Assembly (NCBI RefSeq): GCF_004116725.1
Contig: NZ_PDKG01000001.1
Coordinates: 1 to 64,000 of the forward strand
Direction: 5' to 3'
DNA from: Arcobacter sp. CECT 8986
Lineage (GTDB): Bacteria > Campylobacterota > Campylobacteria > Campylobacterales > Arcobacteraceae
DNA length: 64,000 bases
In this document: positions 1 through 64,000 of the stretch, piece after piece
How the letters are laid out: every line of letters begins with the position of its first letter
How positions within the stretch are numbered: the first letter of the stretch is position 1
Notes under the pieces: generated by a model
The model's database searches: none
Told to the model about the DNA's origin: nothing
Seen by the model: the letters and a program-made list of their open reading frames with translations, nothing else
Made by a program: the position numbers and the translations under genes

Positions 1-1262
1 TAAAAACCCATGTGTTAAATGATGAATATAAACATGTAGAGAATAACTCAAAACTATTAGTAGAAAATGATAAAGAAGAGACAATCCAAAAAGACTCAAT
101 CATAACAGTAGGAGAAGAGGAAAGAAAGAGTATAAAAGCAAATAAGATTTTAACTGTTGAGAAAGAGTCTATTACTACTATTAAAAATGATTGTGAAGAG
201 CATATATTAGAGGATTTTATTACAATTGTTAAAGATGATTTAAAGACAATAGTAGAGAATAATGTAATAAAACGTATAAAAGGTACAAAAACTGAATATA
301 TAGAGCAAGATGTAAAGAAAAAATATCTACAAAATATGTTTTTGCAAATTGGTAAAGATTATAGGTTAGATGTAATAAATTCATATCACTTAAAGGCTAA
401 TACTGTAAAATATCAAGCAAACACAATTGAACTAGAAGCGACTAATGGAATTAGTTTAAAATGTGGAGGAAATGTATTTACTGTTGACCCTTCTGGAATA
501 TTTTTAAAAGCTGGAACTGTTGATACAACATCATCTAATGGTGGAGTAAGTGCAAAAGATGTAGCAAAAGTAGAAATACCTAAACCATTATATGAAAAAG
601 TAAGAGTAGTTGAACTAATTCCTACAATTACAAAACAAGATGATTTAACACAAGTTTTAGAGTATGAAGCTATTGTTGAGAAGTTTTATAATGGTGTTTG
701 GAGTAAAACTACTGATTTAACGCCTACTCAAGAAGCTCAATTACAATGGTATTTTATTAAAAACAATGATGAATCTGATAAAGATATTTTAACAGATAAT
801 CCAACAAATGATAATATTACTATTAATGGATTAAAAATGAGTGTTACTTTAGAAGAAGAGAATATTTATAAAGTAGGACATGCACACTGTTTTGTAAGTA
901 ATAGTGAAGAAGAAGGATATACACAAACACAACTTGCAAGATATTTAGAAGTTGAAGATATAGTTAGCTCTCATATTTCACAAGAAGAAGGTGAATGTAT
1001 AGCTGTACTAAATGTAGAAGAACCAAGACAAGAAGAGTTAGCACAAATTAGATGGAATATAGAAGATACACAAAGAGAGATTTATAATGGGAAAGAGACA
1101 ATTATTCATAATCTAAAAGAAGAAAAAGTTTATGAGATTAACTTTTTAGCATACATTGATGGTAAAATTCAAGATGCAGCTAATACAAGACTTACATTTG
1201 ATAAAAATGAAGAGAAAAATGTAAAAAATAATACAACAATGAATAATAAACAGGAATCATAA
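1..1262 (+). CDS. vgrG: Type VI secretion VgrG spike protein, C-terminal part (5' end outside window)
   Basis: The reading frame is open to the left edge of the window, so the N-terminal gp27/gp5-like part is missing. The visible part begins with short repeats that alternate charged and beta-forming residues (about residues 1-110 of the visible part), like the VgrG beta-helix needle. A DUF2345-like segment with NGISLKCGGN and DPSGIFLKAG (about 143-168) follows. After it comes a further region of about 220 residues, rich in beta-type sequence and without a catalytic motif I recognise. The family forms the trimeric tip of the T6SS tube and carries effectors. The next gene starts directly at the base after the stop codon, and a lipase gene follows, so this looks like a VgrG-effector module. 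The extra C-terminal region may dock the effector; that is inference. Confidence 0.78.
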   Translation, partial: KTHVLNDEYKHVENNSKLLVENDKEETIQKDSIITVGEEERKSIKANKILTVEKESITTIKNDCEEHILEDFITIVKDDLKTIVENNVIKRIKGTKTEYIEQDVKKKYLQNMFLQIGKDYRLDVINSYHLKANTVKYQANTIELEATNGISLKCGGNVFTVDPSGIFLKAGTVDTTSSNGGVSAKDVAKVEIPKPLYEKVRVVELIPTITKQDDLTQVLEYEAIVEKFYNGVWSKTTDLTPTQEAQLQWYFIKNNDESDKDILTDNPTNDNITINGLKMSVTLEEENIYKVGHAHCFVSNSEEEGYTQTQLARYLEVEDIVSSHISQEEGECIAVLNVEEPRQEELAQIRWNIEDTQREIYNGKETIIHNLKEEKVYEINFLAYIDGKIQDAANTRLTFDKNEEKNVKNNTTMNNKQES

Positions 1263-2363
1263 ATGAAATTAATAATAAAACTAATATTACAAATAACTTT
1301 ATTTACAATATTATTAAATGCTCAAGAATTAAAAAAAAGTGAATATGATATAAATAAATGTATAAAGATAACATATACAAAAGAAGATATAAAAAATTAT
1401 AAGAAACTAATAGAAGAGGGTGAGCTACAAGGATATAGTTGTGCTGGTATATACTATACAAGGCAAGGTAATTTTGATGAAGCAATAAATTACTTTAATA
1501 AAGGAAAAGAAAAAGGAAGTATAGAATCATATGCACAACTTGGCAGTTTATATTTAAGTTTTTTACATGATAATAAAAAAGCAGTTAAAAACTTTAAAAT
1601 AGCAGCAAATGCAGGACATGGAAAAGCTGCACATAATTTGGGTGTGTATTACTATAGAAACTTTAAATATGATGAAGCATATAAATGGTTTATAAAATCA
1701 TATGAAACAGGAGATTTAAACTCACTAATTTCTATTGGATTAATGTATATAGACCAAAAAAAATATGATGAAGCAATAGATACTTTTAAAAAAGTTGGTA
1801 AATTAGGTGAACCAAGAGGTTATTATGAATTAGGAACTTTTTACCAATTAAATAAAGACATGAAAGATAAAGAAAAAGGAATTAAATACTATAAAAAATG
1901 TTATGAAATGGGATATGGGAAATGTGCTTCTGCAATAGGAGAGTATTATGAAGAAGATAGGAAAGATTACAAAAAAGCAATTGAGTGGTATAAAAAAGGT
2001 GTTAAACTTCAATATAGAGGTTCTCTTCAAAAATTAGGTCTTTTATATGCAACAATATTAAAAGATTTTAATAAGTCAATTTATTGGTATAAGAAATGTT
2101 ATGAAAAGTTCAACTATTCAGGATGTGCTGCTGATATAGGATATACATATCAAATAGATTTAAAAGATTATAAAAAAGCTGAAAAGTGGTATAAAATAGG
2201 ATACAAATTAGGAAGTGGAAAAGCTGCAAATAATTTAGGATATATTTACAATTATACATATAAAGATGAAAAAAAAGCGATTGAATGGTATAAAAAAGCT
2301 GCTAAACTAGGTCATAAAAAAGCTATTAATAAACTAAATGATTTAGGAATATCATATGAGTAA
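1263..2363 (+). CDS. Secreted Sel1/TPR-repeat protein, probable T6SS immunity protein
   Basis: 366 residues. An N-terminal signal peptide is visible (hydrophobic stretch of about residues 4-19 ending in LLNAQ). The rest is a run of about eight Sel1/TPR-type repeats with the pattern AIEWYKKxxxLGxxxAxxxLGxxY. It starts at the base after the vgrG stop codon and overlaps the lipase gene by 8 bases, so translation is probably coupled. Periplasmic Sel1-repeat proteins are known partners and immunity proteins of T6SS phospholipase effectors. The position between vgrG and a lipase, plus the export signal, supports an immunity role; a chaperone or adaptor role is the main alternative. Confidence 0.72.
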   Translation: MKLIIKLILQITLFTILLNAQELKKSEYDINKCIKITYTKEDIKNYKKLIEEGELQGYSCAGIYYTRQGNFDEAINYFNKGKEKGSIESYAQLGSLYLSFLHDNKKAVKNFKIAANAGHGKAAHNLGVYYYRNFKYDEAYKWFIKSYETGDLNSLISIGLMYIDQKKYDEAIDTFKKVGKLGEPRGYYELGTFYQLNKDMKDKEKGIKYYKKCYEMGYGKCASAIGEYYEEDRKDYKKAIEWYKKGVKLQYRGSLQKLGLLYATILKDFNKSIYWYKKCYEKFNYSGCAADIGYTYQIDLKDYKKAEKWYKIGYKLGSGKAANNLGYIYNYTYKDEKKAIEWYKKAAKLGHKKAINKLNDLGISYE

Positions 2364-5007
2364 TGATATAACTATAGGAAATGCCTTTCATAAAGTAGGT
2401 GAAGTTGCGCATATAAATGAATATTGTACACAAGATAATAAACCGATAGAAGATGATATAAAAACAAGAATAGCTTATATTATAATCTCAAATGAAGATA
2501 TAAAAGAACTATTAGACTCAACTAGCGATAAACAAACTATCTTAAATACTACAAAAGATAAATATAGCTCATATTTACTAAATGGTGTACAACAAGAATC
2601 ACAAGAAAATAAAATATTAACTTATGACAAATTAAAAGGTGTAACAGAACAAATAGTTGATAAAAAATTAATAACTCTTTGTAGTGTAAAACTTTATAAC
2701 TGTAAATCTTATGGAAGTGTATTAAAAGCAAAAAAATATCATCATGCCTATAAAAAAGTATTAAATGAAAATTTAAAAGAAAATCTTGATAAAAAAAGTA
2801 TCTCTTGTTTAACTTTTACTAAAAATAGTTGCCAACAGATTCTAAAACAAGAAGATAATAAATCTTTAAAAATAAATAAAGATACACAACCTTATATAAT
2901 AATATCAATGCCATATGTATACAATATAAAAGAAAACTCTAAAAACAAAGAATTAGAAAAGATTTGTTATGAAGATAAAATAATAGCTTCTTATTTGCCT
3001 GAAGTAATAGTAGAATATGGAGTATTTTTTGATGGTACAAAAAATAATATATATAATATAGATTTTTATAGAAATTTTATGAAGTTTTTAAAAGAGCCTG
3101 CAAAAGATATAGAAAATGAAATAAATGAAAATGATGAATTAGAAGACAGAGAAAAACTAAAAGATAGAAAACAAGGAACAATAGAAGAATACATCCTTTC
3201 AATAGATAATCCAGAATTTACAAATGAAACAAAAAAAATAATTATAAATCAAATGGAAAAGGCTTCAATAAGATATTTTGATAGTAAATCGGTTTTTATT
3301 GTAGATACAAATAAAAATAAAGAGAAAATTATAACTACAAAAAAAGCAGAAGAAGACGCTAAAAAAGTATTTGAGTATTTACTTGATATAAAAAATAGTA
3401 AAAAAAATGCTAAAGAGAAAACTATCTCAGAATATATAATTGAAAAAATACTTCCAGATGATGATAAAGAAAGTAGCTTTACAAATGGTGAAACAAATGT
3501 TAGTAGATTATATGAATTATATGATGGTGATGATGTAAAGAAAAATGTAGATAACCTTCCAAATACAAGATTTAAACTTTATGAAAGTGGTTCTGGAACA
3601 TTTAATCCTTTTATACAAAAAGATTATGAAGATGATTCTATTTGGGGATTAGGTTTAGGAACAGGAGAGAGTGGAGTAATAGCACACTGCTTATATGCTT
3701 GTATAAAAATTGCAGAACAATTAAGAAAAGCTTCAATAACACATATGGATGAATTAGTTTTAGATACATTTGGATTTAGTAGAGGTTCAACTAGTGCACG
3801 ACATTTTATTTGTACTTTATTAAAAAACACTACCTTATTAAAAAATACAAAAAGAGATTATACAGTAAAGCCAAAAAATAATAAAGATATATTTTATGAA
3901 CTCTTTGGAAGTAATGGATATGTGAGAATAGGTAATAAAACTATATTTAATCCACTTCGAACAGATATAGAATATATTAATCCACATAACCATGATTATG
4001 ATAAAGTTTATAATCCTTTTTATAAAGAAAAAGAACTTGTAATAGATTCAATCTCTTTTAGATTTGTAGGAATATACGATACTGTAACACACTATGGAGT
4101 AATGCAATCAAATGATTATGATGATTTAAATATTAATTTTTTTGAAAACGACAATAATAAAAAACTAGGTCATGTAGTTCATCTAATGGCTGATGATGAG
4201 TTTAGATATAACTTTGAAGCATACTCTATTTTTACAAGTATAAATAAACATTATTATAAAGAGAGCACAGAAAAAAGAAAAGATGGTGGTCCAAGATTTG
4301 AAGAGTTTTATGTTCCTGGAGCTCATGCAGATGTAGGAGGGGGATATAATGAAGAAAATGAATTGATTTATCTTGGTGATTTTATAATAGAAGATAAAAA
4401 AATACCAGAATATTTGGAGAAAAATATAGAAAAATGGAATAATAAATATAACTGGTTAAAAACTAATGCAGTAATACTAAAAGACTCTAAAAAAGATATT
4501 GATAAATTAAAAGAAAAACCAGAAAAAGAAGGTTTTTATTATTATATAAAGAATGTATATAGTTTAGAACAAAGAGAACATATATGGGGTGATTTATTAA
4601 ATTGGCAATATCATTTACACTTATATATGTATAAACCTAAAGTATCAAATAAATATGAACATGTAACAATGAAACTAATGTATGATAAAGCTATATATCA
4701 AGATTCAATAACTCAAAGTAATAAAAAAGATGAATTTGAGATTGTTCCTCTTGGAAACTTTGTTAAAGAATACAAATTTAATGAAGATAGTATATTGACT
4801 AGTACATATGAGAGTTTAAAAAAACATGGTATTTTAAAAATAGAAGATAATGATACATACAGAACTTTAAAAGATAGCTATTTGCATCACTCTTCACAAG
4901 TTGGTAATTTTGTAAATAAACCTTCAGATGAAGAAAAGTCTGGTTTTGAACTATATGGTAAAAGAGTTATTTATTCTACTGAGGGTAAAGAATTTACCAG
5001 AAATTAA
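2356..5007 (+). CDS. DUF2235 (Tle1-like) T6SS lipase effector
   Basis: 883 residues. The DUF2235 alpha/beta-hydrolase signature is present in order: YGVFFDGTKNN (about 221-231), the nucleophile elbow GFSRG with Ser475, VGIYDTVTHYG with Asp575, and PGAHADVGGGY with His657. These are the expected Ser-Asp-His triad of Tle1-type phospholipases. The 220-residue N-terminal region and an insertion at about 240-400 are highly charged and not recognised. There is no signal peptide, as expected for a T6SS cargo. The gene sits behind vgrG and a putative immunity gene with which it overlaps. The likely activity is hydrolysis of membrane phospholipids in a rival cell; the substrate position (A1 or A2) cannot be read from the sequence. 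Confidence 0.82.
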   Translation: MSNDITIGNAFHKVGEVAHINEYCTQDNKPIEDDIKTRIAYIIISNEDIKELLDSTSDKQTILNTTKDKYSSYLLNGVQQESQENKILTYDKLKGVTEQIVDKKLITLCSVKLYNCKSYGSVLKAKKYHHAYKKVLNENLKENLDKKSISCLTFTKNSCQQILKQEDNKSLKINKDTQPYIIISMPYVYNIKENSKNKELEKICYEDKIIASYLPEVIVEYGVFFDGTKNNIYNIDFYRNFMKFLKEPAKDIENEINENDELEDREKLKDRKQGTIEEYILSIDNPEFTNETKKIIINQMEKASIRYFDSKSVFIVDTNKNKEKIITTKKAEEDAKKVFEYLLDIKNSKKNAKEKTISEYIIEKILPDDDKESSFTNGETNVSRLYELYDGDDVKKNVDNLPNTRFKLYESGSGTFNPFIQKDYEDDSIWGLGLGTGESGVIAHCLYACIKIAEQLRKASITHMDELVLDTFGFSRGSTSARHFICTLLKNTTLLKNTKRDYTVKPKNNKDIFYELFGSNGYVRIGNKTIFNPLRTDIEYINPHNHDYDKVYNPFYKEKELVIDSISFRFVGIYDTVTHYGVMQSNDYDDLNINFFENDNNKKLGHVVHLMADDEFRYNFEAYSIFTSINKHYYKESTEKRKDGGPRFEEFYVPGAHADVGGGYNEENELIYLGDFIIEDKKIPEYLEKNIEKWNNKYNWLKTNAVILKDSKKDIDKLKEKPEKEGFYYYIKNVYSLEQREHIWGDLLNWQYHLHLYMYKPKVSNKYEHVTMKLMYDKAIYQDSITQSNKKDEFEIVPLGNFVKEYKFNEDSILTSTYESLKKHGILKIEDNDTYRTLKDSYLHHSSQVGNFVNKPSDEEKSGFELYGKRVIYSTEGKEFTRN

Positions 5008-5039
5008 ATCATATATAATTAATAATATTATTTTAACCT

Positions 5040-5075
5040 AATTTTTAATATTATTTTGTAATAATGTTAAAAATT
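5040..5075. repeat. Long AT-only hairpin before the 326-residue membrane protein gene
   Basis: Arms AATTTTTAATATTATT (5040-5055) and AATAATGTTAAAAATT (5060-5075) pair over 16 positions, one being a U-G wobble, around the loop TTGT. It lies between the lipase stop codon and the AAGG ribosome binding site of the next gene. It may slow or end transcription, or hide the binding site. It has no classical U-tract. Confidence 0.6.
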
Positions 5076-5089
5076 ATTAAGGTTGACTA

Positions 5090-6070
5090 ATGGATTTTAA
5101 TACATATGCAAATATCTATGAAGAACTTATAAATACTACAACAAATAAATTAAATTCTAAATATTTTATTGATAAATATTCTTTAACACATGTAGAATTA
5201 AAAACCATACTAGTTAAGATAAAAGAAAATGAATACATTAGTAAAGAGAACAAGGTATTAAAAGACATCCTTTTTGAACTAGAAGAATATAAAGCAGATT
5301 TTTCTATTTTTTCTAAAATAAAAAGTAAAAAAAGTGATGATATTTATATTGAAACTAATAAAAAAATAGTTGATGAAACTAAAAAGAAAGATAATTTCAT
5401 AGTAATACTTTCTAATATAAAAGAAGATTTTAAATCAAAACTTAAAAATATTAATATCAAAAAAGATCAGTATATGAAGTTTGGAATAGGGGCCTTTGGA
5501 ATATTATTAATATTTTCAATTACAACATTTATTCTAAGTAGCAGTAATAGTAATACTGAAAAAAAAGAGCATATATCTGCTTTAGATACTAAAGAAATTA
5601 ATACAAATATAAAAAAAGTTGTAACACTACAAGATAAAGATGTAAATGTAGAGAATTCTAATGAAGATTTATTATCTAAGAAAGAAGAAACAGATACTAC
5701 TAAAACTTTAGATACTATAAAAAAAGAAAAAGTTGTAAATGTTGAAGAAAAACTAGATAGTATAAAAGTAATAAAAAATGAAAAAGAAAATAGGGTTAGA
5801 GCTATTATCACTATAGATGAAAGAAAAGAGCAAATAAAGCCTAAGACTAATGTATCAAAAAATAGTTCTAATAATAAATTAGCTATCAAAAAAGAGTTTA
5901 ATAATATTAAAGATGATTTAACATATGAAAATCATATGATTAAGTATAAAAATAAATACTATAAAGAAAATGATATTCTAGAGGGATATAAAATCTTTAA
6001 AATTACACCTGTATATGTTAAGTTTGAAGATACGAAAACAAATATTAGAAAAAGAGTTCTATTAAATTAA
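5090..6070 (+). CDS. Single-helix membrane protein with GspB/PilP-like C-terminus, unknown function
   Basis: 326 residues, not recognised as a known family. Residues 1-128 are charged and mostly helical. One clear transmembrane helix lies at about 131-150 (FGIGAFGILLIFSITTFIL). A long charged linker rich in Lys, Glu and Asn follows (about 155-275). The last 50 residues contain ENDILEGYKIFKITPVYVKF, which resembles the small beta domains of type II secretion/type IV pilus GspB or PilP proteins. This suggests a cytoplasmic N-terminus and periplasmic C-terminus. It follows the lipase gene after 82 bases holding a hairpin, and is followed 23 bases later by a lipoprotein gene with an AAAGGAG site. 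A link to the T6SS module is only positional. Confidence 0.6.
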   Translation: MDFNTYANIYEELINTTTNKLNSKYFIDKYSLTHVELKTILVKIKENEYISKENKVLKDILFELEEYKADFSIFSKIKSKKSDDIYIETNKKIVDETKKKDNFIVILSNIKEDFKSKLKNINIKKDQYMKFGIGAFGILLIFSITTFILSSSNSNTEKKEHISALDTKEINTNIKKVVTLQDKDVNVENSNEDLLSKKEETDTTKTLDTIKKEKVVNVEEKLDSIKVIKNEKENRVRAIITIDERKEQIKPKTNVSKNSSNNKLAIKKEFNNIKDDLTYENHMIKYKNKYYKENDILEGYKIFKITPVYVKFEDTKTNIRKRVLLN

Positions 6071-6093
6071 AAAATTAAAGGAGTACCGTAAAT

Positions 6094-6468
6094 ATGAAGA
6101 GATTTCTATTTTCTGCATCATTGGCTATAAGTGTAATATTTAGTGGTTGTAGTATGAAAGATGAAAATGTTGAGCCTAAGAAGCTAGAGAAGCAACAAAG
6201 TCTAAATGAACAGTACCATATAAATGAAAAACAAGGTTATACATTTTTTAAAATGCAAACTAATCCAATTGAAGTTTTTGTATATGATGGAGACTATAAA
6301 ACAAATGAAGTTTTAAACGATACAAAAATAAAAAGTTCTTTTTATTTAAAAGGACGTTTACTTAGAATTGAAAAAGTATATAAGACAAAATATGATGACC
6401 ATTATGGTAAAATATCAAAAAAAGGTTTATTTGTATCAATGGATGATTTGGTACAATACAATAAATAG
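6094..6468 (+). CDS. Small lipoprotein of unknown function
   Basis: 124 residues. A type II signal peptide is clear: charged start MKR, a hydrophobic core, and the lipobox FSGCS with Cys19 as the lipidation site. The mature part is polar, contains TFFKMQTNPIEVFVYDGDYK, and has no motif I recognise. The start is supported by AAAGGAG 13 bases upstream. It is the last gene before a 7-base-pair hairpin and xerH, so it probably ends the transcription unit that starts in the T6SS module. A lipidated immunity protein is possible, but nothing in the sequence proves it. Confidence 0.65.
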   Translation: MKRFLFSASLAISVIFSGCSMKDENVEPKKLEKQQSLNEQYHINEKQGYTFFKMQTNPIEVFVYDGDYKTNEVLNDTKIKSSFYLKGRLLRIEKVYKTKYDDHYGKISKKGLFVSMDDLVQYNK

Positions 6469-6485
6469 TAGTCTTTTTAAGACTA
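6469..6485 (+). terminator. Hairpin after the lipoprotein gene
   Basis: TAGTCTT (6469-6475) and AAGACTA (6479-6485) form a 7-base-pair stem with loop TTT, starting at the base after the lipoprotein stop codon. What follows is AT-rich (TTATTTAAG) but is not a clean U-tract, so it is a weak terminator candidate. Confidence 0.5.
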
Positions 6486-6526
6486 TTATTTAAGCTTAGG
6501 GTGTTTTAAAGATATTTATAATACAA

Positions 6527-6548
6527 TTTGGAAATTATACTTTCCAAA
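6527..6548. other. dif-like inverted repeat upstream of xerH (candidate difH)
   Basis: TTTGGAAA (6527-6534) and TTTCCAAA (6541-6548) are perfect inverted arms around the 6-base spacer TTATAC. The 6-base spacer between palindromic arms is the geometry of a Xer dif site. The repeat lies 27 bases before the xerH start codon. The Campylobacterota dif site is reported near xerH. It could instead be an operator of xerH; I could not compare it with a known difH consensus. Confidence 0.45.
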
Positions 6549-6575
6549 AGTAAAATATAAATAAAAGGCTTTTTA

Positions 6576-7628
6576 ATGAAATACCCATTAGATTGTGAAA
6601 ATAGCTTTGATAAGACATTTCTATTTTGGTTATGCAGATTTCTTAGAAATAAAATAACATCACTATCCAATCGACAAGTAACAAATAAAGATAGGCTTGC
6701 GCAAATACTACATGAATTAATTCAAGGATACTCATCTATTGATGAATTAAAAGATACAATAAAAGAAGTTAGAAATATAGGAATAAATAGTATTCATGTA
6801 TATTTTATACCACTTCAAAAATTATACACATTCTTATGCAGTTTTGGTGCAGGTTCATTAAAAGAAATAGATGAAGAGTTGTTAAGTGATTTTCTTGCTT
6901 CGCAAACAGCAAATTTATCAGATGCAACGAAAAAGAATTATAGAATCGCCCTAATCTCATTTTTTGGATATATAGATAAACAAAATGAAGAAAAAAATGG
7001 TTTTGTTCATAGATTTGGAATTGAGCTTAAAAACTGGGGAGGTTTATCAGGAAAATCAGGTACAAAACTACCCTCTTTTATGAAAAAAGATGAGATACAA
7101 AGATTTATTGAAGGTATCGATGCATATCCTTTTAGTGCTAAAATAGCAGCTAGAAATCGTTTAATTATAAAAACTATACTATATACAGGAATTAGGGTTA
7201 GTGAGGCTATTAATATTGACCTTAAAGATTTTAATAAAGATGAAGATGCTTATATTATTCAAGTAAGAGGAAAAGGTAATAAACCAAGAGTTGTAATGAT
7301 AAAAGAATCAATAATTATAAATGATTTAAAGGAGTGGTTTGAATATAGAGTATGTGAGGATAATCTTCTTTTTTGTAATCAAAAAGGAAAAGCTCTAAGT
7401 CAAGCTTACATTAGTAGTATTGTAGAAAAAATTCTTTTAAGTGTTGGTATTCGAAAAGAAAAAAATGGTGCACACATGTTAAGACATACATTTGCGACAA
7501 TGCTTTATCAAAAAAGTAAAGATTTGATTTTAGTTCAAGAATCATTAGGACATGCAGATATAAATACTTCTAGAATATATACACACTTTGACAAAGAGAA
7601 ACTAAGAAAAACAACAGATATATTTTAA
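6576..7628 (+). CDS. xerH: XerH-type tyrosine recombinase
   Basis: 350 residues. An N-terminal SAM-like core-binding domain (about 60-165) is followed by a tyrosine recombinase catalytic domain. The catalytic set is visible: Arg in TGIRVSEA, Lys in RGKGNKPR, HMLRHTFA (His and Arg), the His of ESLGHADI, and the Tyr nucleophile in RIYTHFD near the C-terminus. The protein is longer than XerC/XerD and has the N-terminal shape of the single XerH recombinase that resolves chromosome dimers in Campylobacterota. It stands alone between the T6SS region and the convergent che operon. A dif-like repeat lies just upstream. Confidence 0.85.
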   Translation: MKYPLDCENSFDKTFLFWLCRFLRNKITSLSNRQVTNKDRLAQILHELIQGYSSIDELKDTIKEVRNIGINSIHVYFIPLQKLYTFLCSFGAGSLKEIDEELLSDFLASQTANLSDATKKNYRIALISFFGYIDKQNEEKNGFVHRFGIELKNWGGLSGKSGTKLPSFMKKDEIQRFIEGIDAYPFSAKIAARNRLIIKTILYTGIRVSEAINIDLKDFNKDEDAYIIQVRGKGNKPRVVMIKESIIINDLKEWFEYRVCEDNLLFCNQKGKALSQAYISSIVEKILLSVGIRKEKNGAHMLRHTFATMLYQKSKDLILVQESLGHADINTSRIYTHFDKEKLRKTTDIF

Positions 7629-7647
7629 TAGGGTGAACTACCCTATT
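7627..7647 (+). terminator. Terminator between xerH and cheB
   Basis: AATAGGG (7627-7633) and CCCTATT (7641-7647) form a 7-base-pair stem with loop TGAACTA. The stem overlaps the stop codons of both convergent genes. The + strand then reads TTTCTTCTGTTTTT, a good U-tract for ending xerH transcription. The other side is less U-rich. Confidence 0.7.
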
Positions 7648-8722
7648 TTCTTCTGTTTTTAGAAAAATCAACTATATAATCAGCAATTTCATCTAAAGGA
7701 ATAATATCTTTTACAGCATTTGCTTCAATTGCTTTTGCTGGCATACCAAAAACTACGCAAGTTTCTTTATTTTGTGCAACTGTATATGCACCATTATCAT
7801 GTAGCTCTTTCATTGCAATTGTTCCATCATCTCCCATACCTGTCATCATGACAGCCATAGCACCACCACCCGCACTATTGTTTACAGATCTAAACAATAC
7901 ATCAACACTTGGTTTGTGATGACTAACTTTTTTTGTATCTAAAAGTTTTGTAACATACTTTCCATCTCTTCTTTTTTCAATTGTTAAGTGCATATTCCCT
8001 GGAGCTAAATATGCATGTCCATGTTCTAAAACCATTGCATCTTTAGCTTCATATACAATCACATTTGAATTAGCATTTAATCTTTGTGCAAAAGAAGAAG
8101 AGAAACCATAAGGTATGTGTTGAGTAATTACAATAGGGGGTAAATTAGAAGGTAATCTTTTGAAAACTTTTAATAAAGATTCCACTCCACCTGTTGAAGA
8201 GCCAATAGCAATTACTTTACTTCCTGAAAATGTAGCTTGATTTAATTTGATTACTTCATCTGGATGAATTTTGTATTCTATTTCATGAACAGTTTTAGAT
8301 TTTACTGGTTTTAAAGGTTTTGGTTTTTTTAAAGTATATCTTTTAAGTAAGAAAGTAAGATTAAGTAATGTATCTTTTATTCTTGCTTGAAATTTAACCA
8401 TTGATTCACCATTTTCAGGTTTAGGAATAAATCCCACTGCACCATCATCAAAAATGTCATTTCCTCTAACACTTTCACCAGAAACTACAACTGCTGGCAT
8501 AGGGTGAAGTCTCATTAAATTTCTTAAAAAAGTAACTCCATCCATTTTTGGCATATTAATATCAATTGTTACTAAATCAGGTTCATATTGCTTGATTTTT
8601 TCTCTTGCATCGTATGCATCCATAGCATCTGCAATAACCTCAAACTCGTCAATTGAATTTATCATATCTTTTAGAATTCTTCTCATTGATGGGGAATCAT
8701 CTATAACTAATACTGTATACAT
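7643..8722 (-). CDS. cheB: Chemotaxis protein-glutamate methylesterase CheB
   Basis: 359 residues in two domains. The receiver domain (about 1-120) has the acidic pair Asp8-Asp9, the phosphorylation site Asp54 in TIDINMP and the Lys of IPKPE. The CheB methylesterase domain (about 165-355) has the nucleophile motif GSSTGG (174-179), QHIP with His202 and MTGMGDDG (293-300). It removes methyl groups from chemoreceptor glutamates when phosphorylated by CheA. It is the last gene of the che operon, 13 bases after cheD. Full length and with all catalytic residues, so it should be active. Campylobacter and Helicobacter have shortened or absent CheB, so the complete two-domain form is a distinguishing point. 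Confidence 0.93.
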   Translation of the reverse strand: MYTVLVIDDSPSMRRILKDMINSIDEFEVIADAMDAYDAREKIKQYEPDLVTIDINMPKMDGVTFLRNLMRLHPMPAVVVSGESVRGNDIFDDGAVGFIPKPENGESMVKFQARIKDTLLNLTFLLKRYTLKKPKPLKPVKSKTVHEIEYKIHPDEVIKLNQATFSGSKVIAIGSSTGGVESLLKVFKRLPSNLPPIVITQHIPYGFSSSFAQRLNANSNVIVYEAKDAMVLEHGHAYLAPGNMHLTIEKRRDGKYVTKLLDTKKVSHHKPSVDVLFRSVNNSAGGGAMAVMMTGMGDDGTIAMKELHDNGAYTVAQNKETCVVFGMPAKAIEANAVKDIIPLDEIADYIVDFSKNRRK

Positions 8723-8735
8723 ATATTCTCATTTC

Positions 8736-9410
8736 TTAAAATAATTCAATTTCCATTTGTGGTTCTTCTTTATGCTCATCGTTAAATAAGTCAACACCAC
8801 CAACATATTCTTTAATAACTGGTTCTTTTGTAATCTCAGTTTGAAGAGCTTTCTCTTCAGTAACAATTTTAGCATCTGTATCAGATTTTTGAGTAACTTT
8901 AATAAAAGTATCAAAATCATTTGTCAATAAGATTAATCTACCATGTTCACCTCTGGTATGTTCGCTAATAAGCTTAAAACCCTCAGCTTTACAAAAATCT
9001 TTTGCAAACTCAACATTTCTATGTCCAATACTTGATTGTAATGCTTTTAGTTGCATAATATCAGCACCACCAGAAATTTTAGCACTAATATTCTCTTTTC
9101 TACACCCTAATTTATACATTTCATTTAGCATTGCTTCAACAGAATATAATCCATACTTCATATCTTCATTTGAATTTTTTGTTGAAGGAAGTAAAAAGTG
9201 ATTCATACCTTTTACTTTTGTAACTTTGTCATAAAACATAATAGCTACACAAGAACCTAGTAATGTTTTAAAAGCTACTTCATCATCATCTTTACCAACA
9301 GCAAACTCTCCACCAATAATAGTATGAGTGTTATATCCTTTTATCTTTTGGTTAAAACGCGAATTAGAAGCTTTTTCAATACTTCCATCTTTGTGGCCAA
9401 TTATTATCAA
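8736..9410 (-). CDS. cheD: Chemoreceptor glutamine deamidase CheD
   Basis: 224 residues. The CheD signature is present: LLGSCVAIMFYD with the catalytic Cys54, and VKGMNHFLLP with His71, followed by the substrate-binding stretch ISGGADIM. The family converts glutamines to glutamates in chemoreceptors and exchanges with CheC-type phosphatases. The protein is longer than the usual 160 residues. It has a C-terminal tail of about 50 residues (from about 175) rich in Glu and Lys that ends in PQMEIELF. It overlaps cheR by 4 bases and is followed by cheB after 13 bases. The tail may be a docking segment; that is inference. Confidence 0.88.
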   Translation of the reverse strand: MIIIGHKDGSIEKASNSRFNQKIKGYNTHTIIGGEFAVGKDDDEVAFKTLLGSCVAIMFYDKVTKVKGMNHFLLPSTKNSNEDMKYGLYSVEAMLNEMYKLGCRKENISAKISGGADIMQLKALQSSIGHRNVEFAKDFCKAEGFKLISEHTRGEHGRLILLTNDFDTFIKVTQKSDTDAKIVTEEKALQTEITKEPVIKEYVGGVDLFNDEHKEEPQMEIELF

Positions 9411-10252
9411 AATAAATCCTTAGTTTTAATAAAAATATTTTGTCCTATTCTTTGTACATAATTAATTAAATCATGAGGGTTTTCTGAATGCCCCAAATAC
9501 AATGTACCACCAATTTTTAGATGTGTGAATAGTTTTTTTAATATTTTATTTTGATCTTCCACAGAAAAATAAATCAATACATTTCTACAAAAAATAACAT
9601 CAAACTCTTCTTTTTGAAAAGGATAAGACCCATCATTTAAATTCATAACTTTAAATGTAATCATTCTTTTCAAATCATCTTTAACTTTTATTAATATCTC
9701 TTCACTAGCTAGATTTTTTTCAACTCTTCTTTTAAAATATTTAGGAGGTTGAATCCATTCAGGAAACTCTTTTGATGATTTTGAATATCTGTAAACACCA
9801 TTTGCTGCATATTGAAGTACATTTGTATCAATATCTGTAGCAACAATTGTAGCACTAATATTTTTTTGTAAGCTCTCTTTTGCTTCCATTACAGTCATAG
9901 CCATAGAATACGGCTCTTCTCCAGTTGAAGAAGCAGAACAATACATCTTTATAGGTTTTGCACTATTTGCAAACATTGGTAAAACTCTATCTCTTAAATC
10001 TTCAAAATGAAAACACTCTCTAAAAAAATGAGTTTTATTTGTAGTAAAAGTATTAATAAATTCTGTAATATAGTTTCCTTTCTCAACAGAGTCAAGAAGT
10101 TCTTCTATATCACCGCCTGTAAATTTAGTATTTCTTTTTAATTTATGTAGTCTATTTGCAATCATTATATCTTTATTCTCTGCAAGTGTAATACCTGTCA
10201 AAGAATAAAGAATTTTTTTCACTCTATTGTGAAGTTGTAATGTATTACTCAT
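9407..10252 (-). CDS. cheR: Chemotaxis protein methyltransferase CheR
   Basis: 281 residues, the usual CheR length. The N-terminal helical CheR domain (about 1-75) is followed by the SAM-dependent methyltransferase domain. That domain shows TTNKTHFFRE, the SAM-binding stretch SASSTGEEPYSMAM, the acidic residues of IVATDID, and DVIFCRNVLIYF. It methylates receptor glutamates with S-adenosylmethionine and opposes CheB. It starts 23 bases after cheA and overlaps cheD by 4 bases, so the adaptation enzymes CheR, CheD and CheB are made from one transcript with the kinase. No C-terminal receptor-tethering TPR region is present. Confidence 0.93.
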   Translation of the reverse strand: MSNTLQLHNRVKKILYSLTGITLAENKDIMIANRLHKLKRNTKFTGGDIEELLDSVEKGNYITEFINTFTTNKTHFFRECFHFEDLRDRVLPMFANSAKPIKMYCSASSTGEEPYSMAMTVMEAKESLQKNISATIVATDIDTNVLQYAANGVYRYSKSSKEFPEWIQPPKYFKRRVEKNLASEEILIKVKDDLKRMITFKVMNLNDGSYPFQKEEFDVIFCRNVLIYFSVEDQNKILKKLFTHLKIGGTLYLGHSENPHDLINYVQRIGQNIFIKTKDLF

Positions 10253-10275
10253 ATTTATTATCTACTTCGAGATAT

Positions 10276-12417
10276 TTAAGATGCTTTTCTTTTTTTTGTA
10301 GCACTTAAATCTTTTTCTATTTTAATTTGTGCATTTATAATTCCAAGCACATCTAAAATAAGACCAATACTTCCATCTCCTCTTACAGTTGCAGCACCTA
10401 TTCCATCAACACTTCTAAAGTTTTTATCTAAAGGTTTAACAACTACTTGATGTTGATTTAAAAATTCATCAATTGAAATGGCAACTTTTTGATTACCAGA
10501 TTTAACAACTATTAACATACCATCTTCAAGTTTTGTAAAAGTAGGTTTAATTCCAAAAAGATTGTGTAATCTAACAACAGGAATAAACTCTTCTCTTAAC
10601 ATTAATAAATCTTGTGTTCCATCACCAATTTTTTTAATCATATCTGATGTTGGTTGTAAAGATTCTACAATAGAACTAAGAGGTAAAATATATTTTTGAT
10701 CGCCAACTGCAATATCAAGACCATCTAAAATAGCAAGAGTTAATGGTAACATGATAGTAATAGTAGTTCCATAACCTTTTTCTGTATCAAGTTTTATTGC
10801 TCCACCAAGTTTTTGAATGTTTGTTTTTACAACATCCATTCCCACTCCACGACCAGAAATGTCAGTAATCTCTTTTGCTGTACTAACACCAGCTCCGAAA
10901 ACTAACATTGCTTTGTCATTATCAGTCATAGTAGCGAATTGATTATCATCAATTTGACCATTTTCTAAAGCTTTTTGAGCAACTTTTTCTGCATCAATTC
11001 CTCTACCATCATCTTTAATAGTGATAATCATTTGACCATTCGCTTGTTCAGCAGAAATAGATATTAATCCTGTCTCTTTTTTACCACATCTTAATCTTTC
11101 ATCAGGAGTTTCTAAACCATGGTCTAATGAGTTTCTGATAATGTGCATTAAAGGATCTGTTAATCCCTCAATCATTGCTTTATCAATTTCAACTCCATCT
11201 CCATAATGTAAAAAATCAACTTTTTTACTAAGTTTTCTAGAGATGTCTCTAACAACTTTAGGAAATTTTGAGTAAATAGATTCCATAGGAACCATTCTGA
11301 TACTCATAATAGAATCTTGCATATCTCTAATATGTCTTTCAAGTAATTCTAATCTTTCAAGTACAGCATTTCTTGTTTTTGCTTCTTCAATTGAAGAAGA
11401 AAATTGAGTTAACATTGCATTTGTAATTACTAAATCACCAACATTATTCATTAATAAATCAATTTTATCAAGATTTACTCTAATGTTATTTGTTGAAGTA
11501 GGCTTTTTAGCTCTTACTGCTCTCTCTTGTCTTTCAGGTTTTTTATCTGAAGTTGGTGCAGTAGGTTTAGAAGGAGTAGCTGGTGTATTTGAAGTCTGTA
11601 CTTTTTCTTCTTTTTTAACTTCTTGTACAGCAGGTTTAACTTCTTCTATTTTTTCTTCTTTAATATCATTTGTTTGAATTTGTGCATCAGGAGTAATTTC
11701 TGGCATATCATCAAAGAAACCAAAATTATCTTCATCACTGTAAATACTTTGAGAAGAAGTATCTTCCATACTAATCTTAGCTGTTTCATTTAATTCATCA
11801 TCAAAGAAACCATAAGGAACTTCGCCCTCTTCTAAATCATCATCATGGAAGATTCCATAAGTTTTATGATTTTTTTGTTCATTTAAATCATCATCAAAAA
11901 AACCAATACTATCATCATCTTTAGAAACAGTTTCTACAGTTGGAGTATTTTCTTCTACAGTTTGTTGTTCTTGTACAACAGGAGTAGATACTTCTTCAGT
12001 TTTAGCTGGACTTTCGCCGCTAATATACATTCTAATATCAGTTAATAAAGACGCAGTCATATCATCAAAAGTTTCTCTTGTTAATTCTTCAGCAACTTCT
12101 AAATCTAATAACTCTCTCATAACATCTAATGCATCAATAAGAGTTCCTGCCATTTCTGGTTGAAATTCTATATCATGATTTCTAAGCTTATCCATCATGT
12201 TTTCTACATCGTGAGTAAATTCTGCAAATAAACTCAATTCAACTGATGCTCCACTACCTTTTAAAGTATGAACATCTCTAAATAATTGACCCATTTGATC
12301 ATCAGTTAAAGATCCATTAGTTTCTGCTTCTAATAGAACATTATCTGCTGACTCAAAAAGCTCTTCTGCTTCTTCTACAAACATCTCTCTGTATTTAGAT
12401 ATATCAAAACCAGCCAT
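10276..12417 (-). CDS. cheA: Chemotaxis histidine kinase CheA with repeat-rich linker
   Basis: 713 residues. Order of domains: the P1 histidine phosphotransfer domain with His50 in HTLKGSG; a long acidic linker (about 135-305); the P3 dimerisation helices (about 311-400); the P4 kinase domain with IIRNSLDHG (N429), DDGRGID (469-475) and GRGVGMDVV (522-530); and the P5 CheW-like domain (about 560-705). No globular P2 domain is visible. In its place the linker carries four GFFDD-type repeats (171-240). There is no C-terminal receiver domain, unlike the CheA-receiver fusions of Campylobacter and Helicobacter. It lies 13 bases after cheY. No cheW is present in this operon, so the coupling protein must be encoded elsewhere. 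Confidence 0.94.
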   Translation of the reverse strand: MAGFDISKYREMFVEEAEELFESADNVLLEAETNGSLTDDQMGQLFRDVHTLKGSGASVELSLFAEFTHDVENMMDKLRNHDIEFQPEMAGTLIDALDVMRELLDLEVAEELTRETFDDMTASLLTDIRMYISGESPAKTEEVSTPVVQEQQTVEENTPTVETVSKDDDSIGFFDDDLNEQKNHKTYGIFHDDDLEEGEVPYGFFDDELNETAKISMEDTSSQSIYSDEDNFGFFDDMPEITPDAQIQTNDIKEEKIEEVKPAVQEVKKEEKVQTSNTPATPSKPTAPTSDKKPERQERAVRAKKPTSTNNIRVNLDKIDLLMNNVGDLVITNAMLTQFSSSIEEAKTRNAVLERLELLERHIRDMQDSIMSIRMVPMESIYSKFPKVVRDISRKLSKKVDFLHYGDGVEIDKAMIEGLTDPLMHIIRNSLDHGLETPDERLRCGKKETGLISISAEQANGQMIITIKDDGRGIDAEKVAQKALENGQIDDNQFATMTDNDKAMLVFGAGVSTAKEITDISGRGVGMDVVKTNIQKLGGAIKLDTEKGYGTTITIMLPLTLAILDGLDIAVGDQKYILPLSSIVESLQPTSDMIKKIGDGTQDLLMLREEFIPVVRLHNLFGIKPTFTKLEDGMLIVVKSGNQKVAISIDEFLNQHQVVVKPLDKNFRSVDGIGAATVRGDGSIGLILDVLGIINAQIKIEKDLSATKKRKAS
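11698..11907 (-). repeat. Four GFFDD-type repeats in the CheA linker
   Basis: The encoded peptides are GFFDDDLNE (172-180), GIFHDDDLEE (188-197), GFFDDELNE (203-211) and GFFDDMPE (233-240). Spacing is 15-30 residues. Each has an aromatic pair followed by acidic residues, with low-complexity sequence between. On the + strand the matching DNA is seen as repeated CATCATCAAAGAAACC blocks. The shape is that of short linear docking motifs. Confidence 0.75.
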
Positions 12418-12430
12418 GACTTATCCTTTA

Positions 12431-12799
12431 TTATCTACTTAATACTATGTTAACTGCTTTAAGCAATTGATCAGGAACGAAAGGTTTAACAATCCATCCT
12501 GTAGCACCTGCTGCTTTACCTTTTGCTTTCATTTCATCACTTCTTTCAGTAGTTAATACTAAAATAGGTTTACTTGCGTACTGAGACAACTTTCTTAATT
12601 CACTAATTAATGTAAGTCCATCCATATTTGGCATATTTACATCAGTTATAATTAAATCATAAGTTGAAGCTTTTGCTTTTTCTAACCCATCAACGCCATC
12701 AATTGCTTCAGTAACATCATTATACCCACCCTCATTAAGTGCATAGTTTAACATATCTCTTAACATTGTTGAGTCATCTACTATTAAAAGCTTAGCCAT
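12431..12799 (-). CDS. cheY: Chemotaxis response regulator CheY
   Basis: 122 residues, a stand-alone receiver domain. It has the acidic pair VDDS (Asp8-Asp9), the phosphoacceptor in TDVNMPNMDG (Asp53), the Thr of LTTERS and the Lys of IVKPF. The start ATG is preceded by AAGGGG. It is the first gene of the che operon and is followed by cheA 13 bases later. It probably carries the signal from this CheA to the flagellar motor. With no other domain it could equally be a phosphate sink. Confidence in the family is high, less so in the motor target. Confidence 0.9.
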   Translation of the reverse strand: MAKLLIVDDSTMLRDMLNYALNEGGYNDVTEAIDGVDGLEKAKASTYDLIITDVNMPNMDGLTLISELRKLSQYASKPILVLTTERSDEMKAKGKAAGATGWIVKPFVPDQLLKAVNIVLSR

Positions 12800-12855
12800 A
12801 AAAAACCCCTTGTTTTTTAATAATTAAATATTATTTTTTATATCTTAACTAAAGA

Positions 12856-12874
12856 AGTATTAATTTAGTATTAA
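12856..12874. promoter_or_regulatory. 11-base-period direct repeat upstream of the che operon
   Basis: AGTATTAA occurs at 12856-12863 and again at 12867-12874, a spacing of exactly 11 bases or one DNA turn. It lies in the 80-base gap between the cheY start (12799) and the pnp stop (12880), about 57-75 bases upstream of cheY. The gap holds no other feature. It could be a binding site or just AT-rich promoter DNA. Confidence 0.3.
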
Positions 12875-12879
12875 ATTTT

Positions 12880-15060
12880 CTATAATAGTGTTGAAGCTAA
12901 TTCAATTCTATCTTTCTTAACATTTAATACTTTAATTTCAACTTCTTGACCTACAGATAAAACATCTGATACATTTTTTACTCTCTCTTTTGATATCTTA
13001 GATATGTGAAGTAGGCCTTCTCCACCTTTTGGTAAAGAAATAAATGCACCAAAATCTGTAATTCTTTCTACTTTACCTTTTAGCACTTCTTCTGGTTCGT
13101 AAAGTTTACAAAAGTCAATATTTTTGCCACTTTCTTTTTTTGAAGAAGCATTGTTTGAAATTGTCTTAATATGTTCGCAAGCATCAAGAACATTTTGTTT
13201 GTTCTCACCACTTACCTTTACCTTACCACTGTCTCTATCTAAGTCAATTGAAACTGAGAATCTTTCTATTATCTCTTTTATAGTTGAACCAGCTTTTCCA
13301 ATAATAACCATAATTTTACTAGGGTCAATTGCGAACTGTTCTACTAGTGGTAAAGCATCACTTGGAACAATTTCTGTTGCGGCTTCTTCCATAAGACCTA
13401 AAATATGAGTTCTTCCCTCTTTTGCTTGAAGTAAAGCCTCTTTAAGTACAGAAAGTTCAATTCCACCTAATTTAATATCCATTTGTAATGCAGTAATACC
13501 TTCTTTTGTACCTGCAACTTTAAAGTCCATATCTCCATCATGATCTTCAAGACCCATAATATCAGTTAAAACTGAATATTTATCACCTTCTACAACCATA
13601 CCCATTGCAACACCTGCAACAAGATTAGAAACTGGAATTCCTGCAGCTTTTAAAGCTAAAGAACCACCACAAACAGTAGCCATTGAAGAAGATCCATTTG
13701 ATTCTAATATCTCTGAAACTAATCTAATAGTATCATCAAAATCTTTATCAATAGTTGCTTCAAGAGCTTTTTTTGCTAAATTACCATGTCCTAATTCTCT
13801 TCTTCCTACACCAAACATTGGTTTTGCTTCACCAACTGAGAAACCTGGAAAGTTATAGTGTACCATAAAATTTTCCATAGATGTAGATTTATCAGTTAAA
13901 ACTTCATACATTTGTCCATCTTTTGGTCCTGCAATTGTTCCAACTACTAATGCTTGAGTTTGACCTCTTGTAAATAAACAAGAAGAGTGAGTAGAAGGCA
14001 AAATATTTGTTTCAATTGTAATAGGTCTTACTTCTTTTAAGCCTCTTCCATCTGCTCTAACTTTTTCATTTACTATCATACTTCTTACTATTTCTCTTTT
14101 TACAATAGAAACAGCTTCATAAACTTCATTATAAGTTACATCTTCACTATCTTTGTACTCTTTTTCTAAAATAAGTTTTGCAACTTCTTTTAGTTCAACA
14201 GCTCTTTCACTTTTTGCTAATTTTTTAATTGCAGCTTTTACTTCTTCTGTATAGTTAGTTCTAACATTTTCAATAATTGATGCATCAATAGTAAATTCAA
14301 CTAATTCAACATCTTTTATCTCTTTGCATACTGTTTCAAATCCACTTTCATAAGTACTATTTACTTCATTTAATGCTTTTTGAGCTAAAGCAATAGCTTC
14401 AACTAATTCATCTTCTTCCATTTCATTAGTTTTATGAACTTTTGTGAAAGCTTCAATATCAACTTCAACCATATCTTCACTAGATATTGATTTCATCTCA
14501 ATCATTAAAAGTTCTTCTTTAGAACCAGCAACATATAGATCTAATGTTGATTGTGATAATTGTGTATAAGTTGGATTAATTATATATTCATCTTCAACTC
14601 TACCTATTCTAACACCAGCAACTGATTTTTTAATTGGTAAATTAGATGTATATAAAGCAGCACTTGCTGCATTTAAACTAAGTACTTGTAAGTCAACATC
14701 TTTATCTGCACTTAATACTATAACAGTTATTGTAGTTGGATATACATATCCTTTTGGGAAAAGGGGTCTTAGACTTCTATCTATTACTCTTGAAGTAAGA
14801 GTTTCAAATTCACTTGGTTTTGCTTCTCTTTTTATAAAACCACCTGGTAACTTAGCTGCTGCATAAGTTTTCTCAACATATTGAACTGTTAATGGAGTAA
14901 AATCTTCTTCTACTGGATTATCAAATTCACTTACTACTGTTGCTAAAACAACTGCATTTCCTACTTGAGCTAAAACAGACCCATTAGATTGTTTTGCAAC
15001 TTTATCAAATTCAAAAGTTTCAGTTTTCCCATTAAGTTCAAATTCACAAACTGTTGACAT
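12880..15060 (-). CDS. pnp: Polyribonucleotide nucleotidyltransferase (PNPase)
   Basis: 726 residues. Two RNase PH domains are separated by an all-helical region. The second has LFTRGQTQALV (about 365-375) and the phosphate-binding Gly/Ser region ESNGSSSMATVCGGS. A KH domain with GKAGSTIKEI (about 590-600) and a C-terminal S1 domain (KVERITDFGAFISLP, GLLHIS) follow. This is the full phosphorolytic 3'-5' exoribonuclease and degradosome enzyme. The start ATG has AAAGGAAAA upstream. It follows a phosphoribosyltransferase gene by 14 bases and ends 80 bases before cheY. I see no strong terminator in that gap, so some read-through into the che operon is possible. Confidence 0.96.
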   Translation of the reverse strand: MSTVCEFELNGKTETFEFDKVAKQSNGSVLAQVGNAVVLATVVSEFDNPVEEDFTPLTVQYVEKTYAAAKLPGGFIKREAKPSEFETLTSRVIDRSLRPLFPKGYVYPTTITVIVLSADKDVDLQVLSLNAASAALYTSNLPIKKSVAGVRIGRVEDEYIINPTYTQLSQSTLDLYVAGSKEELLMIEMKSISSEDMVEVDIEAFTKVHKTNEMEEDELVEAIALAQKALNEVNSTYESGFETVCKEIKDVELVEFTIDASIIENVRTNYTEEVKAAIKKLAKSERAVELKEVAKLILEKEYKDSEDVTYNEVYEAVSIVKREIVRSMIVNEKVRADGRGLKEVRPITIETNILPSTHSSCLFTRGQTQALVVGTIAGPKDGQMYEVLTDKSTSMENFMVHYNFPGFSVGEAKPMFGVGRRELGHGNLAKKALEATIDKDFDDTIRLVSEILESNGSSSMATVCGGSLALKAAGIPVSNLVAGVAMGMVVEGDKYSVLTDIMGLEDHDGDMDFKVAGTKEGITALQMDIKLGGIELSVLKEALLQAKEGRTHILGLMEEAATEIVPSDALPLVEQFAIDPSKIMVIIGKAGSTIKEIIERFSVSIDLDRDSGKVKVSGENKQNVLDACEHIKTISNNASSKKESGKNIDFCKLYEPEEVLKGKVERITDFGAFISLPKGGEGLLHISKISKERVKNVSDVLSVGQEVEIKVLNVKKDRIELASTLL

Positions 15061-15074
15061 ACGTTTTCCTTTAG

Positions 15075-15716
15075 TTAAAATTTCTTAATATCTTCAAAAT
15101 CTATATTTTCTAATTTATCATAATAAAAATCAATAAATACAAAATGATCCAATTTCTTTACAAAATACAAGTCATCTGCAATAGATTCAATTGTTGGTAC
15201 TGTTGCACTTGGCAATATTGGTGTTGCCACAGAAACAGATTTTGCACCAAGGTTAATTGCAGTTTTAATACAAGCCATCATTGTAAGGCCAGTATTTAAA
15301 CCTTCATCTACTAATAAAACATTTTTATTTTCTAAATTACTGATTTTTTTATTTTTTCTATATAATTTAATAGTTCTTGAAAGTTGTTTCTCATAAACTT
15401 CTTTAGACTTTTCAAAAATAAAGTCTAAACTTATTTCAAAAGATTTTGCAAGTTCTTCATGAATTACAACCTCTTCTGTTTCAGTAACAATTGCAATTTC
15501 ACAATCTTCATTATTCTCAGCCATAATTTTACTTGAAAGCATCAAGTCAAAATTACCTCCAAGTTTTTGAGAGATTATTTTTGCAATAGGTACACCTCCA
15601 TATGAAGTTGCAAGAACTGTCCATTCTTCTAACCTCATACTATCTATTGGCAATATATCTAATAATCTAAAAGCAGCAACTTCTCTATTTTTAAAATATA
15701 TTTGTTCATGTTGCAT
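15075..15716 (-). CDS. Phosphoribosyltransferase-family protein
   Basis: 213 residues. A phosphoribosyltransferase fold is indicated by the PRPP loop VLLVDEGLNTGLTMMA (about 130-145), in the place of the usual VDDxxxTGxT, and by SYGGVPIAKII near the N-terminus. The family uses or binds PRPP or nucleotides; the acceptor base cannot be told. The second acidic residue of the PRPP loop is Glu instead of Asp, which occurs in this general group. It sits 3 bases after lptD and 14 bases before pnp, so it belongs to the purD-lptD-pnp operon. Confidence 0.75.
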   Translation of the reverse strand: MQHEQIYFKNREVAAFRLLDILPIDSMRLEEWTVLATSYGGVPIAKIISQKLGGNFDLMLSSKIMAENNEDCEIAIVTETEEVVIHEELAKSFEISLDFIFEKSKEVYEKQLSRTIKLYRKNKKISNLENKNVLLVDEGLNTGLTMMACIKTAINLGAKSVSVATPILPSATVPTIESIADDLYFVKKLDHFVFIDFYYDKLENIDFEDIKKF

Positions 15717-15719
15717 ATA

Positions 15720-17837
15720 TTACTCTTCTGTTTTATCAAGCGTATATTGTTGTTTTATTCCACCAATTGGTTTTAATAATACTTGAATATAGAACATATC
15801 TTGCTCTTCTCTATCATAGATTTTACTTGACATTGCTTCAACTTCTTTTTCGTATTTCAAGTCAATTTGCCAACAATCATCCATAATTGAGAATAAAACA
15901 CCTTCTCTACTTCTCATATTCTCTTTTAAGTTGTAGTTTGTGTAATATCCAACTGAATAATCTCTTGATATTCTATAGTTTGCATTAATTCTATATGATT
16001 CTAAATCCTCTTTTCCAGAATTTGGAGTATCTTTTGACATATAGTATCCAAGACCTAGACCAAAATCATCATAATTAAAACTTAAAGATGTAGAGTTTTC
16101 AATAAAAGCATTATCTTGGTGATTATAAATAACTTTGTTAGATAACTTACCATAAAAATAGTTATAAATTATTTCATTTTCCATATTTTGTAATTCTGGG
16201 TTATCTAATTCATCAAAAACAATTGATTGTTTTAATTTATGGTTAATTATTTGTTTTAAAGTATCTCTATCATAAAAAGATTGATTTAATGCTAATTCAA
16301 TAGATCTTTTAGTTTTAGAAATAGGAAAATAACTTAACTCTTGAGTATCATTATTTATTCCATATAAATCACCATCATCTTTAATAGTTGCAGAATCAAC
16401 ATAATCAGCACTTAAGTTAACTGTATGAATAATGCTATCATAAGCTTTAAGTAAATCTGTACTAACTCCAATACTAGTAATATTTTCAATAAATGTTCCA
16501 TCATCTAAAGATGTATCCGTATCATCATATTTATAATGAGTTAAAACAGTTTCATTTCTTAAATTTAATTGTAAATAATCATCAAATAAAGAGATTGAAT
16601 AAGATAAAGGCACACTAATGTCATATTTATCTGCAGTTACACCATCTTCTCTATAATAATTTGTATATCTTGTATCAACTGAATATAATAAATCGTCTAA
16701 TAAAACAGGTTTTGCATATTTATGAAATTGACCTTGAGGAAGTTCTTGCATTGTTGCTTCATTAGAATCAAGAGTTTTATCTAAATAATATCTAAAATAA
16801 ACTCCTCCATAATATTCAGGAGTGTTATAAAAATAATTTATTTTAGATTCTATTTTTTTCTCATCTTCATCATCATGGTTATTGTCAATTCCACCTTTTT
16901 TCTCTAACTTTCTATATTCAAAGTCATTTAGCCATCTTATATCTGCATATAATCCATCTTGAGAATTTTCATCAGATAAGATTTTTTCATTTGTATAGTA
17001 AATTTCCCAACCATAATGATTTTGGTGATCTAAAGCTTTTTCTTCATAGTAATCATCTTTTTCATTAAAGAAACCTGCACCAAGTCTTAAATATGATTCT
17101 TCTGTTGGTTTATATCTAAAGTAAGAATAAAGTCCTTTACCTCTATCAGTTCTAATTTGAGGAATAAATTCAAAATCATAATCATCAGATGGGGCAAAAT
17201 AGATTGGTTGTGCATAAATAAAACCTTCTTCACTACCAAATCCAATAGTAGGAATTAAAAGACCTGTTCTTCTTGTATTATCAGCAGAAAATCCAAAATA
17301 AGGAAAGTAAAAAACTGGAACATCTTTTATATAAAGTCTTGGATTAAAGATATTTACCCATTTTGTTTCAGTATTGTACTCTGTACTTGAAGATTTAATA
17401 CTCCATACGGGATCTTCACAATCACAACTAGATAAAATACTTTTATTTAAAGTTACAATATCATTCTCTTTTTTTGAATCTTTAGAATTCATCCATAAAT
17501 TAGATTTATTATTAAAAATCAAAGTTGGTTTTTGAAATAACGCATCATTTTTATTATCTAAAAAAGCATATTCACTTTGAGCTTGAATTGAATTATCTTT
17601 AACAATTAAAACATCATCAAAAAACTCAAATGTCTCTTTCTTTTTATCATAAATAACTTTTTGTGCACTACCATAATATGAAGGAGAAAATATAACAACA
17701 TCACCAACTGCTGTTACAATATCACCTTTAGTATCTAACTTATTAGCAACAATTTGAAACTTTTCACTACTAAACTCTTTTGCATTTGATGAAGTACATA
17801 ATGCAACCAAACAAATAAAAACTAATTTTTTAAACAT
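15720..17837 (-). CDS. lptD: LPS assembly outer-membrane protein LptD
   Basis: 705 residues. A signal peptide (about 1-19, ending SNA) is followed by an OstA/LptA-like beta domain (about 22-130) with AVGDVVIFSPSYYGSAQKV. The rest is a large C-terminal beta-barrel with alternating aromatic strands and many YxxxYxxxxxYY patterns. A Cys pair lies at SSCDCED near the junction, which may join the disulfides known in LptD. The protein inserts lipopolysaccharide into the outer leaflet of the outer membrane. The gene overlaps the RDD gene by 8 bases and is followed by a phosphoribosyltransferase gene. Helical LptE-type partners were not seen nearby. Confidence 0.9.
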   Translation of the reverse strand: MFKKLVFICLVALCTSSNAKEFSSEKFQIVANKLDTKGDIVTAVGDVVIFSPSYYGSAQKVIYDKKKETFEFFDDVLIVKDNSIQAQSEYAFLDNKNDALFQKPTLIFNNKSNLWMNSKDSKKENDIVTLNKSILSSCDCEDPVWSIKSSSTEYNTETKWVNIFNPRLYIKDVPVFYFPYFGFSADNTRRTGLLIPTIGFGSEEGFIYAQPIYFAPSDDYDFEFIPQIRTDRGKGLYSYFRYKPTEESYLRLGAGFFNEKDDYYEEKALDHQNHYGWEIYYTNEKILSDENSQDGLYADIRWLNDFEYRKLEKKGGIDNNHDDEDEKKIESKINYFYNTPEYYGGVYFRYYLDKTLDSNEATMQELPQGQFHKYAKPVLLDDLLYSVDTRYTNYYREDGVTADKYDISVPLSYSISLFDDYLQLNLRNETVLTHYKYDDTDTSLDDGTFIENITSIGVSTDLLKAYDSIIHTVNLSADYVDSATIKDDGDLYGINNDTQELSYFPISKTKRSIELALNQSFYDRDTLKQIINHKLKQSIVFDELDNPELQNMENEIIYNYFYGKLSNKVIYNHQDNAFIENSTSLSFNYDDFGLGLGYYMSKDTPNSGKEDLESYRINANYRISRDYSVGYYTNYNLKENMRSREGVLFSIMDDCWQIDLKYEKEVEAMSSKIYDREEQDMFYIQVLLKPIGGIKQQYTLDKTEE

Positions 17838-18270
17838 TAACTACCAACGTCCTACCAATTTTATCGTGGAAAGTCTGTTTCCCTTGGTCAAAAAATCCTA
17901 AAATAAATCCTAAATAAAAGAACATCTCACTTAATATTCTTCCTAAAGATCTAAAAATAGCACTTACAAAAGAAACTCTTCCGAAATCGTTATAATCAAT
18001 CACTCTAATTTTTAAAATAAATTTTCCTACAGTTGCACCATAATACCATGTAAAAAAAGTTTGATATATAAATTTTATAAATAAAATTGGCCAAACAAAC
18101 TGATTTGTTATAGAAATTGCAAGAGTAATATCATCACCAGCAGCTTTAATCACATCCCAAAAAACAATTAATACAAGAAAAGTAATTAATAAATCATCAA
18201 TCACATAAGCCAAAGCTCTTGACCGAATAGATGCTAATTGTAAATCTGTATTATTTGTATTATTATTCAT
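17830..18270 (-). CDS. RDD-family membrane protein
   Basis: 146 residues. The RDD signature is present: SIRSRALAYVIDDLLITF at the start with its Arg and Asp pair, and a WYYGATVGKFILKIRVID segment in the second half. Three hydrophobic helices are visible (about 25-45, 55-75 and 112-130). RDD proteins are small inner-membrane proteins, some with a Na+/H+ transport role; no function can be assigned here. It follows purD by 4 bases and overlaps lptD by 8 bases, a gene order that joins purine synthesis to envelope assembly in one transcript. Confidence 0.85.
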   Translation of the reverse strand: MNNNTNNTDLQLASIRSRALAYVIDDLLITFLVLIVFWDVIKAAGDDITLAISITNQFVWPILFIKFIYQTFFTWYYGATVGKFILKIRVIDYNDFGRVSFVSAIFRSLGRILSEMFFYLGFILGFFDQGKQTFHDKIGRTLVVNV

Positions 18271-18274
18271 ACTA

Positions 18275-19540
18275 TTACTTTAAAGCCTGATAAGCAATAT
18301 CTGTTCTACATTTTTTACCTGCAAAATGAACTTGTCCACATAATGCATAAGCTCTATCTCTTGCTTGTTTTATTGTATCACCAAAACCTACACACACTAG
18401 AACTCTTCCTCCTGTTGCCATAAGTTTATCATCTTCTCTTGATACTCCGGCAAAAGATATATGTGTATTATTTGCTATATCTTCATCAATAATATTATCA
18501 ATAATAATTTCTGCTGGTTCACTACTTGAATATGGATAGTTTTCACTAGCCATTACAACACCAACACTGTATTGATTTTTGATTTTAATATCTAAAGAGT
18601 CTAAATCTTTTGTAGCACCTTTATAAAAAAGTTCAGAAACAGGTGTTTCCAATAAAGGCATTAAGATTTCACACTCAGGATCACCAAATCTTACATTATA
18701 CTCAAGAATGATAGGTTCACCTTTTACTACCATAACTCCAATAAAAAGAACTCCTTCAAAAGGTGCTCCCTCTTTTTTCATTCCTTCTAAAGTTGGTTTA
18801 ATTACTCTTTCTTCAACTTTTTTATAAATATCATCATTTACTAAGGGAGTTGGAGCATAAGCACCCATACCACCAGTATTTGGTCCAGTATCGTTATCCC
18901 CTACTCTTTTGTGATCTTGTGCTGCTGGTAAAACTTTATAGTTTTCACCATCACAAATTGCAAAAATAGATAGTTCATATCCATCTAAAAACTCTTCAAT
19001 TACTACATTTGTACCCGCATCACCAAATGAACTACCACTTAGCATTTCACTTGCTGCTGTTTTTGCTTCATCTTTAGATTGTGCAATAATAACACCTTTA
19101 CCTGCACATAAACCATCTGCTTTTACAACTATTGGTTCGCTCATTGTATTAATAAAATCATGAGCTTCTTTTTCATTATTTGTTTCTAAAAATGCAGCTG
19201 TTGGAATATTATATTTTTTTAATATATTTTTCATATAAACTTTTGAACCTTCCAATTTAGCTGCTGCACTACTTGGTCCAAAAATTGTTAAATTTTCTTC
19301 TTTAAAAATATCAACTACACCATCAACTAAAGGAGCTTCAGGACCTACAATTGTTAAATCAATACTATTTTCTTTTGCCCACAAAGCCAACTTTTTATAA
19401 TCTTTTATATTAATATTTTGTCCTAAGTCTTGTGTTGCGCCATTTCCTGGCATAAAAAATAAATTATGTTTTTTCTCTTTATAAATACTAAGACCTATAG
19501 AGTACTCTCTTCCACCACTTCCAAGAATTAATATATTCAC
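18275..19540 (-). CDS. purD: Phosphoribosylamine-glycine ligase PurD
   Basis: 421 residues, the normal length. It starts with GTG, supported by AAGGAAAT upstream. It has the Rossmann-like start [16 protein letters not shown], the ATP-grasp core with [11 protein letters not shown] (about 140-150), [18 protein letters not shown], and the metal site [10 protein letters not shown]. It makes glycinamide ribonucleotide from phosphoribosylamine, glycine and ATP in purine synthesis. It is the first protein gene after a probable 6S RNA, in the same direction, and is followed by the RDD and lptD genes. The 6S-purD neighbourhood is typical of this phylum. Confidence 0.96.
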
Positions 19541-19555
19541 CTAGATTTCCTTAAA

Positions 19556-19747
19556 AAATTTGTAGTTTATCCAAGTAGCCGTTAACCATCAAATGGCCCA
19601 CAAAAGCCAAGATTAGGGGTATGAATACTATTTTAGGAACGCGAACAAAAGAAGCGTTACACACCGTAGAATTACTAATACCCACAAATATTTATTATCG
19701 GACCCTCAACAATGGAAATCCCGAACTACTTAGATATATAAATTTTA
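19556..19747 (-). ncRNA. ssrS: Probable 6S RNA (purD RNA motif)
   Basis: This 230-base gap is richer in GC than its surroundings and has no reading frame. Read on the - strand, GTAGTT near the 5' end pairs with AACTAC near the 3' end and closes a large internal bubble. An inner stem is formed by GGGTAT and ATACCC, and an apical stem by AACGC and GCGTT. The 3' end is followed by ATTTTTTAA, a U-tract, just before the purD ribosome binding site. A -10-like ATAAAAT lies upstream. The purD RNA motif of Campylobacterota, upstream of purD, is regarded as 6S RNA, which binds RNA polymerase. Ends are approximate. Confidence 0.72.
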
Positions 19748-19770
19748 TCCAATTATGGTTGAAGTAAAGA

Positions 19771-20409
19771 TTAAAACAGATATCTCTTTGCAAGTTTTAC
19801 ACATTCATCAACTGATGTATAATCACTAATCACATAATCAATGTTTTCTGGCAGATATTTCGCTGTTGTTTTTCCAATAACAATAGCTTTAAATGAGTTA
19901 TCCCATGAGTAATTTTTAAAAAAACATTCTACACTTGAAGGAGAAGTAAATATTATTATAGAGTTTTTTTCTAAAGTAATATTATCAAGAGATTCATTGC
20001 AAATAGTTTCATAAATTGTCTCTTCATTTATATCAATTTGATTTTTCTTTAGAATATCAACTAAAGAAGAAACAACTCTTTTTGCTTTTAAAAAAAGTAC
20101 TTTTTTATTTTTTAAAAGAGGTATAAGTTCATTTGCAAAATCATTCCCATGACCGCTATTTCCAATAAAAGAGACTTTACCACCAAGTTTTAGTGCAATA
20201 TTTGCAGTTTTTTTAGCTATTACATACGAGTCAATATTCTTCCAATTAGCATTAAAAGAATCAATAGAATAAATAGCATTTTTTGATGTAAAAATTAGTG
20301 CATCATAGCTACTTAAATCTATTTGTTTTTTAATATATTTAATTTTAAAAACTTCAAGATTAATAACATCTTCAAATTTTTGATTGTTTAATAAATATAT
20401 TTTTGACAT
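19771..20409 (-). CDS. hemD: Uroporphyrinogen-III synthase HemD
   Basis: 212 residues. Two alternating alpha/beta domains fit HemD: YDALIFTSKNAIYSI (about 34-48) in the first, and NSIIIFTSPSSVECFF (about 149-164) with FKAIVIGKTTAKYL in the second. HemD proteins are poorly conserved, but these two TS-N/S motifs and the GKTTA motif are typical. It closes hydroxymethylbilane to uroporphyrinogen III in heme synthesis. It follows der by 2 bases and ends just upstream of the 6S RNA promoter region. Confidence 0.82.
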   Translation of the reverse strand: MSKIYLLNNQKFEDVINLEVFKIKYIKKQIDLSSYDALIFTSKNAIYSIDSFNANWKNIDSYVIAKKTANIALKLGGKVSFIGNSGHGNDFANELIPLLKNKKVLFLKAKRVVSSLVDILKKNQIDINEETIYETICNESLDNITLEKNSIIIFTSPSSVECFFKNYSWDNSFKAIVIGKTTAKYLPENIDYVISDYTSVDECVKLAKRYLF

Positions 20410-20411
20410 AT

Positions 20412-21845
20412 TTATCCTTGAAAAGTTTCCTCTAACTCTTCATCTTCTATTCTTTCACCTTTTTTTCTTGCAAGAACATGAATTGGTGTTCCCTCAAAAT
20501 TGATATTTTCTCTTAAATAGTTAACTAAATATCTTTTGTATGAGAAGTGTAATAAATTAGGTTTATTCATAATCAAAGCAATTCTTGGAGGCTTAGATTG
20601 GAATTGTGTTGCATAATATATTCTTAAATAAGCACCATTTGGACTTGGTAAGGCATGTCTTATTACAGCTTCTTCAATAATTTTATTTAATACAGAAGTT
20701 GGTATTCTTTGAGAATAGTTGTCATATATTTCAACAATTTTATCTTTTAATCTATCAATACTTCTTCCTGTTTTAGCTGAAACTGCAATGATTGGAGCAT
20801 AAAATAAAAACTTGAATTTTCTTCTAACTTTTTTCTCTAACTCTTTAAATGATTCACTATTTTCATCCCATTTATTTAAAACAATAATTGTTCCTAATCC
20901 ATATTGGTCTACTAAACCTGCGATTTTTTCATCTAAATCAACTAACTCTTCTGAAGCATCTAAAACAACTAAAGCAAGATTTGCTTTTTTTAGCATCTCT
21001 TTAGTTCTCATTAAAGCATATTTTTCTATACCTTCAATCTTTCCTCTTCTTCTTAAACCAGCAGTATCAACAAACGTAATTTTCTTATCTTTAAATTCAA
21101 ATGACTCATCTACTGGATCAATTGTAGTTCCTGAAATAGATGATACAACAGAACGCTCTTCTCCAATAAGTGCGTTTAGGATTGAACTTTTACCAACATT
21201 TGTTCTTCCAATAATTGCAACATTAATATCATTAGTTTCTTCTTCAATTACTGGTTCTTCATCTTCTGGCATTAAAAAGTCTTCAAGACCTTCATCAACT
21301 TCATTTTCATTTAGAATAACTTGTGTTTCTTCCTCTTCTTCTGGTAAAAATTTTGCAATCCATTCAAATAAAGATTTTGTACCTCTATTATGAGAAACAG
21401 AAATACCAAAAAGATTTTCATCATTTATTCCAAATTCATAAAAAGACCAAAGTCTTTCTTTCTCTTTATCATTATCAATTTTATTTACAACTAATGCTAA
21501 TTTTTTACCAAGATTTTGAAGCTCATAAAATAGTTCTTTATCTTTGTCATCAGGTAATCTTTTTCCATCTACCATAAAAAGTATTATATCAGCCTCTTTA
21601 GCACAATCAATCGCTTTTCTTTTTACATTAGAGAATATTTCATCATTTGTTTCATCGATACCACCCGTATCAAGCATTAATGCTTTTCTACCTAAAACTT
21701 CTACTTCATGCTTTCTTATATCTCTTGTTGTCCCTGCTAAATCAGAAACAATTGCAATTCTTTGTTGTGCAATTCTATTAAAAAGTGAACTTTTACCAAC
21801 ATTTGGTTGTCCTATTAAAGCAATCTTTACTAATGGTTCATTCAT
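20412..21845 (-). CDS. der: Ribosome assembly GTPase Der (EngA)
   Basis: 477 residues with two G domains in tandem and a C-terminal KH-like domain. The first domain has GQPNVGKSSL (about 12-21), DTGG and NKID; the second has GRTNVGKSS (about 212-220), DTAGLRRRGKI and NKWD. The KH-like part begins at about 360 and includes GAYLRIYYATQFQSKPP. Der is needed for 50S ribosomal subunit maturation. An acidic linker of about 35 residues separates the two G domains. The gene is followed by hemD after 2 bases and preceded by the hpf terminator, so der starts its own transcription unit. Confidence 0.96.
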   Translation of the reverse strand: MNEPLVKIALIGQPNVGKSSLFNRIAQQRIAIVSDLAGTTRDIRKHEVEVLGRKALMLDTGGIDETNDEIFSNVKRKAIDCAKEADIILFMVDGKRLPDDKDKELFYELQNLGKKLALVVNKIDNDKEKERLWSFYEFGINDENLFGISVSHNRGTKSLFEWIAKFLPEEEEETQVILNENEVDEGLEDFLMPEDEEPVIEEETNDINVAIIGRTNVGKSSILNALIGEERSVVSSISGTTIDPVDESFEFKDKKITFVDTAGLRRRGKIEGIEKYALMRTKEMLKKANLALVVLDASEELVDLDEKIAGLVDQYGLGTIIVLNKWDENSESFKELEKKVRRKFKFLFYAPIIAVSAKTGRSIDRLKDKIVEIYDNYSQRIPTSVLNKIIEEAVIRHALPSPNGAYLRIYYATQFQSKPPRIALIMNKPNLLHFSYKRYLVNYLRENINFEGTPIHVLARKKGERIEDEELEETFQG

Positions 21846-21872
21846 TTAGATTAAATCCTATTATTTTAAATT

Positions 21873-21901
21873 AAAAAAGGCGTTAGCGACTTGCTAACAC
21901 C
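21873..21901 (-). terminator. Terminator of hpf
   Basis: GGCGTTAGC (21879-21887) and GCTAACACC (21893-21901) form a 9-position stem with one mismatch and loop GACTT. On the - strand the stem is followed by TTTTTT, so it ends transcription from hpf. It lies between hpf and der. Confidence 0.8.
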
Positions 21902-21930
21902 TCTTAAGTATATCAAAAAAAGAGTTATTT

Positions 21931-22473
21931 TTAATATAACCCAAATTTTCCATCTTCTTTAGTTTTATATAATACTCTAAGATTATCATCTTTATCATAG
22001 AATACTTTAAATAAATCTTCAGAATTTTTTAAGCTGTCAAGAGCCTCTTCTATATCAATTGGTTTATAAGAAGCCATTTTTACAGGAATAATTTCATTCT
22101 CAAATTTTTCAAGTTGAGCAGCAACTTCATCTTCAACAACATTAGCATCAACTTCTGCTAATTTAGTTGCTTTATGTCCTGTAATTTTGTCATGATGTCT
22201 TCTTAATACTTTAGATACTCTATCAACAGCAATATCAACTGCAGAATAAAGGTCTTTATCTTTTTGTTTTACAACAATTGTATCAAGATGTGCAATATTT
22301 ATAGTAAATTCAAAAGTAAAAGCTCTTTTTCCATTTTTTTCATCTTGAGAGATGATTGAACTAACTGATATAATATCTAAGTTATATTTTTTGAAAATTT
22401 CTACTGAACTATTAATATAATCTTTAATTGGCTCTGTTAATTCTATGTGTCTTCCTACAATACTTGTATTCAT
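21931..22473 (-). CDS. hpf: Ribosome hibernation-promoting factor, long form
   Basis: 180 residues, the long form. The N-terminal S30AE domain (about 1-100) has GRHIELTEPIKDYINSSVE and DLYSAVDIAVDRV. The C-terminal dimerisation domain (about 122-180) has SYKPIDIEEALDSL and FKVFYDKDDNLRVLYKTKEDGKFGLY. Long HPF proteins dimerise 70S ribosomes into inactive 100S particles in stationary phase or stress. The start has AAGGAG upstream. It is a single-gene unit: an AT-rich promoter gap of 190 bases on one side and a good terminator on the other. Confidence 0.93.
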   Translation of the reverse strand: MNTSIVGRHIELTEPIKDYINSSVEIFKKYNLDIISVSSIISQDEKNGKRAFTFEFTINIAHLDTIVVKQKDKDLYSAVDIAVDRVSKVLRRHHDKITGHKATKLAEVDANVVEDEVAAQLEKFENEIIPVKMASYKPIDIEEALDSLKNSEDLFKVFYDKDDNLRVLYKTKEDGKFGLY

Positions 22474-22622
22474 AACATACTCCTTATATATATTTTAAAT
22501 ATTTTAGCATAATCAACATAAAAATACATTGTAAATAACACAATAATTACGTAAAAAAATAATTTTTCTGATTTAGTTATAAAACAAAAAGAAATAAATG
22601 ATTATTTAAAGTGTCAGTTTAA

Positions 22623-22655
22623 CAAAAAAGAGAATTGCAATTAATACAATTCTCT
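22623..22655 (-). terminator. Terminator of ftsK
   Basis: AGAGAATTG (22629-22637) and CAATTCTCT (22647-22655) are perfect 9-base arms around a 9-base loop. On the - strand the stem runs into CTTTTTTGTT. It ends the ilvB-ilvH-lpxD-ftsK unit ten bases after the ftsK stop. Confidence 0.88.
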
Positions 22656-22664
22656 AAGAAGTTT

Positions 22665-24905
22665 TTATAAAAGTATTTCTCTATTACCTTTAGCATTTGC
22701 TTCAGATAAAACACCAGTTTTTTCAAGTTGTTCTACAATTGTTGCAGCTCTGTTATATCCTATTCTTAATTTTCTTTGGATATAAGAAATAGAAGTTTTT
22801 TTGTCAGTTAAAACCACTTGTTTAGCATCTTCGTAAAGTTCATCTAACTCCCCTAGCTCAACTCCAGTTGCACCAGATATATCAGAATTATTTCTATCTT
22901 TTACAAAGTTCATATCATACTCAACTTCTCTTTGATCTTTTAAGAAATCAACAACTTGTTCTATTTCATTTTCCATTGACCAAGGGGCATGAATTCTAAC
23001 TAAACCTGACACTCCAGGAGGAGTAAATAACATATCTCCACGTCCTAGTAATGATTCTGCACCTAGTGAATCTAAAATTATTTTTGAATCTACTTTTTGA
23101 CCTACTTTATATGATAACCTACTTGGTAGATTTGCTTTAATAAGTCCTGTAACAACATCAACAGATGGTCTTTGTGTTGCAACTATAAGGTGAATTCCAC
23201 TTGCTCTTGCCATTTGTGCAAGTCTTGCAATTGAGTGCTCAACATCTTTTCCACTTGTCATCATTAAATCTGCTAACTCATCAATAACAACTACAATATA
23301 AGGGAAAGGTTCATATTTCTCTTTTTTTGCTTTTTCATTATAGTTTTCAATATTTTTTGTTCTTGTTTGAGACATCAAAGTATATCTTCTTTCCATCTCT
23401 GCAACCATATTTGATAAGGCATTAATTGCATCAGTTGCTTTTGTTATAACAGGTGTTAATAAATGAGGAATATCATTATACATTGAAAACTCAAGCATTT
23501 TTGGATCAATCATCACAAGTTTTAAATTATCTGGAGAATTTTTATATAACAATGATAATATCATTGCATTAATTCCAACAGATTTACCAGAACCAGTTGT
23601 TCCTGCAATTAATAAGTGAGGTAATTTTTTCAAATCAGTTACAAATGGCTTTCCTACAATATCTTTTCCTAAAATCATAGTTAAAGGTGATTTTGCATTT
23701 TGAAAAATTTCACTTTCTAATAATTCTCTTATATATATTGTTTGCATATCATCATTTGGAACTTCAATACCAACTACATCTTTCCCTGGAATTGGAGCTT
23801 GAATTCTGATTGTTTGGGCTTTTAAAGCCATCGCTAAATCGTCTTGCAAATTTAATATTTTTGATACTTTTACATTTGGTGCTGGTTTAAATTCAAATGT
23901 AGTTACTACAGGTCCTGTATAAGTTCTTACAACATCACCTTCAATTTTAAACATCGCTAATTTATCAAGTAAATCACCTATTTTTTTATCTATTACTGCT
24001 TCTGAAACTTTAGATTTTTTCTCTTTAGGTGAAGCTTGGAAAAATTTAGTTGATGGAAGTTCAAAATCTTTTGGCTTTTCTGTTTTTCCCAACTCAATTT
24101 CATCAAGAAGTTTTTTATTCTCTTCTAATTCATCTACTATAATTCCATGTTGAGTAGCTAATTCTTCAATATTATTAGCCTCTTCTACATTTCCTTTTTC
24201 AATTTGATTTTCTATTACTTCTTTTACAGAAGATTCATCTATTTTTTCTTTTTTTACTAAATCTTTGAACTCTTCAATATTTTCTATATTATCAAGAGTA
24301 GGCTCTATTAATATCTCAGCAGTATCACCCTGCTCTTTTATAGTAATTTTTTCTTCTTTTTGCTCTTTTTTTATTCTTCTATTTGAATCATTCTTTTTAA
24401 CTTTAGCTCTTTTACTAGGTGCTGAAGGGTCTCTTTTTGGAAGAGCAATATTTATATTTGGCATTTTTACTTTGAAATTAAAATTATTATCTTCAAATAA
24501 AACAGTAACAGTTATAACAAATCCAACAAGCACAAATATCCATAAACCAGCGTTTCCAATAAAAGGAGTTAAATCATCAACTATAATTGAACCTATGATT
24601 CCACTATATATTTTAGATTCAACAACTAAAGCTTGTAATGTAAGAGAACTAAATAAAAGAAGAATTACAACCATAGTTTTTAAAGAAAAATCTGCATAAT
24701 CGAAATCCTCTTTAAAATTGATAATATAAAGAGGATATAAAAATAAGAAAAGATAAATATATGAAAGATACCCAAAATATTGATGTGAAATTTGAGCAAA
24801 AATATATCCTATCTTCCCAACACTTTGTTGAGTTGATGCAAATACTGAAAATTCTAAATAAAATATAATAAAAAGTAAGATTAGTGATAAAATTTTCTTA
24901 ACTAT
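22665..24905 (-). CDS. ftsK: DNA translocase FtsK, probable ATA start
   Basis: The conventional start at 24674 gives 669 residues but cuts into the membrane region. The same frame stays open to 24923 and adds helices such as ILSLILLFIIFYLEF and YLSYIYLFLFLYPLYIINF, as expected for FtsK. No ATG, GTG or TTG exists in this stretch. The best start is ATA at 24905-24903, with AAAGG seven bases upstream, giving 746 residues. Further on are an acidic linker, the motor with Walker A GTTGSGKS (about 436-443) and Walker B VVVIDELADLMM, and a gamma winged-helix domain (YIQRKLRIGYNRAATIV). FtsK pumps DNA at the septum and activates Xer recombination at dif, which fits xerH here. It follows lpxD directly. 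Confidence 0.93.
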   Translation of the reverse strand: MVKKILSLILLFIIFYLEFSVFASTQQSVGKIGYIFAQISHQYFGYLSYIYLFLFLYPLYIINFKEDFDYADFSLKTMVVILLLFSSLTLQALVVESKIYSGIIGSIIVDDLTPFIGNAGLWIFVLVGFVITVTVLFEDNNFNFKVKMPNINIALPKRDPSAPSKRAKVKKNDSNRRIKKEQKEEKITIKEQGDTAEILIEPTLDNIENIEEFKDLVKKEKIDESSVKEVIENQIEKGNVEEANNIEELATQHGIIVDELEENKKLLDEIELGKTEKPKDFELPSTKFFQASPKEKKSKVSEAVIDKKIGDLLDKLAMFKIEGDVVRTYTGPVVTTFEFKPAPNVKVSKILNLQDDLAMALKAQTIRIQAPIPGKDVVGIEVPNDDMQTIYIRELLESEIFQNAKSPLTMILGKDIVGKPFVTDLKKLPHLLIAGTTGSGKSVGINAMILSLLYKNSPDNLKLVMIDPKMLEFSMYNDIPHLLTPVITKATDAINALSNMVAEMERRYTLMSQTRTKNIENYNEKAKKEKYEPFPYIVVVIDELADLMMTSGKDVEHSIARLAQMARASGIHLIVATQRPSVDVVTGLIKANLPSRLSYKVGQKVDSKIILDSLGAESLLGRGDMLFTPPGVSGLVRIHAPWSMENEIEQVVDFLKDQREVEYDMNFVKDRNNSDISGATGVELGELDELYEDAKQVVLTDKKTSISYIQRKLRIGYNRAATIVEQLEKTGVLSEANAKGNREILL

Positions 24906-24915
24906 AGTAAAGCCT

Positions 24916-25863
24916 TTATTTCTTTAATAACATAGCTATTTTACCTTGTAGTTTTAGCCATGCTCTATGTTCCATCAATGGAAAACCTGCCCAGAATTTT
25001 TTAGGAGTAGTTATTGATTTTGTTACTCCACCACGTGCAGCTATTGTAGTAAAAGGTGCTATTTCTAAATGCCCCGCTGTTGCACTTTGACCACCCATTA
25101 TTACATACTGATTTAAAATTGTAGAACCTGAAAGTCCAACTTGTCCTGTAAGAATTGTACCTCTTCCTAATTTACAATTGTGCCCAATATGAACTAAATT
25201 ATCAATTCTAACACCATCTTCAATAATAGTAGATTTAAAAGCAGCTCTATCAATTGAAGTATTAGAACCAATCTCTACATCATTACCAATTAGCACATTT
25301 CCATTTTGATAGATTTTTACATATTTTCCATTATTATTTGCAAAACCAAATCCATCACTACCAATTACAGTTCCAGCGTGAATGATACAATCACTACCAA
25401 CTTGACAATCTCTATATACTGTAACATTTGGATAAATAACTGTGTTATCACCTATTTTTACATTATCTCCAATAAATGCACCAGCCATAATCGTACAGTC
25501 TTTACCAATTATTGTATCTTTACCAATATATACATTTGGTAAAATATTAGTATTTTCTCCAATAATTGCTTCATTACCTTCTGTTTCTATTAAATTAGGA
25601 GCAAAAAACTTACTTGCTTTTGCTAATGCAATGTAAGGTTCTTTACAAACTAAGGCAATTGTACCTTGAGGAACTTGATTTGAAAACTCCTCTTTTACAA
25701 AAACTGCTGCTGCTTTTGTTGCAGATAAATCATGTACATATTTTTTATTTTCTAAAAACGTAAGTTCGTGTTCATTTGAGTCTTTTAGTGTATTTAAAGA
25801 AGTGATTTCAATATCACTATCACATTTTATATCTAATGCTTGAGCTATCTCATTTAATTTCAT
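24916..25863 (-). CDS. lpxD: UDP-3-O-acylglucosamine N-acyltransferase LpxD
   Basis: 315 residues. The N-terminal uridine-binding domain has LTFLENKKYVHDL (about 34-46). It is followed by a left-handed beta-helix of hexapeptide repeats (about 100-270), for example NVYIGKDTIIGKDCTI and VHIGHNCKLG with the catalytic His. It adds the N-linked acyl chain in lipid A synthesis in the cytoplasm. It starts 46 bases after ilvH, in the same direction, and its stop codon overlaps the AAAGG site of ftsK. The length and all key motifs are normal. Confidence 0.95.
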   Translation of the reverse strand: MKLNEIAQALDIKCDSDIEITSLNTLKDSNEHELTFLENKKYVHDLSATKAAAVFVKEEFSNQVPQGTIALVCKEPYIALAKASKFFAPNLIETEGNEAIIGENTNILPNVYIGKDTIIGKDCTIMAGAFIGDNVKIGDNTVIYPNVTVYRDCQVGSDCIIHAGTVIGSDGFGFANNNGKYVKIYQNGNVLIGNDVEIGSNTSIDRAAFKSTIIEDGVRIDNLVHIGHNCKLGRGTILTGQVGLSGSTILNQYVIMGGQSATAGHLEIAPFTTIAARGGVTKSITTPKKFWAGFPLMEHRAWLKLQGKIAMLLKK

Positions 25864-25909
25864 TTATTTTCCCTTTTTTCAAGCAAAAGAAGATAGAAGA
25901 AGAGTTCTT

Positions 25910-26410
25910 CTATCTTTCCATTGCAACAACACCACTTTTAACTATTTCAAGTGGGTTGAATCTATTAATCATTATATTTGTAAAATTTGCAATTCTATGT
26001 GGTTCATCTGTCGCAGAAATAACAATTGCATCATCAGTAACATTTTGAATATGTCCATTATATGCTCTTGCAATTACTTCAACATCACTTATTGGTTGAT
26101 TAATTGGTATTTTTATTAAAACTGTCTCTTTTTCAATAACACTTTTATGCTCATTTACTTTTAAAACAGGAATTAATTTATTTAATTGTTTTACAATTTG
26201 ATCAATTACTCTTTTATCACCAGTTGTAACAATTGTCATTCTAGAGTACTCACTACCGGTAATAGGAGCTACTGTTAAAGAATCAATATTATATCCACGT
26301 GCAGAAAAAAGTCCTACAATTCTTGAAAGTGCATTGTGTTCATTTATAACAATAACAGAAATTACTTGTCTTATTGTTTCACTATCATAATAATGATTAA
26401 AATTATTCAT
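25910..26410 (-). CDS. ilvH: Acetolactate synthase small subunit
   Basis: 166 residues, the usual length. The N-terminal ACT domain is clear: ISVIVINEHNALSRIVGLFSARGYNIDSL (given here as the segment at about 17-45) with the Asn and Gly residues that bind valine. The C-terminal domain has EVIARAYNGHIQNVTDDAIVI in its first half. The subunit activates the large subunit and gives feedback inhibition by valine. It overlaps ilvB by 8 bases and precedes lpxD. Confidence 0.95.
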   Translation of the reverse strand: MNNFNHYYDSETIRQVISVIVINEHNALSRIVGLFSARGYNIDSLTVAPITGSEYSRMTIVTTGDKRVIDQIVKQLNKLIPVLKVNEHKSVIEKETVLIKIPINQPISDVEVIARAYNGHIQNVTDDAIVISATDEPHRIANFTNIMINRFNPLEIVKSGVVAMER

Positions 26411-28097
26411 TTAAATCTCCTATTAAAGTCATCTCATTTAAAGCATGACCATTTGGTACCATTGGTAATACCTCTTCATTTCTCTCTACAATAACTTCAA
26501 TCATTGCAGGTCTTTTTTTATCAACAGCATCTTTAAGTGCTGCATCAAACTCTTCTTTTGTTGTAACTCTATAACCAAGTCCTCCAAAAGATTCTACAAG
26601 CATTTTAAAATCTGGTTGAATAGAAAGATCTGTTTCAGATAATCTATTTTCATAGAACATTGTTTGCCATTGTCTTACCATTCCTAAATAGTTGTTATTT
26701 AAAACAATATTTATAACTGGTAGATTTGATTGAACACAAGTCATAAGCTCTTGAATATTCATCAAGATTGAACCATCACCAGAGAAGTTAATAGAAACTT
26801 TATCAGGGTTACCTTTTGCTACTCCAATTGCAGCAGGAAGACCAAATCCCATTGTTCCTAAACCACCACTTGTTATAAACTGTCTTGGAAAAGAGAATGG
26901 ATAAAATTGTGCTGTCCACATTTGATGTTGACCAACATCTGTTGAAATAATCGCTTTATTTCCTAAAATCTTACCAACTCTTTCAATAGGCCATTGTGGT
27001 TTTATAACTGTATTTGAATCAATATATCTTAATGGTTCTTTTTCTCTATACTCTTTAAGTAATGCAACCCAATTTGAATAATCATTAAGTTCCATATCTT
27101 TTAAAGATTCTAACATACCATCAACAGTTACTTTTAAATCTCCAACAATTGGATAATTTGCTTTAACAAGCTTTTCAATAGAAGCTGGATCCACATCAAC
27201 ATGAATAACTTTTGCTTTTGATGCAAACTCATCTAGTCTTCCAGTTACCCTATCATCAAATCTTGCTCCAAGAGAAATTAATAAATCTGTTTCATATGCT
27301 GCCATATTTGCTGAAAATTCACCATGCATTCCAAGCATACCCATTAATAATGGATTGTCATGTCCCATAACACCTCTTGCCATTAATGTTTCAACAACAG
27401 GTATATTTGTTTTTTTAGCAAACTCTCTAATCTCATGACCACAATTTGCTAAAATTGCTCCACCACCTACATATAGTAGTGGTTTTTTAGCTTTTGAAAT
27501 AGCAATCATAGCTTTTTTCAATTGTCTTTTATTATAGTTAACTGTAGGCTTATATGTTGGAAGATTTACCTCTTTTGGATACTCAAAATTTCCTACTTCT
27601 GCTGTAATATCTTTTGGTATATCAATATGTACAGGCCCTGGTCTTCCAGTTCTTGCAATATGAAATGCTTCTTTTATTATTCTTGGTAAATCTTCAATTT
27701 TATTTACTAAGTAATTATGTTTTGTACAAGGTCTTGAGATACCAACAGCATCAATTTCTTGAAAACCATCAGTTCCTATAATTGCTGTTGGTACTTGACC
27801 TGAAATAACGACGAGGGGAATAGAATCCATATATGCAGTTGCTAAACCAGTCACCGCGTTAGTAAAACCTGGTCCACTTGTAACTATTGCAACACCAACT
27901 TTACCTGTTGATCTTGCGTAACCTTCTGCTGCGTGTATAGATGCTTGTTCATGTCTATTTAAAATATGCTCAAAATAATTTTGTTTGTATATTTCATCAT
28001 AAACATTCATTATAGCGCCTCCAGGATATCCAAATACTGTGTCTACCCTTTCTTCATGCAATGATTCAATAACCATCTTTGCGCCAGTTATTTTCAT
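26403..28097 (-). CDS. ilvB: Acetolactate synthase large subunit
   Basis: 564 residues. A thiamine diphosphate enzyme: FGYPGGAIMNVYD with the catalytic Glu in NRHEQASIHAAEGYAR (about 48-63), a central FAD-binding domain with MGMLGMHG, and the diphosphate site SGDGSILMNIQEL with NNNYLGMV (about 434-466). It condenses two pyruvates, or pyruvate and 2-oxobutyrate, for valine, leucine and isoleucine. The start has AGGGGGAA upstream. It heads the ilvB-ilvH-lpxD-ftsK unit. I looked for an attenuator leader peptide in the 150-base upstream gap and saw none. Confidence 0.95.
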   Translation of the reverse strand: MKITGAKMVIESLHEERVDTVFGYPGGAIMNVYDEIYKQNYFEHILNRHEQASIHAAEGYARSTGKVGVAIVTSGPGFTNAVTGLATAYMDSIPLVVISGQVPTAIIGTDGFQEIDAVGISRPCTKHNYLVNKIEDLPRIIKEAFHIARTGRPGPVHIDIPKDITAEVGNFEYPKEVNLPTYKPTVNYNKRQLKKAMIAISKAKKPLLYVGGGAILANCGHEIREFAKKTNIPVVETLMARGVMGHDNPLLMGMLGMHGEFSANMAAYETDLLISLGARFDDRVTGRLDEFASKAKVIHVDVDPASIEKLVKANYPIVGDLKVTVDGMLESLKDMELNDYSNWVALLKEYREKEPLRYIDSNTVIKPQWPIERVGKILGNKAIISTDVGQHQMWTAQFYPFSFPRQFITSGGLGTMGFGLPAAIGVAKGNPDKVSINFSGDGSILMNIQELMTCVQSNLPVINIVLNNNYLGMVRQWQTMFYENRLSETDLSIQPDFKMLVESFGGLGYRVTTKEEFDAALKDAVDKKRPAMIEVIVERNEEVLPMVPNGHALNEMTLIGDLNE

Positions 28098-28183
28098 AAT
28101 TCTTATTCCCCCTATGTAATTTAAAGATTGTATTTTACATAAAAGTTCATTAAATAGGCTTTAACAAGTGGCTCAATATAGGA

Positions 28184-28205
28184 TTTTAGGTATTTTTTAG
28201 GTATT
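28184..28205 (+). promoter_or_regulatory. Tandem 11-base direct repeats upstream of the flagellin-like gene
   Basis: TTTTAGGTATT occurs twice back to back (28184-28194 and 28195-28205), and TTTAGC follows as a partial third copy. The repeat unit equals one helical turn. The block lies 43 bases before the start codon at 28248, in the divergent gap with ilvB, and is followed by AT-rich -10-like sequence. It looks like an activator or sigma-factor related element. Confidence 0.4.
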
Positions 28206-28247
28206 TTTAGCTAATATATTTTAATATTAAAATAGGAGTTATTTATA

Positions 28248-29048
28248 ATGGATGTAAATAGTATAAATACTAATGTCTCGAATTTAAACTCATTACAACA
28301 ACAAGAGTTAAATAGAAGTTCTAACACATCTAAAATTGCTCCAATATCAGATGAAGCATTATCTTTAAATATAAGTGAGTCTTATAATTTTAAAAGAGAT
28401 GAGCTATCAAATTCACTTCAAACTTTCAATGAAGGTATTGCAATAAGTGAAATCGCAAGAACTGGAATAAATAAACAAGTAAATATTCTTTCAAATATTC
28501 AAGATAAACTACAAACACAAGATATAGAAGATAAAAATCAATTAAAAAATGATATTGCAAATGATTTAAAAGATTTTACTTCAGTTGCATTTGATACAAA
28601 GTTTAAAAGAGAAACTATTCTTTCAATAGAAGATAATTACTATAATGAAAATAATCAATCTTTTCAAATAGAGACAAAAGAGGCTAATATAGAGATAAAT
28701 AAAATAAATACACCTCTTATTTCAAATGATTTAGCAAATAATCTACAAAAAAAAGATTTAAATAACGAAACACAGTTTAATGATTTTGTTGAAATGGTTG
28801 ATAATAATAAAAAATATCTACAAAATTTATCTGATAACTTCAAACAAACTTCTATGCAGATTCAAGAAAATGCGAAAGAAGTGATAACAAAACAGTATGA
28901 ATTAGCATCTAATAATCAAACAAATAACGTAAATTTTGGAAAAGAAGCAAATGATTTTTCTAAAAATAATGTTATTTCAAATATGGGATATCTTGCAGTT
29001 TCTCAAGCGAATATAATCCAAGAGCAAAGTGTTAGGCTACTATCTTAG
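28248..29048 (+). CDS. Flagellin-like protein of unknown function
   Basis: 266 residues, no signal peptide. Residues 1-100 resemble a flagellin N-terminal helix region: SNLNSLQQQELNRSSNTSKI, then LQTFNEGIAISEIARTGINK and a heptad stretch. The last 35 residues (NVISNMGYLAVSQANIIQEQ, then a short hydrophobic tail) resemble a flagellin C-terminus. The middle is Asn/Lys-rich and not recognised. It may be an axial or filament-associated protein exported by the flagellar system. The start has AGGAG upstream. It ends tail to tail with the ppx gene, overlapping it by 4 bases. Confidence 0.6.
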   Translation: MDVNSINTNVSNLNSLQQQELNRSSNTSKIAPISDEALSLNISESYNFKRDELSNSLQTFNEGIAISEIARTGINKQVNILSNIQDKLQTQDIEDKNQLKNDIANDLKDFTSVAFDTKFKRETILSIEDNYYNENNQSFQIETKEANIEINKINTPLISNDLANNLQKKDLNNETQFNDFVEMVDNNKKYLQNLSDNFKQTSMQIQENAKEVITKQYELASNNQTNNVNFGKEANDFSKNNVISNMGYLAVSQANIIQEQSVRLLS

Positions 29049-29959
29049 TTTATTAAACATTGATTAATAGCTACACCCTCTCTTAAACCATCATCTAAAA
29101 CAATTGATTCTTTTTTATTTAAAACTTCAAAAATTGCTCTATAAATATATACTCCAACTTCGATGAACTCTACTCTTCCTTTACCAACAAGCTGTAAAAT
29201 TTCATTTTCATTTGAGTTTTTAAATATATCTAAACAATCTTGTAAATCTGTTAGTTTAACTTTTGTTCCATTTACTTGGTCTTTATCATAATGAAAGAAG
29301 TCTTGTCCTAACTTAATTGCAGCAATTGTAGTTGGTGTTCCTGCAGTTGCAACAAAATTAAATTTTGTTATATCTTCACTTATATCTAACTCATTTAGAA
29401 AATTTCTAATATCAATTTTCTTTTTTTCTAAATCATCAATTAAATCTTCATAGTTTGAATATTTTTGAGTTAAAGTTACAATACCAAAATTAAAACTTCT
29501 TGCAAAGTATTTGTCTTTTGTATTTACTATAAGTTCAGTAGAACCCCCACCAATATCAAGTAAAATAAAATTATCAGAGTTTAAATTTTCTCTTTTTAAT
29601 GCATATTTAACTGCAAGTAAAGTAAGTCTTGCTTCTTCTTCACCATCAATAATATTAAATTTTGCACCAGTTTTTTCATAAAAATATGATAAAACTTCAG
29701 TAGAATTACTTGCCATTCTCATAGCTGCAGTTGTTACACAAACTGCATCTTTTGGGTCATAACCTAATTTTTGACTAGATTCATTTATTGCATTTACAAC
29801 TCTTGTTAAAGCCTCTTTAGATATCTCACCAGTCTCTACTAGCTTATCAGCCATTCCAACTACTTGGTTATATTCACCTATAGTTTTAAAATTTAAACAA
29901 TCATAGACTAAAACTCTAAATGAGTTTGAGCCTAAATCTATTGCAACAACTTTTTCCAT
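29045..29959 (-). CDS. Ppx/GppA-family phosphatase
   Basis: 304 residues. The actin-like ATPase fold signature is clear: VAIDLGSNSFRVLVYD (about 4-19), the second phosphate loop FILLDIGGGSTELIV (about 136-150), and VTTAAMRMASNS. The family hydrolyses polyphosphate or guanosine pentaphosphate. It is of the short type (one two-lobed domain, without the HD domain of long enzymes). It overlaps pssA by one base (TAATG), and follows a GGDEF gene in the same unit. Exopolyphosphatase and pppGpp phosphatase activities cannot be told apart by sequence. Confidence 0.88.
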   Translation of the reverse strand: MEKVVAIDLGSNSFRVLVYDCLNFKTIGEYNQVVGMADKLVETGEISKEALTRVVNAINESSQKLGYDPKDAVCVTTAAMRMASNSTEVLSYFYEKTGAKFNIIDGEEEARLTLLAVKYALKRENLNSDNFILLDIGGGSTELIVNTKDKYFARSFNFGIVTLTQKYSNYEDLIDDLEKKKIDIRNFLNELDISEDITKFNFVATAGTPTTIAAIKLGQDFFHYDKDQVNGTKVKLTDLQDCLDIFKNSNENEILQLVGKGRVEFIEVGVYIYRAIFEVLNKKESIVLDDGLREGVAINQCLIN

Positions 29960-30516
29960 TATAAATGAGGAATTTTAATTTTTGAATTTAATAAATAACC
30001 TATTACAATCATTGCAACTAAAACAACTTCTTCAGAAACAAAACCTGTTAACCAAATAAGATACATTGCCCAAAGTAATATTGCACCAAGAGGAGTTGGA
30101 ACACCTGTAAAGAATTTTTCTACTTCTCCAACATCAGCATTTAAATTAAACTGAATTAATCTTCTCAATCCAGAAATAACATAATAGATAAATGCAAAAG
30201 CAACTAATGGAGTATAAAGAACTAACTCTTTACCATCTATAATTGCAAAGTAGATAAACATTGTTGGAACAATTACAAAAGATAAAAAGTCCGCATATGA
30301 GTCTAATTGTACTCCAAAATCTGTTGAAAGATTATATTTTCTTGCTATTTTCCCATCTAAAATATCAAAACCACCTGCAAGCCATGCGAATAATGCTGCA
30401 CCAAAAAATTGATCATGTGTTAAAAAATAAATTGACATAACACCTGAAATAATATTAAAAAAAGTTACTGTATTAGCTAAATTAAAATGATTGTTTTTAT
30501 TAAATAAAAAACTCAA
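29959..30516 (-). CDS. pssA: CDP-diacylglycerol-serine O-phosphatidyltransferase
   Basis: 185 residues with about six membrane helices. The CDP-alcohol phosphotransferase motif DGxxARx8GxxxDxxxD is complete: DGKIARKYNLSTDFG followed by VQLDSYAD (about 48-70). It makes phosphatidylserine from CDP-diacylglycerol and serine, the route to phosphatidylethanolamine. The protein is shorter than many PssA enzymes (often 230-260 residues), missing C-terminal helices. The serine substrate is inferred from similarity to the Helicobacter-type enzyme. It lies 12 bases after a GGDEF gene and overlaps ppx by one base. Confidence 0.82.
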   Translation of the reverse strand: MSFLFNKNNHFNLANTVTFFNIISGVMSIYFLTHDQFFGAALFAWLAGGFDILDGKIARKYNLSTDFGVQLDSYADFLSFVIVPTMFIYFAIIDGKELVLYTPLVAFAFIYYVISGLRRLIQFNLNADVGEVEKFFTGVPTPLGAILLWAMYLIWLTGFVSEEVVLVAMIVIGYLLNSKIKIPHL

Positions 30517-30528
30517 ATTACTATCCTT

Positions 30529-31626
30529 TTATAAAGAAAATTGATTTCTTCCATTTTGTTTTGATTTATATAAGTTTTCATCAGCTATCTTATACAACTT
30601 ATTTGCTGAAATATAGCTATGTGGCTGATAAATCACAGCCCCAATTGATATAGAAACAACATCAAGAACTTTACTTCCTTTATGCTCTATTCCTAAATCT
30701 ACAATTCTTTTATTTATATCTTCAAGACACTCTACTAAAATATCTTCATCTGTATCAAATAAAACAACACCAAACTCTTCTCCCCCAAGTCTAAAAACAT
30801 ATTCGAACTCTTTATTAAAGTAAGTTTTTAGAGCATTTGCAACAGACTTTAAAGTTTCATCTCCAAAGTCATGTCCATATGTATCATTATATTGTTTAAA
30901 AAAGTCAATATCAACCATAATAAATGCACTTTTCCAATTATTTGCATTTGAAATAAATGGTAAATTATCAAAAATTGTATCAAAATATTTTCTATTATAA
31001 AGTTTTGTCATAGAATCAGTTATTGACTCTATTTTATATTTTTTATTTAAAATAGTCAGTTGATTATCTTTTTTAATTATCTGATATATGATGAACGCAA
31101 TTATAGCAAAAGAAAATATAATTATTGTTATTAAATTGTAAAGAAGATAACTTTTCATATTTGAATAATCTATCAAAAACTCCCTTCTTTGCTTATATGC
31201 AACATCAACTTCATGCTCTTTTAAAAAACTTATTTGTTTTAGTATTACTTCATAAGCTAAGATTTTATCTATTTTAAAAGAAGTGATAATAGATTTATTT
31301 ACATCATTTACAATTTTTCTTTCTTTTTCTGTTTTGTATGATTTGTAGTAATTCTGCCAATTTTTTAATATAACAGTTTTTTCAGCAGTTATGTCACACT
31401 TATTGTGAGTCATTTTTTTACATTTTATTATTGTTTGATAATTTTTTAAAACTATATCTAATGTAATCATTGGAACAAAATTACCAAAATATATATTATC
31501 TATTTGTTTTTTCAATTTATCTATTTGAGAGTTGAATACAAAACTTGCACTAATCAAAGCTAAAATAACTATTGTTACTAATATTGCAAGTTTAAAAGAT
31601 ACAGATTTAAAAACTTTACTTTTCAT
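30529..31626 (-). CDS. Membrane-bound diguanylate cyclase (GGDEF)
   Basis: 365 residues. Two transmembrane helices (about 12-32 and 161-182) enclose a periplasmic sensor region of about 130 residues with a Cys pair (Cys69 and Cys77), mainly helical. The GGDEF domain (about 198-365) has MVDIDFFKQYNDTYGHDFGD and the active-site motif GGEEF (281-285), so cyclic di-GMP synthesis is expected. The RxxD inhibitory site before the motif is absent (KEFE at that point). It is the first gene of a unit with pssA and ppx. The ligand of the sensor region is unknown. Confidence 0.88.
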   Translation of the reverse strand: MKSKVFKSVSFKLAILVTIVILALISASFVFNSQIDKLKKQIDNIYFGNFVPMITLDIVLKNYQTIIKCKKMTHNKCDITAEKTVILKNWQNYYKSYKTEKERKIVNDVNKSIITSFKIDKILAYEVILKQISFLKEHEVDVAYKQRREFLIDYSNMKSYLLYNLITIIIFSFAIIAFIIYQIIKKDNQLTILNKKYKIESITDSMTKLYNRKYFDTIFDNLPFISNANNWKSAFIMVDIDFFKQYNDTYGHDFGDETLKSVANALKTYFNKEFEYVFRLGGEEFGVVLFDTDEDILVECLEDINKRIVDLGIEHKGSKVLDVVSISIGAVIYQPHSYISANKLYKIADENLYKSKQNGRNQFSL

Positions 31627-31766
31627 TTTAAGATTATACCAAAATAAATTTAATAGTTATTTACAATTTTAAAAATTTTTAACACTATTTAATTCACATT
31701 TTTTTGAAACTTTACAAAATATATTTTATATGATAGAATTTAGAAAATAAAAATAAAGAGTTCATT

Positions 31767-32261
31767 ATGTTAGTAAATGATAATTTAACAGCATCAACAA
31801 TTTATCAACAAATTGCTCAAAAAAAAGCGCAACTTGCTAATATAGATAAAGAAGAGTTCCAAAAATCTTCTTTTGAAAAAGAAGATAGTGTTAATCTATC
31901 TGATACTAAATATGATGAAAATGATTATGAAAGAGTATTAAGTAAATTTCAAAACTTGGACTCTAAAATACGAACTCATGAACAAACGCATGCCTCTTTG
32001 GGTTCAACAACTGGAGCAATTAATTATACATATCAAATGGGTCCAGATGGAAAATTATATGCAACAGGTGGTCATGTAAGACTTGATACATCAATACCAA
32101 AAGACCCAGATGCAGCATTAGCAAAGTTGGAAGAGTTAAAAAAAGCTTCAGGTGGTCCATCTGAATTAAGTAGTGCTGACGCAAGTATAGCAAGAGCAGC
32201 AAATTTAAATAAAATGCTTATTTTAAGTAGACAGCAACAAGGAGAATCAAATGAGAATTGA
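31767..32261 (+). CDS. SprA-family putative zinc metalloprotease
   Basis: 164 residues. The HExxH zinc motif is HEQTH (71-75), within IRTHEQTHASLG. It is followed by the family features YQMGPDGKLYATGGHVRLD and IPKDPDAALAKLEELKKA. These match the SprA-related metallopeptidase-like family found in many Gram-negative bacteria, whose substrate is unknown. No signal peptide is present. The start of the next gene lies inside this one (10-base overlap). The neighbour looks like a flagellar axial protein, so a role in the flagellar export or assembly path is possible but unproven. Confidence 0.75.
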   Translation: MLVNDNLTASTIYQQIAQKKAQLANIDKEEFQKSSFEKEDSVNLSDTKYDENDYERVLSKFQNLDSKIRTHEQTHASLGSTTGAINYTYQMGPDGKLYATGGHVRLDTSIPKDPDAALAKLEELKKASGGPSELSSADASIARAANLNKMLILSRQQQGESNEN

Positions 32262-32499
32262 TCAAATGTCAAATAACTTAAATGCTATGGTAGCTACACA
32301 AATGCAAGTTAATGAAAGTGCCCAAACAATAGCAAATGTTGCAAATGCAGTGGGTGATCCTCAAAATCAAGAAGTAAGTCAAGATTTAATTGATGCAATT
32401 GTTTCACAAATACCAAATACAATAGCATATAGTGCAAATGCAAATGCTATTCAAACACAACAAGAGACATCAAGTATGTTACTAAATATTAAGGCTTAA
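32251..32499 (+). CDS. Small axial-protein-like protein
   Basis: 82 residues, no known family. The ending NTIAYSANANAIQTQQETSS followed by a short hydrophobic LLNIKA resembles the C-terminal helix of rod and hook proteins such as FlgC or FlgB (EANAKAIQTxxEMLxxLL). The N-terminus has MSNNLNAMVATQMQVNESAQ, also helical. It may be a mini axial protein or a cap-like partner. It overlaps the metalloprotease gene by 10 bases, with the ribosome binding site AAGGAG inside that gene, and is followed 4 bases later by the thioredoxin gene. Confidence 0.6.
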   Translation: MRIDQMSNNLNAMVATQMQVNESAQTIANVANAVGDPQNQEVSQDLIDAIVSQIPNTIAYSANANAIQTQQETSSMLLNIKA

Positions 32500-32503
32500 A
32501 TAA

Positions 32504-32935
32504 ATGGATAGATTAAATATTGTATGTCCACATTGTAATAAAGTAAATAGAATACCAAATAAAGAGTCTTATAAAGTAGCAAACTGTGGTAATTGTAAAG
32601 AATCTTTACTTGATACTACGCCTATTGAGTTATCAAATGAAAACTTTGACCATGTATTAGTAAATTCAGATATTCCGGTAATTGTTGATTTTTGGGCTTC
32701 TTGGTGTCAGCCTTGTAAAATGATGGCTCCAATATTTAAAGATGTTTCAAAAAAATATCCATTAAAAGTTTTATTTGCAAAAGTAAATACAGAAAATGAA
32801 GAAGCTATCGCTTCAAAATTTATGATTAAATCAATTCCTACTCTTATTATTTTCAAACAAGGTAAAGAAGTAAAAAGAGTAAGTGGAGCACTAGATCCAC
32901 TAAGACTTTCAAATTTTATAAATGAGAATTTATAA
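32504..32935 (+). CDS. trxC: Thioredoxin 2-like protein with zinc ribbon
   Basis: 143 residues. An N-terminal zinc ribbon has CPHC (8-11) and CGNC (28-31), the layout of TrxC. The thioredoxin domain has VDFWASWCQPCKMMAPI with the active site WCQPC (67-71) instead of the usual WCGPC, and the cis-proline in KSIPT. It reduces disulfides in the cytoplasm; TrxC-type proteins are often linked to oxidative stress. The Gly to Gln change would shift the redox potential or partner choice. It is the third gene of a unit with the metalloprotease and axial-like genes, and the same direction. Confidence 0.87.
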   Translation: MDRLNIVCPHCNKVNRIPNKESYKVANCGNCKESLLDTTPIELSNENFDHVLVNSDIPVIVDFWASWCQPCKMMAPIFKDVSKKYPLKVLFAKVNTENEEAIASKFMIKSIPTLIIFKQGKEVKRVSGALDPLRLSNFINENL

Positions 32936-32940
32936 AAAAG

Positions 32941-32954
32941 GTTTATTAATAAAC
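32941..32954. terminator. Palindrome between trxC and the DUF523 gene
   Basis: GTTTATTAATAAAC is a perfect 14-base palindrome between two convergent genes (stops at 32935 and 32971). An A-tract precedes it on the + strand, which reads as a U-tract for the DUF523 gene on the - strand. A weak terminator at best. Confidence 0.4.
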
Positions 32955-32970
32955 GTTATAACCAAATAAA

Positions 32971-33432
32971 CTACTTTTTATTTAAAAAATCATTCAATTC
33001 AACCAATTGAGTTTCATCAAAAAGTTTAATTGAGTGTTTATTTAAAAGTTTTGCAGTAACACCCAATCCTTCTATTAAATTTGAACTAAATGTTCCATCA
33101 TAGACAACTCTTGTTCCACAACTTGGTGACTTTGATTTTAATAAAGCAACCTCTATACTATTTTCTAAACATATATCTAATGCTTTTTTTGCACCAAAGT
33201 TAAACTCTTTAGTTAAATCTATATTTGATTTTGTAATAACTTTATTATCTATTTGTTCAGCTGGTTCTCTTGGAATAGGTAGTCCTGAAATAACTTCAGG
33301 ACAAATAGGAAAGATTTCATTTGAAGCTAATATTTTATCAAATAACTCCATATCATCAATAGATGATATAGAGCTACTGCCACTGTATCTTACTTTTTCA
33401 CCTAATAGACAAGAAGATACTAATATTTTCAT
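32971..33432 (-). CDS. DUF523-family protein
   Basis: 153 residues. It matches the DUF523 family: the N-terminal motif VSSCLLGEKVRYSG (about 4-17), PICPEVISGLPIPREPAEQ (about 43-61), and SPSCGT (about 101-106). Conserved cysteines in these three motifs suggest metal or iron-sulfur binding. The function of the family is not established. It overlaps the TtcA-like gene by one base (TAATG), so the two are translated together, which may link it to tRNA sulfur chemistry. Family call sure, role unknown. Confidence 0.82.
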   Translation of the reverse strand: MKILVSSCLLGEKVRYSGSSSISSIDDMELFDKILASNEIFPICPEVISGLPIPREPAEQIDNKVITKSNIDLTKEFNFGAKKALDICLENSIEVALLKSKSPSCGTRVVYDGTFSSNLIEGLGVTAKLLNKHSIKLFDETQLVELNDFLNKK

Positions 33433-34232
33433 TATGCTTCTTCGTAATTATCTAAAAACTCTTTTTGGAAAAAAGTTGAAGTTTGAATATTATTAAATGC
33501 AGCTTTCATAGAAATAAACATTTGAGGATTTTCTTCTTCCATTTTTTCTAAAAGCTCTTTTGTTTTTGCTCTTGCATGAGGCATTTTAATATCAAATCTC
33601 ATTGCTGGACAAGCTTCATCACCAATTACACTAATTTCATTTGTTTGCGCAAATGCTCTTAATTGTCTCTCTCTACAAAAAATTAAAGGTCTAATAACTT
33701 CTAATCCATTTTCTGCTTTATAAATAGGTGGCATTGATCTTAATGCTCCATTATATAAAAAGTTCATAAAAAATGATTCCATTGCATCATCTAAATGATG
33801 TCCTAATGCTAATTTATTATATCCTTGCTCTTGTGCTGTTGTATATAAATACCCTCTTCTCATTCTTGAGAAAAATGAGCAAAAAGATGAGTTCTTTCTA
33901 ATTTTTTCACCTGCAAGTTCAAATATTTGAGTATCAACAATTTCATGCTCAATTCCATGCTCTTTACAGTGGTCAGCTAAAAATTGAACTTGTTCTCCCA
34001 TTCCGTAAGTAACAGTTACTGCTTTAAACTCAAATTTAAAAGGAGCTACTCTTTGAAGATGTTTTAATGAATGAAGTAATGTTGTAGAGTCTTTACCTCC
34101 ACTAAAACCAACTAATACTTTGTCACCCTCTTTAATTAAGCCATATTCAGCATTAGTTTTTCCTACAAGTTTAGATATTTTTTTACTTAATTCTACCAAT
34201 TTAAATTTCCTATTTTCTATAATTTTTCGCAA
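33432..34232 (-). CDS. TtcA-like PP-loop ATPase (tRNA thiolation family)
   Basis: 266 residues. The PP-loop SGGKDSTTLLHSL (44-56) and GHHLDDAMESF show an ATP-pyrophosphatase of the TtcA group, which puts sulfur on cytidine 32 of tRNA by an iron-sulfur cluster. In TtcA of E. coli the cluster ligands are in two CxxC motifs. Here the first motif reads CSFF (Cys118, with Phe at the second position) and the second reads CPAM (Cys208, with Met). So only one Cys of each pair is kept. It may be a paralogue with different cluster binding or function. It overlaps the DUF523 gene by one base. Confidence 0.75.
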   Translation of the reverse strand: MRKIIENRKFKLVELSKKISKLVGKTNAEYGLIKEGDKVLVGFSGGKDSTTLLHSLKHLQRVAPFKFEFKAVTVTYGMGEQVQFLADHCKEHGIEHEIVDTQIFELAGEKIRKNSSFCSFFSRMRRGYLYTTAQEQGYNKLALGHHLDDAMESFFMNFLYNGALRSMPPIYKAENGLEVIRPLIFCRERQLRAFAQTNEISVIGDEACPAMRFDIKMPHARAKTKELLEKMEEENPQMFISMKAAFNNIQTSTFFQKEFLDNYEEA

Positions 34233-34358
34233 TTATATCAAAAAGTTTAAAAAATGAAATAAAACAAGTTTAAAATATAATAAAATCTAGATAATTTTTA
34301 ATAAGATTGAAGACTACATACAAACTACACAAACATTATTGTATGATTCAAGTAATAA

Positions 34359-34436
34359 AAAAGTAAAGGAAAAATTTACTTCCTTGTTTAATTCACTTCT
34401 CCTTCTAAAATGTGTAATTAAGTCACCTTTACTTTT
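34359..34436. ncRNA. Candidate structured RNA in the ttcA-like/antiporter gap
   Basis: This 264-base gap (34233-34496) has no reading frame over 10 codons of note. It holds perfect 11-base arms AAAAGTAAAGG (34359-34369) and CCTTTACTTTT (34426-34436) enclosing 56 bases. Within the loop the + strand reads CACTTCTCCTTCT, a C/U-rich stretch complementary to Shine-Dalgarno sequences. A -10-like TATAATAAAAT lies at about 34278. If transcribed rightward this could be a small RNA with an anti-SD loop. Strand and ends are not certain; it is based on pairing only. Confidence 0.35.
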
Positions 34437-34470
34437 ATTATCACAAATTAAATGCGAATTTTTTATAATA

Positions 34471-34491
34471 CTACCACCTTAAAGGTGGTAG
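34471..34491 (-). terminator. Hairpin after the antiporter gene
   Basis: CTACCACC (34471-34478) and GGTGGTAG (34484-34491) form a GC-rich 8-base-pair stem with a 5-base loop, 5 bases after the antiporter stop codon. The - strand continues TATTATAAAAAATT, not a clean U-tract. It probably still ends the gene, or closes the candidate RNA on the + strand. Confidence 0.6.
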
Positions 34492-34496
34492 ATTTC

Positions 34497-35822
34497 TTAC
34501 AAGTATAATGCAGCAAACCAACCAAATAAAATCAGTGGTATATTATAATGAATAAATGTAGGTACTACACTATCCCAAATATGGTCATGTTGTCCATCAA
34601 CTCCAAGTCCTGAAGTTGGGCCAAGTGTTGAATCTGAAGCTGGACTTCCAGCATCTCCTAAAGCAGCAGCTGTACCAACTAACACAGCAACACCTAATGG
34701 TGAAAATCCAAATTGCATTGCTAAAGGTACATAAATAACTGCAATAATTGGAATTGTTGAGAATGAAGAACCAATTCCCATAGTAACTAATAAACCAACA
34801 ACTAGCATAAATAAAGCTGCTAAAGATTTATTATCTCCAATAACATGAGTAATAGAACTAACTAAACTCTCAATACCATGACTTGCTTTCATAACTTCAG
34901 CAAAACCAGATGCTGCAATCATAATAAATCCAATCATAGCCATCATATGTACACCTCTTGTGAATACATCATGAGTTTCATCAATTTTAATAACTCCACC
35001 AATCATAAATATAATAAATCCAGCTAAAGAACCTACAATAATAGAATCAGTATCTAATTGTAAATATAAAGCAACGACAATTGCGATAATTGCTGTAAAT
35101 ATATATGACATTTTTATTTCTTGATGTTCTGGCTCTATCTCTTTAATTTTTTCTAAACAATACTCTCTTGGTTTTCTATATGAAAAGAAAATTGCAACTA
35201 ATAGACCTAAAAACATACCAGAAACTGGAATAGCCATAACATATGGTAATTGACTTGCTGTTACTGTTGCACCATTTTCAACTAGATTTTTTAATAAAAT
35301 ATTATTTAAAAAGATTCCACCAAAACCTACTGGAAGTAGCATATAAGTTGCTGTTAATCCAAAAGTTAAGATACAAGCTATCATTCTTCTATCAATTTTA
35401 TACTCTGCAAAAACATGTAATAAAGGTGGAATTAATATTGGAATAAAAGCAATATGTACTGGAATTAAATTTTGAGAAGATACAGACGCTAATAAAATAA
35501 GAGTTAATAAAACAGTCTTAAACCAAAATATCTCTTTTCTTGTAGCATCATCTTTCATTTTAGAAATTATTTTTTTTGCTAATAAATCAGTAATACCTGA
35601 TTTTGAAATAGCAACTGCAAAAGCACCTAACATTGCATAATTTAATGCAATTGTTGCTCCTCCTCCTAAGCCACTACTAAAAGAGTTAATTGTATCAAGT
35701 AAAGACATTCCTGAAACTAATCCTCCAATAATAGCACTAAAAACCAATGCAATAACTACGTTTATTCTAAATAGACTTAAAATAATCATAAGTAGTACTG
35801 CAACTACAACGGGATTAAACAT
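34497..35822 (-). CDS. Na+/H+ antiporter family protein (NhaC-like/YuiF group)
   Basis: 441 residues with about 11-12 membrane helices. The N-terminus [20 protein letters not shown] and [20 protein letters not shown] match the Na_H_antiport_2-type transporters. Later motifs [20 protein letters not shown] and [20 protein letters not shown] are typical of the NhaC/dicarboxylate-like ion transporter superfamily. It likely exchanges sodium for protons in the inner membrane; related members have been suggested to move organic acids or amino acids, so the substrate is not certain. It is a single-gene unit with a GC-rich hairpin after the stop codon. Confidence 0.85.
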
Positions 35823-35995
35823 AGTGTTCCTTGTGACAAAATTCTATACTAAAATAGCATATTAAGTGTAAATTAATTACTGTTTATTATATTGTTTTTT
35901 TATTTAATAATCAGTCAAAGGGATATTACTTTTTACTAAATTTTTAGTTTAATTAAATATAATTTGAACTCTAAATCAAAAAAGCGAGTTATTTA

Positions 35996-36190
35996 ATGAC
36001 AAAAGAAGAAGAACAAGAATTTATAGACAAGATAAAAGAAACAATTATGCCCTACGCCCAAAACATGACTAAAGAACAAATACAAAGCCTAGTTGAAAAT
36101 GTAGAAAAACAAAATCCAAACTTACCTTTTGGCTTTGGAAATATGCTTTTAGAACAAATCCATTTACTAAAATATGGTGAAATAAAATAA
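35996..36190 (+). CDS. Small hypothetical protein
   Basis: 64 residues, no known family. The sequence is amphipathic and helical (MTKEEEQEFIDKIKETIMPY, then QNMTKEQIQSLVENVEKQ), with a short Gly/Phe/Pro segment PNLPFGFGNML near the end. No signal peptide, membrane helix or Cys. A GCGAG-type site lies upstream. Codon use and base content are like the neighbours, and it stands alone between the divergent antiporter gene and the protease-like lipoprotein gene 47 bases downstream. It is plausible as a real gene, with no function inferred. Confidence 0.6.
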   Translation: MTKEEEQEFIDKIKETIMPYAQNMTKEQIQSLVENVEKQNPNLPFGFGNMLLEQIHLLKYGEIK

Positions 36191-36237
36191 ATAATATTTA
36201 AATTAAGACTTAAAACTTTTATTAATAAAGGAAAAAA

Positions 36238-36966
36238 ATGAAGAAATTTTTATTTAATGTCATATGTTATAGTAGTTTAATTTTTTTTATTCAAGGTTGT
36301 ACATCTACAACAAATAATGAAATAAAAACTCCACAAAAAGACACTATTACTACAGTAGAAAAAAAAGAAATTAAATCACAAAAATCGCAAAATAATTTAA
36401 AAAAAGAAGAGAAAAAGCAAATAGAGATAAAAGAAAAAAAAGAAGAAATTGAAAAGAACTCTAAAAAATCAAAAGAAGAAAATAAACCAAAAGAAAAAGT
36501 TAAAATAGTCATCAAAAAAGTTGAAGTACCTGTAAAAAGTTCAAAACTTATTATTGGACAAAAAGAGTTAGTATATATACCTTCTGAAAAAATTACACTA
36601 AAAGGTAGAATAGATACAGGTGCAACTACTACTTCAATTAATGCACTAAATATCAAAGAAATAGAAAGAGATGGGAAAAAATGGGTTAAGTTTGACCTAA
36701 AAGATGAAAAAGGAAAACTTATTACTAAAGCTTTACCTATTTCAAGAATTGTAAAAATAAAAAGACACGGTGCAGCAGTTCAAGAAAGATATGTTGTAAA
36801 AATGAGATTAACAATTGGTGAGTTAACACAACTTATTGATGTTTCTCTTACAGATAGAAGTAAATTTACATTTCCAGTGTTAATTGGTAGAAACTTTTTA
36901 AATGGTCTTATTTTAGTTGATGTTTCAAAAGAGTATACAATTAATCCTAAAAAGAACCAAAAATGA
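36238..36966 (+). CDS. Lipoprotein with RimK-linked zinc/aspartyl-protease-like domain
   Basis: 242 residues. A type II signal peptide ends in the lipobox IQGCT (Cys21). A Lys/Glu-rich linker (about 25-100) is followed by a retropepsin-like domain of the ATP-dependent zinc protease family (about 101-235): GRIDTGATTTSINAL carries the DTGA motif, and FPVLIGRNFLNGLILVDVS is the conserved end. Proteins of this family are found next to RimK-like ligases. The gene overlaps the next gene by 4 bases (ATGA). With the transglutaminase-like and ATP-grasp genes it makes a conserved cassette. Likely anchored in the periplasm. Confidence 0.8.
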   Translation: MKKFLFNVICYSSLIFFIQGCTSTTNNEIKTPQKDTITTVEKKEIKSQKSQNNLKKEEKKQIEIKEKKEEIEKNSKKSKEENKPKEKVKIVIKKVEVPVKSSKLIIGQKELVYIPSEKITLKGRIDTGATTTSINALNIKEIERDGKKWVKFDLKDEKGKLITKALPISRIVKIKRHGAAVQERYVVKMRLTIGELTQLIDVSLTDRSKFTFPVLIGRNFLNGLILVDVSKEYTINPKKNQK

Positions 36967-38498
36967 AATCAAAAAATCAAATTTTAATATTTTCAACAGT
37001 ATTAATACTAATTACTTTAGTATTAATGTTTTACAAAGTCAAGTACTTAAACTTCCCATTATTTGCAGATGATACTACAAATATTTGGAATATTGAAGCA
37101 AAGATTACTTTTGAACCAAAAGAGAATGAAAGTGCTATTATATCTTTAGCTTTACCTTCTAAACAAAGTAGACTTCTAATTTTAAATGAAGAGTCAACTT
37201 CTGCTGATTATGGATATAGTACAAATAAACTTCATGGTGTTAAAAAAGCTATTTGGTCAAAAAGAGAAGTAACAGATAAAAAAGAACAAGTTTTATATTA
37301 CTCTATTGATATTATAAAAGATAATTACTACAAAACAAAAATTCCAAAAATCAAACAACAAAATGAAAATGTAGAGGTTTCAAAACCTATTGTTCAAGCT
37401 GCAAACTCGCTATTAAATAATATCTATCCAAAAAGTGCAGATAGTATTACATTTACTTCTTTATTAATAAAAGAGTTTAATAAAAAAGAGCCTTCACAAG
37501 CTGCTAATATGATTCAAAATAACTTTATGAAAACTCAAAAAGAAAAAAGAGATACACTTATAAAACTTATTAGAAGAATGCATTATAAAGCAAGAACTGT
37601 TGGTACACTATATTTAAAAGATAAACAAAGAAATGTAAACTTAACACCAATGTTAGAAGTTTATAAAGATGGAAAATGGTACTTATATGATATTGATAAA
37701 GGATTGGTAGGAAATAGTTCAAATATTTTTATTTGGCAAAGAGGTTCTCAATTCTTATTAGATGCAGAAGGAGTTAATAACTCTAGTGTTAAATTCTCAG
37801 TGACAAAAAATATTGTTCCTGCAAGAAGTGCTGCATTGATGAAAGATACAAAAAATCAAAGTGCCCTACTTGACTTTTCATTATTTACTTTACCAAATGC
37901 TTCACAAAACACTTTTAAACTTCTATTATTAGTTCCATTAGGTGCTTTAGTTGTAGTATTTATGAGAGTAATTGTAGGATTAAAAACATCTGGAACATTT
38001 ATGCCTATTCTTTTATCTATGGCATTTATTGAAACACATTTAGTTCCTGGTATTTTAATGTTTATTCTTGTTGTTACAATGGGTCTTTTTGTTAGGTCTT
38101 ATCTATCCCATTTAAATCTGCTTTTAGTAGCAAGAATATCTTCTGTATTAATTGTAGTAGTTGCTATTATGGCTTTTATGGCTATATTATCTCAAAAACT
38201 AGGATTATCTTATGCTACAAGTATTACATTTTTCCCTATAATTATTCTATCTTGGACAATAGAAAGAATGTCTATTTTATGGGAAGAAGAAGGAGCTAAA
38301 GAAGTTTTTGTTCAAGGAAGTGGTTCTTTAACTGTTTCTGTTCTTGCTTATTTTGCAATGACTAATAGTTTCCTTAGTTTTATTACATTTAACTTCCCTG
38401 AAGTATTACTTGCAGTTCTTGGAATTATAATTTTACTTGGAAGATATAGTGGATATAGATTAAGTGAATTATATAGATTCAAATCAATGGTAGATTAA
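36963..38498 (+). CDS. Inactive transglutaminase-like protein fused to seven membrane helices
   Basis: 511 residues. One helix near the N-terminus (about 6-25) is followed by a periplasmic region of about 290 residues with a transglutaminase-like fold. There is no evident Cys-His-Asp triad, which fits the family name of inactive transglutaminase. From about 315 the protein holds seven helices (for example LLLVPLGALVVVFMRVIVGL, and later ILSWTIERMSILWEEEGAKE between helices). The family always occurs with a protease-like protein and an ATP-grasp ligase, as here. It probably presents or channels a peptide to the cytoplasmic ligase; that is inference. The gene overlaps the upstream one by 4 bases. 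Confidence 0.82.
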   Translation: MKSKNQILIFSTVLILITLVLMFYKVKYLNFPLFADDTTNIWNIEAKITFEPKENESAIISLALPSKQSRLLILNEESTSADYGYSTNKLHGVKKAIWSKREVTDKKEQVLYYSIDIIKDNYYKTKIPKIKQQNENVEVSKPIVQAANSLLNNIYPKSADSITFTSLLIKEFNKKEPSQAANMIQNNFMKTQKEKRDTLIKLIRRMHYKARTVGTLYLKDKQRNVNLTPMLEVYKDGKWYLYDIDKGLVGNSSNIFIWQRGSQFLLDAEGVNNSSVKFSVTKNIVPARSAALMKDTKNQSALLDFSLFTLPNASQNTFKLLLLVPLGALVVVFMRVIVGLKTSGTFMPILLSMAFIETHLVPGILMFILVVTMGLFVRSYLSHLNLLLVARISSVLIVVVAIMAFMAILSQKLGLSYATSITFFPIIILSWTIERMSILWEEEGAKEVFVQGSGSLTVSVLAYFAMTNSFLSFITFNFPEVLLAVLGIIILLGRYSGYRLSELYRFKSMVD

Positions 38499-38499
38499 T

Positions 38500-39435
38500 A
38501 TGTTTGCAAATCCTTTTAAACTAAAAAAACGTGGTATTTTAGGAATGAATAACAGAAATATCAACTTTATAGGAAAATATAATAATAGAAAAAATTTTCC
38601 TTTAGTTGATGACAAATTAAAAACAAAACAAATAGCACAAAAATATAATATTGCAGTACCTGAACTTTTAGGTTTTATTGAATATCAAGTACAAATCAAT
38701 AATTTTAAAGACTATATAAAAAATGAAAATGGTTTTGTAATAAAACCAGCACAAGGAAGTGGTGGTAAAGGTATTCTTGTAATAGTTAAAACTGTTGGGA
38801 ATAAATTTATTAAGCCAAATGGCGTTGAACTTGGATATTCTGATATAAAAAGACATATATCAAATATATTAAGTGGTCTTTACTCTCTTGGTGGTAAAAA
38901 CGACATTGCTGTTTTTGAAAAACTTGTTGATTTTGATGATGCTTTTGATGGCTTTAGTTATGAAGGTGTTCCTGATGTTAGAGTCATTGTATATAGAGGA
39001 TATCCTGCACTTGCTATGATGAGGTTATCTACATCTAATAGTGATGGAAAAGCAAACTTACATCAAGGTGCGGTTGGAGTTGGAATAGATATATCAACAG
39101 GTAAAGCTTTGAATGCTGTACAATTTGGTGACCCAATAAAAGTACATCCTGATACAAAAAAAGATTTAAAGCAGCTAAAAGTGCCTTATTGGAAAGATAT
39201 TTTATATCTTGCTGCAAAATGTTATGAAATGACAGATATGGGATATTTAGGTGCAGATATTGTAATAGATAAACAACTTGGACCTTTAGTATTAGAACTA
39301 AATGCAAGACCAGGACTTGCTATACAAATAGCAAATAATTTAGGTGCATTACATAGATTTAATCAAATAGATGAAGTTGCAGGTAAGCATCTTACAGTAG
39401 AAGAAAAAGTAGAATACTCTTTTTCAAATTTTTAA
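38500..39435 (+). CDS. RimK/alpha-L-glutamate ligase-like ATP-grasp protein
   Basis: 311 residues. An ATP-grasp domain is clear: FVIKPAQGSGGKGILVI (about 85-101) is the ATP-binding loop, SYEGVPDVRVIVYRG and MRLSTS follow, and LGPLVLELNARPGLAIQIAN (about 265-284) carries the metal-binding Glu and Asn. The family, called alpha-L-glutamate ligase-like, joins an amino acid to a peptide or small molecule with ATP. It starts one base after the seven-helix gene. Its substrate is unknown. A strong two-way terminator overlaps its stop codon. Confidence 0.85.
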   Translation: MFANPFKLKKRGILGMNNRNINFIGKYNNRKNFPLVDDKLKTKQIAQKYNIAVPELLGFIEYQVQINNFKDYIKNENGFVIKPAQGSGGKGILVIVKTVGNKFIKPNGVELGYSDIKRHISNILSGLYSLGGKNDIAVFEKLVDFDDAFDGFSYEGVPDVRVIVYRGYPALAMMRLSTSNSDGKANLHQGAVGVGIDISTGKALNAVQFGDPIKVHPDTKKDLKQLKVPYWKDILYLAAKCYEMTDMGYLGADIVIDKQLGPLVLELNARPGLAIQIANNLGALHRFNQIDEVAGKHLTVEEKVEYSFSNF

Positions 39436-39462
39436 AAGTAAGAAGAATTTCTTCTTACTTTT
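39434..39462. terminator. Two-way terminator between the ATP-grasp gene and putA
   Basis: AAAAGTAAGAAGA (39434-39446) and TCTTCTTACTTTT (39450-39462) are perfect 13-base arms with loop ATT. Each side is A- or T-flanked, so the hairpin works in both directions. It overlaps the stop codons of both convergent genes. Confidence 0.9.
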
Positions 39463-42400
39463 TATTTATCTCTCTAGCTCCTATATTTCCATATCTATGG
39501 TATGAATGAGAAATACTTTGCTCTTTAAAATAGTTTAATAACTCTATTCTTCCTTCCATCATTGGTTTCATTCTTACTACAAATGTACTTAAATGTTTAG
39601 AAGTAGCTTCAAAAATTGTTTCTGGAACTTTTGCAATATCAGAATAGATAACTCTTTCATAATTATCAATTACTTCAGCTAATTGTTCATCTGTATGTTT
39701 TACGATTCTATCTTTTGAAGTAAATAATGGTTTTGAATCTTTTAAGAAAGTCTCTACTTTTTCATTATTTAAAATAGACACAGTAAAGTTAACTTTTGCT
39801 ACTCTTGCAGCTAAAATTCTACTAACAACTTCAAAAATTGTATCATCATCACTAACTCTTATTACAATTCTATGTAAAGGTAAATATCTAAAGTGATTAT
39901 CTTCACCTCTTACTTCAAAATAGTCTTTTTCTTTAGAAAACTCTGTTTCAAAATTGTATAAATAAGACTGTAATGCAACATCAAGTTTTTTAAACTCTTC
40001 ATCATCTTTATTTTTTTCAACACAATTATTAATAAATCTTGTTAAGTCATTGTTATATCTTTTTTCAATAGTTGGATAAGATTTCTCAGTAAAATCAACA
40101 AATTGAGTAATATAGTTATGAATACCTACTTTTCTTCCTGCTCCAACAGCAGATTTACCCATACCACCAAATGGTTGTCTTAAAACAATAGCACCAGTAG
40201 TTCCTCTATTTATATATAAATTACCAGCTTTCAAATTTTCTCTCCAGTAATTAACTTCTCTTTCATCTAAAGTTTCTATTCCTGAAGTTAATCCGTAACC
40301 AGTAGAGTTTACTATATCAACTGCATGTTTTAAGTTTCTTGCTTTCATTACAGCAAGTACTGGTCCAAATAGTTCATTTTTATGAATAAAACTACCCTCT
40401 TTCACTCCCCACTTAATTGATGGTTTTAACATATATTCATTTTCATCAGCATAAGAAGGTGCAAGTGCCCACTCTTCATTATCATCAAGATTTTCTATTG
40501 CATGTTTTAAATTTCCAGATACTTTATTTGCTAAAGTACCGATTCTATTTTTAAAATCCCAAACAGAACCAACATCCATAGATCTAGCTGCATCAACTAA
40601 TGCTTTTCTAAAGTTTTTATCATTGTAAACTTCTTCTTCTAAAACTAATAAAGAAGTTGCACTACATTTTTGTCCAGAGTTTGCAAATGCACTATGACAA
40701 ACATTTTTAATTGCTTGTTCTTTATCTGCCATATTTGTAATAATTGTCGCATCTTTACCACCTGTTTCAGCAGTTAAGAATAAATCTGGTCTTGTTTTTA
40801 ACATGCTTGCAGCTGTATCTTCACCACCTGTTAAAATTACAAAATCCACATCTTTATTTCCAATTAGATGCTCTCCAGCTAAAGAACCAGGACAAGGAGC
40901 AAATTGTAATGTATTTTTAGATACACCAGCATCCCAAAAGCATTTGCACATTTCATATGCTGTTAAAGCTGCAACAGTTGCTGGTTTTATAATCACAGTA
41001 TTACCAGCAGCAAGAGTAGCAGCAACTCCTCCTAAAGGAATAGCAACAGGGAAATTCCAAGGTGGAACTACAACACCAACACCTTTTCCTTTAAAATCAA
41101 GATTTTCATATTTTTCAAAATATCTTGAAGCATAAGTATAAAACTCAATAAAGTCAATTGCTTCACTAACTTCAACATCAGTTTCTCCAAAAACTTTACC
41201 AACTTCAGCAGCAGCAACTCCAATTAAGTCATCTCTTCTTTGTCTAACTTTGATTGCAGCTTGTTTTAATATTTCATGTCTTTGTTCATAAGTTTTACTT
41301 CTCCAACCATCAACATCATCTTTTGCAACTTTTACTGCTTTTTTCAAATCTTTTGCTGTTGCCATGGCAATTTTACCAGCTATTACTCCATCTTTTAATT
41401 GAGATTTATCAATTGCTGTATAAACTTCTCTTTTATCAACTAAATCTTCACCACCAATTACAACTGGTTTAATTTTGTGTTCTGTATCTTTTGAGAATTT
41501 CCATTTTTCTAAAATTGTTTTTGCCCATTGTTTATTTTGAGGTAAAACAAAATCAGTATCAGCTTCAGAATGAAATGAGTTTGTATCATATGAAGAGTTA
41601 CTAAAGTCATCCCATTTTTCTTCAAGTCTATTTTGTTTTCTAAAGCTTCCAACATAAGAAGTATCAATATGAGAAAATGATTTCATAAATAAATCTTTTT
41701 GTTTATTCCAATCACTTGTACCAACTTTTAATCCAAATGAGTATCTAATAAAGTTATTTTCACCAGTATTCTCATCTAATCTTCTTACTAAATAAGCAAT
41801 AGCATTTGTAAATTGCTCTTTTGCAGCCGTTGGTGCATATAATATTACACTTTTAGATATCTCTTTTATAGCAAGTCTTGCAGCTTCACTCATACCTTCT
41901 AGCATCTCTAATGTATGATATTCACTTGTACCATAATGTTGAGCTAAAGTTGTAGCATATGCTTGTTCAAATAAGTTATGAGAAGCTGTTCCTATATGCA
42001 TATATTGTGCATTTTCTTTTCTTAATGCAAATTCTGCCATTCTTTTATAGTTTGAATCTGTATCTAATTTATCTGTATAAGTTACCATTTCCCAATGTTT
42101 TTGACTAGCTTCTGTCTCTTCCATCTCCATATTAGCACCTTTTACTAATCTGAATTTGATTGGACTTCCGCCATTTTCAACTCTATTTTTTGCCCATTTT
42201 GCTAAATCTTGTTGCCATAAATGAGAATCAGGAATATAAGCTTGCAATACAATACCAGCATAAAAATCTTTAAATTCTGGAAGCTCTAAAGTTCTTTTAA
42301 ATACTTCAACAGTTATTGCTAAATCTCTATACTCTTCCATATCTAAATTAATAAATTTGTTTGTTCTTGTGCCATCAGGAGCAATATATGGATATTTTTT

Positions 42401-43033
42401 TGCTTGTGCATATATTAAAGATAATTTTTCAACTAGTGTTTTAACAGTACCTTCAAAATCTAAAGAGTTAATTTGAGAAAAAATAGTTGATATTTTAATT
42501 GATATATAATCAATATTTGGATTTTCTAATGCTTTTAAATATTTATCCATTCTCTCATTAGCTTCTTCTTCACCTAAAACAACTTCACCAATAAGATTTA
42601 CATTAACTCTTGTTTTTTCTTCTTTTCTCATCTTTAAGTGACTATTAAAAGGCTCATCTTCACCTTTTAATACTACTGTTTTTGTATCTTCTCTAATCTC
42701 TTTTACAAATAAAGGAACAGATAAATCAGGTAAATATTTACCAAAGTTTTTAAATAACCATAATAGAGTTTTGTCTTTAGTTGTAAAGAAATGTGCCATT
42801 CCATGTTTTTCTAATAAGAAAATAATTTGGTCTGCAACCCTATCATTTAAATTTGTTCTAAAGCATTGGTCCATTAGCTCTATTAATAGAGCTTTATCTT
42901 CTGGATGCTCTAACATTTTATTCATTTTTACATAAAACTTTTTATCATAATCACTAACAAGTTCTGTTGCTCTATTTTGCCATTTTTCTGCAAGAGAAAT
43001 AGCTGAATTTATTAGTTCTTGTTGATTTTCCAT
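39455..43033 (-). CDS. putA: Bifunctional proline dehydrogenase/P5C dehydrogenase PutA
   Basis: 1192 residues from the ATG at 43033, which has AAGGAAG 6 bases upstream; a TTG five codons earlier lies inside that site, so ATG is preferred. The N-terminal half holds the proline dehydrogenase barrel with RLVKGANMEMEE (about 298-309) and YAPTAAKEQ. The C-terminal half is an aldehyde dehydrogenase: PPWNFPVAIPLGG (about 655-667), ETGGKDATII, and the nucleophile in FANSGQKCSATS. It oxidises proline to glutamate with FAD and NAD. No ribbon-helix-helix DNA-binding domain is seen at the N-terminus, so it does not autoregulate as in E. coli. Together with the liv system it suggests amino acid use as carbon source. 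Confidence 0.95.
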   Translation of the reverse strand: MENQQELINSAISLAEKWQNRATELVSDYDKKFYVKMNKMLEHPEDKALLIELMDQCFRTNLNDRVADQIIFLLEKHGMAHFFTTKDKTLLWLFKNFGKYLPDLSVPLFVKEIREDTKTVVLKGEDEPFNSHLKMRKEEKTRVNVNLIGEVVLGEEEANERMDKYLKALENPNIDYISIKISTIFSQINSLDFEGTVKTLVEKLSLIYAQAKKYPYIAPDGTRTNKFINLDMEEYRDLAITVEVFKRTLELPEFKDFYAGIVLQAYIPDSHLWQQDLAKWAKNRVENGGSPIKFRLVKGANMEMEETEASQKHWEMVTYTDKLDTDSNYKRMAEFALRKENAQYMHIGTASHNLFEQAYATTLAQHYGTSEYHTLEMLEGMSEAARLAIKEISKSVILYAPTAAKEQFTNAIAYLVRRLDENTGENNFIRYSFGLKVGTSDWNKQKDLFMKSFSHIDTSYVGSFRKQNRLEEKWDDFSNSSYDTNSFHSEADTDFVLPQNKQWAKTILEKWKFSKDTEHKIKPVVIGGEDLVDKREVYTAIDKSQLKDGVIAGKIAMATAKDLKKAVKVAKDDVDGWRSKTYEQRHEILKQAAIKVRQRRDDLIGVAAAEVGKVFGETDVEVSEAIDFIEFYTYASRYFEKYENLDFKGKGVGVVVPPWNFPVAIPLGGVAATLAAGNTVIIKPATVAALTAYEMCKCFWDAGVSKNTLQFAPCPGSLAGEHLIGNKDVDFVILTGGEDTAASMLKTRPDLFLTAETGGKDATIITNMADKEQAIKNVCHSAFANSGQKCSATSLLVLEEEVYNDKNFRKALVDAARSMDVGSVWDFKNRIGTLANKVSGNLKHAIENLDDNEEWALAPSYADENEYMLKPSIKWGVKEGSFIHKNELFGPVLAVMKARNLKHAVDIVNSTGYGLTSGIETLDEREVNYWRENLKAGNLYINRGTTGAIVLRQPFGGMGKSAVGAGRKVGIHNYITQFVDFTEKSYPTIEKRYNNDLTRFINNCVEKNKDDEEFKKLDVALQSYLYNFETEFSKEKDYFEVRGEDNHFRYLPLHRIVIRVSDDDTIFEVVSRILAARVAKVNFTVSILNNEKVETFLKDSKPLFTSKDRIVKHTDEQLAEVIDNYERVIYSDIAKVPETIFEATSKHLSTFVVRMKPMMEGRIELLNYFKEQSISHSYHRYGNIGAREINKK

Positions 43034-43111
43034 CGATACTTCCTTCAATTAATTAGTATTTAAATTAAATTCCAGTAGCCTTACCTGCATTTTTCCAAAT
43101 GTACAAATAAG

Positions 43112-43139
43112 GAGGGCTTTAACCGCCAAGTTAGCCCTC
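43112..43139 (-). terminator. Terminator of the liv operon
   Basis: GAGGGCT (43112-43118) and AGCCCTC (43133-43139) are perfect 7-base arms around a 14-base loop, 26 bases after the livF stop. The - strand continues TTATTTGTAC. The + strand side is also T-rich. It separates the liv operon from putA. Confidence 0.75.
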
Positions 43140-43164
43140 TTTCTACTTTATATTTTCTTCTTAT

Positions 43165-43887
43165 TTAATGTTTTTTTCCTAAATATGCTTCTTGAATTGC
43201 TTCAGAATTTAACAACTCTTTTGATGTTCCTTCATGTGTTATTTTCCCTACTTCAAGTACATATCCTCTATTAGCAAGTTTTAATGCTGCTTTTGCATTT
43301 TGTTCAACAATTAAAACTGTCATCCCACTTTGTGCAATTTCTTTAATTGCTTTAAAAATAGCTTTTACCAAAATTGGAGCTAACCCTAAACTTGGTTCAT
43401 CTAAGATAAGTAATTTTGGTTTACTCATAATAGCTCTACCAATAGCTAACATCTGTTGCTCACCACCACTTAGTGTACCAGCAAGCTGTTTTTTTCTCTC
43501 TTTTAATCTTGGTAAAATATCATAAATCCATTCTAAAGTCTCCTTATCATGAGCTTTTAGTGTATATGCACCCATCATCAAGTTTTCTTCAACTGTTAAA
43601 GTTCCAAAAACTCTTCTTCCTTCTGGAGAATGAGACATACCTAAACTTACTATTTCATGTGCAGGAGTGTTTGTAATATCATTTTTATCAAAAATTATAT
43701 TACCTTGCTTTGATTTTAATAAACCAGAAATTGTCTTTAATGTTGTTGTTTTACCAGCACCATTTGCCCCTAAAATTGTTACAACTTCACCTTTTTTTAC
43801 TTTAAGTGAGATTCCTTTAATTGCAGCAATTGCTCCGTAACTTACATGTAAATCTCTTACATCTAATAATATTTCATCATTTTGCAT
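43165..43887 (-). CDS. livF: Branched-chain amino acid ABC transporter ATPase LivF
   Basis: 240 residues. ABC ATPase motifs: Walker A GANGAGKTTTLKT (about 35-47), signature LSGGEQQML (about 139-147), Walker B LLILDEPSLGLAP. The short C-terminal tail and EGRRVFGTLTVEENLMMG are typical of LivF. It pairs with LivG to power LivHM in the inner membrane. Its start overlaps the livG stop by one base. It is the last gene of the operon and is followed by a terminator. Confidence 0.94.
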   Translation of the reverse strand: MQNDEILLDVRDLHVSYGAIAAIKGISLKVKKGEVVTILGANGAGKTTTLKTISGLLKSKQGNIIFDKNDITNTPAHEIVSLGMSHSPEGRRVFGTLTVEENLMMGAYTLKAHDKETLEWIYDILPRLKERKKQLAGTLSGGEQQMLAIGRAIMSKPKLLILDEPSLGLAPILVKAIFKAIKEIAQSGMTVLIVEQNAKAALKLANRGYVLEVGKITHEGTSKELLNSEAIQEAYLGKKH

Positions 43888-44666
43888 TAATCTTCATCCT
43901 CGTCATCATCACTTCCAATATAAGCCTCAATAACTCTAGGGTCATCTTGAACAAAACTAGGAACACCTTGAGAAATCTCTTTACCAAAGTTGATTACTGT
44001 AATGTAATCTGTTAATTTCATTACCATTTCCATATCATGTTCAATCATCATAATACCAAGTCCCATCTCTTTAATCTTTAAGATGATATTAGTAAGCTCT
44101 ATTGTTTCATTTTCATTAAGTCCAGCTGCAGGTTCATCTAAAATAAGAAGTTCTGGTTCTGCTGCTAAAGCTCTTGCCATTTCAACTTTTCTTTGATTAC
44201 CATATGATAAATCAGTTGTTGGTGTCATTGCATATTTAGTAAGATTAAAAAACTCCATAAGTTCTTCAACTTTTTTCCAGTTTTTCTCTTCATCTTTTCT
44301 AAATGCAGGTGTATGAATAATTGAGTGATACCATTTTTGTTTTGATTTTGTATGACATCCTGCCATAATATTTTCTGCAACACTCATATCTTTAAATAAT
44401 CTAATATTTTGAAATGTTCTTAATACACCTTTTTGTGCAATTTTATGTGGTGACATTCCAGTAATATCTTCACCTTTATATTTTATACTTCCTTTTTCTG
44501 GTCTATAAATTCCAGTAACACAGTTAAATAGTGTAGTTTTACCAGCACCATTTGGACCAATGATTCCATAAATTTGACCAGGTTTTACTTTGATTGTCAA
44601 ATCATCAATCGCAACTAATCCAAAGAAAAATTTTGAAACATTTTCTATTTCTAATACATATTCCAT
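43887..44666 (-). CDS. livG: Branched-chain amino acid ABC transporter ATPase LivG
   Basis: 259 residues from the ATG at 44666, with AAAAGGAGAAAAATA just upstream; an earlier TTG at 44738 lies inside livM and has no such site. Motifs: Walker A GPNGAGKTTLFNC, the LivG-type stretch LRTFQNIRLFKDMSVAENIMAG (shown here as a segment at about 84-105), signature LSYGNQRKVEMARAL and Walker B LLILDEPAAGLN. The C-terminal extension typical of LivG is present and ends in an acidic tail DDDEDED. The ATG overlaps the livM stop by one base (TAATG). It couples ATP hydrolysis to transport. Confidence 0.94.
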   Translation of the reverse strand: MEYVLEIENVSKFFFGLVAIDDLTIKVKPGQIYGIIGPNGAGKTTLFNCVTGIYRPEKGSIKYKGEDITGMSPHKIAQKGVLRTFQNIRLFKDMSVAENIMAGCHTKSKQKWYHSIIHTPAFRKDEEKNWKKVEELMEFFNLTKYAMTPTTDLSYGNQRKVEMARALAAEPELLILDEPAAGLNENETIELTNIILKIKEMGLGIMMIEHDMEMVMKLTDYITVINFGKEISQGVPSFVQDDPRVIEAYIGSDDDEDED

Positions 44667-45631
44667 TATTTTTCTCCTTTTAATGCTGCTGCTTTTTTCT
44701 TTAAGTATGTAGGTATATTTCCAAAAGTAGCTGGCCATACACCATTTGGTCTTAATATCATTGTAAGAACCATTGCTGCACCAAAGATTAGATATCTTGA
44801 TTCTTTAAATTCTGTAAATAACTCAGGTAATACAAACATTACAAATGTTCCAATAACAACACCAGGAAGTGAAGCTGAACCACCTACAAGTACAATTGCA
44901 AAGAACATAACTGATTGCATAAAGTTAAAAGATTCTGGACTTACAGCTGAATACTGAATAGTAAATACAACCCCAGCAGCTCCAGCAATTCCTGCACCTA
45001 AAGCAAATGCAAATAGTTTGTAATAAGATACATTTATCCCCATTGATTTTGCTGCAATCTCATCTTTATGAATATAATATAAAGCTCTTCCATATCTTGA
45101 ATTATCTAAGTTTCTAATAATTAGTAAAGTAATAATCAATAATGAAAATGCAATATAATATATTGCAGTATCTGACCATAATTCATATCCAAAAATTCTA
45201 ACTACATCTATACCAAAAATACCATTTGGACCACCAGTCAAATCAAATACATTATTTTTTAATACTTGTTCAAAAATAATATTAAAACCAATAGTTGCAA
45301 CTAATAAATAGTCACCTCTTAAATGAATAATTGGCCCTGCTAATAAAAGTGAAATTATTACAGGTAAAATTATTGCAAATGGAATTGTTTCAATTATCTC
45401 AAATCCAAAATGAATATTTAATATTGCAGTAGTATAAGCACCAATACCAAAAAATATTGCGTGACCCATATTAAAAATACCTGCACGTCCTAAAATAATA
45501 TCTTGTGAAAAAGCTACAACAGAGAATACTAAAAATGTAATTCCTATACTTAACCATGCAGAATCAACGAAAAATGGGAAAAATCCCATAAATACTATAA
45601 ATATCGCTGCTATTATTGTTGTTTTAGTCAT
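44666..45631 (-). CDS. livM: Branched-chain amino acid ABC transporter permease LivM
   Basis: 321 residues, about nine membrane helices. It has the LivM loop ALYYIHKDEIAAKSMGINVSYYK (about 186-208) that contacts the ATPases, preceded by LRGDYLLVATIGFNIIFEQ and followed by GGSASLPGVVIGTF. It forms the membrane channel with LivH. It starts one base from the livH stop, and its own last codons carry the ribosome binding site of livG. Full length. Confidence 0.93.
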   Translation of the reverse strand: MTKTTIIAAIFIVFMGFFPFFVDSAWLSIGITFLVFSVVAFSQDIILGRAGIFNMGHAIFFGIGAYTTAILNIHFGFEIIETIPFAIILPVIISLLLAGPIIHLRGDYLLVATIGFNIIFEQVLKNNVFDLTGGPNGIFGIDVVRIFGYELWSDTAIYYIAFSLLIITLLIIRNLDNSRYGRALYYIHKDEIAAKSMGINVSYYKLFAFALGAGIAGAAGVVFTIQYSAVSPESFNFMQSVMFFAIVLVGGSASLPGVVIGTFVMFVLPELFTEFKESRYLIFGAAMVLTMILRPNGVWPATFGNIPTYLKKKAAALKGEK

Positions 45632-46533
45632 TATACTTTCTCCGCTATTTTTTCACCAAGAATACCAGTAGGTCTAACTATTAAAATTATAATTAGTAGT
45701 ATAAACGTAAAAGTATCAGCCCATTCTGTTGAAATATAACCAGAAATCATTGCGTTAAATAATCCTAATAATAATCCACCAATCATAGCACCAGGAATAC
45801 TACCAATACCACCAATAATTGCTGCAATAAATGCATTTAGACCATAAAGCCATCCCATATCAAATGTTAAACCTCTATAATAAATACCAATAAAAAGTCC
45901 ACCAACTGCTCCAAGAGCTGAACCAACAATAAATATAATCATAATAATTCTATTTACATTAATTCCCATTAATTTTGCTGCATCTTGGTCTATTGCAGTA
46001 GCTCTAATTGCTGTTCCAATTTTAGTTTTATTAATGAAAAAATAAAGAGCAACCATTAAAACTGCCGATAAAGCCAATATAATAACTTGAGTAAAAGTAA
46101 GAATAACTCCACCTAATTGCCATGTTGTATTTGGTATCAAATCTGATGGAAATATTTTCATATTTGGTCCCCAAATTAACATTATTGAATTTTGAATAAC
46201 TAAAGAAGCACCTAAAGCTGATACAACTGCACTCAATCTAGGTGCTGTTCTTAAAGGTCTATAAGCTAATCTTTCTAAAATTACTCCTACAAAAGCAACA
46301 ATTAGAGCAGTAAATAAAAATATTACTATTACTGAAAATATTGAAGTTGCACTTGCTCCAAAAAATTGTGAAAAAATTGTTAGTCCAACATAAGCAGAGA
46401 AGGCAACTAAGTCACCGTGTGCGAAGTTAATTAACTTCATCACACCGTAAACCATAGTGTACCCTAGTGCTACTAATGCATAAAGACTTCCAATAGTTAA
46501 ACCATTAATTAACTGTTGAAGAAAAATATCCAT
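45631..46533 (-). CDS. livH: Branched-chain amino acid ABC transporter permease LivH
   Basis: 300 residues, about eight membrane helices. It has NGLTIGSLYALVALGYTMVY at the N-terminus, KLINFAHGDLVAFSAYVGL, and the ATPase-contact loop GTAIRATAIDQDAAKLMGIN (about 171-190), followed by GGIGSIPGAMIGGLLLGL. This is the partner permease of LivM. It starts 8 bases after livK and overlaps the livM start by one base. No unusual feature. Confidence 0.94.
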   Translation of the reverse strand: MDIFLQQLINGLTIGSLYALVALGYTMVYGVMKLINFAHGDLVAFSAYVGLTIFSQFFGASATSIFSVIVIFLFTALIVAFVGVILERLAYRPLRTAPRLSAVVSALGASLVIQNSIMLIWGPNMKIFPSDLIPNTTWQLGGVILTFTQVIILALSAVLMVALYFFINKTKIGTAIRATAIDQDAAKLMGINVNRIIMIIFIVGSALGAVGGLFIGIYYRGLTFDMGWLYGLNAFIAAIIGGIGSIPGAMIGGLLLGLFNAMISGYISTEWADTFTFILLIIILIVRPTGILGEKIAEKV

Positions 46534-46541
46534 TTTTTACC

Positions 46542-47663
46542 TTATTCTATTACTTTGTAAGAACCGTCTTTTTGGATTTCATAAACCATAAATTTAGCAC
46601 CGATTCTTTCACCATCTTCTCTAAATGTAACTGGCCCTGTAATACCTGGGAAATCTTTTAGTGTATGTAAATAATTTGATATTTTTTTAGTATCAAAAGA
46701 TTTAGTTTCTTCTACACCATGCATAATGGCTCTTAAACCATCAGCATTTACAACAGCCCAAATTGAAGGTGGCTTCATATTGTATGTATCTTCATACGCT
46801 TTTAAATATTTTTTAGCCTCTTTGTAAGGTAAAATATCTGGTGTTGGGAAGTTAATTAAAACTGTACCTTCAGCTGCACTTCCTGCAAGTTTTAAGAAAT
46901 CTGGATTATCATTTGAATCTCCACCAACAAAATCTGCATTAATTCCTAATTGTTTTTGTTGTGCTCTTAAAAGTCCACCATCAGTATAATATCCTGAGTA
47001 ATAAATTACGTCTGGGTTCATAGCTTTGATTTTTGTTAACATTGCTGTAAAGTTTTGAGTACCTGATTTAATCTTTCCTCTAAAAATTACATTTCCACCA
47101 ATTTTTTTAATTGATTCTTCTGTTGCATCACCTAAACCTTCAGAATAAGAAGAGTAATCAGATAAAACAACAATTTTTTTGTATTTTTTAATATTTACAA
47201 AATAGTCTGCTGTAAAGTTACTTTGTGCAGAGTTTGGAAATGAGTTTCTAAAAAATGTCCAGTATTTTCTTTTAATTAAAGAATCACTTGTACCATCACT
47301 AGTTTGAAGTATTTTATTTCTATAATAAGTTGTTTGTGCTGCTTCAGTTGCTCCTGAAGTATAAGAACCAATTACTGCAAAAACACCTGCGTTTACTAAT
47401 TTCTTAGCACACACAGCAGCTTTTTGAGCTTTTGCTTCATCATCACAAGTAACTACTTCGATTTTTTTACCAAGTAATCCACCTTGTTCATTTTTTTCAT
47501 TTACAATAAGTTTAACGAACTGTTCAATTCCTTGACCTTCATTTGCATACTTTCCAGTAATAGGTGCTTGAACACCAATCTTCACTGTATCTGCTAATAA
47601 ACTTGAGCTTGCAACAATTGCACTTAATGCAACAGCACTAGCTAGTTTAGATATCTTTATCAT
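46542..47663 (-). CDS. livK: Branched-chain amino acid-binding protein LivK-type
   Basis: 373 residues. A signal peptide (about 1-24, ending SLLADT) directs it to the periplasm. The mature part is a two-lobed type I binding protein with VKIGVQAPITGKYANEGQGI at the N-terminus, a ligand-site stretch VIGSYTSGATEAAQ and IYYSGYYTDGGLLRAQ. Its Cys pair (CDDEAKAQKAAVC) near residue 75-87 matches the disulfide of LIV-binding proteins. It delivers Leu, Ile, Val or a related amino acid to LivHM. The start has AAAGGAGAAAAA. It follows an unknown gene by 14 bases. Confidence 0.93.
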   Translation of the reverse strand: MIKISKLASAVALSAIVASSSLLADTVKIGVQAPITGKYANEGQGIEQFVKLIVNEKNEQGGLLGKKIEVVTCDDEAKAQKAAVCAKKLVNAGVFAVIGSYTSGATEAAQTTYYRNKILQTSDGTSDSLIKRKYWTFFRNSFPNSAQSNFTADYFVNIKKYKKIVVLSDYSSYSEGLGDATEESIKKIGGNVIFRGKIKSGTQNFTAMLTKIKAMNPDVIYYSGYYTDGGLLRAQQKQLGINADFVGGDSNDNPDFLKLAGSAAEGTVLINFPTPDILPYKEAKKYLKAYEDTYNMKPPSIWAVVNADGLRAIMHGVEETKSFDTKKISNYLHTLKDFPGITGPVTFREDGERIGAKFMVYEIQKDGSYKVIE

Positions 47664-47677
47664 TTTTTCTCCTTTAT

Positions 47678-48340
47678 TTATTTAAAACTTGGTTCAATAA
47701 TATAACAACCAATAGAATATTCACCAATATTTGGTATGATTTTTACATTACCTCCTTCAAATCTTGATTTTAAATTTGAATAAGAATTTACTATATTATC
47801 GAAATTATCAATAATTTCTTCTATTCTTTGTTTACTTTTTTTACGAGCACTATTAGAAATATCTAAATAAAATGCGAATATAGCGTAGTCAAGAGTTGAA
47901 TCAGTAAGCTTTGGTCTATCTATCATTTTACACATTTTATCTATTTCGTACTTGTACTCCTCTTTTACATTTCTAACACCATTTTTAATACTCATAATTA
48001 CTCTCGAAACTGAGTCATTATCACTTTTATGTTCAAATCTTTCATCTAAAGTTAAACATAAAACATCTTGTGTTAAATACTTAGTTTTCATAAACTCTCT
48101 AAAATCATCTCTTGAAGGTAAAGAGCATCTCAATATATCAGCAACAGTTGCATCTAAAAATATCTCTGGTGCATTTTCAAGTTTTGCTATTTCTTGAGAA
48201 ATATGAATTGTCAAAAATTTTGGTGGAGCATATGACAAAAACAACTCATCAGCTGTCCAAAAAGTAAAATTATTCTTTGCAGTTTCAATTCCTTTAATTA
48301 CAGAATCAATAATCTCTTTTTGAGAAGGAAACTTATGCAT
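47678..48340 (-). CDS. Unknown protein upstream of livK
   Basis: 220 residues; I do not recognise the family. No signal peptide or membrane helix. Visible parts: FTFWTADELFLSYAPPKFLT (about 26-45), a stretch DATVADILRCSLPSRDDFRE, a charged helical middle, and a C-terminal beta-like end GNVKIIPNIGEYSIGCYIIE. It overlaps the ribbon-helix-helix gene upstream by 8 bases and is 14 bases from livK, so all are probably in one transcript. It may be a sensor or a partner of the DNA-binding protein, or an enzyme with no known motif. Confidence 0.6.
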   Translation of the reverse strand: MHKFPSQKEIIDSVIKGIETAKNNFTFWTADELFLSYAPPKFLTIHISQEIAKLENAPEIFLDATVADILRCSLPSRDDFREFMKTKYLTQDVLCLTLDERFEHKSDNDSVSRVIMSIKNGVRNVKEEYKYEIDKMCKMIDRPKLTDSTLDYAIFAFYLDISNSARKKSKQRIEEIIDNFDNIVNSYSNLKSRFEGGNVKIIPNIGEYSIGCYIIEPSFK

Positions 48341-48572
48341 TATTTTCTCCTACATAATTTTCATCAACCTCTTCTATAATTCCACTTTCATATAAAATAT
48401 CTTCAATAAGTTTATTTTTTGAAATATTTATCTGATGAGATAAAATAATTAGTGCATTATCCAACTTCTTATCTATTTTAATAGTAAGTTGAGAAATTTC
48501 TCTTTTATTACTTTTAAGATGTTTATCAATTACATTTTGAATAATTTTTCTTTTATTTTTCTGTTTTGCCAT
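48333..48572 (-). CDS. Ribbon-helix-helix DNA-binding protein
   Basis: 79 residues. After a basic start (MAKQKNKRKIIQNVIDKHLK) the segment SQLTIKIDKKLDNALIILSHQ, then ISKNKLIEDILYESGI, has the beta-strand plus two-helix pattern of ribbon-helix-helix (CopG/MetJ-like) proteins. Such proteins bind short palindromes as dimers. A palindromic site lies 20 bases upstream of the start codon. It overlaps the next gene by 8 bases. It probably represses its own transcript, which leads into livKHMGF. It could also be an antitoxin-like protein, but no toxin family is recognised next to it. Confidence 0.65.
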   Translation of the reverse strand: MAKQKNKRKIIQNVIDKHLKSNKREISQLTIKIDKKLDNALIILSHQINISKNKLIEDILYESGIIEEVDENYVGENNA

Positions 48573-48592
48573 AACTCTTACACTAAATTAAA

Positions 48593-48618
48593 TTTTAGTA
48601 ATACTAAAAGTAGTACTA
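48593..48618. promoter_or_regulatory. Palindromic operator upstream of the ribbon-helix-helix gene
   Basis: TTTTAGTA (48593-48600) and TACTAAAA (48602-48609) are a perfect 8-1-8 palindrome. A second palindrome TAGTACTA follows at 48611-48618. The TAGTA/TACTA half-sites repeat on both strands. The block lies 21-46 bases upstream of the start codon at 48572, where it would overlap promoter and leader. This is the expected layout for an autoregulating ribbon-helix-helix protein. Confidence 0.55.
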
Positions 48619-48741
48619 ATAAATATGTAATCATTATTTCATAGTGAAACTTAGCTGAAACTTAATTTTATTGTTATTTTTGTGTAATTTTTATCCATTT
48701 GAAATGTTTATTTAAAAAATTATAAAAATGCTACTCTTTTG

Positions 48742-49626
48742 CTATTTTTTAATCTTTTTTTGTTGAATAAACAATCCAAATATTATCATTATTAATCCAA
48801 ATAGTGTAGAAATATATATTTTTTCACCCAATATAAAATATATAAATATTAAAGATAAAAAAGGAGAAATAAATATTAGGTTTGCGATTTTTGCGGTATT
48901 ATTTGTGTGATTCATTGCATAAAGCCAAAATAAAAAAGTAATTCCCATTTCAAAAAGCCCCACATAAATTGCTGCAAAAACACCTGTATAAGCAGGATAG
49001 AAAAACTCATCATTAAAATACATATATATTATTATGATTGGAACAGCTATTAAGAAGTTACAAAATAAAGCTACAACAGCATCTTGTTTTTGTTTTGTAT
49101 TGAATATCCAATATAAAGCCCAAATAATTGTACTAAATAAAGCTAACCCTACTCCTGTCAAATCAGAGAAGTTCATAGAAAAAGGCTCACCTTTAGTAGA
49201 TATTATCAAAACTCCAAAATAACAAACAATTCCTGCAACAATATCAACAAGTCTTAACTTTTGTTTTAAAAATGGTACAGCAAGAAAAGATAACATAAGA
49301 GCCCACGTATAATTTATTGCTTGTGCTTCTTGTGCTGGCAATAGATTATATGCTTCAAATAAAATCAAATAATACATAAAAGGATTTAATAAGCCTAAAA
49401 TAAAAATAAGTTTAATATTTTTTATTAAATGTTCAACAACTAAATAAAACTTTTTTTGAAAAACCAAAACAATAAATAAAACAAACAAAGAAGTAATAGA
49501 TGCTAAAAGTAAAAGCATAACAGGAGATAAATAAGCCAATGCAATTTTAAAAGCAGTAGCAACAGTTGACCAAAGGAAAATTGCACTGAGCGCAAACTTA
49601 TAAGCTAAATTTTCTGAATTTTTTAT
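48742..49626 (-). CDS. EamA/DMT-family transporter, probable ATA start
   Basis: A TTG at 49539 would give 265 residues but loses the first helix. The same frame continues to 49645 and adds ENLAYKFALSAIFLWSTVAT, the conserved first helix of EamA proteins. No ATG, GTG or TTG lies in that extension. The best start is ATA at 49626-49624, with AAAGG seven bases upstream, giving 294 residues and the full ten helices; ATC one codon earlier is the alternative. Conserved parts include QAINYTWALMLSFLAVPFLK and FEMGITFLFWLYAMNHT. Substrates of such drug/metabolite transporters are usually unknown. It stands alone. Confidence 0.82.
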   Translation of the reverse strand: MKNSENLAYKFALSAIFLWSTVATAFKIALAYLSPVMLLLLASITSLFVLFIVLVFQKKFYLVVEHLIKNIKLIFILGLLNPFMYYLILFEAYNLLPAQEAQAINYTWALMLSFLAVPFLKQKLRLVDIVAGIVCYFGVLIISTKGEPFSMNFSDLTGVGLALFSTIIWALYWIFNTKQKQDAVVALFCNFLIAVPIIIIYMYFNDEFFYPAYTGVFAAIYVGLFEMGITFLFWLYAMNHTNNTAKIANLIFISPFLSLIFIYFILGEKIYISTLFGLIMIIFGLFIQQKKIKK

Positions 49627-49747
49627 GATTTTACCTTTAAAATTTTATAAAAAAATGACAACTTTGTGTATTTTGGCATTCTATTAAGATTAGTTTAACT
49701 CTAATTAGTTAATAATTTTATAAAGTAAAAGTATTAGGATAAAAATA

Positions 49748-50494
49748 ATGAATAAATATAAGCAATTACAAAAGGAATCTAGTGCTTTAAATATCTTATT
49801 TATAGAAGATGATGATGATTTAAGGCTTCAAACTGAAAAGATATTAAAAACATTATTCAACAATGTTGTAACTGCAACAAATGGAAAAGAAGGTTTAGAA
49901 AAATACAAAGAGTTTTATAATGTAAATAGCTACTATTTTGATATAGTAATTACTGATATTAAAATGCCTCTTAAAAATGGTATTGAACTTACTAAAGATG
50001 TACTTAAAATAAACAAAGAACAAGATGTTATTGTAATCTCTGCATATGAAGATTCAAAATATCTAATTGAACTAATAAATATAGGTATAAATAATTTTGT
50101 TCAAAAACCATTATTAATTGATCAATTAGTTGATCCTTTATTAACTATTTGTAAAAAAATAAATAGTAATAAAGTAGAATCAGAAAAAGTATTCCTAATA
50201 GAAAATTTTGTATGGAATAAAGAGAATAAAGCATTATATAAACAAGGGAAATTAGTAAAACTTTCATCAAGTGAAGTAGTACTATTAAACTTATTAATCA
50301 ATAATCCTTTTATTACTTTTTCAAACGAAGATATTTACAACACAATTTATAGTGATAAATATGATAAAGAATTAAGTATAGATTCTATTAAATCCTTAAT
50401 AAAAAGAATCAGAAAAAAGATTCCAACAGATTTTATAAAAAATATTTATGGTGAAGGTTATAGAATAAATAAAGATGTATTTGTAAAACTTTAA
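49748..50494 (+). CDS. OmpR-family response regulator
   Basis: 248 residues. The receiver domain (about 14-135) has the acidic cluster FIEDDDDLR, the phosphoacceptor in VITDIKMP (Asp near 78), the Ser of VISAYED and the Lys of VQKPL. The winged-helix DNA-binding domain (about 155-245) has KLSSSEVVLLNLLINNP and YGEGYRINKD. No sensor kinase lies next to it. The kinase at 61652-63559 in this window is a possible partner only by proximity. It is followed by two AT-rich hairpins. Confidence 0.9.
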   Translation: MNKYKQLQKESSALNILFIEDDDDLRLQTEKILKTLFNNVVTATNGKEGLEKYKEFYNVNSYYFDIVITDIKMPLKNGIELTKDVLKINKEQDVIVISAYEDSKYLIELINIGINNFVQKPLLIDQLVDPLLTICKKINSNKVESEKVFLIENFVWNKENKALYKQGKLVKLSSSEVVLLNLLINNPFITFSNEDIYNTIYSDKYDKELSIDSIKSLIKRIRKKIPTDFIKNIYGEGYRINKDVFVKL

Positions 50495-50531
50495 ATACTT
50501 ATAAGTATTATACATTTATATTTTGTATAAT
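50494..50531 (+). terminator. Tandem hairpins after the response regulator gene
   Basis: AATACTTATAAGTATT (50494-50509) is a perfect palindrome touching the stop codon. Overlapping it, ATTATACA (50507-50514) and TGTATAAT (50524-50531) form a second 8-base-pair stem with a 9-base loop. Both are AT-only or nearly so. They may end transcription, or be alternative structures. The remainder of the gap to 50666 is AT-rich with no gene. Confidence 0.5.
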
Positions 50532-50666
50532 ACTTTATACCTATTTTAATTAACATTTAATATTTCATTTCGTTTAAATGAAATCTACTTTAAAACTACT
50601 ATTTTATCAGATATTAAAAAAGTGCTGTTATAATTTCGTCCCTAAAAAAAATTGAAAGGTTTGAAA

Positions 50667-50984
50667 GTGAGAATAACTCTATCTCACAAAGAGTTACATG
50701 AATTACAAAAACTTTGTTTAGAAAATGGAAAACAAGAGTTATTTAATAAACTAACAAATGAAGAACATAAATCTATTCAAAGTAGAACACCAAAGAAAAC
50801 AAAAGCAACACAAAAAGCTACAAAAGTAAGACAAGATATTGCAAGAAAAAAAATAGAAAGTACTGTAAATATGATGAGACTTTTTAACCAAAAAATAACA
50901 GTATATAGTGTTGCAAAAGAGGCTCAAGTAAGTTATAACACTGCTAGTAAATATAAAGAGTATATATTAAAAAATGCTCACTAA
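50667..50984 (+). CDS. Small basic protein with possible helix-turn-helix
   Basis: 105 residues from the GTG at 50667, which has AAAGG seven bases upstream; a TTG at 50652 lies before that site and is less likely. The N-terminal half is charged (RITLSHKELHELQKLCLENG). The middle is very basic. The C-terminal part NQKITVYSVAKEAQVSYNTASKYKEYIL looks like a helix-turn-helix of the kind found in site-specific recombinase and transposase N-termini. It may bind nucleic acid. No family recognised. It is alone between a regulator gene and moeA. Confidence 0.6.
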   Translation: MRITLSHKELHELQKLCLENGKQELFNKLTNEEHKSIQSRTPKKTKATQKATKVRQDIARKKIESTVNMMRLFNQKITVYSVAKEAQVSYNTASKYKEYILKNAH

Positions 50985-51113
50985 ATAAAAAAGTTTTATA
51001 CTTTTTTATTTTCTGTTAAAAGAATCTTTAATTTTTAGAAAACTTCTCATATTAAAGTGTATATTTTTTAACTTTTAGATATTATTTAATATCTTTAATG
51101 GAGAGTATTATTT

Positions 51114-52337
51114 ATGAGAAACTTTATTAGTTATGAAAAATCATTAGAAATATTAAGAAATATAGAGACAAAAACACCTGCAATTCAAAAGATGTTTTTA
51201 ACAGATGCACTAGGACATGTAATAGCTCAAGATATTATTGCTGACCACAATAGTCCTGAATTCCCTACTTCTGCAATGGATGGATATGCTATAAAAGCTG
51301 AAGACTTAAATAGTGAAGAATTAATTACAATTATTGATAAAAATCCAGCTGGTAGTGTTGTTGAATCTGAAGTTACTCAAGGTGTATGTATTAAAACTTT
51401 TACAGGCTCACTAATGCCTAAAGGAAGTGATACTTTAATCCCTATTGAAAATGTTGAAGTAATAGAAGATAAAATAAAAGTGATAAAAAAAGTTCCAAAA
51501 GGTTTTTCTGTTAGAGAAATTGGGGAAAATTATAGAAAAGATGAAGTTCTTATAAAAAAAGGAACTATTGTTAGTTTTGCTGAAGTAGGTGTTCTTGCTT
51601 CACTTAATATTGCACAAGTTGGTGTATTTGTTAATCCAACAGTTGCTATTGCTAGTACTGGAAGTGAGATATTAGACTTAGGAGAGACAAAAACAAATGA
51701 TTCTCAAATAAGAAGTTCAAACCATCTAACAATTGAAGCTTTATGCAAAAAAGCTGGTGCTGATGTTGTTCAAATGGGTATTGTAAAAGATGATATTGAT
51801 TCTATTACACAACTTTTACAAACAGGTCTTCAAAAAGCTGATATTGTAGTGACAACAGGTGGAGTTAGCGTTGGAGATTATGATTTTGTACAAGATGTTA
51901 TAAAAGAAAAATTAAATGCTGAAGTTTTATTTCATGGTGTAACAGTAAAACCAGGAATGCATCTTTTAGCAGCTGTTAAAGATGGTAAATTGATTATTGC
52001 ATTACCAGGATTTGCATACTCTTCAACTGTTTGTGCTATTTTATATGTATTGCCTTTTATATATAAATTAAAACAATCAAATCAAAAACTTCCAATTGTA
52101 AAAGCTAAAATAAATCAAGATTTTCCAAGAAGAATGCCAAAAACAATCTTCACAGCTTGTAACGTACAATATATAAATGGAAATTATGAAATTAATTTTG
52201 ATGGTAAAAGAAAAGGAACAAGTGCGATATTAACAAATATGCTTGAAACTCCAGCGCTTCTTATTCAAAAAGATGATAGTGAAGATATAAAAGCTGGTGA
52301 TATGGTTGATATTTTGCTATTAGACCAGTTAAAATGA
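51114..52337 (+). CDS. moeA: Molybdopterin molybdenumtransferase MoeA
   Basis: 407 residues, the usual length. Domains: MoeA N-terminal and linker part with PTSAMDGYAIKAEDL (about 44-58), SFAEVGVLASLNIAQVGVF, the MPT-binding part with ASTGSEIL and TTGGVSVGDYDF (about 252-263), and a C-terminal beta domain. MoeA inserts molybdate into adenylated molybdopterin to finish molybdenum cofactor, used by nitrate reductase and formate dehydrogenase. It overlaps the EamA gene that follows by 4 bases (ATGA). No other cofactor gene is nearby. Confidence 0.95.
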   Translation: MRNFISYEKSLEILRNIETKTPAIQKMFLTDALGHVIAQDIIADHNSPEFPTSAMDGYAIKAEDLNSEELITIIDKNPAGSVVESEVTQGVCIKTFTGSLMPKGSDTLIPIENVEVIEDKIKVIKKVPKGFSVREIGENYRKDEVLIKKGTIVSFAEVGVLASLNIAQVGVFVNPTVAIASTGSEILDLGETKTNDSQIRSSNHLTIEALCKKAGADVVQMGIVKDDIDSITQLLQTGLQKADIVVTTGGVSVGDYDFVQDVIKEKLNAEVLFHGVTVKPGMHLLAAVKDGKLIIALPGFAYSSTVCAILYVLPFIYKLKQSNQKLPIVKAKINQDFPRRMPKTIFTACNVQYINGNYEINFDGKRKGTSAILTNMLETPALLIQKDDSEDIKAGDMVDILLLDQLK

Positions 52338-53242
52338 TTGAAAACCTAAAAACATACAAAGTCTATTTCTTTTTAGTTCTTTGTGTGTTATTTTGGTCTG
52401 GAAACTTTATTTTAGGTAGATTTATAAAAGATGATATTACTCCAATAGAATTATCATTTTTTAGATGGATTTTTGCTCTTATTTTTATTCTTCCTTTCTC
52501 TTTAAAATATATGAATCTAAAGAAGTGCATAAAAATCACAAAAGAAAACTTTTTTATATTGTCTGTTTTATCAATACTTGGTATCACTTTATTTAATACA
52601 ATAGTTTATATTGCTTTGCAAACAACACAAGCAACAAATGCTTTACTTATAAATTCAACTACACCACTAATTGTTCTTTTATTAAGTGTTTTAATATTAA
52701 GAAATAAAATAAGTAAAATACAAGTATTAGGATTTTTATTATCTACATTTGGGGTTGTTTTTATAGTTTTACAAGCAGATTTTTCTAAAATTGATAACTT
52801 TACATTTAATCATGGTGATATATGGATAATTGTAAGTGCAACTATTTGGGCTTTATACTCTATATTTTTAAGGTTTAAACCAAAAGAGTTAAATCATGTT
52901 GAACTGTTTACAACTATTGTATTTCTAGGCATTATTTACTTAATTCCTTTATATTTATATCAAGGATACTCAATAAAAGATGAGATTGATATATTTTATA
53001 ACAATTGGCAAATTATATTTTATGTATCATTTTTTGCTTCTGTTTTATCTTTTTATTTTTGGAATTATGCAGTTTCACAAATAGGACCAGAAAAGTCTAG
53101 TCAATTTGCACATCTTATGCCAGTTTTTGGAGCAATTTTAGCTTATATATTTTTAAATGAAACAGTAGAGTTTTATCATTTGATTGGAGCTTGTTTTATT
53201 GGAGTTGGTATATATTTATCTCTATTTTTAGCAAAGCACTAA
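52334..53242 (+). CDS. EamA/DMT-family transporter
   Basis: 302 residues, ten membrane helices in two EamA repeats. FFLVLCVLFWSGNFILGRFI is the first helix, TQATNALLINSTTPLIVLLL lies in the first repeat, and SQIGPEKSSQFAHLMPVFGA in the second. Substrate unknown; possibly amino acids or metabolites. It overlaps moeA by 4 bases, probably a shared transcript rather than a shared function. It meets rmuC tail to tail with no base between the stop codons. Confidence 0.88.
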   Translation: MIENLKTYKVYFFLVLCVLFWSGNFILGRFIKDDITPIELSFFRWIFALIFILPFSLKYMNLKKCIKITKENFFILSVLSILGITLFNTIVYIALQTTQATNALLINSTTPLIVLLLSVLILRNKISKIQVLGFLLSTFGVVFIVLQADFSKIDNFTFNHGDIWIIVSATIWALYSIFLRFKPKELNHVELFTTIVFLGIIYLIPLYLYQGYSIKDEIDIFYNNWQIIFYVSFFASVLSFYFWNYAVSQIGPEKSSQFAHLMPVFGAILAYIFLNETVEFYHLIGACFIGVGIYLSLFLAKH

Positions 53243-54505
53243 CTAATCATCTTTTAGTAGTGCTTTCTCATTTATCTGTTTATTTGGTTTGACACCTAAT
53301 TCTAAAAATTCTTGACTTCTATTAAGTAAATTTCCTTTACCTTTTGATAATTTATTTAATGCACTTTCATAAGACTTTGAAGTTCTATTTATATGTACTC
53401 CAATATCTTCTATATCTTTTACAAATAGTGCAAATTTATCATAAAGGTTAGCTGCTTTTTTAGAGATAAGTTCAGCATTTTGATTTTGATATTCCATTTT
53501 CCAAATATTTTCTATTGTTCTTAAACTAACATATAAAGTTGATGGAGACACTAACATAATATTATTTTCAAAAGCTAATTTAAATAAAGAGTTATCATTT
53601 GATACTGCAAGTAAAAAAGCAGGCTCAATTGGAATAAACATCAAAACAAAATCCAAAGTTCTAACTTCTTTAATATCTTCATATCTTTTAGTGCTCAGAC
53701 CTTTTATATGAGTTCTTAAAGATGAAATCAACTCTTTTATTGCTTTTTGTTTTTCTTGCTCTTCACTTGCTTGTGAATAGTTACTATAAGAGTTTAAAGA
53801 TACTTTAGAATCAATAATAATATCTTTTTCTTGAGGTAGATGTACAACAACGTCAGGACGAAGCCTTTTACCTTCTTGAGTAAAAGAACTTTGTGTTGTA
53901 TACTCTATTCCTTCTCTAAGACCACTTTGTTCTAAAACTTTTTCTAATATTAATTCACCCCAATCACCTTGAGTTTTATTATCACCTTTTAAAGCTTTTG
54001 TTAGATTTATAGCATCATTTGATATTTGAACGTTTAGCTCTTTTAAGTTTTTTATCTCATTTAAAAGATAAGTTCTTTGCTTAGTTTCATCAGAATAAAT
54101 ATCATTTACTCTTTTTCCAAAATTATTAAGTTGCTCTTTTAAAGGAGTTAGTATTTGATTTATATTTTCATTTGATTTTTTACTACTTTGTTCAAAAAGT
54201 CTATTTGCAAGATTTTCAAACTCCTCTTTCATCTTTTGTTTTGAGTCTTCTAGTAGTTGGATTTTCTCTTGAAAATTTTGTTTGTTTAAATCATATTCTC
54301 TTTTTTGTGATTGTAGTTTTTGTTCATATAACTCTTTTTGTGAGTTTATTTTTTCACTAACAGCTTGGATTTTAATATTTGCTTCATTTGTAAGAGATTG
54401 AAGCTTAGCTTCATATTTTACTTTTAAAAAAAAGTAAAATATAAAACCTGAGATAATAAAAGTAGCTAAAACAGCTATACTTATATAAATAACAATATCA
54501 TTCAT
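53243..54505 (-). CDS. rmuC: DNA recombination protein RmuC
   Basis: 420 residues. An N-terminal membrane helix (about 5-27) is followed by a long coiled coil (about 32-120), and then the RmuC nuclease-like domain (about 150-390): QGDWGELILEKVLEQSGLRE, RPDVVVHLPQEKDIIIDSKV, and FVLMFIPIEPAFLLA. The domain is related to restriction endonuclease folds, with the DSK residues kept. The family limits DNA inversions and rearrangements. It overlaps the M48 protease gene by 8 bases, so the two are coupled. Confidence 0.92.
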   Translation of the reverse strand: MNDIVIYISIAVLATFIISGFIFYFFLKVKYEAKLQSLTNEANIKIQAVSEKINSQKELYEQKLQSQKREYDLNKQNFQEKIQLLEDSKQKMKEEFENLANRLFEQSSKKSNENINQILTPLKEQLNNFGKRVNDIYSDETKQRTYLLNEIKNLKELNVQISNDAINLTKALKGDNKTQGDWGELILEKVLEQSGLREGIEYTTQSSFTQEGKRLRPDVVVHLPQEKDIIIDSKVSLNSYSNYSQASEEQEKQKAIKELISSLRTHIKGLSTKRYEDIKEVRTLDFVLMFIPIEPAFLLAVSNDNSLFKLAFENNIMLVSPSTLYVSLRTIENIWKMEYQNQNAELISKKAANLYDKFALFVKDIEDIGVHINRTSKSYESALNKLSKGKGNLLNRSQEFLELGVKPNKQINEKALLKDD

Positions 54506-55751
54506 TGATATTAAATTCTTCTTTTAAAGCATCACTTGGATCACTTATTTTATAAACATCATATCCCAACTCTTTAAATCTTTCAACTAATGGCGGGTGA
54601 GAATAGTAAAAGAATATATACAATGGGTGAGATAAAGGAAATGATTTATTTTCATTTGCTAATTTTAATAATGCATTTACTAAATCATTTTTTGATTGTA
54701 AATTTGAACCAAATTCATCTGCTGCATATTCATTGTGTCTTGAGATCAAAGAGATTAAAGGCATCAAGAAAAATGATAAAATAGGTGAAAATAGTAAAAA
54801 TACAGTAATAATTGCATATGGTTCATTTTTTATAGATAATCCCAAAAATAGTTCATCATCTAAATTACCAAAAATAGCAAAAAATACAAACATAACTACA
54901 CCCATTATTCCTATATTTTTTAAAATATCTCCATTTTTAAAGTGCCCTAATTCATGCCCTAATACAGCCAAAAGTTCATTATGAGTTAGTTTTTCTACTA
55001 AAGTATCAAATAAAACAACTCTTTTAGTACTTCCCAGTCCACCAAAATAAGCATTTAATCTATTATCTCTTTTACTTGCATCAACTGAAAATACTCCACT
55101 ACTTTTAAAGCCTACTTCATCAAGTAAACTCTCAATTTTAGACTCTAACTCTTTATCTTTTAGTGGCTCAAATTTATCAAACATTTTATCTCTAATAACA
55201 GGATAAATCATATTTATCAAAATAATCACAGCAAAAATAAAAGCAAATCCCCAAATCCACCATAATGGTAAATTCTCAATAATAAGTGAAATCCCAGCTA
55301 TTACTAAACTTCCAAATATTAAAAATAAAATCCCAGTTTTTACTGTATCTTTGATAAATAGTGCTGGTGTCATATTAGAAAAACCATACTTTTTATCAAG
55401 TTTAAAAGTAGTATAAAGGTCAAAAGGTAAAGATAGTACCCAATTTATTATGATAAATAAATCTACAAAAATAATAGCTTTTAGCCAACCTTGCTCTACA
55501 CTAATTAGTAAATCTAAATACTTTAATCCAAATCCAATCCATAAAATAAATAGTATAAAATCATAAAATGAAGAGAGTATTGATATTTTCTCTTTTTCTA
55601 TACTATAACTTCCTGCTTCTTCATACTTCATAGTATTTAATATAATTGCAGGCATACTCCTAGCTTTGCTTACAAAGCCAATTTGCATAAATGATGTATA
55701 TACATTAAGAAAAAAATATACACAATATGCAATAACAAATATCTCTAACAC
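54498..55751 (-). CDS. M48-family membrane metallopeptidase (Ste24-like)
   Basis: 417 residues, about six to seven membrane helices. The zinc motif HELGH is in AVLGHELGHFKNGD (about 263-276). The third ligand Glu lies in NEYAADEFG. The length and the N-terminal helices (CVYFFLNVYTSFMQIGFVSK) fit CAAX-type Ste24 proteases and not the shorter HtpX. It probably removes damaged membrane proteins. It is followed by rmuC, overlapping by 8 bases. Confidence 0.9.
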   Translation of the reverse strand: MLEIFVIAYCVYFFLNVYTSFMQIGFVSKARSMPAIILNTMKYEEAGSYSIEKEKISILSSFYDFILFILWIGFGLKYLDLLISVEQGWLKAIIFVDLFIIINWVLSLPFDLYTTFKLDKKYGFSNMTPALFIKDTVKTGILFLIFGSLVIAGISLIIENLPLWWIWGFAFIFAVIILINMIYPVIRDKMFDKFEPLKDKELESKIESLLDEVGFKSSGVFSVDASKRDNRLNAYFGGLGSTKRVVLFDTLVEKLTHNELLAVLGHELGHFKNGDILKNIGIMGVVMFVFFAIFGNLDDELFLGLSIKNEPYAIITVFLLFSPILSFFLMPLISLISRHNEYAADEFGSNLQSKNDLVNALLKLANENKSFPLSHPLYIFFYYSHPPLVERFKELGYDVYKISDPSDALKEEFNINE

Positions 55752-55824
55752 ATCTATCCTTTTTAATTATAAGCTTTTCGAATAATACTATCTTTGTACT
55801 TGTAAGTTAGTAAAGAAAAAATAT

Positions 55825-56307
55825 TTATTTATTTTCTAATAATAACTTCTTAAATACGTCGTTTAAATCTTTTACAATTTTCTTTTTGTCACTTATATAT
55901 AATATTTCATAATCTTTATTAAAAGATTTTTTCTTCCAATTTATACTTCCAAAAGCTACTGTTTCTTTATCAAATATTGCCATTTTTATATGTAATTTTT
56001 TGTTTGTTAATATTACTTTTATTCCACTATCTTTTAAATAGTTATATAAAGTATCTTTTTCTTCTGATACTTTCTTTTTATCCATTATTACAGTTACTTC
56101 TTTGCCCTCTTTTGCACTTTGTTTTAGTAACTTTGCAAGTTTTTTGTATGTGAAGTTATACATTGCAATATCAATACTCTTTTTTGAATTTGAAATAAGT
56201 TTTGAAATTGCATTTATACTATTATCTGAATCATTTGGTAAAAAGTATAAATCTTGTCTAGCAAATGCAAAATTTAATACAAATAATAAAATCAGTAAAA
56301 ATCTCAT
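55825..56307 (-). CDS. Secreted phospholipase D-like nuclease (Nuc family)
   Basis: 160 residues. A signal peptide (about 1-17, ending AFARQ) is followed by one phospholipase D domain. The HKD motif is LHIKMAIFDKETVAFGSINW with His and Lys at about 106-108; as in Nuc-type endonucleases only one copy is present, so a dimer would form the active site. SIDIAMYNFTYKKLAKLLKQ is the typical N-terminal part. It is a periplasmic or surface nuclease, perhaps for nucleic acid uptake or defence. It overlaps the YbgC gene by 4 bases. Confidence 0.88.
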   Translation of the reverse strand: MRFLLILLFVLNFAFARQDLYFLPNDSDNSINAISKLISNSKKSIDIAMYNFTYKKLAKLLKQSAKEGKEVTVIMDKKKVSEEKDTLYNYLKDSGIKVILTNKKLHIKMAIFDKETVAFGSINWKKKSFNKDYEILYISDKKKIVKDLNDVFKKLLLENK

Positions 56308-56669
56308 TGAAATACCTCAAATAACTCTTGTGGTATCTTTGCAGGTTTGAAATCTTTTAAATAAGCCAATTTAAAAGTTCCTGTAAATAAAACTTCATCA
56401 TCTCTTTTTACTTCTTGATACATAACCAAAGAAGCACTTTTTTTAGATACAAGTGTTGCAGTTACATCTAAAACATCTGCAAATTTTGCTGATTTAATAT
56501 ATTTTGCTTGCACCTCTTTTACCACAAAAAACTCTGTAAGACTTGTATGAGGAGAAAGCCCTTTATCAAAGAAAAGTTGAGAACGTGCTCTTTCACAAAA
56601 TTTTAAATAATTAGCATAATATACCACACCACCAACATCTGTATCTTCATAATAAACTCGTATTTTCAT
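56304..56669 (-). CDS. ybgC: YbgC-family acyl-CoA thioesterase
   Basis: 121 residues, a single hot-dog domain. The catalytic motif is YYEDTDVGGVVYYANYLKF with the key Asp and Tyr (about 5-23). The family hydrolyses short-chain acyl-CoA and in other bacteria is linked to the Tol-Pal system or phospholipid turnover. The start has an AAT-rich leader and GGG upstream. It is the first gene of a small unit with the nuclease. Substrate not determined. Confidence 0.9.
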   Translation of the reverse strand: MKIRVYYEDTDVGGVVYYANYLKFCERARSQLFFDKGLSPHTSLTEFFVVKEVQAKYIKSAKFADVLDVTATLVSKKSASLVMYQEVKRDDEVLFTGTFKLAYLKDFKPAKIPQELFEVFQ

Positions 56670-56808
56670 AAAATAATCCCTATTTATAACTCTTTTGACA
56701 TATTTTACAGTTACTATTTTAAAGGTGCGGTTAATGTCATTAATTGATTTTTCTTATTTTTACCACAAAGATTCACTTTTTTACCTTTATATAGTTTTTT
56801 TTTAACAC

Positions 56809-56814
56809 TATAAT
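56809..56814 (+). promoter_or_regulatory. -10 promoter element for the MFS gene
   Basis: TATAAT at 56809-56814 within ACACTATAATACAA, 36 bases before the start codon at 56850, preceded by a T-run at about 56795-56803. This is a consensus -10 box; a clear -35 is not seen, as is usual in Campylobacterota. Confidence 0.6.
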
Positions 56815-56849
56815 ACAAATTTATTTACCATACTAAACTAAGGATGTAT

Positions 56850-57986
56850 ATGAATACCACACCTTTATCCAAATTAGGTTCATTATCAATTTTATTTATT
56901 GCAAGTTTAACTATTATGGTTGGGACGGTTGTCGCTCCTGGTCTTATGAGTATTTCAAAGAACTTAGGTGTTCCAAACTATGCAACATGGCTTATGACTA
57001 TTCCATCGTTGGGTGTTGTAATTATAAGTTTTTTTTCATCTCGTTTTATTGAAAAATTTGGTTATTACAAAGCAATGATTGTTGGACTTATATTTTATGG
57101 TTTTTTTGGTGTTATTGGTATGTTTTTACATGGATTTTTGTTGGTATTTCTTGATAGATTTTTACTTGGTGCGATGACAGGTATAATCTTAGTTTCAGTA
57201 AATGGATTGATATCTGAGTTTTTTCAAGGCAAACAAAGATTAAAAATGATTGCTTTACAAGCAATAGCTATTGAACTTGGTGGAGTTCTAATTTTAGGAA
57301 CAAGTGGTGTTTTATCTACAATACATTGGAACTATCCATTTTTGATATATCTTTTTGCATGGATATTTTTAGTTTTTCTTTTATTATTTATTCCAAATCC
57401 TAATAAAAAAGCTTCAAATAAAGAAAATGAAGAGGAATTTACAAATATAAAAAGCTCAATAAAAGAAGTACTTTTATATGTTGTATCATCAATGTTTCTA
57501 TTTTTTATAGGAATAATAGTTCTTCCAACATATTTACCATTTTATGATATGGCTGAAGATGAGATTGGATATTTACTTGCATTTATCTCTTTTATAGCAA
57601 TTATCGCTGCAGGAACTATTCCTAAACTCACTTCTAAATTAAAAGAGAGAAATGTTCTAATTATTGCTTTTTCTTTTTATATGATTTCTCATTTTATATT
57701 CTTTTCAACATCTAACACAATATTTTTTATAATTGCAGGAGTTTTTCATGGTAGTGCATTTGGTTTAACTATTCCACTATTAAACCATATGACAATAGAG
57801 AGAAGTAGTTCAAAAAAACTAAGTAAGAACCTTGCATTATATACAATGATGGTGTTTTTGGGACAATTTCTATCATCTTTTATGGAGTTTATTCCCGTAT
57901 CAAGAGCTTATATATTTTTAATAACCTCTATTTTTGCATTAGTTATAGTTATTTATTCTATTATTAGATTAAAAAAATTTAGCTAA
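56850..57986 (+). CDS. MFS transporter
   Basis: 378 residues from the ATG at 56850 (AAGG six bases upstream); another ATG at 56844 touches that site and is less likely. Twelve membrane helices are predicted. The first half has TIMVGTVVAPGLMSISKNLG and FLDRFLLGAMTGIILVSVNG. It matches drug-resistance type major facilitators. Substrate unknown. The next gene, an AraC-family regulator, starts 8 bases after the stop, so the regulator probably controls this exporter. Confidence 0.88.
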   Translation: MNTTPLSKLGSLSILFIASLTIMVGTVVAPGLMSISKNLGVPNYATWLMTIPSLGVVIISFFSSRFIEKFGYYKAMIVGLIFYGFFGVIGMFLHGFLLVFLDRFLLGAMTGIILVSVNGLISEFFQGKQRLKMIALQAIAIELGGVLILGTSGVLSTIHWNYPFLIYLFAWIFLVFLLLFIPNPNKKASNKENEEEFTNIKSSIKEVLLYVVSSMFLFFIGIIVLPTYLPFYDMAEDEIGYLLAFISFIAIIAAGTIPKLTSKLKERNVLIIAFSFYMISHFIFFSTSNTIFFIIAGVFHGSAFGLTIPLLNHMTIERSSSKKLSKNLALYTMMVFLGQFLSSFMEFIPVSRAYIFLITSIFALVIVIYSIIRLKKFS

Positions 57987-57994
57987 AATAAGAT

Positions 57995-58852
57995 ATGAAA
58001 AATATAATAAATATTCCTTTTCCTAAGATTGATAATCAAACAGTAGAGTTTCAAATATTAGATTTAAAAACTCTATTCAAAATTAAAATACCCCATAATA
58101 TCGAATATTATCATAGGTTACAATTTAATTTTATTATGATAGTTCTTGAAGGAGAAGGAATACATCGTATAGACTTCAAAGAGTATACTTATAAAAAAGG
58201 TACAGTATTTTTTATAAAAAAGAATCAAGTTCATGCATTTAAATTAAATCCAAAACTACAATGTTACATACTACAATTTACAGATTATTTTTTAAATAGT
58301 CTAATAAAAGATTGCGTAGATAATATTTTTGATTATATGAAATATGAACCAACTATGCAATTAAGTGAAAGTTTATTTGAAGATATAAATCTAAATATTC
58401 AACTTTTAAATAATCAACTAAAAAAGAGTACTGATAAATATAAAGAATCAATACTACAATCTCTTTTTCAATCATTGCTATTTCAATTAAAAAGGCAAAG
58501 AGAAAAAGCAAATACAAAAATAAAAGAGCAAAATATATATTTAAAATTTGTGCAAGAAGTTCAATCTTCTCATAATTATTCAAAAAAAGTAAGTGACTAT
58601 GCAAAAAATTTTAATATATCAACAAAAACACTATCTAAAAAAATAAAAAATCATACTGGTGAATATACAAAAGATTATTTAAATAAATATCTAATAATTC
58701 AAATAAAAAGATACCTTTTAGATGAAAATTTGACAATCCAAGAGATTGCTAATAAACTTGAATTTGATGAGACAACTAATTTGATAAAATTTTTTAAAAA
58801 GTATGAAAACAAAAGTCCCACAGAGTTTAAAAAAACTCATGGGATAAGATAG
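57995..58852 (+). CDS. AraC-family transcriptional regulator
   Basis: 285 residues. The N-terminal cupin-like ligand domain (about 30-105) has IVLEGEGIHRIDFKEYTYKK and FFIKKNQVHAFKL. The C-terminal region (about 180-282) has two helix-turn-helix motifs: VSDYAKNFNISTKTLSKKIK and LTIQEIANKLEFDETTNLIK, with KSPTEFKKTHG as the usual ending. The effector is unknown. It lies 8 bases after the MFS gene in the same direction and converges with the EthD gene, only 3 bases apart. Confidence 0.9.
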   Translation: MKNIINIPFPKIDNQTVEFQILDLKTLFKIKIPHNIEYYHRLQFNFIMIVLEGEGIHRIDFKEYTYKKGTVFFIKKNQVHAFKLNPKLQCYILQFTDYFLNSLIKDCVDNIFDYMKYEPTMQLSESLFEDINLNIQLLNNQLKKSTDKYKESILQSLFQSLLFQLKRQREKANTKIKEQNIYLKFVQEVQSSHNYSKKVSDYAKNFNISTKTLSKKIKNHTGEYTKDYLNKYLIIQIKRYLLDENLTIQEIANKLEFDETTNLIKFFKKYENKSPTEFKKTHGIR

Positions 58853-58855
58853 AAG

Positions 58856-59181
58856 TTAAACTTTTTGAATTTCAGTGATATATGTTACTGCAACATTTTG
58901 TGCAAAATTTGGAACATCATCAAAAGCTTCTTGACCAGCAGGTGAAGCAAATGCAGCTTCAGCATCTTCAATAGAATCAAACCATAATTCTGAAAATCCA
59001 TCAATTGGAGAATCAGGATATTTTTCTCTATCTATTGGATTTATTACATATTTTCTAAGCCCTGGAACTTTTACTGCAATTTCTGAATGCACTTTTGTCC
59101 AATGCTCAACAAACTCTTCAAAACTTTGTTCTGTTTTTTTTGTTATTAAACCAACGTGTTTAAATGCTTTTTTTCTGTCAT
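58856..59181 (-). CDS. EthD-domain protein, apparent frameshift in a 5' A7 tract
   Basis: The intact frame from the GTG at 59092 gives 78 residues, beginning inside the EthD domain (HSEIAVKVPGLRKYVINPID). The missing start is read upstream: the ATG at 59181, with AGGA close before it, begins MTEKK, but that frame ends in a stop 11 codons later. An A7 tract at 59168-59174 makes the difference. One more A would join ATG to TEKKAFKHVGLITKKTEQSF and the rest, giving about 108 residues. So this is a sequencing error, a recent pseudogene, or a slippage-controlled gene. It follows the LLM gene by 14 bases. EthD proteins are small dimeric alpha-beta proteins tied to monooxygenase pathways. Confidence 0.7.
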
Positions 59182-59195
59182 ATTATTCCTTTTAT

Positions 59196-60188
59196 TTATT
59201 TTAACCACATATTTGCGATAAGTTCATAAGATTTTATTCTTTTTTCTGGGTCATATATCCAAGAATTTATCATAATCTCATTTGCACCTGTTCTTTGAGC
59301 TAAATTATTAAGTCTTTCTTTTACAAACTCTGGTGTACCCCAAATTGATTCTCTTAGTTTATTTAAGATTCCATTCTTTTCCCAATCTTCCCATAGACTA
59401 TCCATTTCATTTGTTGGTTTAGATAATAACTTATCTGTACCTCTATTTAAATATAAAAATTTTTGTTGTTCTGTTGTTGCCAAATATTGCGCTTCTTCTT
59501 GTGTTTGGGCACATACAGCATTTATACAAATAATTATATAAGGCTCACTTAAATGCTTTGATGGTTTAAAGTTTGTTTTATACTCTCTTATTGCAGCTTC
59601 CATAGCATCTGGTGCAAAGTGCGAAGCAAAAGCAAAAGGTAAACCTTTTTGTGCCGCTAAACTTGCACTAAAAGTACTTGAACCTAATAACCAAATTGGT
59701 ATATCAAGCCCATAACCAGGAATGGCTTTTATTGCATTTGGTCCACCCTCTTTTGATAAATAGTATTGTAAGTGATTTAACATAAGAGGAAAATCTGAAC
59801 CATCGTTTTTATCTCTTCTTAGAGCCATTGCAGTTCTATGGTCAGAGCCAGGAGCTCTTCCTAAACCTAAATCTATTCTATTTGGATATAAAGATTCTAA
59901 TGTTCCAAATTGCTCAGCTATAACTAATGGTGGATGATTTGGAAGCATTATACCTCCAGAACCTATTCTTATTTTTTCTGTATTTGCACCAATATGACTT
60001 AAAACTACTGAAGTCGCAGCACTTGCAATACCTTTAATATTATGATGTTCAGCAATCCAATATCTTTTATAGCCAAATTTCTCTACGGATTTTGCAAGTT
60101 TTGTACTATTTTTTAGTGCACTACTTATTGTAAAATTTTCACCAACAGGAACTAAGTCCAATACAGATAGTGGTATGTTTTTTGCCAT
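59196..60188 (-). CDS. LLM-class flavin-dependent oxidoreductase (MsnO8-like)
   Basis: 330 residues. A luciferase-like TIM barrel: LSVLDLVPVGENFTISSALK at the start, RYWIAEHHNIKGIASAATSV (about 42-61), and IRIGSGGIMLPNHPPLVIAE. DLGLGRAPGSDHRTAMALRR is the flavin region of the MsnO8 group. It probably uses reduced flavin to oxidise an unknown compound. The start has AAGGAGATAGTA. The EthD gene follows in the same unit. A palindrome lies in its upstream region. Confidence 0.9.
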   Translation of the reverse strand: MAKNIPLSVLDLVPVGENFTISSALKNSTKLAKSVEKFGYKRYWIAEHHNIKGIASAATSVVLSHIGANTEKIRIGSGGIMLPNHPPLVIAEQFGTLESLYPNRIDLGLGRAPGSDHRTAMALRRDKNDGSDFPLMLNHLQYYLSKEGGPNAIKAIPGYGLDIPIWLLGSSTFSASLAAQKGLPFAFASHFAPDAMEAAIREYKTNFKPSKHLSEPYIIICINAVCAQTQEEAQYLATTEQQKFLYLNRGTDKLLSKPTNEMDSLWEDWEKNGILNKLRESIWGTPEFVKERLNNLAQRTGANEIMINSWIYDPEKRIKSYELIANMWLK

Positions 60189-60245
60189 TACTATCTCCTT
60201 ATTTACTAATATATAATCGAAGTTTAACTATATATTTCTTAATTT

Positions 60246-60275
60246 ACACTTACTTTACTTTAGGTAAGTAAGTGT
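60246..60275. promoter_or_regulatory. Palindrome upstream of the LLM oxidoreductase gene
   Basis: ACACTTACTT (60246-60255) and AAGTAAGTGT (60266-60275) are perfect 10-base arms around a 10-base centre. It lies 58 bases upstream of the LLM start and 95 bases upstream of the divergent gene at 60371. The length and spacing fit a dimeric repressor operator. The rest of the 182-base gap is AT-rich with no gene. Confidence 0.5.
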
Positions 60276-60370
60276 ATTATATTTCTAGAAGTTTTTATAT
60301 ATTACTAAATCTATAAAAAAACCAAAATATGTTAAAATCCATTTTAAACTAATATTATTTAAGGAATTTT

Positions 60371-60760
60371 GTGTCTATTTTTGCATTACAATCTTTAGCT
60401 GGTGGCTTTCTAGATGAAGATTTACAACATTTTAATAAAAACTTTGATGATTGGTGTATTCAATTTGATAGTTATGAAGATGCTATGGATATAGCTCAAA
60501 CTTTAGAAAATCAAGAATCTATTGATATAGTTGAAATAACACCATTAAGTTATCCGAAATATTTTTTTAATTCATTACAAGGAACTATTTACGCTACAAG
60601 ACAAATAGAAGATGAGATTATTTGCGTTGTAGAACCAACAATCGGTGCTAGTTTTAGAATTGCAATTTGTAATTTAAAAACAAGAAATGTAAGATTAACA
60701 AAAACTCGATATAAAAATATTCCTAGTATTGAAGGTGCTTTTAGTAATTTTGGAGAGTAA
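60371..60760 (+). CDS. Hypothetical protein, 129 residues
   Basis: Starts with GTG, with AAGGAATTTT upstream. No signal peptide or membrane helix. The sequence contains FDDWCIQFDSYEDAMDIAQT, PLSYPKYFFNSLQGTIYATR and VEPTIGASFRIAICNLKTRN. It looks like a small alpha/beta protein; no family is recognised. It stands alone, divergent from the LLM gene and convergent with the cupin gene. The base composition is like its neighbours, so it is a resident gene. Confidence 0.65.
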   Translation: MSIFALQSLAGGFLDEDLQHFNKNFDDWCIQFDSYEDAMDIAQTLENQESIDIVEITPLSYPKYFFNSLQGTIYATRQIEDEIICVVEPTIGASFRIAICNLKTRNVRLTKTRYKNIPSIEGAFSNFGE

Positions 60761-60800
60761 AAAATATAGCATATAGTAGAAAATTCTACTATATACTAAA

Positions 60801-61241
60801 TTAGTCTTTTAAACTATTAAAATACTCATCATCAACAGGTTCAAGCCATTCATTGCTTGTCTCTTCACCTGGAACTTCTACTGAAATATGACTAAACCAA
60901 CTATCAGCTTTAGCACCATGCCAGTGTTTTGTATTTGAAGGAATAATTACAATACTTCCCTCTTTTAAACTTACAGGCTCTTGACCTTCTTGTTGATACC
61001 AACCTTCACCTGCTGTACAGATTAAGATTTGTCCTCCACCACTTTTAGCATTATGAATATGCCAGTTATTTCTACATGCTGGTTCAAATGTAACATTAGC
61101 TAAGAAAATTGGAGATTCTTTTGGGTTAACTAAAAAATTTAAAAATGAGTCACCGATAAAATATTTTGCATATGCATCATTTGGTTGACCATTTCCGAAC
61201 ATATTCGCTTTTTCAAATTCTTCTTTATTCATATATTTCAT
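60801..61241 (-). CDS. Cupin-domain protein
   Basis: 146 residues from the ATG at 61241, with AGGGAAATT just upstream; an earlier start at 61298 would add 19 residues with no binding site. A single cupin barrel: NNWHIHNAKSGGGQILICTA with metal-binding histidines (about 62-66), a Gln/Glu-rich segment, and SNTKHWHGAKADSWFSHISV with further histidines. The arrangement is that of manganese or iron cupins, such as those acting on hydroxynitriles or quinone-type compounds. No substrate can be named. It is a single-gene unit. Confidence 0.82.
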   Translation of the reverse strand: MKYMNKEEFEKANMFGNGQPNDAYAKYFIGDSFLNFLVNPKESPIFLANVTFEPACRNNWHIHNAKSGGGQILICTAGEGWYQQEGQEPVSLKEGSIVIIPSNTKHWHGAKADSWFSHISVEVPGEETSNEWLEPVDDEYFNSLKD

Positions 61242-61419
61242 TTTAATTTCCCTATTTTGTTTGAGAACTTGTAACAAATTAATTAAGGGAACACACATTA
61301 AAAATATAATATTAATAGTTACAAATTACTCCATTGTCATTATAAAATAAATATTAAAAAATCAATATAACTATTCTTTAAAAAAATTGCCTAATTCTTC
61401 AAATAAAAAAATTTCTAAT

Positions 61420-61620
61420 TTATTGTGATATTTTATACTCTTCAATTAGTTTAGGCATCATCTGCCCTATTTGTTTATAATCATATTTAAAACTATGTTT
61501 TACAGTCTCATATAGTTTGTGATTTTTATATTTTTCATGCCATCTATTCTGTTTAGTTTCATATAAATTAAAATACTCAAATCTTAATTTATATGCTTCT
61601 TTTAGTAGTGTATCTTTCAT
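61420..61620 (-). CDS. Small hypothetical protein
   Basis: 66 residues, charged and helical: MKDTLLKEAYKLRFEYFNLY, RWHEKYKNHKLYETVKHSFK and QIGQMMPKLIEEYKISQ. No family recognised and no membrane part. It lies 31 bases downstream of the sensor kinase stop side, in the same direction as the kinase, so it could be its last cotranscribed gene. Support is the intact frame and sequence complexity only. Confidence 0.5.
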   Translation of the reverse strand: MKDTLLKEAYKLRFEYFNLYETKQNRWHEKYKNHKLYETVKHSFKYDYKQIGQMMPKLIEEYKISQ

Positions 61621-61651
61621 ATGGTATTATATAAAAGAGTTCTTTAGATAA

Positions 61652-63559
61652 TTATTTGAAAGGTATTTTTATAGTAAATCTTACACCTACTCTTTTTGTA
61701 TTTCTTATAATGTTTTTTGCTTCAATATCTGCATTAAAGTGTTTTGTTATTATTTGTTGAGACATATAAAGTCCAATACCAGTTCCGTTGTATTGATGTT
61801 TTGTAGTAAAATATGGCTCAAATATTTTATTTAAGTATTCTTGCTTTATTCCACCTGCATTATCCATATAATCAAAATATGCAAAATTTGTACTTTTATA
61901 TATCTTAAGATTTATTTGTCTATTTTCAATATTATTTATCTTAAATGCATCCAAACTATTATTGAAAAGATTCATTAAAACTTGAATCAATTCATTTTCA
62001 TATCCACTTATAATAACTTCTTCTATGTGTGTTGATAGTTTTACATTATTTGATTCAAGTTTAGAACTTATAATCTTTAGAGTCTTTTTATATACATTTT
62101 GTAAATGAAACTCTTTTTTATCTTTTTTACTATTTAAAAAGTCTCTAAAATCATCTATTGTTTGAGATAAATGATTTGCATTTGATAAAATAATCTCAAT
62201 TGATTTATCTTGAGATTCATCAGTTAAAAGACCTAATTGTTTATTTAACTGCATTCCACTTGCACAAGTAGTTATGATAGATAAAGGTTGTCTCCATTGG
62301 TGAGCTATATTTTCCATCATTTCACCCATTGCAACCATTTTTGATTGGTATGCTAGTAAAATATCTTTTTTCTTATTTTTTTCTACTTCTTTATATATTT
62401 TTCTTCTATATTTTAAAAAGTACTTCTCTAAATATGTAGAAACATACAATGAAATAGCAAATAAAATAAAAGCAATCAACAAAGAAAAACTCAGCATCTT
62501 ATAGATATATTTTCTATTTTTTTCATCTAATTCTTGCTTCTTTTCTTCAATCATATAATCAATTTTTTGATTATAAAAACCAGAAGCAATTGCTATATTC
62601 CATTTATCAAAACCTTTTACAAAAGAGGTTTTACTTGCAGGAAGGTTAGTTTCTGGCATAACAGTAGATACATAACTTACAAAACCTTCACCTTTTTTTG
62701 CAGTATTAATTATCTCTTTTGTAATATAAAAGCCATTTTCATCTTTTAAAGTTATTCTATTTTTACCTACATATTCATTTTTAAGATGAGATAGATAATT
62801 TCCATCATAATCTATCATAAAAACAAATTTATTTACTCCATATCTTAAATTTTGAAGTCTTGATATAAGCTTTTTCTTCACACTTTTTTCATATTCAGAG
62901 ATATATTCACCAGTTGCTATATAAATACCTAAAGGCTTTACTTCTTTAAAATATACAGTTTTTTTATAAAATTTATCATCATGTCTAAAAGGTATTTTCC
63001 AATTAAATTCAATATAACCTTCACTTTTTTCTTTTACTTCTCTAATAATTTCTCTTATAAAATAAAAACCTTTATTATCTTTTGCATTAATAAAGTTTTT
63101 ACCTTCAACACCTCTTTTAGGAGGATATAAAATAGCATTACCATCTAAATCATTTATAATAAAGTATCCTCTATTATTATTGAATTTTATTGTTCGTAAA
63201 GAGTCTTTTATAAGTTTTATTATCTCTTTTTTTGATTCACGCTTATAGTGTTCTTTATATATATTCATTGATATTCTATAAGCTTCATTTACTCTATCTT
63301 TAATATCTTTTTTAATAAATTCTTTTACTTTTTTATGTTCTTGGTCTAATTCATTATAAACTTTTAATACTTCACTTTTTACAAGTTGTTTTTGATTTAT
63401 GATATAGTTTTTCTTTAAGTTTTTACTCTCTTTTTTAAATTCATCAATATTTGAAAAAACTATAAAAGTAGTAAAAATAAGAGATATTATTATTGTAGCG
63501 ATGGGCATTACATATTTAATAATTTTTATTAACTTATTTTCTGTTGCTATTCTAGACAT
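61652..63559 (-). CDS. Cache-domain sensor histidine kinase
   Basis: 635 residues from the ATG at 63559, with AGGA five bases upstream; a TTG at 63577 overlaps that site and is less likely. One membrane helix near the N-terminus and another at about 356-375 enclose a large periplasmic region with double Cache repeats: NRGYFIINDLDGNAILYPPK and KFVFMIDYDGNYLSHLKNEY. The kinase core has the phosphorylated His in NIAHQWRQPLSIITTCASGM, the N box LMNLFNNSLDAFK, and GTGIGLYMSQQ. HQWRQPL is the usual H-box of this phylum. The ligand is unknown; related Cache kinases sense amino or organic acids. No response regulator gene is next to it. Confidence 0.92.
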   Translation of the reverse strand: MSRIATENKLIKIIKYVMPIATIIISLIFTTFIVFSNIDEFKKESKNLKKNYIINQKQLVKSEVLKVYNELDQEHKKVKEFIKKDIKDRVNEAYRISMNIYKEHYKRESKKEIIKLIKDSLRTIKFNNNRGYFIINDLDGNAILYPPKRGVEGKNFINAKDNKGFYFIREIIREVKEKSEGYIEFNWKIPFRHDDKFYKKTVYFKEVKPLGIYIATGEYISEYEKSVKKKLISRLQNLRYGVNKFVFMIDYDGNYLSHLKNEYVGKNRITLKDENGFYITKEIINTAKKGEGFVSYVSTVMPETNLPASKTSFVKGFDKWNIAIASGFYNQKIDYMIEEKKQELDEKNRKYIYKMLSFSLLIAFILFAISLYVSTYLEKYFLKYRRKIYKEVEKNKKKDILLAYQSKMVAMGEMMENIAHQWRQPLSIITTCASGMQLNKQLGLLTDESQDKSIEIILSNANHLSQTIDDFRDFLNSKKDKKEFHLQNVYKKTLKIISSKLESNNVKLSTHIEEVIISGYENELIQVLMNLFNNSLDAFKINNIENRQINLKIYKSTNFAYFDYMDNAGGIKQEYLNKIFEPYFTTKHQYNGTGIGLYMSQQIITKHFNADIEAKNIIRNTKRVGVRFTIKIPFK

Positions 63560-63683
63560 CAAAATCCTAATATACAAAATTGTGGATAATTATATTTTTA
63601 ATTTTTTAATATAAGATTAAAAATGACAGAAAAAAATAAGTTAGTTTATTTATTTTAGTTATTTTAAAATATTAAGTCAAACA

Positions 63684-64000
63684 TTAGCTATCTTTGTACT
63701 CTTTCCACTTAATATCAAAGCTAAGATGTTTAAAATCAAAAGCAATCTGTTTTACTTTTGAATCCTCTTTTGGAACATACCCTTCTAATATAAAACTATC
63801 ATCTTTTTTTGTTAAAAAAGTCTCTATTTGAAAAGCAATATCTCTAAAAAGTGTTACTTGAAACTGTTCTTTTACTAAAGATTTTAAATCAATTCCCACT
63901 TCTAAATAGATTTTTTCTTTATTTAAAAAATAGTTCTTTTTAAAACTCTCTTCAAATATCATTCTTCTAATATTTTGATAATCTGACAAAATCTCATCTT
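63684..64000 (-). CDS. Hypothetical protein, 5' end outside window
   Basis: The frame is open to the right edge (the visible part begins KDEI, then LSDYQNIRRMIFEESFKKNY), so the start is not in the window. A TTG at 63989 would give 101 residues, but the frame continues upstream without a stop. No known family. The end has IAFDFKHLSFDIKWKEYKDS. Beta-strand and helix propensities alternate. Nothing can be said about function. Confidence 0.5.
   Translation of the reverse strand, partial: DEILSDYQNIRRMIFEESFKKNYFLNKEKIYLEVGIDLKSLVKEQFQVTLFRDIAFQIETFLTKKDDSFILEGYVPKEDSKVKQIAFDFKHLSFDIKWKEYKDS

Follow-up and report, generated by a model that had tools for sequence, protein, structure and literature searches.

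A putative AUA start codon for an EamA-family transporter gene of Arcobacter sp. CECT 8986, and conserved AUH starts of ftsK and other genes, interpreted as weak starts acting through IF3

The gene for an EamA-family transporter, located on the minus strand of the 64,000-nucleotide stretch of Arcobacter sp. CECT 8986 DNA analysed here (the window), appears to start at an ATA codon, and the explanation that we consider very probable overall is that this is a weak start, selected to limit translation through IF3. The basis of this reading in the sequence comprises the reading frame, the Shine-Dalgarno (SD) site, the conservation of AUA, AUC or AUU (AUH) at the start column, the exchange with AUG in sister lineages and an ordinary initiator tRNA. 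For the cell, it would imply initiation at AUA, a low yield, dependence on IF3 and selection retaining the low yield. The features of the locus are the following:

48742..49626, minus strand: EamA-family (drug/metabolite) transporter gene, 294 aa from ATA (Pfam PF00892, E 2.4e-32, two repeats)
49624..49626, minus strand: ATA, proposed EamA start codon; ATA in 6/6 genus genomes, ATA, ATC or ATT in 23/49 family copies, ATG in others
49634..49638, minus strand: AAAGG, putative SD site of EamA, 7 nt 5' of ATA; AAAGG(A) at equal distance in 6/6 genus genomes
49645..49647, minus strand: in-frame TAA closing the EamA frame upstream, seven codons 5' of ATA
49627..49629, minus strand: ATC, alternative EamA start, rejected; the column reads ATC, GTC, ACT, ATC, GTT and ATT across the six genus genomes
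49537..49539, minus strand: TTG, first canonical codon in the EamA frame, rejected as start; TTA in G003, within the first conserved helix

Reading frame analysis of the window demonstrates an open frame of 300 codons (49644-48742, minus strand), and a scan of this frame detected no ATG, GTG or TTG upstream of the TTG at 49539-49537, which is codon 36. Within the 300-residue translation, the EamA-domain Pfam match begins at residue 14, and a start at TTG would therefore remove the beginning of the domain; both results agree with the first-pass annotation, according to which the protein lacks its first helix when started at TTG and the extension contains none of the three canonical codons. This TTG, which is inside the helix and not conserved, was rejected as the start. 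The product scores 112.5 bits against the PF00892 curated cut-off of 28.2, with two stretches matched, and 79.5 against the YddG equivalog, under the cut-off of 300. An AAAGG seven bases upstream of ATA 49626-49624, also described in that annotation, is present (49638-49634), and the recurrence of the layout at ftsK had been taken there as a signal. However, AAAGG-N7-ATA was rejected as evidence by itself: the window has 27% GC and contains 6 matches, compared with 5.93 (sd 2.34) expected from shuffled sequence. Since the layout is common by chance at this base composition, the case must rest on comparison. What survives of the argument from two cases is that each is conserved in 6/6 genus genomes, and the above-chance signal for EamA and ftsK is the open frame plus conservation.

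Several additional features of the locus were noted. The gene, which is one among many EamA paralogues of the genome, shares a short intergenic region (49660-49800) with an OmpR-type response regulator in divergent orientation (49724-50494, plus strand), and the element TTAAACTAATCTTAAT in this region is preserved in several genus genomes. A terminator-like hairpin followed by a T run (TTGCGCTCAGTGCAA TTTTCC; 49595-49581, minus strand) lies within the first-helix codons of EamA, with 1 found vs 0.0 expected in shuffles, and might reflect coding constraint or early attenuation.

Orthologues of EamA, with 68-88% identity, were found in all six genus genomes, and in each the start column is ATA and the spacing to AAAGG(A) is identical. 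The first-pass annotation had named the ATC at 49629 as a possible start instead; because the codon preceding ATA varies among these genomes while ATA stays constant, the ATC was discarded. Four of the six copies have no canonical codon from the in-frame stop to the conserved Trp, and in the remaining two such a codon stands 28-29 codons 5' of this Trp, without an SD. Judged from this comparison, ATA is almost certainly the start codon. The opposite interpretation, that the AUH codons are internal Ile codons and that translation starts at another upstream codon or reaches the frame by a frameshift from an upstream ATG, appears extremely improbable. In its favor, an 18-codon ORF (49679-49623, minus strand), with its ATG 53 nt 5' of ATA and its TAA overlapping ATA, is found in G000 and G003, and in G005 an in-frame ATG precedes ATA by 11 codons; but the ORF is missing from the other four genus genomes, and the ATG of G005 lacks both an SD and conservation. 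Moreover, in-frame stops are close upstream in most copies (two codons from the ftsK AUH in four genomes), the codons between stop and AUH are unconserved, and there is no canonical start in 13/49 EamA and 29/30 tatD copies. The short upstream ORF was also considered as a coupling device and rejected, given its presence in 2/6 genus genomes only.

At the family level, 47 of 104 genomes match EamA at 1e-60, giving 50 rows, of which 49 could be read at the start (L030 was unreadable). The likely start is ATA, ATC or ATT in 23/49 and canonical in 26/49 copies, so part of the family does without the weak start. The AUH starts are usually 17 codons 5' of the first-helix Trp, and among the canonical copies (24 ATG and 2 GTG) an ATG occupies exactly this position in 13. 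No ATG, GTG or TTG is found from the in-frame stop to the Trp in 13 of the 49 copies. An SD motif accompanies AUH in 21/23 copies, with none listed for G090 and G092; four of the AUH copies (G065, G067, G068 and G069) are ambiguous, with an in-frame ATG four codons upstream that overlaps the SD and could be the start instead. Sister pairs (G024/G006, G088/G089 and G068/G069) swap ATT and ATC, never to G. Outside the family, a canonical codon, mostly ATG at or near the column, precedes the helix in 78 of 80 related loci of named genomes, the two others being that of Poseidonibacter lekithochrous (L347) and a shortened locus (L349). Because of this distribution, canonical EamA starts are probably older, and AUH would have been gained within Arcobacteraceae.

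For ftsK, which is needed for division in other bacteria, the sequences make a stronger case for an AUH start than those of EamA. The corresponding features in the window are:

22665..24905, minus strand: ftsK, 746 aa from ATA (Pfam FtsK_4TM, FtsK_alpha, FtsK_SpoIIIE, FtsK_gamma)
24903..24905, minus strand: ATA, proposed ftsK start codon; the column is AUH in 58/73 and TTG in 15/73 readable genomes
24913-24917, minus strand: AAAGG, putative SD site of ftsK, with the layout as at EamA

The two elements (AAAGG 24917-24913, ATA 24905-24903) are arranged as the first-pass annotation had described, and ATA with constant SD spacing is found in 6/6 genus genomes. For ftsK, as for EamA, ATA is clearly the best candidate start. 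Starts were read in 74 loci (73 readable) chosen as reaching the N-terminus from matches in 99 and 296 genomes, with families f2, f6 and f13 outside the reading. Across ten families, the column holds AUH in 58/73, UUG in 15/73 and AUG in 0/73; G140 has an ATG two codons 5' of its TTG. All 58 AUH codons are preceded by an SD-like motif 5-8 nt upstream, and in G064, G065, G066 and G049 an in-frame stop two codons 5' of AUH leaves AUH and one codon. AUH is used in 41/42 readable ftsK genes of Arcobacteraceae and in 17/31 outside this family, where it occurs in 8/9 other families read, making 9/10 of the Campylobacterota families covered. Given this breadth and the use of AUC and AUU in relatives, AUH is best viewed as a gene-specific trait and not as a quirk of one genome.

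A search for further such genes, which the first-pass annotation had recommended, proved productive. Two 400-kb genome blocks were compared with the syntenic blocks of relatives (270 testable genes in block 1; 80 in block 2, for which a single comparator was used) under the criterion that the frame be conserved ahead of its first canonical codon; AUH genes that happen to have such a codon close by escape this screen. Conserved AUH behind an SD was found for 4/270 genes in block 1 (EamA, ftsK, aat and tatD), and block 2 added 2/80 with conserved AUH, both outside the window:

G000:C2:152751-154136, plus strand: DbpA-type RNA helicase with a putative AUH start, from the screen and profile-based naming
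G000:C2:169764-171446, minus strand: HD-domain protein with a putative AUH start, preceded by GAAGG, not AAAGG

Together, AUH starts were assigned to 6 of 350 testable genes over 800 kb, or 1.7% (exact 95% interval 0.6-3.7%). Most of the flagged genes were dropped by eye, their codons showing ordinary ATG/TTG starts or conserved leaders; in one of the screening rounds, codons were read for 19 of 34 flagged genes. AAAGG at N6-8 is found in 5/6 AUH genes vs 46/227 genes of the genome with a conserved canonical start (Fisher p 0.002), the starts of the latter being ATG in 188, TTG in 31 and GTG in 8. For tatD, 30 family loci were read of 100 genomes matched, and all have AUH (ATA 29, ATT 1) at the column of the M-x-I-D that usually begins TatD proteins. 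The codon preceding it varies (ATC, AAA, CTC, CGC, CTT or ATT), no canonical start lies between stop and AUH in 29 of these copies, and an SD motif is present in 27/30, the three without it (G001, G002 and G004) all being of the Arcobacter genus studied. Among 30 aat loci read by eye (71 genomes matched), AUH occurs in 6/6 genus loci and 5/6 loci of genus g10, and ATG or TTG is common elsewhere.

Some of these patterns would also be expected if the starts had drifted, that is, if ATG decayed to ATA or ATT in a 27% GC genome wherever expression matters little, so that their weakness is unselected. Such a base composition alone could convert ATG to ATA, EamA has many paralogues in the genome, and its start state switches at least six times on a tree of 34 rows. 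On the same tree, which has weak internal support and long outgroup branches, the AUH label nevertheless clusters, requiring 6 changes vs a mean of 10.6 in shuffles (0/500 as low), and the uniform AUH of tatD is likewise unfavorable to drift. The lack of AUG at the column in all 73 readable ftsK genomes speaks further against it, because back-mutation should often restore AUG. Drift is thus rather unlikely to explain the data, and selection has probably maintained the weak start of EamA and ftsK.

According to the first-pass annotation, AUA starts may be tolerated throughout this organism, for instance through a variant IF3 or tRNA. Loosened start selection of this kind appears very improbable. 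Two identical copies of the initiator tRNA, read from a subset of 43 tRNA matches, are ordinary, with a CAU anticodon, C1.A72 and a GGG:CCC anticodon stem; a variant copy may exist among the other matches. IF3, encoded by infC (L048, G000:C14:24192-24695), which starts with TTG in 6/6 genus genomes, is full length, but its C-domain lacks several arginines of the E. coli protein (R99S, R112K, R116E and R147K), while Tyr75 and R168 are retained; these six residues are presumably important for start discrimination. These substitutions, which might loosen start selection, are the point in favor of a permissive IF3; against it, the closest solved chain is 2m71, which this IF3 resembles, and the PDB includes a further bacterial IF3 with Ser at the position of E. 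coli R99. A relaxed organism would moreover be hard to reconcile with the rarity of AUH among the testable genes, its recurrence in the same orthologues across species and its extension at ftsK to nearly all families read. Since most conserved canonical starts are ATG and the same genes carry AUH across species, the trait belongs to the genes, and because it reaches beyond the family and the initiator tRNA copies read are ordinary, a tRNA or IF3 cause is unsupported.

We therefore return to a selected weak start. The AAAGG seven bases upstream would position the 30S subunit at the EamA ATA (49626), and fMet-tRNA, through its CAU anticodon, would pair with AUA with a mismatch at the third position. 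A review describes discrimination by IF3 against starts without a 3' G (PMC4611024). IF3 would thus disfavor AUA, AUC and AUU and hold EamA translation low, the low level being predicted because AUH starts form the class that IF3 disfavors. Changes in IF3 activity could then raise or lower the EamA yield, in the manner of infC, pcnB, sigR and ccpN, and the device may be common to a small set of genes in the family, including ftsK, tatD, aat, the dbpA-type helicase and the HD-domain protein. On whether the AUH-start genes are regulated in response to IF3, the considerations for and against appear to us evenly balanced. A Campylobacterota AUH regulon, in which synthesis of FtsK, TatD, the EamA exporter, Aat, the DbpA-type helicase and the HD-domain protein would track IF3 and ribosome state, is a speculative and unlikely extension; if true, it would make chromosome translocation and division depend on translational capacity.

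Gene finders limited to ATG, GTG and TTG would truncate the N-termini of such proteins, removing the first helix of the transporter and ~76 residues of FtsK. Gene-specific weak starts can account for puzzling ATA starts without invoking a strange organism. The weak ftsK start in 9/10 Campylobacterota families, considered beside the TTG of E. coli ftsK, suggests that high FtsK synthesis is strongly selected against, and the ftsK AUH is well suited to testing IF3-dependent control beyond E. coli, Staphylococcus and Streptomyces. In the open-licence literature, in which subscription journals are thinly represented, no report of AUH starts of ftsK, EamA or tatD, or of AUA starts in Arcobacter, was found.

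Weak starts of this kind are already known. Like E. coli infC (AUU) and its AUA and AUC relatives, the genes described here have a conserved AUH behind a good SD; unlike it, they are EamA, ftsK, tatD and others, infC of the genus starts with TTG, and autoregulation is inapplicable to EamA. E. coli pcnB (AUU) is similar in being a non-autoregulatory gene whose inefficient start limits yield, although gene and phylum differ. The AUU start of pcnB was reportedly described by Binns and Masters in 2002, and the codons read in the E. coli genome (NC_000913.3) are ATT for infC and pcnB and TTG for ftsK. In Staphylococcus aureus, infC (AUA), ccpN (AUA) and cvfC1 (AUU) are reported to combine AUH with a strong SD and to yield ~10% of AUG in reporters, with AUH usage of ccpN conserved as far as B. 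subtilis (PMC13009471). The likeness of EamA and ftsK to ccpN and cvfC1 lies in the conserved AUH and strong SD, but the staphylococcal starts are described as tested by ribosome profiling and reporters (PMC13009471), whereas those of EamA and ftsK are proposed from comparison. For sigR of Streptomyces, a non-canonical start is likewise reported to be kept by selection, with IF3 lowering the yield, and correct dosage can require a start of this kind (PMC5472188). In contrast to EamA and ftsK, the sigR start is GTC, not AUH, and sets stoichiometry with an anti-sigma factor (PMC5472188). Most likely, the starts of EamA and ftsK therefore represent a known kind of weak start, closest to that of infC, pcnB and ccpN.
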